Shown one piece after another: positions 1 to 39,692 of a DNA stretch of 39,692 nucleotides (its first letter is position 1; the number at the start of each line of letters is the position of its first letter). The notes beneath the pieces were generated by a model. It searched no databases. It had not been told where the DNA came from and saw nothing but the letters and a program-made list of their open reading frames with translations. The position numbers were made by a program, and so were the translations under genes. The stretch comes from an uncultured Chloroflexota bacterium (lineage in GTDB: Bacteria > Chloroflexota > Anaerolineae > Anaerolineales > Anaerolineaceae), in contig CADBKS010000011.1 of NCBI GenBank assembly GCA_902795255.1, positions 1-39,692 on the forward strand. The letters are read 5' to 3'.

Positions 1-1
1 C

Positions 2-106
2 GGCTCTTCAACAATGGTATTCAACGGCGAACTCGTCAACATGCCGACGACCAACGGCCGTACGATCAAAGAACGGAAAGTGAGTGATATCGTCTATGTC
101 GGATAA
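2..106 (+). CDS. C-terminal end of an unidentified protein (5' partial)
   Basis: Frame 2 is open from the window edge to TAA at 104-106 and reads 34 residues beginning GSSTMVFNGELVNMPTTNGR and ending DIVYVG. The composition looks like real coding sequence, whereas the other two frames here stop early or encode a poor peptide. It overlaps the start of the next gene by 11 bases, which suggests translational coupling. Too little is present to name a family. Confidence 0.55.
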   Translation, partial: GSSTMVFNGELVNMPTTNGRTIKERKVSDIVYVG

Positions 107-494
107 GAATTCACGCTCCCTGCTTAAAAACGCCTTTGGCAATCTGGCCATAGCCATGTTCCTCGCGATTTTCGGCGCGGTCTACGAGCATTTCAGTTTC
201 GGGGTCTGGTCTCCATTTATGGTCTATGCCTTCATGATCCCGCTGGCGCTCGGTGCAGTGCCTTATCTTTACCTTGCTGTGTGGAAGCCGATACCGGCAG
301 ACCGGTTCGCCTTCAGGATCTGGAATTCGGGCATTGCCGCGCTCTCTGTCGGGTGTGTTTTCAAAGGTGTTCTGGAGATCTACGGAACGACGAACCGCCT
401 TCTGCCTGTATATCCGATCAACGGAGCTGTTCTGCTGGTCATCGGTGCGGCTGCCTTTCTCCTCCGAAAGCCGAAACTGCCGGTTGCCGGCTGA
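96..494 (+). CDS. Small four-helix integral membrane protein, unknown function
   Basis: A 132-residue protein starting at ATG 96 (MSDKNSRSLL). A GTG at 84 would add four residues but is less convincing. Four hydrophobic segments are visible at roughly residues 12-31, 36-58, 76-96 and 104-124, with a short basic C-terminus (LLRKPKLPVAG). It begins inside the last codons of the preceding gene and ends about 35 bases before a strong terminator, so it is the last gene of its transcript. No catalytic motif is visible and I do not recognise the family. A role linked to the truncated upstream gene is only a guess from the overlap. Confidence 0.75.
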   Translation: MSDKNSRSLLKNAFGNLAIAMFLAIFGAVYEHFSFGVWSPFMVYAFMIPLALGAVPYLYLAVWKPIPADRFAFRIWNSGIAALSVGCVFKGVLEIYGTTNRLLPVYPINGAVLLVIGAAAFLLRKPKLPVAG

Positions 495-530
495 CCGCTT
501 CGCTTCTGCGGAAAAATTCATATAGTCCGG

Positions 531-571
531 ACTGCCGGCAGCCATGAAATCGGTCTGCCGGCAGTTTTTTT
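531..571 (+). terminator. Rho-independent terminator
   Basis: Perfect 10-bp stem ACTGCCGGCA (531-540) / TGCCGGCAGT (556-565) with a 15-base loop, followed directly by a run of seven T. It closes the transcript of the small membrane protein gene. Confidence 0.9.
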
Positions 572-601
572 CGGGGACTGGCAAAGACGAAAACAGTATA
601 C

Positions 602-607
602 TATAAT
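602..607 (+). promoter_or_regulatory. Probable -10 box of the tldD-tldE promoter
   Basis: A perfect TATAAT lies just downstream of the terminator and ahead of a transcript leader of about 180 bases. The matching -35 (TGGCAA at 579-584, 17-base spacing) is poor, with three of six matches. The call rests on the -10 and on position between a terminator and the next gene. Confidence 0.5.
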
Positions 608-722
608 AGTATGAATGGAAAAACCGACGCTGAATACAGACGTGTCCGGGTTGGATCATCAGCCGGAACCGGAATACATCGGGATGCTCCGCCTTCGGCT
701 GTTTTGCACCATGAGAAGAATC

Positions 723-759
723 GTCCGCTGCTTCCTGCCCTGTGCAGGACCGGGCGGAC
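723..759 (+). promoter_or_regulatory. Nested hairpin in the tldD leader RNA
   Basis: Outer arms GTCCGC (723-728) and GCGGAC (754-759) enclose an inner CCTGC/GCAGG hairpin. The structure ends about 20 bases before the AGAAAGGAA Shine-Dalgarno of tldD. There is no T-run, so it is not a terminator by itself. It could influence translation or RNA stability. Confidence 0.35.
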
Positions 760-793
760 TCAGTCAGAAATCATAAAGAAAGGAATTTCCAGA

Positions 794-2227
794 ATGAAAG
801 CACCTTTTTCTCCATATTTGGATTCGCTTGCACCCGGGATGAAGGAACTGGCGGATATTCTCGGCAGGTCATTTGACTATGTCAGTATACTGTCGACCGA
901 TTCTGTCGGTTTCAGGGTCTCCATCTCACAGAGGACCAAAAGCGTTTCCGGAACCAATATGACGACCGAACGCGGCAATGTCGTCCGTGTCTGCCGCAGT
1001 GGCCGGTACAGTGAATACGCATTCAATGAAGTTCCGGAAAATATAGAGGACCTGGCCGAAGAGATCTGCAGGGAGCTGGAACGTCAGTTCGCGGTCATGG
1101 CCATGACCGGTGTGAAGACCTATGAAACAGCAGTCCTTGCGGATGAGCCGCTGGAGCTTTTCGTAGAAAAAGAGACCGGCCGCCTTCCTGAAGAAGAGGA
1201 TATGAAAGCCCTGGTCGAGATGTTTACCGCACTCTCGGACCGCGGCAAAGAGATCATACCGCATGCGCTGGACTGTATGTTGGGGGCTTCTTCGACGCAC
1301 GTTTCAAAAATGTTCCTGACAAAGAACCGTTTCCTGCGGCAGAGTTATGTTTATACCGAAGGAAACTGCGCGGCTTATGCGCCGAGCGAGGCCGGGGAGA
1401 TCAAATTTACTTATGAGGGCGTTTCAGGCTGCTGCGGTCCGGAAGTCCTGGACGGGCTGAAGGATGTGGTGGAACGGATGCCGAAAACCATGGAGGAAAT
1501 GCTCACCTCGGAGAAAATCGTTCCGGGGGAATATGAGATCATCACCGATCCCGGGATCACCGGCCTGATCGCTCACGAAGCGTTTGGCCATGGTGTGGAA
1601 ATGGATATGTTTGTCAAGAAGCGCGCGCTGGGGGCAGAGTATATCGGGAAACGTGTCGGTTCGGATATGTGCACGATGCACGAAGGTGCCCTTTGCGCTG
1701 AAAGCGTTACCTCCTATGCTTTTGATGATGAAGGAACGCCTGCCGGTGATGTGACCGAGATCGATCACGGGATCCTGAAAACCGGCATCTGCGACGCGCT
1801 GTCCGCCCTGCGGCTCGGGACCAAACCGACCGGAAACGGCAAGCGCGAGAATTTTGCGCACAAGGTCTATACCCGCATGACGAATACCATGTTTGACTCC
1901 GGAGAAAATACGCTGGACGAGATGATCGCGTCTGTAAAACACGGCTATCTTCTCAAAGGGACCGAAAGCGGTATGGAAGATCCGAAGCACTGGGGCATTC
2001 AGTGCATTATTTCTCGCGGGTATGAGATCAAAGACGGTGCCTTTACCGGAAAGGTCGTCTCTCCGGTCGTCATGACCGGTTATGTGCCGGATCTTTTATG
2101 CGGGATCAGTATGGCTTCAGCGGACCGCAGGGTCGACGGTAACGGGGCCTGTGGGAAAGGACATAAGGAATGGGTCAAAGTCGCTGACGGCGGTCCGTAT
2201 CTGAAAACGAAAGCGAGGCTCGGATAA
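794..2227 (+). CDS. tldD: TldD-like zinc metalloprotease subunit
   Basis: A 477-residue TldD/PmbA family protein, the catalytic half of the heterodimeric TldD-TldE protease. TldD-TldE cleaves unfolded peptides inside its cavity and in E. coli takes part in microcin B17 maturation and CcdA turnover. The zinc motif HEAFGH (HExxxH) is at residues 261-266, and a cysteine in GACGKGHK near the C-terminus fits the third metal ligand of the family. I start at ATG 794 because AGAAAGGAA sits 8-16 bases upstream. The frame is open back to 611, but those residues are low-complexity leader translation. Its stop overlaps the ATG of tldE (TAATG), so the two are co-translated. The substrate in this organism is not visible; no obvious RiPP precursor lies beside it. 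Confidence 0.93.
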   Translation: MKAPFSPYLDSLAPGMKELADILGRSFDYVSILSTDSVGFRVSISQRTKSVSGTNMTTERGNVVRVCRSGRYSEYAFNEVPENIEDLAEEICRELERQFAVMAMTGVKTYETAVLADEPLELFVEKETGRLPEEEDMKALVEMFTALSDRGKEIIPHALDCMLGASSTHVSKMFLTKNRFLRQSYVYTEGNCAAYAPSEAGEIKFTYEGVSGCCGPEVLDGLKDVVERMPKTMEEMLTSEKIVPGEYEIITDPGITGLIAHEAFGHGVEMDMFVKKRALGAEYIGKRVGSDMCTMHEGALCAESVTSYAFDDEGTPAGDVTEIDHGILKTGICDALSALRLGTKPTGNGKRENFAHKVYTRMTNTMFDSGENTLDEMIASVKHGYLLKGTESGMEDPKHWGIQCIISRGYEIKDGAFTGKVVSPVVMTGYVPDLLCGISMASADRRVDGNGACGKGHKEWVKVADGGPYLKTKARLG

Positions 2228-3501
2228 TGTTTACTTTTATTCAGGATAAGATCAAGGCTCTCGGCTGTACGGTCTGGGAGCTCAGCGAAACCATTACCCG
2301 GGGCTGGGAATTTTACTTCATCCGCCATGCGCTGGATCAGAACCGTGTTACGGAAGTCAAAACCTATCAGGTGACGCTTTACCGTCCTCTTGAGGGAGGT
2401 TTTCTCGGTTCTGCGTCTGGGGAGATCTCGCCGACCGCATCCGAGGCCGGTATTGAGAAGACACTGGCCGATATCTATTTTCAGGCTTCCCTGGTGAAGA
2501 ATCCGGTTTACAGACTGAATGACAAACCTGTGGCGTCGCCTGAGCCGAAAGATGTGGATACGGCCGCGATTGCGAAGGATTTCATCACGGCGATGTCTGA
2601 AGTGGAGGAGACCGGTACGGAAGATATCAACTCCTATGAGATCTTTGTCCGGGATATCACCCGTCATTTTCTCAATTCAAACGGTGTGGAATATACTGTT
2701 CGGTATCCCAGCTCCATGATCGAGGTGATCGTCAACGCGCGAAGCGGTGAGCATGAGATCGAACTTTACCGGAATTTCCGTTCCGGGACCTGCGACGCGG
2801 AAAAATTGCGCCGGGATATCGAAAAGGCGCTCCGTTACGCCAAGGACCGTCTGGTCACCGAGCCTACACCGAAGCTTGACACTTTCGATGTGATCTTTTC
2901 CACGGATGATGCAGTCCGGATCTACAGCTATTTTTCCGATAAAGCAAGCGCGGATATGATCTACCGCAGGATCTCGGATTGGACGCCGGGCAGGGAGATC
3001 GCATCCGGCATGACCGGCGACCGGATCACCATGAAAGCGGTATCCTCCCTGGATAACTCCTCGGCGGATTATCCGATCGATGAGGAGGGGGCTGCTATTT
3101 TGGACCGGACGCTGATCCGGAACGGTGTGGTGGAAAATAACTGGGGACATCGGCGGTTCTGTCAGTATCTTGGGCTGGAAGAAAGTTCGGTCGTCCGTAA
3201 TTTTGTCGTTGAGGGCGGTGCCGAAACAGAGGCTGAAGTGCGCCGGGGCGACTATCTGGAGGTCGTGGAATACTCCGCTTTTCATGTGGACAGCATGGGC
3301 GGTGATATTGCGGGCGAGATCCGTCTCGGGTATCTGCATCAGAACGGTACGGTCAGGATCGTGAGCGGCGGTTCTGTTTCCGGTCAGATGGCGGATGTTA
3401 TCCCCACGATGACATTTTCGTCTGAGACAGAGCAGTACGATAATTTTGTGATCCCGCGCGTGACACGGCTGAAAAATCTCCGCATCACCGGTATTGTATA
3501 A
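2227..3501 (+). CDS. tldE: TldE/PmbA-like protease partner subunit
   Basis: A 424-residue member of the TldD/PmbA family without the HExxxH motif. This is what distinguishes TldE (PmbA), the non-catalytic partner, from TldD. The C-terminal half carries the family core with the GDYLEVVEYSAFHVDSMGGD region and the SGQMADVIPTMTFSSE stretch. It overlaps tldD by one base and its Shine-Dalgarno (GAGG) lies within the end of tldD. A terminator follows directly, so tldD-tldE forms a two-gene transcript. Length is close to the family norm (about 430-450). Confidence 0.9.
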   Translation: MFTFIQDKIKALGCTVWELSETITRGWEFYFIRHALDQNRVTEVKTYQVTLYRPLEGGFLGSASGEISPTASEAGIEKTLADIYFQASLVKNPVYRLNDKPVASPEPKDVDTAAIAKDFITAMSEVEETGTEDINSYEIFVRDITRHFLNSNGVEYTVRYPSSMIEVIVNARSGEHEIELYRNFRSGTCDAEKLRRDIEKALRYAKDRLVTEPTPKLDTFDVIFSTDDAVRIYSYFSDKASADMIYRRISDWTPGREIASGMTGDRITMKAVSSLDNSSADYPIDEEGAAILDRTLIRNGVVENNWGHRRFCQYLGLEESSVVRNFVVEGGAETEAEVRRGDYLEVVEYSAFHVDSMGGDIAGEIRLGYLHQNGTVRIVSGGSVSGQMADVIPTMTFSSETEQYDNFVIPRVTRLKNLRITGIV

Positions 3502-3515
3502 AAAGCTGACAGGAG

Positions 3516-3557
3516 AAAGCCCGACAGAATATGCATCGTTCATGCCGGGCTTTTGTT
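3516..3557 (+). terminator. Rho-independent terminator after tldE
   Basis: Stem AAAGCCCG (3516-3523) / CGGGCTTT (3546-3553) followed by TTTTG-TTT. It ends the tldD-tldE transcript. Confidence 0.8.
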
Positions 3558-3592
3558 TATCCTGTCTTCAATATGCAGAAAGGATCATGGTT

Positions 3593-4009
3593 ATGAGCAG
3601 AACGATCACGAAAAGAACAGACACAGTTTTTGCGGTGATTCTGTTCATGCTGCTCCTGTGTGTGAGCGGCTGCAGCAAATACAGGTCAGGGTATAAGGCG
3701 GTTGGTCTGGTGACCTCGGAATCCTCCGGGAATGGTTTTATCAACTTCTATTCATTTGACGGAACCAGGGTATTTAAACTGGTCAATAAAAAAGCTTCTG
3801 AAGGACAACTCATATATTCGGCAAAGCTTGAAGAGGGCAGCGCTGCCGTTTTTTATGATAACGGGAGCGGAAAAACAGAGTTGTTTGCCATTCAAGGCGG
3901 AGAAGAGACGGATGCTGCTTTTACATTGCCGGGCTCCGGTACCGTATATGTGATCATAGAGACACAAGGAAAATGTCAGAACGGCGAGTTCCGTTTTGAA
4001 ATCAGGTAA
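3593..4009 (+). CDS. Small lipoprotein, unknown function
   Basis: A 138-residue exported lipoprotein. A basic N-terminus (MSRTITKRTD) and hydrophobic stretch lead to the lipobox VSGC with the lipidated cysteine at residue 27. The mature part is a compact, probably beta-rich domain of about 110 residues (…GTVYVIIETQG…). This resembles small beta-sandwich lipoproteins, but I cannot assign a family. ATG 3593 is preferred over ATG 3587 because AGAAAGGA at 3577-3584 is then correctly spaced. Its stop overlaps the next gene (TAATG), so it is co-translated with the HExxH peptidase gene. Confidence 0.8.
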   Translation: MSRTITKRTDTVFAVILFMLLLCVSGCSKYRSGYKAVGLVTSESSGNGFINFYSFDGTRVFKLVNKKASEGQLIYSAKLEEGSAAVFYDNGSGKTELFAIQGGEETDAAFTLPGSGTVYVIIETQGKCQNGEFRFEIR

Positions 4010-4014
4010 TGATC

Positions 4015-4725
4015 ATGGATCCACTGAAACGTTTTGAGAGCGAACATTATTATTTCTGCTATCACGAAAATTCCCCGGCGGAACGGGATCTGGCTGCAAT
4101 TGCAGCAGAGCAGGAAGCCTGTTTCCGGTATATCTGTGATGTCCTGAAAGTACAGCCGGACTTTAAGCTGACCTACTTCCTTTGTAATACTCCCGAGGAA
4201 GTCGGTGCCTTCTACGGTGATAACGAACCCTGCAACGGTTTCGCACGGGTGCCGGATAAGGTCTATGCGGTCTACAATGAGAAAGTAAAGTGTATCGGAT
4301 TTCATGAAGATGCGCATCTGATCAGTTATCTGATCAACCGGCCGGAATCTCCCGCAGTCCGCGAGGGCCTCGCAATGTATTTTGACAGTAAATGGTGGGG
4401 GATCAGTAATCGGGATTGGACCGGCTATTTCCTGAAAAGCGGCAGATATATCGGGATCGGAGAATTGTTGGACGAAGAACGGTTCTTCGCTGCCGACTGC
4501 AGCATAACCTATCCTATTGTCGGCGCTTTTACTGCGTGGCTGATCTCTGTTTACGGCATCGGCAGATATCTGGATTTTTATAAAATAGGGAACGCGGGCA
4601 TCGGTTTTGCTGATGTTTACGGTAAGAGCCCGGAAAAACTGAATGATGAATTTGTCAGCTATGTCCGCCTGTTCCGTAATGACAGGGTGCTGGAAAACAG
4701 AATGGAGGAGCTTCTCCTGAACTGA
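4015..4725 (+). CDS. Peptidase-MA-like zinc metalloprotease (gluzincin type)
   Basis: A 236-residue cytoplasmic protein with the zinc signature HEDAH (HExxH, residues 97-101) and a glutamate 17 residues later in REGLAMYFD. This arrangement is typical of gluzincins such as peptidase MA. The region between and after is helical, as expected. No signal peptide or membrane segment is visible. ATG 4015 is chosen over the overlapping ATG 4009 because the AGG at 4004-4006 is then eight bases away. The substrate is unknown. It is coupled to the upstream lipoprotein, so the two probably act in the same process although in different compartments. Confidence 0.75.
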   Translation: MDPLKRFESEHYYFCYHENSPAERDLAAIAAEQEACFRYICDVLKVQPDFKLTYFLCNTPEEVGAFYGDNEPCNGFARVPDKVYAVYNEKVKCIGFHEDAHLISYLINRPESPAVREGLAMYFDSKWWGISNRDWTGYFLKSGRYIGIGELLDEERFFAADCSITYPIVGAFTAWLISVYGIGRYLDFYKIGNAGIGFADVYGKSPEKLNDEFVSYVRLFRNDRVLENRMEELLLN

Positions 4726-4768
4726 GATCTGATACCGTGGGTATTCGGATCTGATGGGCTGATTTTTG
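4725..4768 (+). terminator. Possible terminator or hairpin after the peptidase gene
   Basis: Arms AGATCtGATACC (4725-4736) and GGTATtcGGATCT (4739-4751) form a long but interrupted hairpin. ATTTTTG follows after a gap of about ten bases. The gap makes it a weaker terminator candidate. Confidence 0.4.
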
Positions 4769-4977
4769 TCCGGTTATGGTAAGATTAAATAAGATATCAG
4801 GCAGTGTATGACGGAAGACGATACATAATGAGAAAATACCGGTGAATATCTTGCTGAAATGCGGGCCGGTATGATATGTGTTGTGTTTCTCCGCAAATAA
4901 CTGTCTGGAACCAAATACACGCGAAGCGCGCATCCTGATGTGCGTTTTGGTCAATATAATATATAAGGAATTTGATC

Positions 4978-6453
4978 ATGCAGAATATCCCTGAAGTCTC
5001 CCTCGGCATTATTGCCGTTTCCCGTGACTGTTTTCCGATCGCGCTTTCCGAAAAGCGCCGTGCCGCGATCATTGAAGCGTGCGGGGGCGGGCTTTATGAG
5101 TGCCCCGTTACGGTTGAAAATGAAAACGATATGTGCCGGGCAGTCGAAGATGTGAAAAAAGCCGGCTGCAATGCCCTGGTAGTGTTTCTTGGCAATTTCG
5201 GCCCTGAGACTCCGGAAACCCTGATCGCGAAGTATTTTGACGGTCCCTGCATGTTTGTTGCGGCCGCTGAAGGAGACGGGGATCTGATCAATGGGCGCGG
5301 AGACGCATACTGCGGTATGCTGAACTGCTCCTATAACCTGGGCATGCGACATCTGAAAGGTTATATCCCGGAATATCCGGTCGGAACATCCGACGATATC
5401 GCGCATATGATCGCGGATTTCTGTCCCATTGCCCGTGCGGTCATCGGTGTGCAGAATCTGAAGATCATCACTTTTGGACCGCGTCCGCAGGATTTCTTCG
5501 CCTGCAATGCCCCGATCAAGGGACTGTATGAACTGGGTGTGGAGATCGAGGAAAACAGTGAACTTGACCTGCTGGTCAGTTATAAGGCGCATAAAGGCGA
5601 TGAACGGATCCCTGCCGTCTGCGCGGATATGGCCGCCGAAATGGGCGAAGGACGGTATTTCCCGGATCTTCTGGAACGGATGGCACAGTTTGAACTGACG
5701 CTGCTGGACTGGGCAGAAGCGCACAAGGGTGCCCGGAAGTATGTGGCTTTCGCGGATAAATGCTGGCCTGCCTTCCCGGAACAGTTCGGTTTTGAACCCT
5801 GCTTTGTCAACTCCCGCCTGGCTGCCCGCGGCATTCCGGTCAGCTGCGAAGTGGATATTTACGGTGCGCTTTCCGAATATATCGGAGCCTGTATCTCCGG
5901 CGATGCGGTAACGATCCTGGATATCAACAACTCTGTTCCCGAAAAAATGTGGAAAACGCAGATCAGGGGTAAATATGACTACAGCCTCACGGATACCTTC
6001 ATGGGATTTCACTGCGGCAATACACCCAGCTGCAAGATGTGTGCGGACCGTGCCGTGAAATATCAGCTCATTCAGCACCGTCTGCTGGAGCCGGAAGGTT
6101 CCGAACCGGACTTCACGCGTGGAACGCTGGAAGGCGATATCGCCGCGGGTGAGATCACTTTCTTCCGGCTCCAGTGCGATTCCGAAGGGAATCTCCGCTC
6201 CTATATCGCTGAGGGAGAAGTCCTTCCGATCAAAACGACCAGTTTCGGCGGCATCGGCGTTTTTGCCATTCATGAGATGGGCCGTTTCTACCGTCACGTC
6301 CTGATCCAGAAGCACTTCCCGCACCACGGTGCCGTTGCTTTCGGCCATCACGGAAAGGCTTTGTTTGAGGTCTTCAAGTATCTGGGCGTTGGGGATATCG
6401 GCTACAATCAGCCGAAGAGTCTGCCCTATCCGACTGAAAATCCCTGGGCATGA
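4978..6453 (+). CDS. L-fucose/L-arabinose isomerase family protein
   Basis: A 491-residue cytoplasmic protein of the L-fucose isomerase-like superfamily (aldose-ketose isomerase fold). Family-like features are an N-terminal Rossmann-like part with repeated Gly-rich turns (LVVFLGNFGPETP), the central SCEVDIYGALSEYI stretch containing Glu and Asp residues in the position of the metal ligands, and a C-terminal FCGN/HCGN-type segment (MGFHCGNTPSCKM). ATG 4978 is chosen because AAGGA at 4966-4970 is well placed; a TTG at 4972 is too close. Whether the substrate is L-fucose, L-arabinose or another sugar cannot be told. The presence of GH51 and GH141-like enzymes in the window fits pentose or fucose use. 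An AT-rich stretch containing TATAAT (4955-4960) precedes it. Confidence 0.8.
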   Translation: MQNIPEVSLGIIAVSRDCFPIALSEKRRAAIIEACGGGLYECPVTVENENDMCRAVEDVKKAGCNALVVFLGNFGPETPETLIAKYFDGPCMFVAAAEGDGDLINGRGDAYCGMLNCSYNLGMRHLKGYIPEYPVGTSDDIAHMIADFCPIARAVIGVQNLKIITFGPRPQDFFACNAPIKGLYELGVEIEENSELDLLVSYKAHKGDERIPAVCADMAAEMGEGRYFPDLLERMAQFELTLLDWAEAHKGARKYVAFADKCWPAFPEQFGFEPCFVNSRLAARGIPVSCEVDIYGALSEYIGACISGDAVTILDINNSVPEKMWKTQIRGKYDYSLTDTFMGFHCGNTPSCKMCADRAVKYQLIQHRLLEPEGSEPDFTRGTLEGDIAAGEITFFRLQCDSEGNLRSYIAEGEVLPIKTTSFGGIGVFAIHEMGRFYRHVLIQKHFPHHGAVAFGHHGKALFEVFKYLGVGDIGYNQPKSLPYPTENPWA

Positions 6454-6470
6454 TATAAACAGTTTTTTAT

Positions 6471-6500
6471 TCAGGGGCTGTCTTTACCGGCAGCCTCTGA
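6471..6500. repeat. Hairpin after the isomerase-like gene
   Basis: Arms TCAGGGGCTG (6471-6480) and CAGCCTCTGA (6491-6500) pair over ten positions with one G-U. No T-run follows directly, so it is a stem-loop of uncertain role. A weak or Rho-assisted terminator is possible. Confidence 0.45.
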
Positions 6501-6560
6501 TCATTTACCGGAACTGAATTTTTTATAAATGGGGCGTATCCAGCCACGGACCGGAAACTG

Positions 6561-7073
6561 ATGCAGAAATTCTTGTACAGACTGATCGAAGACGGAACCT
6601 ATTGTATCACGGGCTATCTTGGGGATGAAGCCGAAGTCTGTGTACCGGATGCAGTCGGCGAAACCGGACGCATCACGGTGGTGTATGACAAGGTCTTTGC
6701 GGGGCACAGTGAGATCACTTCTGTGCATCTGCCGGATACGGTCACGGATATCGGAGAGTTTGTTTTTGACGGATGTACGGCCCTTGCTCATCTCCGGCTG
6801 CCTTCCCAGCTGATGAATCTCTGGGGACATTCATTCGCGCGGTGCGGGATCACGGAGATCACGATCCCCGGCAAAGTTAAGCAGATCCCGTCCTTTGCTT
6901 TTAAGGATTGTGTCCGGCTGAAGAAGGTGATCTGCAGTCCGGGCGTAAAAAAGATCCATCCGTGGGCATTTATGGGCTGTTCTCAGCTGAAAGAGCTGGT
7001 TTGCGGGACTGACACAGAGGTCAGTCCTGAGGCTTTTGATTCAAAGGAAATGAAGAACTGGCAGAAAACCTGA
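6561..7073 (+). CDS. BspA-like leucine-rich repeat protein
   Basis: A 170-residue protein built from BspA-type (LRR_5) repeats. The repeating pattern is visible as …VHLPDTVTDIGEFVFDGC, …LRLPSQLMNLWGHSFARC, …ITIPGKVKQIPSFAFKDC and …VICSPGVKKIHPWAFMGC, about 23 residues apart and each ending Phe-x-x-Cys. There is no signal peptide, so unlike surface BspA proteins this short form is probably cytoplasmic. The Shine-Dalgarno is weak (GGAAA 5 bases upstream). LRR_5 proteins generally mediate protein contacts, and the partner is unknown. Confidence 0.8.
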   Translation: MQKFLYRLIEDGTYCITGYLGDEAEVCVPDAVGETGRITVVYDKVFAGHSEITSVHLPDTVTDIGEFVFDGCTALAHLRLPSQLMNLWGHSFARCGITEITIPGKVKQIPSFAFKDCVRLKKVICSPGVKKIHPWAFMGCSQLKELVCGTDTEVSPEAFDSKEMKNWQKT

Positions 7074-7247
7074 CCTGTATTCTGGAAAATGTTTCCCGTG
7101 ATCCTGTCCTCAGGGGATCGTCCGTTGTTCCGGCATTCATTGAACCGCGGTGCCCGGTGTTTTGCCTGCTGCAGTGAATTGAAATCTCTTCTTAGCGGGA
7201 ATTTCCGCGCGGTCCGGTTCTGAAGATATATTTGAGAGGATATAACA

Positions 7248-8015
7248 ATGGCATTTTTGCAGATCCAGTTTTTCTCCGCGGCTCTGAATGTCGCATCAAC
7301 GGTAAATGTGATCCTTCCTGAGGCAGCTCAGGGAATCGGGATCGAGGCATCCGGCAAAAAAGCACTTCCGGATGTGCTTTATCTGCTGCATGGATACAGT
7401 GACGATCATTCCATCTGGATGCGGCGGACTTCGGTGGAACGGTATGCGGCAGCACACAACCTTGCCGTGATCATGCCTGCGGTCAACCATAGTTTTTACT
7501 GCAACGAGGTATATGGTGAAAAGTATTGGGATTATGTGAGTGAGGAATTGCCCGGGACGATGCACCGCTTCCTACGTCTGAGCGATAAGCCTGCTCATAC
7601 CTATGTGGCAGGGCTGAGTATGGGCGGATACGGTGCGATGCGCCTGGCGCTGACTTATCCGGAGCGTTTTGCTGCTGCGGCCAGCTTCAGCGGGGTAGTG
7701 GACCTGACCGATGTCTTTTATCAGGAACGGCGGAATGATGAGATCCGGCGGGTCTTCGGAGATCAGGCGGATATCCGCAATACGGAAGTTGACAATCTGC
7801 ATCTGATGAAGAAAAACAGCAGTGCGCCGCGCAAACCGCGTCTTTATCTCAGCTGCGGTACTGCGGATTTCCTTTATCATCAGCATCAGGCGTTTGTGCC
7901 GGAACTGAAGAAAAACGGCTGGAAAGTCACATCCTGTGAAGTCGAAGGTGCCTCCCATGAGTGGGGCTTCTGGGATGATCAGATCCGGAATTTTATCGAT
8001 TTCATTTACAAATAA
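7248..8015 (+). CDS. Esterase of the EstA / S-formylglutathione-hydrolase-like alpha/beta-hydrolase family
   Basis: A 255-residue cytoplasmic serine esterase. The oxyanion-hole segment is LLHGYSDD (residues 47-53), the nucleophile Ser124 is in GLSMGG, and the other catalytic residues are most likely Asp207 (CGTADF) and His237 (GASHEW). Similar proteins are tributyrin or acetyl esterases (EstA-like), often removing acetyl groups from short oligosaccharides. It starts with a clear Shine-Dalgarno (GAGAGGA, 7234-7240). It converges on the amidohydrolase gene with only six bases between the stops. A role in deacetylating imported xylan fragments would fit the glycosidases in the window but is inference. 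Confidence 0.85.
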   Translation: MAFLQIQFFSAALNVASTVNVILPEAAQGIGIEASGKKALPDVLYLLHGYSDDHSIWMRRTSVERYAAAHNLAVIMPAVNHSFYCNEVYGEKYWDYVSEELPGTMHRFLRLSDKPAHTYVAGLSMGGYGAMRLALTYPERFAAAASFSGVVDLTDVFYQERRNDEIRRVFGDQADIRNTEVDNLHLMKKNSSAPRKPRLYLSCGTADFLYHQHQAFVPELKKNGWKVTSCEVEGASHEWGFWDDQIRNFIDFIYK

Positions 8016-8021
8016 AGGCCG

Positions 8022-9632
8022 TCAGTAAACCCTCTTCCCGCCCAGATACGTCCCGAGAACGGTGATTTTATCCAGCTGTTCCGGGATCGTTTGGAAGGGA
8101 TCGCTGTCAAGAATCACAAAATCGGCAGTCATCCCTTCCCGGATCCGGCCTTTTTTGTTCTCCTCAAAGGACGCGGCTGCTCCGGCAGATGTAAAGCTGT
8201 CGAGCGCTTCCTGTACGGTGAATGCTTCCCCGGGCAGGAAAGGGCCGGTCCCGTCCAGTGAACAGCGCGTGACGGCACAGCGGATCCCGGTCATCACATC
8301 TGGCAGTTCGACCGGACAGTCCGAACCGTTGGATACGCATACCCCTTTTTTCAGCAGTGTCTTCCAGCTGTAGCTGCTTCCGGTCAGTTCGTGTGGCACC
8401 AGCTTTTCAACGATATGGTTGTCATAATCCAGAAAGATCGACTGGGCATAGACATGCAGGCCCAGACGCGCGATCCGTTCCAGCTGATCCGTTCTTGAAA
8501 TTTGACAGTGGACGATCCCGTGCCGGTGGTCCTGTACGGGGTCCGCAGTGAGCGCGGCTTCGAATGCGTCCAGGACTTCATCCAGACATGCGTCACCGAT
8601 CGCATGAACCGCTGCCTGCATGCCGTGCGTGTGGGCATAGATGATCATTTCTCTGAGGTGTTCGGGTGGAAACAGTGAAAAACCGCGGCTGCCCCTGCCG
8701 TGCAGGTAGGGACGGCTCAGATGCGCGGTCCGGCTCCCCAGTGATCCGTCGCCCAGCATTTTCAGCGGACCGATCCGGAAAAAGTCACTCCCCGTCCCTG
8801 TTCTGTTTCCGGCTTTAATAAAGTCCTGCAGTTCTGAAAGACCCTGAAAATTGCACTGTTCATTGACCCGGACGGTCATTTCTCCGGCGGATTCCAACTC
8901 CCGGTAAGCTTCATTGATCATCTGCCATGGTACGCCGCGGAAAGTGCTGTAATCATCTGTCTGTACGCTGGTGATCCCGTAACGGTTGACCGCTTCCATT
9001 CCGAGTTTCAGCATTTCTTTCAGTGCTTCTTTATCCGGCTGCGGCATGACCTTGTCCAGCAGCTCAATCGCCTTTTCGTAAAGCCGACCGTCCGGTTCTC
9101 CGTTTGTGTCCCTGCCGATGGTCCCTCCCGGCGGATCCGGCGTTTCTCCGCTGATCCCGGCTGTCCTCAGGGCTGCGGTGTTTACAATACAGCAGTGTCC
9201 GCAGGCCCGGGTGATCCGGATCGGGATCTCTGCGGAGACCGTATCAAGATCAAAGCGGTCAGGCATCCGTTTTTCATCGATAAAATAATCCTGATTCCAG
9301 CCCCGGCCTGTCAGCCACCGGCCCGGACGCGGAGGATGCTCCGCAAGAAATGTCCGCAGGTACGCAAGCATCTCATTCAGTGATCCGGTATGTTCTGCAA
9401 GACGGGCCCCGTGAAGGGATTGGCCGAAGTTCAGCAGATGCATGTGTGAATCATTGAATCCGGCGCAGACGAAAGCTCCTTTGAGGTCGGTTCTCTTATC
9501 GTCCAGCTGCAGAGCGGAAAGGATCTCCCGGTTTTCTCCGACAGCACTGAACAGGCTATCCTCAACAATAAATGCTTCCTGCAGCGGAAGTTCTCCGGTA
9601 TAGATTTTCCCGTTATAATATGCTGTTTTCAT
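8022..9632 (-). CDS. Amidohydrolase family protein (YtcJ-like)
   Basis: A 536-residue metal-dependent hydrolase of the amidohydrolase-3/YtcJ group. It has an N-terminal beta-sandwich segment, then GFNDSHMHLLNFG, where His63-x-His65 are the first metal ligands. Later conserved pieces include the HAIGD histidine region (HGMQAAVHAIGDACLD) and a C-terminal NGSDCPVE aspartate motif, and it ends with TADFVILDSDPF of the closing beta-sandwich. The Shine-Dalgarno GGAGAAG is just upstream of ATG 9632. It follows the YciI-like gene by 43 bases on the same strand, so the two are likely co-transcribed. The substrate (amide, carbamate or exocyclic imine) is not predictable. Confidence 0.88.
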   Translation of the reverse strand: MKTAYYNGKIYTGELPLQEAFIVEDSLFSAVGENREILSALQLDDKRTDLKGAFVCAGFNDSHMHLLNFGQSLHGARLAEHTGSLNEMLAYLRTFLAEHPPRPGRWLTGRGWNQDYFIDEKRMPDRFDLDTVSAEIPIRITRACGHCCIVNTAALRTAGISGETPDPPGGTIGRDTNGEPDGRLYEKAIELLDKVMPQPDKEALKEMLKLGMEAVNRYGITSVQTDDYSTFRGVPWQMINEAYRELESAGEMTVRVNEQCNFQGLSELQDFIKAGNRTGTGSDFFRIGPLKMLGDGSLGSRTAHLSRPYLHGRGSRGFSLFPPEHLREMIIYAHTHGMQAAVHAIGDACLDEVLDAFEAALTADPVQDHRHGIVHCQISRTDQLERIARLGLHVYAQSIFLDYDNHIVEKLVPHELTGSSYSWKTLLKKGVCVSNGSDCPVELPDVMTGIRCAVTRCSLDGTGPFLPGEAFTVQEALDSFTSAGAAASFEENKKGRIREGMTADFVILDSDPFQTIPEQLDKITVLGTYLGGKRVY

Positions 9633-9675
9633 CTGTCTTCTCCGGTTTCTGCTTGATTTTGTCGCGGTCCGGTTC

Positions 9676-9984
9676 TTATTTTCCGACCTTTTCGCCGTTC
9701 ATGATGACGACATTGCAAGTTACTGTTTTGACGTCCTGCCAGACATTCCCGCTCACATAGGGCTCGGAGGCCAGATAAGCATCCAGCTGTTCCCGGTTTT
9801 CAAAATCCATGATCAGAAAAGATCCGACCGGATTTCCTTCATCATTCAGGATGCCGCCGGCACATAACACTCCGGCGGTTTCCTTTACTTTCGCCATATT
9901 CGCAAGATGCTGCGGACGGATAGCCATACGTCTTTCCAATGCCTTGTCATCCGTCCCGTCATATGCGGTGATCATGAACTGCAT
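9676..9984 (-). CDS. YciI-like (YCII-domain) protein
   Basis: A 102-residue protein with the YCII-related fold, a small ferredoxin-like alpha/beta barrel dimer. Typical features are the N-terminal MQFMITAYDG strand, the LERRMAIRPQHLANM helix containing the conserved Arg and His, the GGILNDEGNPVGSFLIMDF segment and the DAYLASEPYVSGNVW motif near the end. A strong AAGGAG lies upstream. Some YciI proteins catalyse small hydrolytic or dehydrochlorination steps, but most have no known function. Pairing with the downstream amidohydrolase suggests a small catabolic route. Confidence 0.88.
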   Translation of the reverse strand: MQFMITAYDGTDDKALERRMAIRPQHLANMAKVKETAGVLCAGGILNDEGNPVGSFLIMDFENREQLDAYLASEPYVSGNVWQDVKTVTCNVVIMNGEKVGK

Positions 9985-10138
9985 GTTATTTCTCCTTTAT
10001 GCATGCGGATCGGCGATCCGTCTGCCGGTTTGAGTTGTCTTTGTTACAGGTCAATCATACTTCATTTCTCACGTCTTCGAAATCAGGCCGCACACTTTGA
10101 TGAAAAAAAGCGTTATATATATCAGAGGAGGCTGAATA

Positions 10139-10597
10139 ATGGATCTTTCGGAACAATACGAACGGCTGCTCCGATACTGTTATATGAAAACCGGAAATCG
10201 TGAACTTGCTGAAGATATTACGCAGGAAGCTTTTCTTCGCTTCTGGAAAGCACATACCTATCGTGATATCGGGAAAGAGCTCGCTTATCTCTATACGATC
10301 GCTAAAAATCTCTGCGCAGGTGAGTTCCGCAGACCGCACCTGCAGATCGTGGAAGTCCCCGAAGACCTTCCTGCGGGCTGCACCTCAGCGCCTGATTTGG
10401 ACGATGATGTGGTGATGATACAGGCTGCTATGAGCAGTTTGCCTGAGGAGATCCGTGAGATGGTGCTTCTCCGTTATGTGAATGATCTTTCTGTAACGGA
10501 GATCGGAAAAATCATGAATATGTCAAGGTTTTCTGTTCATCGAAAGCTGCGTTATGCGCTGTCATATTTAAGAGGAAAGCTTGAAGAAGGGAAATAG
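10139..10597 (+). CDS. ECF-type RNA polymerase sigma factor
   Basis: A 152-residue group IV sigma factor. Region 2 is at about residues 6-38 (RELAEDITQEAFLRFWK, core binding and -10 recognition). Region 4 is at about 95-150 (LPEEIREMVLLRY, then the helix-turn-helix VTEIGKIMNMSRFSVHRKL). It starts with AGAGGAGG upstream. The stop is one base from the next start, and four genes follow in the same direction with overlaps or tiny gaps. This suggests the sigma factor controls its own operon, including the ABC transporter. I could not identify a convincing ECF promoter in the 150-base upstream region. Confidence 0.93.
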   Translation: MDLSEQYERLLRYCYMKTGNRELAEDITQEAFLRFWKAHTYRDIGKELAYLYTIAKNLCAGEFRRPHLQIVEVPEDLPAGCTSAPDLDDDVVMIQAAMSSLPEEIREMVLLRYVNDLSVTEIGKIMNMSRFSVHRKLRYALSYLRGKLEEGK

Positions 10598-10598
10598 T

Positions 10599-11312
10599 AT
10601 GACCGATAAAGATATAAAAAACGCACTGAAGAAGGCATATGCTGTTCAGCCTTCTGCTGAGGGCAGAGCATTTGTGAAAAAGTATGAACGCCGGGAACTG
10701 CACCTCGGAATGATCATATGGATGCAGATGAAGGAAATGACGCCGATCAGTATTCTTTACTCTCTGTTTTTGGTCCTGTGTGTTCTGTTCTTTTCCGAAT
10801 TCAGAAATAAGGATCTGCTGTGGGTAATGGCTTCATTTACACCCGCAGCCGCGTTGATCGTGATGACCGGATTGGGCCGTTCGAAACGGTATCGGATGGA
10901 AGAGCTCGAAATGACGGCACGGTTTTCGCTGCGCCTGCAGAAAAGTGTGAGACTCTTTTCTGCAGGGATCCTGGGAGCAGTGCTTTTTATCCTGCTTATT
11001 CCGATCCTGAAGAATAGAATGGGGACAGCACCTTTGGATGCAGCGGCTGTATTGGGGTGCCCATACCTTCTTACGGCCTGGGGCTGTATGATCGTGATCC
11101 GAAGGTTTCACGGAAATGAAAATATTTACGGCTGCGTGGCCGTGGCGGCTGCCGCTGCATTTCTTCCGGTGCTGGCAAAGGGATTGGCAGATCAATACCG
11201 GTTTTCCGGACTTATGGATGCATGGCGGATCATGATGATCATTTCTGCAGTGCTGACTATTTGGGAAGGCTGCCGTTATGTTTCTGAAAGGGGTGAACAG
11301 ACATGGAACTGA
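10599..11312 (+). CDS. Six-helix membrane protein, candidate regulator of the ECF sigma factor
   Basis: A 237-residue protein with a soluble N-terminus of about 45 residues (MTDKDIKNALKKAYAVQPSA…) and six predicted membrane segments, roughly at residues 50-68, 75-95, 120-140, 150-168, 178-198 and 210-228. ATG 10599 is used because GAAGAAGGG ends eight bases before it; the in-frame TTG at 10581 lies inside the sigma gene. Position directly after the sigma gene and the short cytoplasmic N-terminal helix region fit an anti-sigma factor. It lacks a recognisable zinc-binding anti-sigma motif, so it could equally be an accessory membrane subunit of the ABC transporter. Confidence 0.7.
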   Translation: MTDKDIKNALKKAYAVQPSAEGRAFVKKYERRELHLGMIIWMQMKEMTPISILYSLFLVLCVLFFSEFRNKDLLWVMASFTPAAALIVMTGLGRSKRYRMEELEMTARFSLRLQKSVRLFSAGILGAVLFILLIPILKNRMGTAPLDAAAVLGCPYLLTAWGCMIVIRRFHGNENIYGCVAVAAAAAFLPVLAKGLADQYRFSGLMDAWRIMMIISAVLTIWEGCRYVSERGEQTWN

Positions 11313-12013
11313 AATTGGATAATATCAAAAAACGTTTTAAAAACAAAACCGCAGTCGAGCGTTTTTCGGCATCTTTGCAGCCCGGCGTAACAGGTCTGCT
11401 GGGCGCTAACGGAGCGGGAAAAACGACACTCATGCGGATGATATGCGGTGTTCTCAGACCGGATGAAGGTACGATCAGCTTTGACGGTATGGATGTCAGC
11501 GGGGAATTGTACCGGGATGCTCTCGGTTATTTGCCGCAGGACTTCGGTTATTATCCGAACTTCAGCGGAATGGATTTCCTGCTTTATATTGCTGCGCTGA
11601 AAGGCCTCGACCGGAAAACCGCGAAGAGAAAAGCTGCTGAATTGCTGCAGATCGTCAATCTGGAGGAAGCTGCGAAAAAGAAGATAGGAACTTATTCGGG
11701 AGGAATGAAACAGCGGCTCGGTATTGCGCAGGCACTGATCAATGATCCCCGGATCATCGTTCTGGATGAACCGACAGCGGGACTTGATCCGAAGGAACGC
11801 GTTCATTTCCGGAACCTGATCGCAGAGCTGGGGAAGACCGCTATTGTGATCCTTTCGACCCATATCGTTTCTGATGTGGAACATGTCGCGGATCGGATCC
11901 TGATTATGAGGGACGGCCGGTTTATCTTTGACGGCCGGCGCGAAGATATCGGGATGGATCTGGAAGCGTTTTATCTGAAAGAATTTGAGGAGGATGGACA
12001 TAATGAACTTTAG
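11303..12013 (+). CDS. ABC transporter ATP-binding protein
   Basis: A 236-residue ATPase of the drug/antimicrobial-export (ABC-2 partner) type. Walker A GANGAGKT is at residues 34-41, signature YSGGMKQR at 131-138, Walker B IIVLDEP at 151-157, and the H-loop histidine is in LSTHIVSD. It overlaps the preceding membrane gene by 10 bases and the following permease gene by 11 bases, so the last three genes of the cassette are translationally coupled. It should power the permease encoded next; the exported substrate is unknown. Confidence 0.93.
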   Translation: MELKLDNIKKRFKNKTAVERFSASLQPGVTGLLGANGAGKTTLMRMICGVLRPDEGTISFDGMDVSGELYRDALGYLPQDFGYYPNFSGMDFLLYIAALKGLDRKTAKRKAAELLQIVNLEEAAKKKIGTYSGGMKQRLGIAQALINDPRIIVLDEPTAGLDPKERVHFRNLIAELGKTAIVILSTHIVSDVEHVADRILIMRDGRFIFDGRREDIGMDLEAFYLKEFEEDGHNEL

Positions 12014-13100
12014 AGTATTGTTCAGGTATGAACTGAAGAAAATATTCTCGCAGAAAGCCTACTGGCTGGCGCTTATTGTTATGATGCTGATGCTTGCGGC
12101 TAATGATATTACCCCGGTTTTTCTGGGTACGTATCGCCAACGGAAAGAGCGGGAACAGGCGCTCTCCGGAACAGTGATCGATGATGAAATACTGGCACGG
12201 ATCGATATAGCTGAGGATAAGCATGAATTCGGCCCGATCTATGATTTTCTGAAATATGCAACAGGCCGGACCGAGCCGGCGGGTCTGACGGCTGAGGATC
12301 TGTACCGTATCCGCATGGAAAACAACGGGCACCTGATGGATGAAGGACTGGCGACAGAAGAAGAGAAATCTTACTGGGAATTTCAGGATGCGGCAAATAC
12401 TGCGCCTTTCGTATACAAATACGATGGCGCCTATGAGGCCTTTTTTGAAGTCGTTTATTTTATGTGCTTTATGGTGCTGATCCTGTGCGGCATCGGGCTC
12501 TCCGGAATATTTGCGGATGAACGGATCCGGGGAACGGATCAGATCATCTTTGGAACGAGGCTGGGCAGAAAGCAGCTCTTCTTTGTCAAGCTGCTGGCCG
12601 GAATGATTTGTGGTTTCGTGTCTGCCTTTTTCTTTGTCGCCGAAGAAGCTGCCCTGCTTCCTTTCCTTTATGGAACTGATGGTTGGGATGCCATGCTTCA
12701 GATCCATATCCCGCAGTGTATGATGAACATTACAATGGGCCGGGCAGTCTTGTACATGGCTGTTCTTGTGCTGATCATCGGCGTTTTTCTCGGGATTATC
12801 ACAATGTTTTTCTCGCAGCTTACGATGAATCATACGGCTTCAATGGCGCTTATGATCCTTGTCCTTTTTGCATCGATGTTCAACCCCGTTGGAAACAGCC
12901 GGATCCTGAAGATGCTGTTTGATATGATGCCGGGGGCTTTTGTCGGCTCATGGCTTTTCGAAACGTATACGACGGTGAACCTGTTCGGTGTCCGTATGAA
13001 TATTATGCAGTACACCCCTGTATTTTGGCTGTTGACCAGTATGCTGCTGATCGCTGCTGCTGCGGTCCTGTACCGGAAATATGAGGTGAATGCGGGATGA
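12003..13100 (+). CDS. ABC-2 type permease
   Basis: A 365-residue membrane protein. The first helix (LALIVMMLMLAA, near residues 18-36) is followed by an extracytoplasmic region of about 100 residues rich in acidic residues, then five or more helices towards the C-terminus (including FMVLILCGIGLSGIFA and MAVLVLIIGVFLGIITMFF). This is the usual plan of ABC-2 permeases with a large outer loop. ATG 12003 is preferred because TGAGGAGGA (11986-11994) is nine bases upstream. It partners the preceding ATPase. Cassettes of this type often give resistance to cell-envelope-active peptides or are switched on by envelope stress, but nothing in the sequence proves that here. Confidence 0.85.
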   Translation: MNFRVLFRYELKKIFSQKAYWLALIVMMLMLAANDITPVFLGTYRQRKEREQALSGTVIDDEILARIDIAEDKHEFGPIYDFLKYATGRTEPAGLTAEDLYRIRMENNGHLMDEGLATEEEKSYWEFQDAANTAPFVYKYDGAYEAFFEVVYFMCFMVLILCGIGLSGIFADERIRGTDQIIFGTRLGRKQLFFVKLLAGMICGFVSAFFFVAEEAALLPFLYGTDGWDAMLQIHIPQCMMNITMGRAVLYMAVLVLIIGVFLGIITMFFSQLTMNHTASMALMILVLFASMFNPVGNSRILKMLFDMMPGAFVGSWLFETYTTVNLFGVRMNIMQYTPVFWLLTSMLLIAAAAVLYRKYEVNAG

Positions 13101-13173
13101 TCTGCATTATTGGATAAAGACGTCATCACGGTTTTGGGGAGGATCGTCAGACCTGAGGCAAAGGGGGATTATA

Positions 13174-13239
13174 ATGCCACTGTTTATTTTGAACTGCGGT
13201 CGTAATACAAACAATGGGCATTATGATTTCGAAAACTGA
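13174..13239 (+). CDS. Possible 21-residue leader peptide upstream of the YczE-like gene
   Basis: ATG 13174 follows a very strong Shine-Dalgarno (AAAGGGGGA, 13161-13169). The frame encodes 21 residues beginning MPLFILNCGRNTNN and stops at TGA 13237-13239. It runs over the start region of the next gene, whose own ATG codons (13214 and 13226) have no good Shine-Dalgarno. This is the expected layout for translational coupling by a leader. No regulatory hairpin is obvious. Confidence 0.45.
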   Translation: MPLFILNCGRNTNNGHYDFEN

Positions 13240-13912
13240 ACTGAGGGAAAACCGCTCCGTTAAGGCGATCCTCCTGAATATGCTGCTGGCTGCTGTCAGC
13301 CTGTTTATCAACGGTTTCGGTATTTATCTGACCATTCAGGCTAATATCGGCGCGGCACCGTGGGATGTGCTGAATCTTGGTGTATCCAAAAGCCTCGGGA
13401 TCCTTTATGGAACGGCTTCCATCGCTGTTTCCCTGACGATCCTGCTCATCGATATCCTCCTCAAAGAACCGATCGGCATCTCCATGTTTATTGATGCGGT
13501 AGTTGTCGGCAAGTCGGTTGACTTTTTCAACTGGCTCGGCCTTGTGCCGAAGGCGGAATCATTGCTGACCGCTATTCCCATGATGCTGGCGGGGCTTGTC
13601 ATTCTTGCCTATACCCAGTACGGTTATATGCTCGCATCCCTCGGCTGCGGTCCGCGGGATACGCTGCTGGTCGGTTTGGCAAAAAGGGCCGGAAAACTTC
13701 CGATCGGTGCAGTCAGCATCGCACTGCTGAGCACGGCGACGCTGATCGGATGGCTGCTCGGCGGTCAGGTCGGTATCGGGACGCTGATCTGTGCGTTTGG
13801 AGCCGGTCCCATTATGCAGCTGGCATTCAGGACCATGCATTTTGATGCCACACACATCCGTCATCAGCGGCTGAAGGATTCGTACCGGGTCTTTTCATCG
13901 CTGCATATCTGA
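13214..13912 (+). CDS. YczE/YyaS/YitT-like integral membrane protein
   Basis: A 232-residue membrane protein with five hydrophobic segments. It has the family-typical stretch FINGFGIYLTIQANIGAAPWDVLNLGVSK near residues 32-60 and a GPRDTLLVG motif around 148. YczE-like proteins are widespread in Bacillota. The best-studied one, in Bacillus, affects surfactin or bacillomycin production, but the biochemical role is unclear. The start is ambiguous: ATG 13214 or ATG 13226, neither with a good Shine-Dalgarno. The upstream leader ORF may drive its translation. Confidence 0.8.
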   Translation: MGIMISKTELRENRSVKAILLNMLLAAVSLFINGFGIYLTIQANIGAAPWDVLNLGVSKSLGILYGTASIAVSLTILLIDILLKEPIGISMFIDAVVVGKSVDFFNWLGLVPKAESLLTAIPMMLAGLVILAYTQYGYMLASLGCGPRDTLLVGLAKRAGKLPIGAVSIALLSTATLIGWLLGGQVGIGTLICAFGAGPIMQLAFRTMHFDATHIRHQRLKDSYRVFSSLHI

Positions 13913-13953
13913 TCTTTAATTCACCGGGGCTGATTCGGGTCTCAGCTGCCTGT

Positions 13954-13976
13954 AAAAGGTGTTGAGCCTTTTTTTT
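13954..13976. terminator. Short terminator between convergent genes
   Basis: Stem AAAAGG (13954-13959) / CCTTTT (13967-13972) with a seven-base loop, followed by further T to 13976. It lies between the YczE-like gene (plus) and the EamA gene (minus), whose stop is at 13975. It fits termination of the plus-strand transcript. Confidence 0.5.
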
Positions 13977-14865
13977 ATAATAAGGGACCTTCTCCGCACT
14001 GCCGGCTTTCGGCTGCGTCTTTCATCTGGGCTGCGGTGACAGTGCCGATGATGATAAGCCCGCCCAGTATCTCCCGGAGTGAAGGCACTTCCCCAAGAAA
14101 AAGAAACGCGAAGAGGATCCCGTACACGGTTTCCATGGCGGAACAGATCCCTGCAAGCTGTGCCGGGATATGCTTCAGCCCGGAGATGAAAAGGGTATGT
14201 GCGGCCGCGGTCGTCACGACGCCCAGCACCAGAAGCAGCGGCAGATCCGCTGCACCGGGAAAAATCCCGGATCTGATCATGAAGGGCAGCAGGACAACAG
14301 CGGCAGTGGATTGCTCGTAAAAGGCGGTCAGCGTCCCGCTGTATTTCGCCGAAAAGGATTTGTTCATTATGGTCAGTACCGCGTAGGTCAGTGCGGAAAG
14401 AAGTCCCGCCAGTGCACCCCGGAACATATTGTTTTCCGCAGAAAACACAGGGACCGTGATAACGACGCCCGCCAGGATCATCAGCGCGAAAAAGATATTG
14501 CGGCGCCGGATCCGCTGCCGGAAGATCAGCGGTTCAAGAAAAGTGACGAAGAGGGGGAAAGCCGAAAAGGTGATCGTTCCGATCGCGACGGTCGAGATTT
14601 GAACGGAGGTCAGGAAAGACCACCAGTGGACAGCCAGAATGCCACCTGCACAGATCAGCAGCAGGGCGTCTTTTCGCTGCCTGATCCGGAAGCTCTGTTT
14701 GCGGACCATTATGAAAAGCCCCAGCGCAAGCGAGGAAAACAGCACCCGTCCGAATGTGATCGTAAGCGCCGGCAGCCGGATCCATTTGGCAAAAAGCCCG
14801 GCCAGACCGAACAGCAGCACGGCAAGATTGACTTGCAGAACAGAACGTTTTTTCAGCGAAGACAA
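13975..14865 (-). CDS. EamA-family (drug/metabolite superfamily) transporter
   Basis: A 296-residue membrane protein with ten hydrophobic helices in two EamA repeats. The second repeat begins near residue 150 (GALAGLLSALTYAVLTIMNK), and the family-typical ends are AAHTLFISGLKHI and ETVYGILFAFLFLGEVPSLREILGG. It probably exports or imports a small metabolite. The start is a TTG (14863-14865) supported by GGAGG at 14873-14877; no ATG lies in suitable position. It is transcribed divergently from the glycosidase gene. Confidence 0.88.
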   Translation of the reverse strand: MSSLKKRSVLQVNLAVLLFGLAGLFAKWIRLPALTITFGRVLFSSLALGLFIMVRKQSFRIRQRKDALLLICAGGILAVHWWSFLTSVQISTVAIGTITFSAFPLFVTFLEPLIFRQRIRRRNIFFALMILAGVVITVPVFSAENNMFRGALAGLLSALTYAVLTIMNKSFSAKYSGTLTAFYEQSTAAVVLLPFMIRSGIFPGAADLPLLLVLGVVTTAAAHTLFISGLKHIPAQLAGICSAMETVYGILFAFLFLGEVPSLREILGGLIIIGTVTAAQMKDAAESRQCGEGPLL

Positions 14866-15073
14866 TGCGGAACCTCCGGTAGATTTCCCTGTTTGCAGCT
14901 TATGGATGAACTATATTATATTCGCACTCCTCTGCCCCGGGACAGGTTCATATACGTTTTCATGGCTTTTCCAGTTGAGCTCCGGACGGATAGATTAAAA
15001 TGTATATATCACGCTAAAAAGCAGGCCGGTCCGGTATGTGCCGGGCGGACAGAGTTTGTATATGGAGGCAGCA

Positions 15074-17080
15074 ATGGTCATTTATGTGGATGCAAATGCT
15101 GAAAGGGACGGAAACGGTTCGAAAGAGCTGCCGTATAAACGTATTGGAGAGGCCGCGGAGGTGGCACGGCCCGGTGATGAAGTGCTGGTTCGGCCCGGAA
15201 TTTACCGGGAGTACGTGGATCCGAAAAATGCCGGTACGCCGGAAGCCCGGATCACCTACCGCAGCGAGGTCCCGCTGGGTGCAGAGATCACCGGGGCGGA
15301 ACTGCTGACCGGCTGGACACCGTATCAGGGCACGGTCTGGACCGCATCCGTGGATAACAGTGTTTTCGGCGCTTACAACCCGTATACGACCTATGTTTAC
15401 GGTGACTGGTATTTTGCCGGCAAATCGAAGCATACCGGGTGCGTTTACCTGAATGACAAAATGCTTTATGAAGCGGCCGGGATCCGGGAATGCATTGAGG
15501 CCGGACGTTCGGAGACCTCCTGGGAGCCGGAAGCCAGCATCTGGCAGTGGTATGCCGAGCAGCAGGGCGGGAAAACGGTTTTTTATGTGAATTTTCAGGA
15601 CGCTGATCCCAACCGGGAAAAAGTTGAGATCAATGTTCGCCGGGAGTGCTTCTTCCCGTCGAAAACCGGCGTGGGGTATCTCACGGTCAGCGGATTCCGG
15701 ATCAGCAAGGCTGCCACGACCTGGGCACCGCCGGCTGCTTTTCAGGATGGCATGATCGGCCCGAACTGGTCCAAAGGCTGGATCATTGAGGACTGTGATA
15801 TTTCCAACAGCAAATGTGCCGGGATCTGTATCGGCAAGTACTTTGACCCGGAAAATGACCATTATTTCACGGTAAAGCATGTCAAAAGTCCGACGCAGAT
15901 GGAGCGGGATGCGGTCTGCCGCGGACAATACCACGGCTGGCTGAAGGAAAAGGTCGGCAGCCATATCATCCGACGCAATAATATCCATCACTGCGAACAG
16001 GGCGGTATTATCGGACGAATGGGCGGCGTTTTTTCCGTGATCGAGGACAATCACATCCATCATATCAATAATATGATGGAACTGGGCGGGGCGGAGATCG
16101 CCGGTATTAAAATGCATGCGGCCATCGATGTGATCATGCGCAGGAATTACATCCACCACTGTACGATGGGCATCTGGACGGATTGGGAAGCCCAGGGAAC
16201 ACGGATCACGCAGAACCTGCTGCATGACAATCAGCGGCCTCCTTACGCAAAACCGCTCCGCGGAGGGATGATGAGCCAGGATATCTTTGTGGAAGTCGGA
16301 CACGGGCCGACGCTGATCGACAATAATATTCTGCTTTCTCCTGTTTCGCTCCGTATGGCCACGGAAGGGGTGGCGATGGTCCACAACCTGATCTGCGGCA
16401 GCATTACAATGACCGGAGAGGGGACGGACAATATCGTTGACGGGACGCTGCGGCAGCGTTATACCCCTTACCATATTCCGCACAGGACGGAGGTAATGGG
16501 ATTCATGACGATCCTGCACGGGGACGACCGGTTTTACAATAATATCTTCCTGCAGAAATGGCCCGGCAATGAGGATCCGCAGCCTTCACCGGATGACAAT
16601 CTGAATGTCGGTACGCATGTTCTGGACGGTTATCCGGCTTATGAGGAGTGGATCTCCCAGTTTGAGATGGAGAACGATACGCCGGATATGCATAAGCTGG
16701 CGAAGTTCCATTTTTCGCATCTGCCGGTCTGGTCGGAGGGCAATGTTTATCTGAACGGTGCGCGGGCTTATCAGAATGAAAAGAACGGCCTGGTTATTGA
16801 GGAAGAACGGTTTTTTGCGGAGATCGATGAGAATGGCGGAGATCCGGTGCTGCGGACGAACATCTATGACGGTATCCGGAATTTCCGGACGGCGATGATC
16901 CGTACGGAAACGCTGGGAAAAGCCTTTGAACCGGAGCAGCGCTTTGAAAACCCGGACGGAACGGATATCACCTTTGACTCCGATTATCTGGGAGAACACC
17001 GCGGGCTGCGGGTGCTTCCGGGTCCGTTTGCCGATGGGGCGGAATGCTTCAGCGGGCTGTGGCGAACCAAACGGAACTGA
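15074..17080 (+). CDS. Right-handed beta-helix glycoside hydrolase-like protein (GH141-like)
   Basis: A 668-residue protein. It starts with the motif of sugar-acting beta-helix proteins (YVDANAERDGNGSKELPYK, then RPGIYREYVDPKNAGTPEARITYRS). It continues with beta-helix rungs seen as repeated [IV]-x-R/E-x-N-x-IHH segments: HIIRRNNIHHCEQGGI, VIEDNHIHHINN, VIMRRNYIHHCTMGIW, TRITQNLLHDN. This layout matches family GH141, whose studied members are alpha-L-fucosidase and xylanase. There is no signal peptide, so it acts in the cytoplasm on imported oligosaccharides. ATG 15074 has GGAGG five bases upstream; earlier in-frame starts do not. The exact activity is uncertain. Confidence 0.75.
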   Translation: MVIYVDANAERDGNGSKELPYKRIGEAAEVARPGDEVLVRPGIYREYVDPKNAGTPEARITYRSEVPLGAEITGAELLTGWTPYQGTVWTASVDNSVFGAYNPYTTYVYGDWYFAGKSKHTGCVYLNDKMLYEAAGIRECIEAGRSETSWEPEASIWQWYAEQQGGKTVFYVNFQDADPNREKVEINVRRECFFPSKTGVGYLTVSGFRISKAATTWAPPAAFQDGMIGPNWSKGWIIEDCDISNSKCAGICIGKYFDPENDHYFTVKHVKSPTQMERDAVCRGQYHGWLKEKVGSHIIRRNNIHHCEQGGIIGRMGGVFSVIEDNHIHHINNMMELGGAEIAGIKMHAAIDVIMRRNYIHHCTMGIWTDWEAQGTRITQNLLHDNQRPPYAKPLRGGMMSQDIFVEVGHGPTLIDNNILLSPVSLRMATEGVAMVHNLICGSITMTGEGTDNIVDGTLRQRYTPYHIPHRTEVMGFMTILHGDDRFYNNIFLQKWPGNEDPQPSPDDNLNVGTHVLDGYPAYEEWISQFEMENDTPDMHKLAKFHFSHLPVWSEGNVYLNGARAYQNEKNGLVIEEERFFAEIDENGGDPVLRTNIYDGIRNFRTAMIRTETLGKAFEPEQRFENPDGTDITFDSDYLGEHRGLRVLPGPFADGAECFSGLWRTKRN

Positions 17081-17134
17081 CCTTCCGGGGCTTCCTGCAC
17101 GGCATTAAAAATCGGAATGGTGCGAAGCGTACTT

Positions 17135-17140
17135 TATAAT
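17135..17140 (+). promoter_or_regulatory. Probable -10 box for the lipid-kinase-like gene
   Basis: Perfect TATAAT 26 bases before the start codon, with a weak -35 (TCGGAA, 17-base spacing). The gap after the glycosidase gene is short, so the gene may have both read-through and its own promoter. Confidence 0.4.
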
Positions 17141-17166
17141 TAGGTAAAAAGCTGAAGGACTGCTAT

Positions 17167-18093
17167 ATGGGAATTGAACGGAAAAAAGCACTGATCCTGC
17201 TGAATGGTACTGCCGGAATCGGCAAAGCCGGTCTGAATACATGGGCAATCGTTAAGAAATTTGCCGAAAACGGGTATCAGCCGGTCGTTTACCCGATCAT
17301 TCCCGGAACAGATCTGGTCGCTGAGTCGCTGCTCGCTGAATATGACGGAAGTGTTGATGTCGTTTTTTGCAGCGGCGGTGACGGAACGCTCAACCATGTC
17401 GTCCAGGGGCTGATGAGTATGCACAGTGTCCCGCTTCTTGCCTATCTCCCGTCGGGAAGTATGAACGATTTTTCACGGACGCTGCGGATCCCCGTGGAAT
17501 TTGACAGAGCACTGGATGCGGTTTTCACGGGGAAACCGTTCCGTTATGATGTCGGCTGTCTGAATGGCCGGTATTTCAATTATGTCGCCGCCTTCGGGGC
17601 TTTTTCAGCCATCAGCTATGCTACGGACCAGCAGCTGAAGAATATTCTTGGGCATCTGGCTTACATCGTGAACGCCGTTTCCGGCCTGGACGAGAACATT
17701 CATTACAGCCGCCGGCTGCGGATCGAAACGGATCGTTTTACGGTAGAGGATGACTTTATTTTCGGGGCATTCTGCAATTCGGCATATGTTGCCGGTTTCG
17801 CGGTTTTCCGGGAGTCGGATTTCAGTCTGGATGACGGGCTGATGGAAATGCTGTTTATCAAAGCCCCGGAAACAGCTGCCGATCTGCAGGGGATCCTGTC
17901 TGCGTTTCAGCGGGGGACGATGGACCATCCGCTGATGGTCTTTGCGCGCGTTTCCGGAGCCCGGATCACTTCTTCCGAGGAGGTCGCCTGGACAGTCGAC
18001 GGGGAATATGGCGGCAGCTATAGGGAAACGGATTTCAGCGTGGAGCAGAAGGCGGTCGCAATTATGCGGGGCGGCCCTGTCTCCGAATCCTGA
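17167..18093 (+). CDS. Diacylglycerol-kinase-family lipid kinase (YegS/BmrU-like)
   Basis: A 308-residue protein of the DAGK catalytic family, which phosphorylates lipid hydroxyls using ATP. The nucleotide-binding motif GGDGTLNHV is at residues 70-78. The second motif PSGSMNDFSR (95-104) replaces the usual Gly-Thr-x-Asn with Gly-Ser-Met-Asn but keeps Asn-Asp-Phe. The C-terminal beta domain ends with the typical DGEYGG segment. Shine-Dalgarno GAAGGA is eight bases before ATG. The lipid substrate is not predictable. It is followed by a strong terminator. Confidence 0.9.
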   Translation: MGIERKKALILLNGTAGIGKAGLNTWAIVKKFAENGYQPVVYPIIPGTDLVAESLLAEYDGSVDVVFCSGGDGTLNHVVQGLMSMHSVPLLAYLPSGSMNDFSRTLRIPVEFDRALDAVFTGKPFRYDVGCLNGRYFNYVAAFGAFSAISYATDQQLKNILGHLAYIVNAVSGLDENIHYSRRLRIETDRFTVEDDFIFGAFCNSAYVAGFAVFRESDFSLDDGLMEMLFIKAPETAADLQGILSAFQRGTMDHPLMVFARVSGARITSSEEVAWTVDGEYGGSYRETDFSVEQKAVAIMRGGPVSES

Positions 18094-18123
18094 TATCACT
18101 CATCGGAGAGCCGGTGAATAACA

Positions 18124-18165
18124 AGAGGGTGTCTCTGTTTTGAGGCACCCTCTTTGTTGTTTTTA
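18124..18165 (+). terminator. Rho-independent terminator
   Basis: Twelve-position stem AGAGGGTGTCTC (18124-18135) / GAGGCACCCTCT (18142-18153) with one G-U, followed by TTGTTGTTTTT. It ends the lipid-kinase transcript and separates it from the convergent nfnB gene. Confidence 0.9.
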
Positions 18166-18176
18166 TCTTACGGACG

Positions 18177-19586
18177 TTATTTGTTCATCAGATATTCGTC
18201 AATGGCTTTGGCGGCGACTTTGCCGGCCCCCATTGCTGAGATGACAGTGGCCGCGCCGGTGACTGCATCGCCGCCGGCATAGACGCCTTCGCGGGAGGTG
18301 AGCCCGTCTTCATTGACGATAATGCCGCCATGGGAGTTGACTTCCAGGCCTTTGGTCGTGGATTTGATGAGCGGGTTCGGGCTGGTGCCGATCGCGATGA
18401 CGACGACCGTCACGTCCAGCTCGAATTCACTGCCGGGGATGGCGACCGGGCGGCGGCGGCCGGAGGCATCCGGTTCGCCGAGTTCCATCTTTACGCAGCG
18501 GATCCCGGAGACAAAACCGTTCTTCGGGTCGCGCGGATCATCCGGATTGTTGTAGCCCAGGATCTCGACAGGATTGTGAAGCAGGCGGAAGTCGATGCCC
18601 TCTTCCTGCGCATGTTCGACCTCTTCTTTTCGGGCAGGCAGTTCGTCCATGGAACGGCGGTAGACGATGTAGACCTTTTCGGCTCCCAGACGCAGTGCGG
18701 TGCGGGCGGCATCCATGGCGACATTGCCACCGCCGACAACGGCGACCTTCCCGCCCTTCATGATCGGGGTCTTCGGGTCTTCCTTATAGGCTTTCATCAG
18801 GTTGGAGCGGGTCAGGAATTCATTGGCGGAATAAACGCCCTTCAGGGATTCCCCCGGGATGTTCATGAAGTTCGGCAAACCGGCACCGGAGCCGATGAAC
18901 ACGGCTTCATAACCCATTTCGAACAGTTCATCGATGGTCAGGGTCTTGCCGATAATGACGTTGGTTTCGATATCAACGCCCAGATCCTTGAGTGTCTCAA
19001 CTTCCCGGGCAACGATGGACTTCGGCAGACGGAATTCAGGAATGCCGTAGACCAGTACACCGCCGGCGGTGTGCAGCGCTTCGAAGACGCTGACATTGTA
19101 GCCCTTCTTGGCCAGATCACCGGCACAGGTCAGGCCGGACGGACCGGAACCGACGATGGCGACTTTGTGTCCGTTGGATTCGGGGGCTTTGGCCTTTTCG
19201 GTGGCGTGGGTATTATGCCAGTCCGCGACAAAGCGTTCCAGACGGCCGATGCCGACCGCTTCGAATTTCTTTGCCAGGGTGCAGTATTTTTCGCACTGGC
19301 TTTCCTGCGGGCAGACCCGTCCGCAGACGGCCGGCAGGGAGGAAGTCCGGTTGATGATCTGATAAGCGGCTTCAAAGTCGCCTTCTTTGACCTTCGCGAT
19401 GAATTCCGGGATCTGGATATTTACCGGGCAGCCGGAAACGCAGGGCCGGTTTTTGCAGTTCAGACAGCGGTTCGCTTCCGCAACCGCTGTTTCCTGATCG
19501 TAACCAAGGGCAACTTCACTGAAATTATGCGCGCGCACCTCGGGAGCCTGGGTCGGCATTTCATGTTTTTTAGGATCAATAGCCAT
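18177..19586 (-). CDS. nfnB: NfnB / glutamate-synthase-small-subunit-like flavoprotein
   Basis: A 469-residue FAD iron-sulfur protein related to the glutamate synthase small subunit. The N-terminus has two cysteine clusters for [4Fe-4S] centres: CLNCKNRPCVSGC (Cys 41, 44, 49, 53) and CGRVCPQESQCEKYC (88, 92, 98, 102). An FAD-binding VAIVGSGPSG follows near residues 142-151, and an NAD(P)-binding AVVGGGNVAMDAART further on. Twelve bases separate it from the upstream NfnA-like gene. That pairing identifies the couple as NfnAB, the electron-bifurcating NADH-dependent ferredoxin:NADP+ oxidoreductase, rather than a glutamate synthase, whose large subunit is absent here. Confidence 0.88.
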   Translation of the reverse strand: MAIDPKKHEMPTQAPEVRAHNFSEVALGYDQETAVAEANRCLNCKNRPCVSGCPVNIQIPEFIAKVKEGDFEAAYQIINRTSSLPAVCGRVCPQESQCEKYCTLAKKFEAVGIGRLERFVADWHNTHATEKAKAPESNGHKVAIVGSGPSGLTCAGDLAKKGYNVSVFEALHTAGGVLVYGIPEFRLPKSIVAREVETLKDLGVDIETNVIIGKTLTIDELFEMGYEAVFIGSGAGLPNFMNIPGESLKGVYSANEFLTRSNLMKAYKEDPKTPIMKGGKVAVVGGGNVAMDAARTALRLGAEKVYIVYRRSMDELPARKEEVEHAQEEGIDFRLLHNPVEILGYNNPDDPRDPKNGFVSGIRCVKMELGEPDASGRRRPVAIPGSEFELDVTVVVIAIGTSPNPLIKSTTKGLEVNSHGGIIVNEDGLTSREGVYAGGDAVTGAATVISAMGAGKVAAKAIDEYLMNK

Positions 19587-19597
19587 TTTCTGTCTCC

Positions 19598-20446
19598 TTA
19601 CGCGTTCTTGAGAAGGTTGCAGACTTCTTCATGCGCATGGCGTTCATAATCGAAATACATTCTTCCGCGGGACATTGCTTCGTCGAAGTCGATTTCGTAA
19701 CCGTTGAAGTCCGGCCCGTCAACACAGGCGAACTTCGTGACGCGTTTGCCGTCCCGGTTCAGTGTCAGGCGGCAGCCGCCGCACATGCCGGTCCCGTCGA
19801 TCATGATCGGGTTCATGGATACCGTTACCGGAACACCGAAGGGTTTTGCCGCGGCGACAACAAATTTCATCATGATCAGCGGTCCGATGGTGATGATCTC
19901 ATCGAATGTTTCCCCGGCTTCAAGCATTTCCTTGAGCGGTACGGTCACATTGCCATGGCGTGCGTAGGAGCCGTCATCGGTCATCACGATCAGTTTATCG
20001 GAGCATGCTCTGAATTCATCTTCGAGGATCAGCAGGTCTTTGGAACGGAAGCCGATGATGCTGGTCACTTCAGCCCCGAGCCGGTGAAACTCCTGCGCTA
20101 CCGGCATCGCGATCGCGCATCCGACACCGCCGCCGACGATACAGACCTTCCGGATCCCTTCGGTCTCTGTCGCTTTGCCCAGCGGACCGGCGAAGTCCTG
20201 AATGTATTCCCCCTGCTGTTTGTGGTTCAGCAGTTCGGTCGTTGCACCGACGATCTGGAAGATGATCTTAACCGTTCCTTCTTCGGAATCGGTGCCCGCG
20301 ACTGTGAGCGGGATCCGTTCACCCTCTTCGTCGACACGGAGGATGATGAACTGTCCCGGCTTTGCCTTTTTTGCTACCAGCGGAGCTTCGATCTCCATCT
20401 GGGTCACGGTGGGATTCAATGATTTTTTACGAATGATTTTGTACAT
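19598..20446 (-). CDS. nfnA: NfnA / dihydroorotate-dehydrogenase-electron-transfer-like subunit
   Basis: A 282-residue ferredoxin-NADP reductase-type protein. The FAD-binding domain includes RIPLTVAG (residues 44-51), the NAD-binding Gly-rich loop is CIVGGGVGCAIA (102-113), and the [2Fe-2S] motif is MCGGC…FAC (Cys 222, 225, 241). The surrounding GTGMCGGCRLTLNRDGK and VDGPDFNGYEIDFDEA are characteristic of NfnA and sulfide-dehydrogenase-like subunits. Together with NfnB it would balance NADH, NADPH and reduced ferredoxin in an anaerobe. The Shine-Dalgarno is GAAGAAAAGG. Confidence 0.88.
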   Translation of the reverse strand: MYKIIRKKSLNPTVTQMEIEAPLVAKKAKPGQFIILRVDEEGERIPLTVAGTDSEEGTVKIIFQIVGATTELLNHKQQGEYIQDFAGPLGKATETEGIRKVCIVGGGVGCAIAMPVAQEFHRLGAEVTSIIGFRSKDLLILEDEFRACSDKLIVMTDDGSYARHGNVTVPLKEMLEAGETFDEIITIGPLIMMKFVVAAAKPFGVPVTVSMNPIMIDGTGMCGGCRLTLNRDGKRVTKFACVDGPDFNGYEIDFDEAMSRGRMYFDYERHAHEEVCNLLKNA

Positions 20447-20516
20447 ATGACCTTTTCTTCCATGAGTTTTATGGATCGGATAACAGAATGTATTCTCATG
20501 ATTTCACAATCTCTTA

Positions 20517-20563
20517 TACAAAAACCCCGGAGAGGCTCAGCGCCTTGCGGGAAAGGTTTTGTA
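20517..20563. terminator. Large stem-loop, probable (bidirectional) terminator
   Basis: Outer arms TACAAAAACC and GGTTTTGTA pair with one bulged A, and CCCG/CGGG and GGC/GCC pairs lie inside. On the minus strand the structure ends in GGGGTTTTTGT. This would terminate the transcript of the small membrane-protein gene before nfnA. The rest of the 298-base interval between these genes (20447-20744) shows no ORF with a Shine-Dalgarno. Confidence 0.5.
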
Positions 20564-20744
20564 TTGATTCTTTGCGCGGATCGGCCGGAAAACAGACGGA
20601 CTGAACAGGGAAACAGTCTTTATTGGGTCACACTGTCCGGTACACTGTTGCTGCCGGTCATCCGCTGCTTCCGCTCATCCTTTCCTATATATTTTACCAG
20701 ATGACGCCCCCTGTTTTTTATGTATGTGAGGCTGAACCATCCGG

Positions 20745-21248
20745 TCAGTTTTGGATTTCCGGATCGGCAGCGGGATGGAAGCCCGATTCTGTCAGCGTCG
20801 GGATGATGGCTGAATAAAGCTCCCGCGTGATCTGGTCGGATTCGTAGCTGATCGCGGTTTTTTCCGTATCGCTTTCCAGCAGGATCACGGAACTGCACCC
20901 CTGCGCTGCATAAAGCCGGTAGGTGCCGATTTCTTCGTTTTCCCAGGTTCCGTACTTATAGGAGTCGTCCTCTGCCCCGGAAGTACACGTGCCGAAATCC
21001 CATCCTTCGCGGTAGGAGATCTGCTTCAGATCACTATAGTTGAGTGTGTAAACGGCATTGGAAGGATCGGTGATCGTCAGTGCCGTTTCTTTCCACTGAA
21101 TCTGCATGTTTTTCCTGCCTCTGCTGCTCTGCCAGATCGTCATTCCGATCACCAGCAGCAGGAGGATCACAAAACTGATATAGGTGGATTTTTTGCTCCG
21201 CTGCAGTTCCGTGTCGACCGTATCCGAAAAACCGTATTGTCTGTCCAT
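20745..21248 (-). CDS. Single-pass membrane protein of unknown function
   Basis: A 167-residue protein with a short cytoplasmic N-terminus (MDRQYGFSDTVDTELQRSKK), one membrane helix (residues about 24-42, FVILLLLVIGMTIW), and a C-terminal domain of about 120 residues rich in beta-forming residues (ALTITDPSNAVYTLNYSDLK). ATG 21248 is chosen because AAAGAGGAAAA lies just upstream; the in-frame TTG at 21263 is part of that region. The C-terminal part looks like the PH-like domains seen in small Bacillota membrane proteins, but I cannot assign it firmly. Confidence 0.7.
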   Translation of the reverse strand: MDRQYGFSDTVDTELQRSKKSTYISFVILLLLVIGMTIWQSSRGRKNMQIQWKETALTITDPSNAVYTLNYSDLKQISYREGWDFGTCTSGAEDDSYKYGTWENEEIGTYRLYAAQGCSSVILLESDTEKTAISYESDQITRELYSAIIPTLTESGFHPAADPEIQN

Positions 21249-21314
21249 TTTTCCTCTTTCCAAAGATATTTCGTTTTCTTTCAGCAGTGCATCCTGCTCT
21301 GGATGTCTGTGCGC

Positions 21315-22085
21315 TCAGATGTTCAGCAGCTCTTCCGAATTATGAAGGATGGTCTCCCTCAGGTCCGTTCCGCGGATGGCGGAGAGTTCGCTGAGTGTCT
21401 GTTCGAGGGCCTCGATGATTTTTCCAGCGGAAAAAGGGATCCCTTCACCGGGCGGAAGATCCGTTTCCAGCAGCAGGCGGCCGGCCGGGATCTGCCGCGC
21501 GTATTCCCGCCCGCGGCGGGTGCTCAGCATCATCCCGTTTACGGAGAACATACATCCGGCGCGGACGGCCCGTGTCAGCTCTTCGTTGGAGCCGGTGAAC
21601 CAGTGGAAGATGCAGCGGCAGCGTTCCAGACACCCCGTCCAGCTGAGAATATCCAGGACTGCACCTGCGGCTTTGACCGCATGCAGGGAGAGGATCTTCG
21701 GGGCGGCCGGGCTGCTGCTTTCAGCACAGGCCGCGCAGATCATTTCCAGCGCGGCGGCCTGCCGTTCCCGGGATCCTTCCGGAACATGCTTCGGTGAGAA
21801 GTCGAGCCCGATCTCACCGACATAGCGCGAATCCCGGATCAGCTCCGCTGTTCGGACGGCATCTTCGGGACCGCACCGTCCGTCCGCTGTCCACCAGGGA
21901 TGCAGCCCGGGACAGAGCCGGACATTCGGACTGCCCGGAAAGGTCTGCCCGGCCTGTTCATAGCCCCGAGGCGTGACCGTGACGGCAAGCATGCCGAGCC
22001 CGGCCGCTTCCGCGTCGCGGATCACTTCCGGCACATTGCTGATGAAATCCAGGTGGACATGCATGTCCCAGAGCGCGGGCTTCAT
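21315..22085 (-). CDS. TatD-family metal-dependent hydrolase
   Basis: A 256-residue TIM-barrel protein. It has the metal-binding DMHVHLDF (His9 and His11) at the N-terminus, the EIGLDFS segment with the bridging Glu, the FHWFTGS histidine motif, and LLETDLPPGE with the C-terminal Asp. TatD proteins are DNases or related hydrolases involved in DNA turnover and quality control. The start overlaps the stop of tcdA by four bases (ATGA), so the two genes are translationally coupled. Confidence 0.88.
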   Translation of the reverse strand: MKPALWDMHVHLDFISNVPEVIRDAEAAGLGMLAVTVTPRGYEQAGQTFPGSPNVRLCPGLHPWWTADGRCGPEDAVRTAELIRDSRYVGEIGLDFSPKHVPEGSRERQAAALEMICAACAESSSPAAPKILSLHAVKAAGAVLDILSWTGCLERCRCIFHWFTGSNEELTRAVRAGCMFSVNGMMLSTRRGREYARQIPAGRLLLETDLPPGEGIPFSAGKIIEALEQTLSELSAIRGTDLRETILHNSEELLNI

Positions 22086-22819
22086 TCCAGCCCCGCAAGT
22101 TTCCGGATCACATATCCCGCCAGCATCTGCCCCATAATGGGCGGAAAGTAGCTCATTGTCCCGAGAATGGAAGCCCCTTCGCGGACAAACCCGTGCTCGT
22201 CGAGCGCGTTCCGTTTCCCTTCCGCCTCCCGGGGCAGTTCATCGGAATAGAGCACGGTCATTCCGCTGATCCCGCGTTTGCGTCCGGCTTTCCGGATGGC
22301 GCGGGCGAGCGGATCCATCCGGGTGTCTTCGATTTTGGCGAACCGCAGACGGGTCGGATCCAGTTTGTTGGCGCCGCCCATCGCGGAGACCTCGGGGATA
22401 TTCTGTTCCTGACACCATGCCGCGATGGCCAGTTTCTGGGTGATCGTATCAATGGCGTCGACGACAAAATCCGGCCTGGGCAATGTGTCGAGCTGTTCGG
22501 GGACGCGGTCTTTTTCGATGAAAGCCTGCAGCGTGCTGATTTTGCACTCCGGGTTGATGTCCGCGGCCATTTGGCGCATCACATCCGTCTTCGGTCTCCC
22601 GAGTGTGCTCCGGAATGCCAGCGCCTGCCGGTTGAGGTTGCTCGGTGTGACCACATCGCGGTCTACCAGGTCCAGCGCGCCGATCCCTCCCCGGACCAGC
22701 GCTTCCGCGCAGGAAGAGCCGACACCGCCCAGGCCGATCACCATCACACAGGCGTTTTGCAGGCGGGTAAGTGCTTTTTCTCCGAGGATCAGCCTCAGTC
22801 TGTCAGTTGCGGTTTCCAT
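22082..22819 (-). CDS. tcdA: tRNA threonylcarbamoyladenosine dehydratase
   Basis: A 245-residue E1/ThiF-like enzyme. The ATP-binding loop GLGGVGSS is at about residues 29-36, the family-typical VDRDVVTPSNLNRQ at 52-65, and VVDAIDTITQKLAI further on. The C-terminal GKRNALDEHGFVREGASILGT region fits TcdA (CsdL), which cyclises t6A37 in tRNA to ct6A using ATP. It is coupled to the following TatD gene. The Shine-Dalgarno GGGGGA is upstream of ATG 22819. Confidence 0.9.
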   Translation of the reverse strand: METATDRLRLILGEKALTRLQNACVMVIGLGGVGSSCAEALVRGGIGALDLVDRDVVTPSNLNRQALAFRSTLGRPKTDVMRQMAADINPECKISTLQAFIEKDRVPEQLDTLPRPDFVVDAIDTITQKLAIAAWCQEQNIPEVSAMGGANKLDPTRLRFAKIEDTRMDPLARAIRKAGRKRGISGMTVLYSDELPREAEGKRNALDEHGFVREGASILGTMSYFPPIMGQMLAGYVIRKLAGLE

Positions 22820-22845
22820 GTGTTCCCCCGTTTGCGGATCTTACC

Positions 22846-22860
22846 GGATTATTATAATCC
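22846..22860 (-). promoter_or_regulatory. Possible -10 box within a small palindrome upstream of tcdA
   Basis: The minus strand reads GGATTATAATAATCC, an inverted repeat (GGATTA/TAATCC) containing TATAAT about 30 bases before the start of tcdA. No matching -35 was found. Confidence 0.35.
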
Positions 22861-22870
22861 CGATCGGAAT

Positions 22871-23662
22871 TCAGCAGATCACGGTGGCGATGTATTCCGT
22901 ATCCTCCGGAACACTCAGCCCGGGATCCTGAAGCTGCAGCGTCCCGCCGGCAAGTTCCGTAAAATGGCAGAGCGCGATGCCCATATCGACTTTCTGCATG
23001 TCCCCGACAGCCTCACTGATGTACCCGCGGTCATGTTTTTCGTAGAAATGGTATGCGTTCCCGATCCGGACGATCCGCCAAGGCTGGTGGTTGACAGCCG
23101 ACGGGGCATACCGGACCGCTTCCAGCGCATCCCGGATCAGCGGATCTGCTGCGGTCAGGGGCGTTCCGAAGCTGCCCTCAAAGAAAAGCTGCCCCGGTTC
23201 TTTACGGGCATCCGCTTTTACACCCTTCCGCATGGCGAACTCTTTGATCGACATCCGTTTGGCGGGATATCCGAGCGGACTGACACAGCACATCCGTTCT
23301 CCCGGTTTGATCCCGGCGGCTTTTTCAAATGTGCCGCGGTTCATCGTTCCGCCGATCCAGGTCGTTCCGATCCCGAGTGACCAGGCGTAAAGGACCAGCT
23401 TTTCAAAGGAATACCCGAAGGCTTCTTCGCCGTGCGGAACTTTGGGAACGGCAGCCATGACGTACATGGGCTCGCCGCTGATAACGGGGCTGGAAAGCCC
23501 GTTCTCTTTCGCGCTGAGAAAAACGAAGCGGACCGGAAGGTCGAACGGGTTCCGGATCGTTTCGGGAAAAGCGCTGAGTTTTTCACGGTCTTCATCGGTC
23601 AGTGCGCGGCCGTCAAAGGTTCGGACGCTTCTTCTGGTTTTGATCAGTTCCAGTGTGTTCAT
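22871..23662 (-). CDS. Nitroreductase-family flavoprotein (TM1586-type)
   Basis: A 263-residue FMN protein with two nitroreductase half-domains in one chain. The N-terminal half opens with the family motif LELIKTRRSVRTFDGRAL. The second half contains the substrate-side motif APSAVNHQPWRIVR and the dinucleotide-type helix GDMQKVDMGIALCHF. This fused arrangement matches the putative TM1586-type nitroreductases. It probably reduces small electrophiles with NAD(P)H. ATG 23662 is used because AAAAGAGG is upstream; GTG 23683 would extend it without a Shine-Dalgarno. Confidence 0.82.
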   Translation of the reverse strand: MNTLELIKTRRSVRTFDGRALTDEDREKLSAFPETIRNPFDLPVRFVFLSAKENGLSSPVISGEPMYVMAAVPKVPHGEEAFGYSFEKLVLYAWSLGIGTTWIGGTMNRGTFEKAAGIKPGERMCCVSPLGYPAKRMSIKEFAMRKGVKADARKEPGQLFFEGSFGTPLTAADPLIRDALEAVRYAPSAVNHQPWRIVRIGNAYHFYEKHDRGYISEAVGDMQKVDMGIALCHFTELAGGTLQLQDPGLSVPEDTEYIATVIC

Positions 23663-23760
23663 GTTTGCCTCTTTTGTACTCACCTGTATGTGAGCTCATT
23701 TTCGATAAGCGTGTTCCCGTCTGTTCGGCCGGGCGGGTACATCCTGCCGGAAAAGCAGCG

Positions 23761-24441
23761 CTATTCGGTCTGTTCAAACTGGCTGTTGTACAGCTCGGCG
23801 TAGAAACCGCCCTTCGCGAGCAGGTCCTTATGGCTCCCCTGTTCGGCGATATCGCCGTCCCGCAGGACCAGGATCAGGTCTGCATTGCGGATGGTGGACA
23901 GCCGGTGTGCAATCACGAAACTGGTGCGGTGTTCGGTCAGCTGATCCATGGCTTTCTGCGTGATGAGTTCGGTGCGGGTATCGACAGAAGACGTGGCTTC
24001 ATCGAGGATCAGGATCGGATGGTTCTGGATCATTGCCCGGGCGATCGTCATCAGCTGTTTCTGTCCGGCGGAGATCGCGGTGTTGTCGCTGAGCACGGTG
24101 TCGTAACCCTTCGGCAGGGCTTTGATGAATGAATGGATGCCGCAGGCTTTGCAGGCCCGCTTCATCTGTTCATCCGTGACTCCGGGTGTATTGAAGATCA
24201 GATTTTCCCTGACCGTCCCTTCAAAAAGCCAGGTGTCCTGCAGGACCATGCCGAAATGTTCATGGACTTCACTGCGCTTCATCTCCCGGATGCTGACGCC
24301 GTCCAGCAGGATATCGCCGCCGGTGGTTTCATAAAAGCGCATGAGCAGGTTCACGATCGTGGTCTTGCCCGCGCCGGTCGGCCCGACGATGGCTACCTTT
24401 TGTCCGGGACTCTTCTGGGCTCCGGCGCTCAGGCTCGGCAG
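23761..24441 (-). pseudogene. 5'-truncated ABC exporter (nucleotide-binding domain remnant)
   Basis: The reading frame encodes nearly a whole ABC nucleotide-binding domain: Walker [11 protein letters not shown]-loop [12 protein letters not shown], signature ISAGQKQ (Ala in place of the usual Gly), Walker [13 protein letters not shown], and H-loop AHRLSTIR. Upstream it meets an in-frame TAG at 24442-24444 just before Walker A, and there is no ATG in a useful position. The whole transmembrane domain of about 330 residues expected for this exporter class is missing. A short stretch in another frame (24476-24445, MVNFIFGDQQ) looks like the first strand of the same domain, so a frameshift plus a deletion is likely. 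It is probably non-functional. Confidence 0.75.
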
Positions 24442-24620
24442 CTACTTTGCTGATCACCGAAAATAAAGTTCACCATCCGGGAAATTCACTTTGTGAGATA
24501 TTATAGCGTGATAAAGCGTTTTTCAACAGGTGCCTCCGGCAATCAGTACAGGAAAAAGCTCCGCGGTGGCTGCCGGATGCGCCATAAACCGGCCTTACAC
24601 TTTCAATAGAAAAGATGATC

Positions 24621-24629
24621 TGTTATAAT
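24621..24629 (+). promoter_or_regulatory. Extended -10 promoter of dinB
   Basis: TGTTATAAT combines a perfect -10 with the TG extension. The -35 candidate TTTCAA (24601-24606) is 17 bases upstream and weak. Predicted transcription begins about 22 bases before the start codon. No LexA-type operator was recognised. Confidence 0.6.
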
Positions 24630-24657
24630 CTGTATAGAACAAAATACAGGATCAGCG

Positions 24658-25887
24658 ATGGGAACGGAGAACATGGACCAGATCATCATTCACGTGGATA
24701 TGGACGCCTTCTACGCGTCGGTCGAGATCCGTGATGATCCGTCTCTTGCCGGAAAACCGCTGATCATCGGCTCCCTTCCCCATGAACGAGGCGTCGTTGC
24801 CACGGCCAGTTATGAGGCGCGGAAATACGGCATCCGCTCCGAGATGAATATCAAGGATGCCTACCGCCTTTGCCCGAACGGGATCTACCGCCACCCTGAT
24901 TTTGACAAATATAAAAAAGTGTCCGCTCAGCTTCATGAGATCTGGAACAGCTATTCCTCCGCCACGGAATCCATCGCACTGGATGAGGCTTATCTGGATG
25001 TGAAGGAGCAGGCCGCGGATCTGGAAGGGGCCCGGCGGATCGGCCATGAGATCAAACGGCGGACCCTGGAGGAGATCGGCCTGACCTGTTCTGTCGGTGT
25101 CGCCTACTCCAAAACGGCCGCCAAGACGGCTAGTGAGGAGAAAAAGCCGGACGGCTATTTTGAGATCCCCACCGCGGAAGATTTTGTCAGCCTCATCATT
25201 GACCGGGAGGTCAGTGTGCTGTATACGGTCGGCGCGAAGACCGCGGAAAAGCTGAACGCTGCCGGGATCCGGACCGTACGGGATATTCAGCAGCGGCAGG
25301 ATGCCGTGGCCCGTCTGCTGGGCAAGCAGGGCCGCTGGATCACACAGATCGCTTTCGGCATCGACGACCGAAAGGTGATGCCCTACCGGCCCGAAGACGC
25401 GAAATCGATTGGCCGCGAAGTCACGTTCCAGGCCGATGTCAGTGATTTCGGCCTGCTCAGAGATGTCCTGGTCCTGCTTTCGCTCTCCGTGGAGAACCGC
25501 GCCGCACGGGTGGGTCTGCGCGGAAAAGGGGTCACGCTCAAGATCACCTACGCCAATATGAAGGGGATCACCCGTTCGCGGATCGTTGACCGCTGCAGCT
25601 CCGCCGTTGTGATCTGGCGGGAAGCGGTGAAGATGCTGGATCAGATCGAGAAGCGCCCGGTCCGGCTGATCGGCGTCAGCCTCAATAACCTGTCCGGGGA
25701 GGAATGGCACCAGCTTTCGCTTTATGACCTGACCGGGAATACGGATCGGGAGCAGGCAGACGAACGGAAAAAACTGCTCGCCGGGCTGCAGGACCGCTAC
25801 GGGCTGGATTTTGCCGGCCACCTGCAGGAGATCTACCGCGGGGAAACGCTCCACCGGACCATCGAATATATGCGGAAACACCGCTGA
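24658..25887 (+). CDS. dinB: DNA polymerase IV (Y family)
   Basis: A 409-residue translesion polymerase. Catalytic motifs are HVDMDAFYASVE at residues 12-23 (first Asp at 14) and SIALDEAYLDV at 105-115 (Asp109, Glu110). The helix-hairpin-helix and little-finger regions follow, and a beta-clamp-binding motif QLSLYD lies at 352-357. ATG 24658 with AGGA six bases upstream is preferred over Met6. It stands alone with its own promoter and converges on the arabinofuranosidase gene. Confidence 0.95.
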   Translation: MGTENMDQIIIHVDMDAFYASVEIRDDPSLAGKPLIIGSLPHERGVVATASYEARKYGIRSEMNIKDAYRLCPNGIYRHPDFDKYKKVSAQLHEIWNSYSSATESIALDEAYLDVKEQAADLEGARRIGHEIKRRTLEEIGLTCSVGVAYSKTAAKTASEEKKPDGYFEIPTAEDFVSLIIDREVSVLYTVGAKTAEKLNAAGIRTVRDIQQRQDAVARLLGKQGRWITQIAFGIDDRKVMPYRPEDAKSIGREVTFQADVSDFGLLRDVLVLLSLSVENRAARVGLRGKGVTLKITYANMKGITRSRIVDRCSSAVVIWREAVKMLDQIEKRPVRLIGVSLNNLSGEEWHQLSLYDLTGNTDREQADERKKLLAGLQDRYGLDFAGHLQEIYRGETLHRTIEYMRKHR

Positions 25888-25910
25888 GTTTTACAACTCC
25901 TTTTCGTATC

Positions 25911-27446
<1,536 letters not shown>

Positions 27447-27463
27447 TCACCCTTTCACGGAAA

Positions 27464-27492
27464 CAGATCCGGGCCCGGAGGCTCCGGATCTG
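27464..27492. repeat. Intercistronic hairpin between adh and abfA
   Basis: Nine-base perfect arms CAGATCCGG (27464-27472) and CCGGATCTG (27484-27492) with an 11-base loop. No T-run of note follows on the minus strand. It could partly limit read-through or protect RNA ends. Confidence 0.45.
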
Positions 27493-27522
27493 CATAGCTG
27501 ACGGATGGCTGCAGCCGGCCCG

Positions 27523-28698
27523 CTACAGCATCATCTGATAGATCTTCGTGCAGTCCGCTTCATCCAGCGTCACAAAGCCGGAGATGGTGCCGTCACGGCC
27601 GTCTCCGCGGCAGAGCGTTTCGACGAGCTGCGGGATATCCTCCTCCTTCGCCCCGAGCTCCGCGAAGTTTTTCGGCATGCCGATCGAGATCAGAAAAGCG
27701 CGCAGGGCTTCGATCCCGGCTTTCGCGGTGACCTCCGGATGGGCAAAGTCCATCTGGCAGCCCCAGACTCGGACCGCTGCCTGGGCAAAACGCATCACGT
27801 CGTGCTCCATCACATAGGTGAAGACCGCAGGCATCGTCACCGCCAGACCGGCACCGTGTGCGCAGTCATACAGGGCGGAAAGTTCATGCTCGATGTTATG
27901 GCTGTTCCAGTCCTGCGTACGGCCGACACCGCAGGAGTTATTGTGGGCCATCATCCCGGCCCACATGATGTTGGCGCGTGCGTCATAATTGTCCGGGTCT
28001 GCGATCACGCGCGGGCCTTCATGGATCATGGTGAGCAGCAGCGCCTCGATCAGACGGTCCGTGACCTCAACCTCTTTCGTGTTGGTGAGGTAGCGTTCGT
28101 AGAGGTGGGCGATAATGTCCGTGATTCCGGCTGCCGTCTGGAAAGCGGGCAGCGTCTGCGTGAGCGCCGGATTGAGAATGGAAAACTTTGGGCGGATCGC
28201 ATCGCCGGTCGCGCCCCGCTTGAACATGCCCTCTTCCTTCGTGATCACGCTGTCCGGGCTGCCTTCACTGCCGGCGGCTGCGATGGTCAGGACCGTGCCG
28301 ACGGGCAGCGCTTCTTCGATGCGTTTGCCGCTGTAGAAATCCCAGAAGTCGCCGTCATAGACCGTGCCGGCCGCGATTGCTTTCGAGGAATCGATCGTAC
28401 TGCCGCCCCCGACCGCCAGGATGAAATCGATCTTTTCCTTGCGGCACAGTTCGATCCCTTCATAAACCAGCCCGCTGCGCGGGTTGGGCCGGACACCGCC
28501 GAGCAGAAAACAGGGGATCCCTTCGGCTTCCAGAGAAGCTTTGACCCGGCCGATCAGCCCGGAGCGCACGGCACTGCCGCCGCCATAATGGATCAGGACT
28601 TTCGTCCCGCCGAAGCGTTTGACAAAACTGCCGGCCTGATTTTCGGCGCCTTTGCCGAAAACGAAGCTGGTCGGGGAGTAAAACATAAAGTTATCCAT
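27523..28698 (-). CDS. Iron-containing alcohol dehydrogenase (butanol-dehydrogenase-like)
   Basis: A 391-residue NAD(P)H-dependent group III alcohol dehydrogenase. The Gly-rich nucleotide loop GGGSTIDSSKAIA starts at residue 97. The metal ligands fit Asp194 and His198 (ITDIIAHLYERY), one of His267/His271, and His281 (CAHGAGLAV). Similar proteins reduce aldehydes in fermentation (BdhA or YqhD type). AGAAGGA precedes ATG. It lies 31 bases downstream of the carbonic anhydrase stop on the same strand. Confidence 0.9.
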   Translation of the reverse strand: MDNFMFYSPTSFVFGKGAENQAGSFVKRFGGTKVLIHYGGGSAVRSGLIGRVKASLEAEGIPCFLLGGVRPNPRSGLVYEGIELCRKEKIDFILAVGGGSTIDSSKAIAAGTVYDGDFWDFYSGKRIEEALPVGTVLTIAAAGSEGSPDSVITKEEGMFKRGATGDAIRPKFSILNPALTQTLPAFQTAAGITDIIAHLYERYLTNTKEVEVTDRLIEALLLTMIHEGPRVIADPDNYDARANIMWAGMMAHNNSCGVGRTQDWNSHNIEHELSALYDCAHGAGLAVTMPAVFTYVMEHDVMRFAQAAVRVWGCQMDFAHPEVTAKAGIEALRAFLISIGMPKNFAELGAKEEDIPQLVETLCRGDGRDGTISGFVTLDEADCTKIYQMML

Positions 28699-28729
28699 AA
28701 AAAATCCTTCTTGTGGTGACCGCGCGCTT

Positions 28730-29251
28730 TTACAGCCAGGTGACGGTCCCGCATTCGATATCGTAGACTGCCCCGCGGACCTCGATCTGCGGGATCTCGG
28801 GATGTCCGGCGAATTCTCTGCGGATCCGTTCCACGCCGTGGAGAACGTTGAGCCGGACCGCTTCGTCCGGATCCTTTACATCGCCGGCGGCCTCCAGGAT
28901 ATCTTCCGTGATGTAAGAGATGAACCCGTCCGCGTGGCCGCTCAGCGCCGCGCGGACCGCGCCGCAGCCGGTGTGGCCGAGCATGACGATCAGTTTACAG
29001 CCCAGATGCGCCGCAGCATATTCGATGCTGCCGAGCTGGTGGTTGTCCAGAACGTTTCCGGCAACACGGATCACGAAAAGATCCCCGATGGAGGCGGAAA
29101 AGATCTGCTCCGGGATCACCCGCGAATCCGAACAGCAGATCACGATGGCGTACGGCTGCTGCCCGTTCCGGGCGGTTTCCTGCATCCGTGTGTGGTCCGC
29201 CGTAAATACATAATGACGGTTCCCTTCATTCAGTTTTTCGATCATTTCCAT
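28730..29251 (-). CDS. Beta-class carbonic anhydrase
   Basis: A 174-residue zinc enzyme interconverting CO2 and bicarbonate. Ligands and catalytic dyad are visible as CCSDSR (Cys40, Asp42, Arg44) and GHTGCGA (His93, Cys96), the standard beta-CA pattern. I place the start at ATG 29251, following GGAAAAAAC. The frame is open further upstream, but that part overlaps the end of the flavoenzyme gene and has no family similarity. In an anaerobe it would supply bicarbonate for carboxylations. Confidence 0.92.
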   Translation of the reverse strand: MEMIEKLNEGNRHYVFTADHTRMQETARNGQQPYAIVICCSDSRVIPEQIFSASIGDLFVIRVAGNVLDNHQLGSIEYAAAHLGCKLIVMLGHTGCGAVRAALSGHADGFISYITEDILEAAGDVKDPDEAVRLNVLHGVERIRREFAGHPEIPQIEVRGAVYDIECGTVTWL

Positions 29252-29288
29252 AGTTTGTTTTTTCCATTGCGTTATGTAAAGGAACTGC

Positions 29289-29333
29289 GGACGCGGAGGC
29301 AGCGCATTCACCCGAAGCACTGTCTCCGCGCCC
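29289..29333. repeat. Long imperfect hairpin between the flavoenzyme and carbonic anhydrase genes
   Basis: Arms of 14 bases at 29289-29302 and 29320-29333 pair at 12 positions, with a 17-base loop. A TTTT follows on the plus strand only, so for the minus-strand genes it is an internal hairpin, not a clear terminator. Confidence 0.4.
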
Positions 29334-29345
29334 TTTTGTGTGCTG

Positions 29346-31289
29346 TCAGATGCCGTAGACGAACGCCCGGTCATAACCGGAATGCAGCGCGTCAAAGATC
29401 TGCCCCGGTTTGCTTGAGTCGCCCGCCAGGATGACCTTGTCCCCGAAAGCTTCCCGCAGTGCGTCAAGGTCCGGGCGGTTGGAGCGGACACCCATGGCCA
29501 GCACGACCGTATCGGCAGGGATCTTCATTTCCTCCCCGTTTGCAGTGTCCTTCACGGTGACGCAGCCGGCTTCCACTGCGGTCAGCTGTTTTCCCTTTGC
29601 GATCAGCCCGCCGTGCTTCATGATCTCCTGAGCCAGGTGCATGACGATGCTCGGATAGAGGTTCCCGCCGACCTTGTTCAGCATTTCAACAACGGTGACC
29701 TTGTGGGCAGGCGCCAGGGTCTCGGCGGTTTCAAGCCCGGTCACACCGCCGCCGATGATGACGGCATTTTCACCTTTAACGAGGGTCGGATCCTGCAGCA
29801 CGGCTTCCGCGGTGACGGCGGTTTCGATTCCCGGAATGTTCGGCAGGATCGGTTTGCCGCCGGCAGCAACGAACACGGCTTCTGCTCCGCATTCCTTCAG
29901 TGCGCTGACCGTTCCCGGTGTGCTGAGGCGGACTTCAACGCCTGCTTCTTTCAGCTGGGCTTCCATGGCCGCGATGTATTCGCTGATCATTCCCTTGTGG
30001 GGCGGGATCGCGGCGATGACGGCGGTGCCGCCCAGACGGTCTTTTTCTTCAAACAGGATGGTGTGGAAACCGCGTTTGGCAAGGACCAGCGCCGCTTCCA
30101 TGCCGGCGGGGCCGCCGCCGATGACAGCGATCGTCCGTCCGGCGCCGTTTTTCACCAGTTTTTCCTCACCGTATTCGAATTCACGGCCGAGGACCGGGTT
30201 CAGCGTGCAGCCGAGCGGCAGTCCGTCATTCAGGATGCGGAAGCATTCCATGCAGCCAAGGCATTTGCGGATCAGGTCGTCCCGGCCGGCACGTGCCTTC
30301 GCGCCCCAGTTCGGATCGGCCAGCTGACCGCGGGCGATGCCCACAAAGTCCATGGCCCCTTCTTCCAGCAGCTGTTCGGCGAATGCCGGACGCTTGAGAT
30401 GGCAGACCGCGATCACAGGAATGCTGACAGCCTTGCGGATGTTGGCGGCTAGGTGTTTCTTCCAGCCTTCCGCGAAATAGTTCGGTTCGATGATCGTCGC
30501 GCCGGAGTCGTAGGTGCCGCAGCTGACGTTCAGTACGCTGATGCCGAGCTTTTCCAGATATTTCGCCTGCGCGATCGCATCTTCCTCGGTGATCCCGTCT
30601 TCAAGATAGTCACTGCCGTTCATGCGGACAGAGATCGGGAACTTCGGCCCGCAGTAGGCTTTGATCCCCATGATGATCTCGGTGATGAAACGCATCCGCC
30701 CCTCAAAGCTGCCGCCGTATTTGTCGGTCCGCTTGTTGGTGTGCGGGGAAAGGAACTGGCTCACCAGATAGCCGTGGGCAGCGTGGATCTCGACCCCGTC
30801 CACGCCGGCCTTCTGGGCGATGACGGCACCGGTGACGAACTTTTTTACCATGCCTTCCACCTCTTCGGTAGTCAGCGGCCGGGGCTGTTCGCCGATGACC
30901 TTGCAGGTCACGTCGGACGCGGAAACCGGCTGCTTGCCGCCGATCAGGCGGCTCGGCGTCTGGTTGCCCGGGTGGTGCAGCTGCACGAACAGTTTGGTGT
31001 CGTAAGCATGGACCGCTTCGACAAGGCGGGAGAGCTGCGCGATCATGTGGGTATTGGTCACACTCAGCTGGTTCGGGGTCCCGACGCCGGTCTCGTCATC
31101 CACTCGGGTGATCTCGGTGATGATCAGCCCGGCCCCGCCCCGCGCACGGTCCGCGTAATATTTGATGATGCGGGCCCCCGCTTCACCGGTGGACTCCGCC
31201 AGAGAGCATCCCATGGCAGGCATAACGATGCGGTTCTTGATCTCAAGGTTCCCGATCTTACCCGGGGTAAAAAGTTTTTCGTAAGACAT
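29346..31289 (-). CDS. Enoate/2,4-dienoyl reductase-like FMN-FAD-[4Fe-4S] oxidoreductase
   Basis: A 647-residue old-yellow-enzyme-type protein. An FMN TIM barrel (residues about 1-330, with the EIHAAHGYLVSQFLSP active-site segment at 167-182) is followed by a [4Fe-4S] motif CLGCMECF…GC (Cys 343, 346, 349, 361) and an FAD/NAD(P) module starting with IAVIGGGPAGMEAA near 389. This plan is shared by 2-enoate reductases, 2,4-dienoyl-CoA reductases, bile-acid and cinnamate (FldZ-like) reductases of anaerobes. It reduces activated C=C bonds; the substrate is not predictable. AAGGAG precedes the start. It has its own promoter, overlapped by an inverted repeat. Confidence 0.9.
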   Translation of the reverse strand: MSYEKLFTPGKIGNLEIKNRIVMPAMGCSLAESTGEAGARIIKYYADRARGGAGLIITEITRVDDETGVGTPNQLSVTNTHMIAQLSRLVEAVHAYDTKLFVQLHHPGNQTPSRLIGGKQPVSASDVTCKVIGEQPRPLTTEEVEGMVKKFVTGAVIAQKAGVDGVEIHAAHGYLVSQFLSPHTNKRTDKYGGSFEGRMRFITEIIMGIKAYCGPKFPISVRMNGSDYLEDGITEEDAIAQAKYLEKLGISVLNVSCGTYDSGATIIEPNYFAEGWKKHLAANIRKAVSIPVIAVCHLKRPAFAEQLLEEGAMDFVGIARGQLADPNWGAKARAGRDDLIRKCLGCMECFRILNDGLPLGCTLNPVLGREFEYGEEKLVKNGAGRTIAVIGGGPAGMEAALVLAKRGFHTILFEEKDRLGGTAVIAAIPPHKGMISEYIAAMEAQLKEAGVEVRLSTPGTVSALKECGAEAVFVAAGGKPILPNIPGIETAVTAEAVLQDPTLVKGENAVIIGGGVTGLETAETLAPAHKVTVVEMLNKVGGNLYPSIVMHLAQEIMKHGGLIAKGKQLTAVEAGCVTVKDTANGEEMKIPADTVVLAMGVRSNRPDLDALREAFGDKVILAGDSSKPGQIFDALHSGYDRAFVYGI

Positions 31290-31311
31290 ACATTTCTCCT
31301 TCTGAAAACAA

Positions 31312-31328
31312 TACGGGAAAATACCGTA
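31312..31328. promoter_or_regulatory. Candidate operator at the start of the flavoenzyme transcript
   Basis: Inverted repeat TACGG-N7-CCGTA. It covers the predicted transcription start of the minus-strand promoter immediately next to it. This position fits a repressor-binding site. Confidence 0.45.
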
Positions 31329-31333
31329 CCTGA

Positions 31334-31362
31334 ATTATATAGGACACGCCCAGGATTTGCAA
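31334..31362 (-). promoter_or_regulatory. Sigma-A-type promoter of the flavoenzyme operon
   Basis: On the minus strand TTGCAA (31362-31357), a 17-base spacer and TATAAT (31339-31334) give a good vegetative promoter, with about 38 bases to the start codon. Confidence 0.65.
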
Positions 31363-31489
31363 GCCGCAGCGAAGGAGCAGATGAATGATTCAGTGACCGG
31401 CCAGCGGACGTTAACCGGGATTATCCCGAACCGCCGGTGAGTGGAAAATCCACCCGGCTTCGGGAATATAAGTTCTTTTTTCGGCTCTG

Positions 31490-31565
31490 AAAATGAGTCA
31501 CGGGGACAGGTTCCCTGACTCATTATCGTTAATGAGTCAGGGAACCTGTCCCCGTGACTCATTTT
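31490..31565. repeat. 76-bp perfect palindrome (REP/BIME-like)
   Basis: Two perfect 36-base arms (31490-31525 and 31530-31565) with loop TCGT. Each arm is itself a smaller palindrome: TGAGTCA, core CGGGGACAGGTTCCC, then TGACTCA. So two inverted copies of one hairpin element sit head to head, as in BIMEs. It lies between the divergent flavoenzyme side and the stop of the frameshifted gene and could act as a terminator for either strand. The remaining part of 31340-31579 shows no gene. Confidence 0.85.
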
Positions 31566-31579
31566 GATGCTGGGTTTAC

Positions 31580-32459
31580 TCAGGTGTCCGGCCTGTCAAA
31601 TAGTCCTGCGGTCAGCCTTGCCCAGCCTTCCGGATCCTCTGCCTGCATTTTGTTTATCTTCCACAGGGGCATGCTTCCGATGATGGCGAGGCGGTCGAGC
31701 ATCTCATCCGGTTCCCAGATGCCGCCTTCCAATTCGGGCGTAACTTTCTTCACCGCTTCCGGCTCTGCTGCCGGAAGTGCTTCTGGATGATCAACGGCGC
31801 TGCGGATCATCGGCAGCGCCGCTCCGGTGCGGAAGACCGGCGGTTTGACATGGCGGCGGACCTCATAACGGTTCCACGCGCCCTTGGTGAACATCTTCGC
31901 CTGAGAGACGATCTTCGCCCTTTCGGGATTACAGGAATTTTTGCTGCAGTCATAGATCTTCCGTTCGGTGGCTTTCAGACGTTCGGCCAGGTTCAGGAAG
32001 CGGAACTGCATATCCAGCCATTTTCCGGGGATGTCCCCGGTTTCCGGGGATGTCCCCGGAAGCGGCGAGGAATTCATTGACAGCTGCATCCAGCTTGCGG
32101 ATGTTAAACGAGACCAGTCCGAACAGCCAGTGGGTCGAAAGCCCTTCCAGCTTCGGGAATTCGCACTCGTCCTCTTCCCCGACCGCAGCGGCCGTCAGGC
32201 AGCAGCTGCCGAGATATTTCACGCCTTTTTCAAGAAATGAACAGGCTTCCAGATATTTTTCGGACTTGCGGTTGAACTTCGCGGTCAGGTCAAAGAAATA
32301 TTCGGTCTTCCGCCATACCATCACGGCGGTTTCTTCAAAGGTGATCGGAGCGACGCTGAAATCATCCAGTGACTCAAACGGCAGCTCTTCCGCACCGGAA
32401 AATGCATTCGCATCGAACGCGTTCATCGCATCCAGAACTTTTTCGCCTTTTGTCGCCAT
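31580..32459 (-). pseudogene. Hypothetical protein gene frameshifted by a 19-bp duplication
   Basis: Two overlapping frames (32459-31950 and 32089-31580) are parts of one gene. At 32022-32059 a 19-bp unit occurs twice, and removing one copy joins the frames exactly (880-19=861 bases, 286 residues). The N-terminal part (MATKGEKVLDAMNAFDANAF) would continue through NEFLAASGDIPG directly into KWLDMQFRFLNLAERLKATE. As it stands translation ends 50-odd codons early on unrelated residues. The Shine-Dalgarno is strong (GGAAGGAGGAG). No signal peptide, membrane helix or known motif is visible; I do not recognise the protein. The surrounding palindromic repeats mark the region as accessory. Confidence 0.8.
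32022..32059. repeat. 19-bp tandem duplication with palindromic core
   Basis: Two perfect copies (32022-32040, 32041-32059), on the minus strand CCGGGGACATCCCCGGAAA. Each contains the palindrome CCGGGGA-N2-TCCCCGG. The length is not a multiple of three and causes the frameshift. Confidence 0.95.
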
Positions 32460-32509
32460 CGCTCCTCCTTCCTTTGTAAATTCATCCTGCAGCGGTCAGC
32501 AGGCAGCCG

Positions 32510-32542
32510 GTGTGACAAAGAGAACCGTCCCCACTGTCACAC
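32510..32542. repeat. Short palindromic repeat element
   Basis: Ends GTGTGACA (32510-32517) and TGTCACAC (32535-32542) are perfect inverses and flank AAGAGAACCGTCCCCAC. The core resembles that of the 76-bp palindrome (GGGGAC-GGTTC type) with different ends, as in REP-like families. Confidence 0.6.
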
Positions 32543-32593
32543 TGATCATCAAACTATGCCATCAGTTTACATCCCCGAAATCAAAGAATAAAG

Positions 32594-32607
32594 GGGCAAT
32601 GTTGCCC
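32594..32607. repeat. Small hairpin GGGCAA-TG-TTGCCC
   Basis: Six-base perfect arms with a two-base spacer in the intergenic region; no clear role. Confidence 0.35.
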
Positions 32608-32646
32608 GTTGACAAACACCGAATAATGTGGTAGAGATATTGCCGA

Positions 32647-32707
32647 GTGCCGCAGGGGCCGGTTGCCTGAAGGCACTTGTGCCGTAAGGAACCGCTCCCG
32701 AAGGCAC
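32647..32707 (-). repeat. Hairpin repeat element, copy A (inverted)
   Basis: 61 bases bounded by GTGCC and GGCAC. Its reverse complement matches copy B over most of its length (GTGCCTTCGGG, AGCGGTTCCTT, AACCGGCCCCT, GGCAC). The middle part differs, with a GGCAC-AAGT-GCC type inner hairpin. Confidence 0.65.
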
Positions 32708-32838
32708 CGTCACGAGCGTGGGTAGGCTGTTTCAAGCTGATTTGACATGGGCAATTGGGGATGGAAAGAGCGCCAGGCCCTGTATAAATGAACGGGCAGG
32801 CTGATTTGGAACGTTTCTCACAATGCATGAGTCTAAAC

Positions 32839-32904
32839 GTGCCTTCGGGGGAGCGGTTCCTTCTGACACCTACGGTGTCGCCAGGAAACCGGCCCCTTCG
32901 GCAC
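32839..32904 (+). repeat. Hairpin repeat element, copy B
   Basis: 66 bases, GTGCC…GGCAC at the ends. It has paired GGGG/CCCC and GGTTCCT/AGGAAACC arms and an inner GACACC-TAC-GGTGTC hairpin. It shares its last GCAC with copy C. The interval 32460-33020 holds only these repeats; no ORF with a Shine-Dalgarno was found there. Confidence 0.7.
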
Positions 32905-32962
32905 TGGGAGCGGTTCCCTCTGACATCTGACGGTGTCGCCGCGGAACCGTCCCTTCCGGCAC
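32901..32962 (+). repeat. Hairpin repeat element, copy C
   Basis: 62 bases directly after copy B in the same orientation. It shares GGGAGCGGTTCC, CTGACA, CGGTGTCGCC, GGAACCG and CCGGCAC. Differences between copies are concentrated at paired positions. Confidence 0.7.
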
Positions 32963-33024
32963 GATGGTGCAGCAAATCGAAGATGATCTGATTTTTGCGA
33001 AAAGGGTGTATATCCGGTAAACGA

Positions 33025-33033
33025 TGTTATAAT
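33025..33033 (+). promoter_or_regulatory. Extended -10 promoter of the cobalamin operon
   Basis: TGTTATAAT, a perfect -10 with TG extension, about 20 bases before the riboswitch. No good -35 is visible, which is tolerated in extended -10 promoters. Confidence 0.6.
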
Positions 33034-33052
33034 ATCTAAACATAAAATATTC

Positions 33053-33234
33053 GAGTGCTTCCGGTCCTGCAGAAAAGGGAGCGGAAGAGAATAGACAATC
33101 CGGTGAGAATCCGGAACGGTACCGCCACTGTAAGCGCGGAGACCCTGCACACAGACGAAAGTCTGCCATTGGAATTCAGTTCTGAGAAGGCTGTTCGGGG
33201 GCCGGCGATGCGCAAGTCAGGAGACCTGCTCGAA
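33053..33234 (+). promoter_or_regulatory. Cobalamin (adenosylcobalamin-type) riboswitch
   Basis: The leader contains the conserved pieces of the cobalamin aptamer in order: AATCCGGTGAGAATCCGG, then ACGGTACCGCCACTGTAAGC (with the GCCACTG core), and at the end AAGTCAGGAGACCTGC, the B12-box region. A terminator hairpin follows at 33294. Binding of the cobalamin cofactor should favour termination and switch the downstream operon off when B12 is plentiful. The start and end of the aptamer are approximate. Confidence 0.92.
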
Positions 33235-33293
33235 AACAGGCTTATCAGCTCTCGCGTAAGAGAAAATAGGCAGGCATTTCTGCATGAAAACGG

Positions 33294-33326
33294 ATGCGGC
33301 AGTTAATTAACTGCCGCATTTTTATT
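33294..33326 (+). terminator. Riboswitch-controlled terminator
   Basis: A perfect 26-base palindrome with arms ATGCGGCAGTTAA and TTAACTGCCGCAT (33294-33319), followed by TTTTATTT. It lies 113 bases before the first start codon and is the likely expression platform of the cobalamin riboswitch. Confidence 0.88.
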
Positions 33327-33438
33327 TGCCGAATGCTTTGGATTACCCGGTCGTTTCATTTTCCTTTGCCGCGTTCCGCTGACAGTCTGTCGGGATCGGT
33401 AAAATCCGGAGTGTTTCCGGAAATATTTTGGAGGATAA

Positions 33439-34575
33439 ATGAAAAAAATTGTTGTATTCGTAACGTTGTTCTGTCTGATTTTTGCGTCTGTTGCTGTTGT
33501 TTCCGCACAGACGGATCAGGAAGCTGCCGATCATGTCGCTGAACTGATCGATGCGATCTATGTCCAGGAACGCACGGATGAGACCGATGCGCTTTGCGCT
33601 GAAGCCAAAGCCGCTTGGGATGCGCTGACCGATGCGCAGAAAGAACTTGTCGAAGGCGAAAGCGCTGATCCGGATTATTTCGGCCGTGACACCGGGGATG
33701 CTTCCCTGGATGATCCCCGCAATCAGGATGAGATCGGTGAAAATGAACTGCTGGTCGTCAGTTTCGGTACTTCTTTCAACGAAAGCCGCACCGAGGATAT
33801 CAAAGGCATCGAAGACGCGCTCCAGGCTGCCTATCCGGAATGGTCTGTCCGCCGTGCTTTTACCGCCCAGATCATCATCAACCATGTTCAGGCCCGCGAC
33901 GGTGAATTCATCGATAATATGACCCAGGCGCTCGACCGTGCCGTGGCCAACGGCGTGAAACATCTCGTTGTTCAGCCGACACTGCTGATGCATGGTGCCG
34001 AATACGATGAAATGGCTGAAGCGCTTGAGGAATACAAGGACAGCTTCGAAAGCGTCGCTATTGCCGAACCGCTGCTCGGCCCCGTCGGTTCCGATGCCAC
34101 CGTTATCAACGAAGACAAACAGACTGTTGCCGAAGCAGTCACCGCTGCGGCCGTGAAAGCTTCCGGATATGATTCCCTTGAAGCGGCTGCCGAAGCCGGC
34201 ACTGCCTACGTTTTTATGGGACATGGTACTGCCCATGTCGCCAAAGTCAGCTACAGCCAGATGGCGACCCAGATGCAGAACCTCGGTTATGCGAACGTAT
34301 TTGTCGGTACGGTCGAAGGTGAACCGGAATCCACTTCCGCTGAAAACATCATCGAAGCCGTCAAGGAAGCCGGATACACGAAGGTTGTCCTTCGCCCGCT
34401 GATGGTCGTTGCCGGTGATCATGCCAACAATGATATGGCCGGAGACGAAGAGGATTCCTGGAAATCCATGTTCGCAGCAGCCGGATTTGATGTGGAATGC
34501 CACATCGCGGGTCTCGGCCGCATCGATACGATCCAGCAGATGTATGTCGCCCATACCGCCGCGGTGCTGGACTGA
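33439..34575 (+). CDS. cbiK: Exported sirohydrochlorin cobaltochelatase (CbiK-type)
   Basis: A 378-residue class II chelatase that inserts cobalt into sirohydrochlorin or a related tetrapyrrole. The CbiK domain begins near residue 103 (ELLVVSFGTSFNESR). The metal ligands fit His262 (FMGHGTAHVA), Glu293 (GTVEGEPES) and His328 (VAGDHANNDMAGD), spaced as in known CbiK enzymes. Unusually it has a signal peptide (MKKIVVFVTLFCLIFASVAVV, cleavage probably after VSA) and a spacer of about 75 acidic, helical residues containing DALTDAQKELV, a phrase typical of surface-protein linkers. So it should act outside the cytoplasmic membrane. GGAGG precedes ATG. It is first in the riboswitch operon. Confidence 0.9.
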   Translation: MKKIVVFVTLFCLIFASVAVVSAQTDQEAADHVAELIDAIYVQERTDETDALCAEAKAAWDALTDAQKELVEGESADPDYFGRDTGDASLDDPRNQDEIGENELLVVSFGTSFNESRTEDIKGIEDALQAAYPEWSVRRAFTAQIIINHVQARDGEFIDNMTQALDRAVANGVKHLVVQPTLLMHGAEYDEMAEALEEYKDSFESVAIAEPLLGPVGSDATVINEDKQTVAEAVTAAAVKASGYDSLEAAAEAGTAYVFMGHGTAHVAKVSYSQMATQMQNLGYANVFVGTVEGEPESTSAENIIEAVKEAGYTKVVLRPLMVVAGDHANNDMAGDEEDSWKSMFAAAGFDVECHIAGLGRIDTIQQMYVAHTAAVLD

Positions 34576-34593
34576 TCGATCATTGTTAAATTC

Positions 34594-34625
34594 AAACCTG
34601 CCCGGAATTGACTCCGGGCAGGTTT
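34594..34625 (+). terminator. Strong intercistronic hairpin after cbiK
   Basis: Perfect 12-base arms AAACCTGCCCGG and CCGGGCAGGTTT with an 8-base loop, ending only in TTT before GCTGACAGG, the Shine-Dalgarno of the next gene. It may act as a partial terminator or as an RNA-stabilising end that raises cbiK mRNA relative to the genes after it. Confidence 0.6.
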
Positions 34626-34644
34626 GCTGACAGGAGCGCTGATT

Positions 34645-35439
34645 ATGAAGAAGAACGGTATTTTTTGTTTGGCTGTGTTGATGTCTCTTGTGATCCTCCT
34701 GAGCGGAGTGATCAGTGCCGGTGCCGAATCGGATATTCTTCCCGACGGGCAGTATTCTGCGGTCTTTGAAACGGACAATAGGATGTTTTCGGTCAACGAA
34801 GCCTGTGAAGGCAGGGGCGTTCTGACGGTCCTTGACGGTGAAATGACGATCCATGTAAGCCTGGCATCAAAGAATATCCTGAATCTTTATCCCGGCCTTG
34901 CGGAAGATGCGCAGAAGGAAGGCGCGGAACTGCTTGAGCCGACGGAAGACGAAGTGACCTACAGCGACGGCTTTAAAGATACCGTATACGGGTTCGATAT
35001 TCCCGTGCCGCAGCTGGATGAGCCCTTCGATTGTGCGCTGGTCGGGAAAAAGGGCAAGTGGTATGATCACAAAGTCAGCGTCAGTGATCCGCTCCCGCTT
35101 CCGGCCGCGGAACTGCCTGCCGAAGGCGAATATCTTTGTGAAGTGGCACTGTTAGGCGGCAGCGGAAAAGCTTCCGTTGAAAGTCCCGCGTTTCTGACCG
35201 TCAGTGACGGAAAAGTGACTGCCCGGGTCATCTGGTCAAGTCCCTATTATGAATATATGCTCGTGGATGATGTCCGTTACGAACCGGTTCAGGAATCCGG
35301 GAATTCCACATTTGAGATCCCTGTGATCCTGGATGCCGATATGGCTGTCAGTGCTTCAACGGTCGCGATGAGTCAGCCGCATCTGATCGACTATACGCTT
35401 CATTTTGACAGCGCGACGCTTACCCCAGCCGGGAACTGA
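34645..35439 (+). CDS. Secreted protein with two tandem NEAT-like beta domains
   Basis: A 264-residue exported protein. A signal peptide (residues 1-27, cleavage near SAGA) is followed by two related beta domains (about 32-148 and 157-260). Both share the sequence plan G-x-Y, T-V-x-D-G-x-[MV]-T, a serine-aromatic segment (…WSSPYYEYMLVDD in the second), an [DE]IPV segment and a [KD]-x-[VT]-[HF] end. The second domain ends MSQPHLIDYTLHFDS, which resembles the YDYT strand of NEAT heme-binding domains. There is no membrane anchor or LPxTG. ATG 34645 is preferred because AGGAG is eight bases upstream. I infer binding of a tetrapyrrole or corrinoid; a true NEAT assignment would need a profile or structure search. 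Confidence 0.7.
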   Translation: MKKNGIFCLAVLMSLVILLSGVISAGAESDILPDGQYSAVFETDNRMFSVNEACEGRGVLTVLDGEMTIHVSLASKNILNLYPGLAEDAQKEGAELLEPTEDEVTYSDGFKDTVYGFDIPVPQLDEPFDCALVGKKGKWYDHKVSVSDPLPLPAAELPAEGEYLCEVALLGGSGKASVESPAFLTVSDGKVTARVIWSSPYYEYMLVDDVRYEPVQESGNSTFEIPVILDADMAVSASTVAMSQPHLIDYTLHFDSATLTPAGN

Positions 35440-35446
35440 CCGCACT

Positions 35447-36583
35447 GTGAAACATAAGATCAAATATCTTCTGAATGTTGTGATCCTGGCCCTTTTCCTG
35501 TGCTTTGGGGAAAGGGGCCGGGTTTTTGCTGTTTCGATCAGCGGACAGGATCCGGTCGGACATCTTGAGACGGAATTCGCGGAGCATTTTTCTGTCGAGT
35601 ATTATGAAAGCGGTGCCAAACTGCTCTCCATTTCGGATGGGCAGCGCTTTCTGGTCCTGCCGGAAGGCGCCGAAGAACCTCACGATATCGATGACGGCAC
35701 CGTGGTCCTGCATCAGCCGGTCCGGAATATTTACCTGGCGGCAACGGCCGTGATGTGCCTGTTTGACGCGTTGGACAGTCTCGACATGATCCGTCTGTCG
35801 GGAACGAAGGCAGACGGCTGGTATATTGAGAACGCACGGCTGGCCATGGAGGAAGGCAGGATCCTTTATGCGGGAAAATACAGTGAACCGGATTATGAGA
35901 TGCTGCTGGAAAACCGCTGTTCGCTCGCCGTGGAATCCCAGATGATCGGCCATGCTTCCATGGTCAAGGAAAAGCTCGAGGAACTGGGCATCCCGGTCCT
36001 GACCGATCTTTCCAGTTCCGAACCGCATCCGCTGGGCCGCACCGAATGGATCCGTTTTTACGGCGCGCTGCTTGACAAAGAGGAAACCGCGGATAAACTT
36101 TTTGCTGAACAGACGGAACTGATGCGCAGTGTTCAGAACCTTGGGGAGACCGGAAAGACTGCCGCATTTTTCCATATCAGTTCTTCAGGGTTTGTCGTCG
36201 TGCGGAAAAGCGGGGATTATGTCAGCAAAATGATCAGCCTTGCCGGCGGCACTTACGTTTTCAGCAATATCGGTGATCCGGAAAAATCGACCTCCACAGT
36301 CACGATCGATATGGAAACATTTTTCGCCGGAGCACGGGACGCAGATGTGCTGATCTATAACAGCACGATCGCGGGCGAGGTCAATTCGATCGCAGAACTG
36401 CTGGACAAAAACGGACTGCTTGCGGAATTCAAAGCCGTGAAAGAAGGAAATGTCTGGTGCACGGCTCAGAATATGTATCAGGATACAACACAGCTCGGCC
36501 AGATGATCCGCAGCTTCCACACGATCTTCTCGGGCGAAGCGGACGATCTGGACGAAGTCCCGTATTTTTTCCGGCTGAAATAG
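35447..36583 (+). CDS. BtuF/FecB-type periplasmic-binding-protein
   Basis: A 378-residue substrate-binding protein of the cobalamin/siderophore family (PF01497 type). It has two lobes and a long connecting helix, seen as …LDSLDMIRLSGTKADGW and …EKLEELGIPVLTDLSSSEPHPLGRTEW. It starts at GTG 35447, seven bases after the previous stop, with a weak Shine-Dalgarno. The N-terminus is a hydrophobic signal (KYLLNVVILALFLCFG) ending RGRVFA-VS. No proper lipobox is present: the Cys in LFLCF lacks a small residue before it. This is unusual for a binding protein of a monoderm, which is normally lipidated. It should deliver ligand to the FecCD permease encoded next. Confidence 0.88.
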   Translation: MKHKIKYLLNVVILALFLCFGERGRVFAVSISGQDPVGHLETEFAEHFSVEYYESGAKLLSISDGQRFLVLPEGAEEPHDIDDGTVVLHQPVRNIYLAATAVMCLFDALDSLDMIRLSGTKADGWYIENARLAMEEGRILYAGKYSEPDYEMLLENRCSLAVESQMIGHASMVKEKLEELGIPVLTDLSSSEPHPLGRTEWIRFYGALLDKEETADKLFAEQTELMRSVQNLGETGKTAAFFHISSSGFVVVRKSGDYVSKMISLAGGTYVFSNIGDPEKSTSTVTIDMETFFAGARDADVLIYNSTIAGEVNSIAELLDKNGLLAEFKAVKEGNVWCTAQNMYQDTTQLGQMIRSFHTIFSGEADDLDEVPYFFRLK

Positions 36584-36599
36584 ACAGGGGTGTGCGGGA

Positions 36600-37718
36600 A
36601 TGAAAACAGACCGAAATGAAAATACAGCAGAGATCCGGACCAGCAGCCGGATGCGTTTTGTTTTTGTCATATCATTCCTTGTCCTTCTGCTGGTCCTTGG
36701 CCTGCTGATCAATACCAATACCGGTTCGGTCCGGATCTCACCGGCGGAGGTCTTTCAAAAAATCTTCCAAAGCATCCGCTTTGGTATCGGGAACCTGCTG
36801 ACCGGCGGAAAATATGCAGCTGAGATGGATGAGATCGTCAACGGGGGGACGCAGGGCCAGATCTTGTTTCGAATCCGTCTGCCGCGCGTATTGCTGGCTG
36901 CGGTTCTGGGCGGAGCACTTTCGCTTTCCGGATATCTGCTCCAGGTCTTTTTCCGCAATCCTATTGCGGGACCTTTTGTGCTGGGGATCTCGTCCGGTGA
37001 AAAAATGGTGGTCGGGATCACGCTGATTTTTCTTACGAACAGGCTCGGGAGCGCAAGCTCCGGAGCACTGATCGCCGCATCATTTGCGGGCTCCCTGCTG
37101 ATCACCCTGTTTGTTCTTTTCTTCTCACAGAAAGTCCGGAATATGTCCATGCTTCTGGTGATCGGGATCATGGTCGGCTATATCTGTTCGGCAGTCACTG
37201 ATTTCTGTATTACATTCGCCAATGAGCATCATGTGATCAATCTGACCGGCTGGTCGATGGGGACTTTTTCCGGCGCGAACTGGGATCATCTGCGTACTTC
37301 TTTATGGATCTGTATTCCCGGGCTGATCGGTGCATTTTTGCTTTCCAAGCCCATCGGCGCGTATCTGCTGAGCGAGAATTATGCTGCTAGTATGGGAGTC
37401 CCGGTAAAAACGTTCCGGCTGCTTCTGCTGCTGGTCTCCAGCATGCTTTCTGCCTGTGTTACTGCGATCGCCGGTCCGATCTCCTTTGTCGGGATTGCCG
37501 TACCGCATATAACCAGGGTCCTGCTCCGGTCCGCAAAACCCCTGTATATGATCCCCGCGGTATTTTTATGCGGAGCTGTATTCTGTATTTTCTGTGATCT
37601 GATCGCCAGAACACTGTTTGCTCCGGTCGAACTGATGATCGGTACCGTTACATCCTTTTTCGGGGCACCGGTCGTGATCTGGCTGATGATCAAAAACCGA
37701 ACGAAAGGTAAGGAGTAA
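36600..37718 (+). CDS. FecCD-family ABC permease (BtuC-like)
   Basis: A 372-residue membrane protein of the iron-siderophore/vitamin B12 import type. The family phrases LFRIRLPRVLLAAVLGGALSLSG, FRNPIAGPFVLGISSG, GWSMGTFSGANW, GPISFVGIAVPHITR and the final GTVTSFFGAPVVIWLM are in the usual order, with about ten helices. There is a cytoplasmic N-terminus of about 20 residues. Between the first and second helices lies a longer segment than normal (residues about 45-90). It forms the channel for the binding protein upstream and is driven by the ATPase downstream, from which it is separated by four bases. Confidence 0.92.
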   Translation: MKTDRNENTAEIRTSSRMRFVFVISFLVLLLVLGLLINTNTGSVRISPAEVFQKIFQSIRFGIGNLLTGGKYAAEMDEIVNGGTQGQILFRIRLPRVLLAAVLGGALSLSGYLLQVFFRNPIAGPFVLGISSGEKMVVGITLIFLTNRLGSASSGALIAASFAGSLLITLFVLFFSQKVRNMSMLLVIGIMVGYICSAVTDFCITFANEHHVINLTGWSMGTFSGANWDHLRTSLWICIPGLIGAFLLSKPIGAYLLSENYAASMGVPVKTFRLLLLLVSSMLSACVTAIAGPISFVGIAVPHITRVLLRSAKPLYMIPAVFLCGAVFCIFCDLIARTLFAPVELMIGTVTSFFGAPVVIWLMIKNRTKGKE

Positions 37719-37722
37719 GCTC

Positions 37723-38844
37723 ATGCCGTTTTTCAGTGTTCAGCAGCTTACGATCGGATATAACGGGCATCCGCTCATCAGCGATATCAGTTTCGGTCTC
37801 GAAAGAGGGGAGATCCTAACCCTGATCGGACCCAACGGGGCCGGCAAATCGACACTGCTCAAAACAGTCACCCGGCAGCTTCCCGCTATTTCAGGACATA
37901 TTTTTATCGGGGAGAAAGATATGATGTCCCTGAGCGGGAAAAACCTGGCAAAGATCATGGCTGTCGTTTTGACCGAAAGGATCCGTCCGGAACTGATGAC
38001 CTGCGCGGAGGTCGTCGCGATGGGGCGGTACCCGTATACCGATATGTTCGGCAGGCTGTCGGAGCAGGACAGGACCGCTGTGCGGGATGCTTTGGACCGT
38101 GTCCATGCGCTGGATCTGGCGGATCAGGATTTTTCCACGCTTTCGGACGGACAGCGTCAGCGTATCCTGCTGGCCCGGGCGATCTGTCAGGAGCCGGAAG
38201 TGCTGATCCTGGATGAACCGACGGCTTATCTGGATATCCGGTATAAAATCGAATTGCTGGAGATCCTTCGTGACCTTGCCCGGTCAAAGGGAACCGTGAT
38301 CATCATGTCCCTGCATGAAGTTGACCTCGCGATGAAGATCTCCGATTCGCTGATCTGTCTTGACGGAAGCGGAATTGCTGCAGAAGGCGCTCCGGAGGAG
38401 ATCATGACCCCGAGCCTGATCGAAAATCTCTATGATATCCGTGAAGGAACGTATGATCTGTTATTCGGAAGTGTGGAACTTCCGAAACCGCAGGGCGAAC
38501 CTCGGGTATTTGTGCTTTCCGGCTGCGGTCTGGGTACACCATGCTACCGCCTGCTGCAGAAAAAAGGGATCCCGTTTGCCGCGGGGATCCTGTTTGAAAA
38601 TGACACGGACTGCCGGACAGCGGATGCTCTTGGCGCCCGTGTGTTCAAAACTGCTCCTTTCCGGGCGGTTCCGGATTCACTGATCGAAGAGGCTGCAGAA
38701 GTGATGCGGCACTGCGAATTTGTACTGGATCCGGGAAAAGCCGCCGGCAGCCTGCACACTGAAAACCGCAGACTTCTGGAAATTGCCCGGGAAGAAGGTC
38801 TTCCTGTCCGAACGGATCTGCCGACAGGAGAACGAGCATCATGA
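37723..38844 (+). CDS. FecE/BtuD-type ABC ATPase with additional C-terminal domain
   Basis: A 373-residue protein. The ATPase domain (1-255) has Walker A GPNGAGKST (36-44), the FecE-like signature LSDGQRQR (140-147), Walker B LILDEP (161-166) and H-loop His198. Residues about 259-370 form an extra domain, beginning RVFVLSGCGLGTPCYRLLQ and containing FENDTDCRTADALGA and LHTENRRLLEIAREEGL. It is Rossmann-like in appearance, with three cysteines (268, 274, 297) in the first half. Ordinary FecE/BtuD proteins stop at about 260. The stop overlaps the cbiA start (ATGA). Confidence 0.9.
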   Translation: MPFFSVQQLTIGYNGHPLISDISFGLERGEILTLIGPNGAGKSTLLKTVTRQLPAISGHIFIGEKDMMSLSGKNLAKIMAVVLTERIRPELMTCAEVVAMGRYPYTDMFGRLSEQDRTAVRDALDRVHALDLADQDFSTLSDGQRQRILLARAICQEPEVLILDEPTAYLDIRYKIELLEILRDLARSKGTVIIMSLHEVDLAMKISDSLICLDGSGIAAEGAPEEIMTPSLIENLYDIREGTYDLLFGSVELPKPQGEPRVFVLSGCGLGTPCYRLLQKKGIPFAAGILFENDTDCRTADALGARVFKTAPFRAVPDSLIEEAAEVMRHCEFVLDPGKAAGSLHTENRRLLEIAREEGLPVRTDLPTGERAS

Positions 38845-39692
38845 ATTTCAGCATACCGAGAGTCATGATCGCCGGGACCGGCAGCGGATGCGGAAAAACC
38901 TCCGTGACCTGCGCGGTACTGGGAGCGTTGAGAAAGCGCGGATCAGATCTGAGCGCTTTTAAATGCGGTCCGGATTATATCGACCCCATGTTCCACAGCC
39001 GTATTCTGGGAACTGAAAGCGCAAATCTCGATTCATTCTTTTTCCCGGATAACACCCTGAAATATCTGCTTGCCGGAAGGGGCAGGGGAAAAGATCTCAG
39101 CGTTATTGAGGGCGTTATGGGATTTTACGACGGGATCGGAATGGAGAGCGGAAAAGCGTCCTCCTGTGAGATCGCCCGAATCACCGAAACGCCTGTCATC
39201 CTTGTCATTGATGCGAAAGGTGCTGCCCGTTCTGTTCTTGCAGCCCTGCAGGGTTTTCTGACCTTTGAAGCCGATCCCCCGATCCGGGGCGTTATCCTGA
39301 ACCGCTGTACGGAAATGACGTACCGGATGCTTGCGGATGCTGTCCGACGCCATTTTGGAGGAAAGATCCTGCCGCTCGGATACATGCCGGTCATGCCGGA
39401 ATGCAGCCTTGAAAGCCGTCATCTCGGTCTGGTCACTGCTCAGGAAGTCAGTGATTTACGGGAAAAAGCGGACCGTCTTGCTGCACAGGCTGAAAAATCG
39501 ATCGATCTTGAAGGGATCCTGCAGTTGGGACGCGAAGCCGGCGAACTGCTGTGTGAACCTGTCGGCTTTCCGAAACTTACTGAAAAAGTCCGCATCGCTT
39601 ATGCATCTGACAAGGCTTTCTGCTTTTATTATGCGGACAATCTGAGCGCGCTGCAGGAGATGGGGGCGGAACTTGTTCCTTTCAGTCCGCTG
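38841..39692 (+). CDS. cbiA: Cobyrinic acid a,c-diamide synthase CbiA (3' partial)
   Basis: 284 residues are present and the frame is open at the window end. The P-loop GTGSGCGKTS is at residues 12-21, the family motif FKCGPDYIDPMFHS at 40-53, and EGVMGFYDG at 90-98. The glutamine-amidotransferase part begins near residue 255 (KVRIAYASDKAFCFYY). CbiA amidates the a and c side chains of cobyrinate, an anaerobic-pathway step inside the cell. It overlaps the ATPase gene by four bases, so the transport genes and biosynthesis are in one transcript under the same riboswitch. Confidence 0.95.
   Translation, partial: MNFSIPRVMIAGTGSGCGKTSVTCAVLGALRKRGSDLSAFKCGPDYIDPMFHSRILGTESANLDSFFFPDNTLKYLLAGRGRGKDLSVIEGVMGFYDGIGMESGKASSCEIARITETPVILVIDAKGAARSVLAALQGFLTFEADPPIRGVILNRCTEMTYRMLADAVRRHFGGKILPLGYMPVMPECSLESRHLGLVTAQEVSDLREKADRLAAQAEKSIDLEGILQLGREAGELLCEPVGFPKLTEKVRIAYASDKAFCFYYADNLSALQEMGAELVPFSPL

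What the first reader, a model, noticed from the sequence alone, without database searches (positions are those of the whole stretch)
33025..39692. B12-riboswitch operon joining an exported cobaltochelatase, a NEAT-like secreted protein, an ABC importer and CbiA
Seen: a cobalamin riboswitch, then genes for CbiK with signal peptide, a secreted double-domain protein, binding protein, FecCD permease, ATPase and CbiA with overlaps or tiny gaps. Known: CbiK normally works in the cytoplasm (a periplasmic CbiK exists in Desulfovibrio), and NEAT domains pass heme along cell walls. Inference: the first three products may take up, metallate and hand over a tetrapyrrole or cobalt-corrinoid precursor outside the membrane, followed by import and amidation by CbiA. 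This would be a scavenging entry into cobalamin synthesis instead of only cobalamin uptake.
Basis: partly seen in the sequence, partly recalled or inferred. Interest (0 to 1): 0.75.

Follow-up and report, generated by a model that had tools for sequence, protein, structure and literature searches.

The report
Outside-cell entry to B12 synthesis
A vitamin-B12-controlled operon, common in gut bacteria, seems to let cells that cannot make the starting ring of vitamin B12 pick one up outside the cell, probably fit it with cobalt there and import it, which would explain a known but unexplained nutritional dependency.

Summary
In detail: a cobalamin riboswitch, an exported CbiK, a secreted two-domain NEAT-fold protein, a BtuCD-type importer (SBP, FecCD permease, ATPase) and CbiA, cut by the window end. 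It is widespread: 60 of 80 fetched loci keep the order CbiK-NEAT-SBP-FecCD-ATPase, and 26 of 27 loci tested carry the riboswitch. Of 30 carrier genomes, 28 have the corrin-ring marker CbiC, but 18 lack HemB, HemC and CobA together; in 16 of those 18 the exported CbiK is the only CbiK/CbiX found. In an order sample of 297 genomes, among CbiC carriers with a classified CbiK, exported-only CbiK occurs in 20 of 29 HemC-minus against 4 of 47 HemC-plus genomes. CbiK is fused to NEAT in 33 of 111 exported sequences, the importer ATPase to CbiD in 6 genomes, and all 111 keep the active-site motifs. Best reading: extracellular capture and cobalt loading of a sirohydrochlorin-type ring, then import into the anaerobic corrin pathway. 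About half of the exported-only genomes also lack CbiL, so their substrate may be factor III. Ligands are untested; phylogenetic contrasts are underpowered. The closest relative, P. gingivalis Iht/FetB, is read as heme uptake.

The parts
33041..33247 (+). cobalamin riboswitch aptamer (RF00174)
   Evidence: 91 bits, E 2e-21, model 1-189
33294..33319 (+). perfect palindrome followed by TTTT: terminator-like expression platform of the riboswitch
   Evidence: read from the sequence
33439..34575 (+). exported CbiK (378 aa): signal peptide, N-terminal extension, CbiK domain 104-376; active-site residues E188, H262, H328
34594..34625 (+). inverted repeat in the 69-bp gap between CbiK and the NEAT-fold gene, no T run
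   Evidence: read from the sequence
34645..35439 (+). secreted two-domain NEAT-fold protein (264 aa); domain 1 about 34-151, domain 2 about 156-260
35450..36583 (+). exported solute-binding protein, Peripla_BP_2 (start GTG is my choice; the listed ORF begins at TTG 35405)
36600..37718 (+). FecCD/BtuC-type permease
37723..38844 (+). ABC ATPase of the FecE/BtuD type with C-terminal extension
38841..39692 (+). [quoted passage not shown]
   Evidence: NF002204 299 bits over cut-off 254

Best explanation
The operon is the entry module of anaerobic vitamin B12 synthesis in cells that do not make the tetrapyrrole ring. When cobalamin is scarce the riboswitch lets it be transcribed. The secreted NEAT-fold domains, often fused to CbiK, catch a sirohydrochlorin-type tetrapyrrole (factor II, in some species perhaps factor III) released by neighbours. 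The exported CbiK, with an intact active site, puts cobalt into it outside the membrane. The SBP-FecCD-ATPase importer brings the cobalt complex into the cytosol, where CbiL/CbiH/CbiF/CbiG/CbiD and the later enzymes take over. Shown: gene content, order, fusions, riboswitch, export signals, conserved active-site motifs, joint absence of HemB/HemC/CobA and of another CbiK. Inferred: ligand identity, cobalt insertion outside the cell, direction of transport, regulation in vivo.
For: Order CbiK-NEAT-SBP-FecCD-ATPase in 60 of 80 loci; CbiK-NEAT in 78 of 80; 32 of 54 full-order loci with 7 kb or more downstream carry B12-synthesis genes on the same strand. Riboswitch in 26 of 27 exported-CbiK loci given to Rfam, against 1 of 9 loci of HemC-minus genomes with cytosolic CbiK. 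Carriers: CbiC 28/30, CobS 29/30, CbiA 29/30, but HemB, HemC and CobA in the same 12 of 30; CbiX matches coincide with CbiK places. HemB-minus exported only 16, HemB-minus with a second CbiK 2, HemB-plus exported only 2, HemB-plus with second CbiK 10; Fisher p 1.2e-4. Among 84 CbiC+ genomes of 297 in the order of Faecalibacterium genome G029: HemC+ 43 with cytosolic CbiK against 4 exported only; HemC- 9 against 20; p 5e-8. CbiK fused in frame to NEAT in 33 of 111 exported sequences; ATPase fused to CbiD in 6 genomes. Active-site motifs in 111 of 111. In 2 of 9 HemC-minus genomes with cytosolic CbiK the order is SBP-FecCD-ATPase-CbiK-CbiD-CbiL-CbiF: importer first, then chelatase. The complete genome G029 lacks HemB, HemC and CobA yet holds the cbi/cob cluster.
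Against: No ligand or activity was tested. Independent contrasts on a CbiC tree: 7 supported pairs, on average 3.7 in the expected direction and 0.4 against, median p 0.25. If exported CbiK is counted whether or not a cytosolic one is there, the link with HemC is weaker: 20 of 35 HemC-minus against 11 of 49 HemC-plus, p 0.0015. Nine HemC-minus CbiC+ genomes have only a cytosolic CbiK and five have none. Four HemC-plus order genomes and two HemB-plus carriers have only an exported CbiK, which the model does not explain. Ten of 30 carriers have HemB and a second CbiK, so there the operon is not the only entry. 11 of 20 exported-only HemC-minus genomes also lack CbiL, which a pure Co-sirohydrochlorin model does not predict. 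CobN, HemA and HemD were not searched across genomes, and CbiX and CobA not in the order sample. The window's own genome is not held. The best PDB match of the CbiK is P. gingivalis FetB, annotated as heme-binding.
Confidence: 0.62

Rival explanations
1. It is an ordinary corrinoid (cobalamin/cobinamide) importer; the exported CbiK and NEAT-fold protein are only surface corrinoid-binding proteins that feed BtuCDF, as the BtuG/BtuH surface proteins (recalled) do in Bacteroidetes.
For: B12 riboswitch; permease and ATPase nearest to BtuC and a corrinoid ABC ATPase in NCBIfam, although under the cut-offs; 10 of 30 carriers have a HemB and a second CbiK.
Against: Does not explain why carriers without HemB/HemC/CobA keep the ring-contraction genes, why the ATPase is fused to CbiD, why all 111 exported CbiKs keep the chelatase motifs, or why the importer heads cbi operons.
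Confidence: 0.22
2. It is a heme or porphyrin uptake and metal-exchange system like the P. gingivalis Iht/FetB system; CbiK removes or swaps iron and the importer brings in iron or porphyrin.
For: Best PDB match of the CbiK is FetB; NEAT fold of the partner; IhtB is thought to remove iron from heme (passages of PMC10913741) and FetB to make Mn-protoporphyrin (passages of PMC13402209).
Against: Control by a cobalamin riboswitch and cbi/cob genes in the same gene run; link with HemB/HemC/CobA loss in genomes that keep corrin genes. The conserved domain-2 motif is HxxxY instead of the heme NEAT YxxxY (motif recalled).
Confidence: 0.1
3. It is a cobalt acquisition system: CbiK and NEAT bind cobalt ions or a cobalt chelate outside and the ABC importer moves cobalt.
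For: CbiK of Salmonella binds Co(II) (passages of PMC7689651).
Against: Does not explain the missing ring precursors or the NEAT fold; FecCD importers move large chelates (recalled); cells without any cytosolic CbiK/CbiX still need a cobalt-loaded ring.
Confidence: 0.06

Closest known systems
Porphyromonas gingivalis Iht (IhtABCDE) system with IhtB/FetB
   Same: exported CbiK-type protein with a binding protein, permease and ATPase; FetB (9b86) is the best PDB match of the window CbiK, E 2.3e-38; P. gingivalis also lacks the steps to precorrin-2 (passage of PMC6461909)
   Different: Iht has a TonB receptor and is read as heme/iron or Mn-porphyrin handling (passages); here there is a NEAT-fold partner, a B12 riboswitch and cbi genes. 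That IhtB and FetB are the same protein is recalled
Desulfovibrio B12-element operon cbiK-cbiL with btuCDF, and periplasmic CbiKP (2xvx)
   Same: a B12 element controls CbiK and a BtuCDF transporter together (passages of PMC545781); 2xvx (identified as D. vulgaris CbiKP from recall) matched at 4.2e-31
   Different: no NEAT-fold partner named; D. vulgaris has two CbiKs (title of Lobo 2008 seen in a reference list; the cellular places recalled); no link to precursor import in the passages seen
Isd/NEAT heme relay of Gram-positive bacteria
   Different: HxxxY instead of YxxxY (recalled), B12 control, often fused to a chelatase
Tetrapyrrole precursor salvagers (Shelton et al.)
   Same: genomes with corrin genes but without precursor genes; 180 species, primarily Firmicutes (passages and section 13 of PMC6461909); precorrin-2 salvagers at 0.6% as cited in PMC8123684
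   Different: that work names the phenotype; no uptake machinery was named in the passages I read

Membership tests
CbiK cobaltochelatase (PF06180) | Pfam domain over cut-off | tested here: met
   242.7 bits against cut-off 26.2
CbiK cobaltochelatase (PF06180) | active-site His145, Glu89, His207 of Salmonella CbiK (both His in a passage of PMC7689651; Glu recalled) | tested here: met
   aligned to H262, E188, H328; motif patterns around them found in 111 of 111 exported CbiKs, the Glu pattern being a loose one
NCBIfam NF047852 sirohydrochlorin cobaltochelatase CbiK (equivalog) | score over curated cut-off | tested here: not met
   194.2 bits against 400
CbiK cobaltochelatase (PF06180) | inserts cobalt into sirohydrochlorin | not testable with these tools
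   needs protein
NEAT domain (PF05031) | Pfam match of the window protein | tested here: not met
   no hit for the window protein; 31 of 50 scanned members of its alignment hit at E 0.01 or better
NEAT domain (PF05031) | NEAT fold | tested here: met
NEAT domain (PF05031) | heme-ligating YxxxY motif (recalled) | tested here: not met
   domain 2 has HLIDY (H246, Y250), domain 1 has WYDHKV
BtuCDF corrinoid importer | Peripla_BP_2, FecCD and ABC ATPase genes together | tested here: met
BtuCDF corrinoid importer | BtuC / corrinoid ATPase equivalog cut-offs | tested here: not met
   199 against 334 and 229 against 537 bits
BtuCDF corrinoid importer | transports corrinoids | not testable with these tools
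   no transport assay
P. gingivalis Iht system | TonB-dependent receptor gene in the operon | tested here: not met
   none of the six + strand genes from the riboswitch to the window end is such a receptor; the window ends inside CbiA
Cobalamin riboswitch RF00174 | covariance model over gathering score | tested here: met
   91 against 31.5 bits

The most novel reading that the evidence does not exclude
Gut bacteria of more than one phylum have moved the first committed step of B12 synthesis, cobalt insertion, to the outside of the membrane and replaced the whole hemABCD/cobA branch by a surface chelatase, a NEAT-fold hemophore-like protein and an importer. They harvest factor II or siroheme (with Fe-to-Co exchange), or factor III in species that have also lost CbiL, from neighbours. 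Vitamin B12 in the gut would then be a community-assembled cofactor passed on as unfinished rings, and P. gingivalis FetB/Iht may be a further member that was read as heme uptake.
Probability: 0.35. Interest if true: 0.92.

Novelty: new variant of a known kind. Interest (0 to 1): 0.78.

Why it matters
Precorrin-2-level B12 auxotrophs have been inferred from genomes, and how they get their ring is open as far as I saw (Shelton et al. say that little work had explored such salvagers, passage of PMC6461909). This operon is a concrete, testable candidate in gut genera such as Faecalibacterium, Gemmiger and Butyrivibrio (record titles). If right, B12-producer predictions for the gut need a new class, B12 exchange includes early metal-free or metal-loaded rings, and exported CbiK proteins filed as heme proteins need a second look.

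Tried and rejected
Own genome of the window: none held, so the hem/cob test was done in carriers. A regular expression for the riboswitch core found 21 of 79 usable of the 80 fetched loci, 11 of 30 exported loci of the order sample, and 3 of 53 loci of the group listed as cytosolic; it was too strict, and Rfam replaced it: 26 of 27 (14 of the 80 loci and 13 of the 14 long-span CbiK loci of the order sample, picked to fit the size limit; miss L125). CbiX as a hidden second chelatase: PF01903 matches in the 30 carriers all coincide with CbiK places. Sequence search of the PDB with the NEAT-fold protein or its profile, and with the SBP, gave nothing usable. A motif count of CbiK-NEAT fusions gave 3 because the pattern was wrong; in-frame BLAST gave 33. 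I rejected incomplete assembly as the cause of missing hem genes: HemB, HemC and CobA are absent in the same 18 of 30 genomes, among them a complete chromosome (G029) and a single-contig assembly (G018). Independent contrasts on the CbiC tree were underpowered. Rows left out of that tree: G292 (frame broken) and G218 (no CbiK). Left out of the Fisher table: genomes without or with fragmentary CbiK (G166, G178, G045, G057, G073, G081, G218); G068 (CbiK cut by a contig end) is out of the main table and does not change the result when put in. G001 and G029 are in both genome samples. The 30 carriers were picked by me out of 80 loci, mostly for long contigs; the order sample of 297 was drawn by the tool. 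Leaders were judged by rule of thumb: 73 of the window and 80 loci pass; of the other eight, six leaders read as signal peptides, and L024 and L053 were not seen in full. G301 has no ATG leader start, so its 'exported' label is unsure; L116 was first framed wrongly and is cytosolic. The 111 exported sequences hold two genes twice (L001/L132, L071/L121). Paper searches for a published description listed none in this open-licence library; subscription journals are missing. Families not listed by the fold search are not excluded by it.
Full report

How common it is. A scan of one genome per species kept the best 80 loci of at least 575, mostly Lachnospiraceae and other Clostridia (Faecalibacterium, Gemmiger, Butyrivibrio, Blautia, Roseburia) with two spirochaetes (L043, L059). 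78 of 80 have CbiK followed by NEAT, 60 of 80 the full order CbiK-NEAT-SBP-FecCD-ATPase, and 56 of the 67 with at least 4.6 kb downstream. Rfam finds the riboswitch in 14 of 14 and 12 of 13 exported-CbiK loci, and in 1 of 9 loci of HemC-minus genomes with a cytosolic CbiK. In 33 of 111 exported CbiK sequences (two genes counted twice in the 111) a NEAT domain is in the same frame as CbiK, in four of them both NEAT domains. The named relatives of two window proteins are mixed but include Anaerolineaceae and Flexilinea, so the window may come from a gut Chloroflexota; this is a guess.

Genome test. For 30 carriers chosen from the 80 loci: CbiC 28, CobS 29, CbiA 29 of 30. HemB, HemC and CobA (over its cut-off) are each found in 12 of 30, and these are the same 12. 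CbiK: 18 genomes have one copy, 12 have two; CbiX matches coincide with CbiK. Cross table: HemB+ with second CbiK 10, HemB+ exported only 2 (G017, G030), HemB- with second CbiK 2 (G018 with a weak second match, G023 without CbiC), HemB- exported only 16; Fisher p 1.2e-4. Of the 16, 15 have CbiC, CbiA and CobS; G021 lacks CbiC and CbiA.

Less biased test. 297 genomes drawn by the tool from the order of the Faecalibacterium genome G029, searched for CbiK (85 with a match), CbiC (84) and HemC (60). CbiK leaders were read from fetched DNA by rule of thumb. Among the 84 CbiC+ genomes: HemC+ 49, of which 43 have a cytosolic CbiK (7 of these also an exported one), 4 only an exported one, 2 none or a fragment; HemC- 35, of which 20 only an exported CbiK, 9 only a cytosolic one, 5 none, and 1 (G068) a CbiK cut by a contig end in an exported-type operon. 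Fisher p 5e-8 without the none/fragment rows and without G068; counting any exported CbiK, with or without a cytosolic one, it is 11 of 49 against 20 of 35, p 0.0015. On a CbiC tree of 102 genomes (both samples) both traits change at least 16 times; supported independent pairs are only 7, in which the traits go together 3.7 times and against 0.4 times on average, median p 0.25: right direction, too few pairs. The two spirochaete carriers (G019, G024) are HemB-, HemC- and CobA- and exported-only too.

Links to the corrin pathway. Of 54 full-order loci with 7 kb or more downstream, 32 go on with B12-synthesis genes on the same strand, such as CbiA-CbiC-CbiD-CbiF-CbiG-CbiH or CbiP-CobT-CobU-CobS-CbiB. 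In the complete genome G029 the operon runs into CbiD, CbiF, CbiG, CbiH, CbiJ, CbiET, CbiA, CobT, CobU, CobS, CbiB, CobD, CbiP and CbiC, and the importer ATPase and CbiD are one 637-aa reading frame; the same fusion is seen in all 7 adjacent ATPase-CbiD pairs that I checked, that is 6 genomes. Of the nine HemC-minus genomes with only a cytosolic CbiK, two loci (L088, L095) show SBP-FecCD-ATPase-CbiK-CbiD-CbiL-CbiF, a third (L089) an importer on both sides of CbiK without cbi genes in the stretch held. Both layouts put an importer and a CbiK at the head of a corrin operon in genomes whose precursor genes are missing; the side of the membrane on which CbiK sits would then decide whether the ring is loaded before or after import (inference).

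Where the pathway begins. If HemB, HemC and CobA are missing, the first ring that can be used is at the level of precorrin-2/sirohydrochlorin. Without a cytosolic CbiK/CbiX the cobalt has to be in place before CbiL. That fits exported CbiK as the maker of the imported compound. However, CbiL has no full-length match in 6 of the 15 HemB-minus exported-only carriers with CbiC (7 over the cut-off, 2 full-length but under it) and in 11 of 20 such genomes of the order sample, against 1 of 9 HemC-minus genomes with cytosolic CbiK, 0 of 12 HemB-plus carriers, and 2 of the 21 HemC-plus order genomes given to that call out of 49 (one of them in pieces at contig ends). For these species either factor III is the imported ring or another methyltransferase does the job of CbiL. 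This is the main loose end.

Chelatase. The window CbiK aligns to FetB (9b86, E 2.3e-38), Salmonella CbiK (1qgo, 2e-37; organism recalled) and 2xvx (4e-31; Desulfovibrio CbiKP by recall), with the active-site positions kept at E188, H262 and H328; the motif patterns are present in all 111 exported CbiKs. An enzyme kept intact in so many genomes is more likely a working chelatase than a mere binding protein (inference).

Literature. In the passages I read, IhtB of P. gingivalis is thought to take iron out of heme (PMC10913741) and FetB to make Mn-protoporphyrin (PMC13402209); the FetB paper itself is not held. PMC545781 reports one B12 element controlling cbiK-cbiL and btuCDF in Desulfovibrio (passages). 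PMC6461909 defines tetrapyrrole precursor salvagers and says that little work had explored them (passages and section 13); PMC8123684 cites a precorrin-2 salvager class of 0.6% (passages). PMC6593275 scores B12 producers by CbiK/CbiX and corrin genes (passages), without precursor genes in the row that I saw. None of the listings I made describes this operon.

Verdict. The operon is real and widespread and best read as a precursor-scavenging entry into B12 synthesis; extracellular cobalt insertion is the most likely mechanism but unproven. It works like, and may share ancestry with, the Iht/FetB system, but it differs in control, partner and pathway, so I file it as a new variant of a known kind.

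Noticed in passing
L192:1264-3177 + (G029); also L007, L011, L082, L122, L124: ABC importer ATPase and CbiD in one reading frame (637 aa in G029): a transporter subunit fused to a corrin-ring methyltransferase.
   Followed up: yes
G029, G169, G069, G135, G223, G264, G083, G183, G196, G267, G272 and others: CbiL is missing although CbiC (and, in G029, CbiH, CbiF, CbiG, CbiD and CbiJ) is present, mainly in genomes with exported-only CbiK.
   Followed up: partly
L089 (G232): Cytosolic CbiK between two SBP-FecCD-ATPase sets, followed by a 1226-aa CobN-like protein (PF02514); this genome lacks HemC and CbiL.
   Followed up: partly
L036:7434-7865 +: A second cobalamin riboswitch closely followed by a Clostridiales-1 RNA (RF01699).
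   Followed up: no
window:34594-34625 +: Inverted repeat without T run between cbiK and the NEAT-fold gene; might set unequal expression of the two.
   Followed up: no
window:29346-31289 -: Flavin oxidoreductase of the BaiCD/bilirubin-reductase kind (470.7 bits to BaiCD, under the cut-off of 825).
   Followed up: no
window:15038-17080 + and 25911-27443 -: GH120-like beta-helix protein and an alpha-L-arabinofuranosidase C-terminal domain protein: plant cell wall degradation genes.
   Followed up: no
window:32790-32980: G+C-rich stretch upstream of the riboswitch that looks repetitive by eye (GGAACCG and GGTGTC words); not analysed.
   Followed up: no
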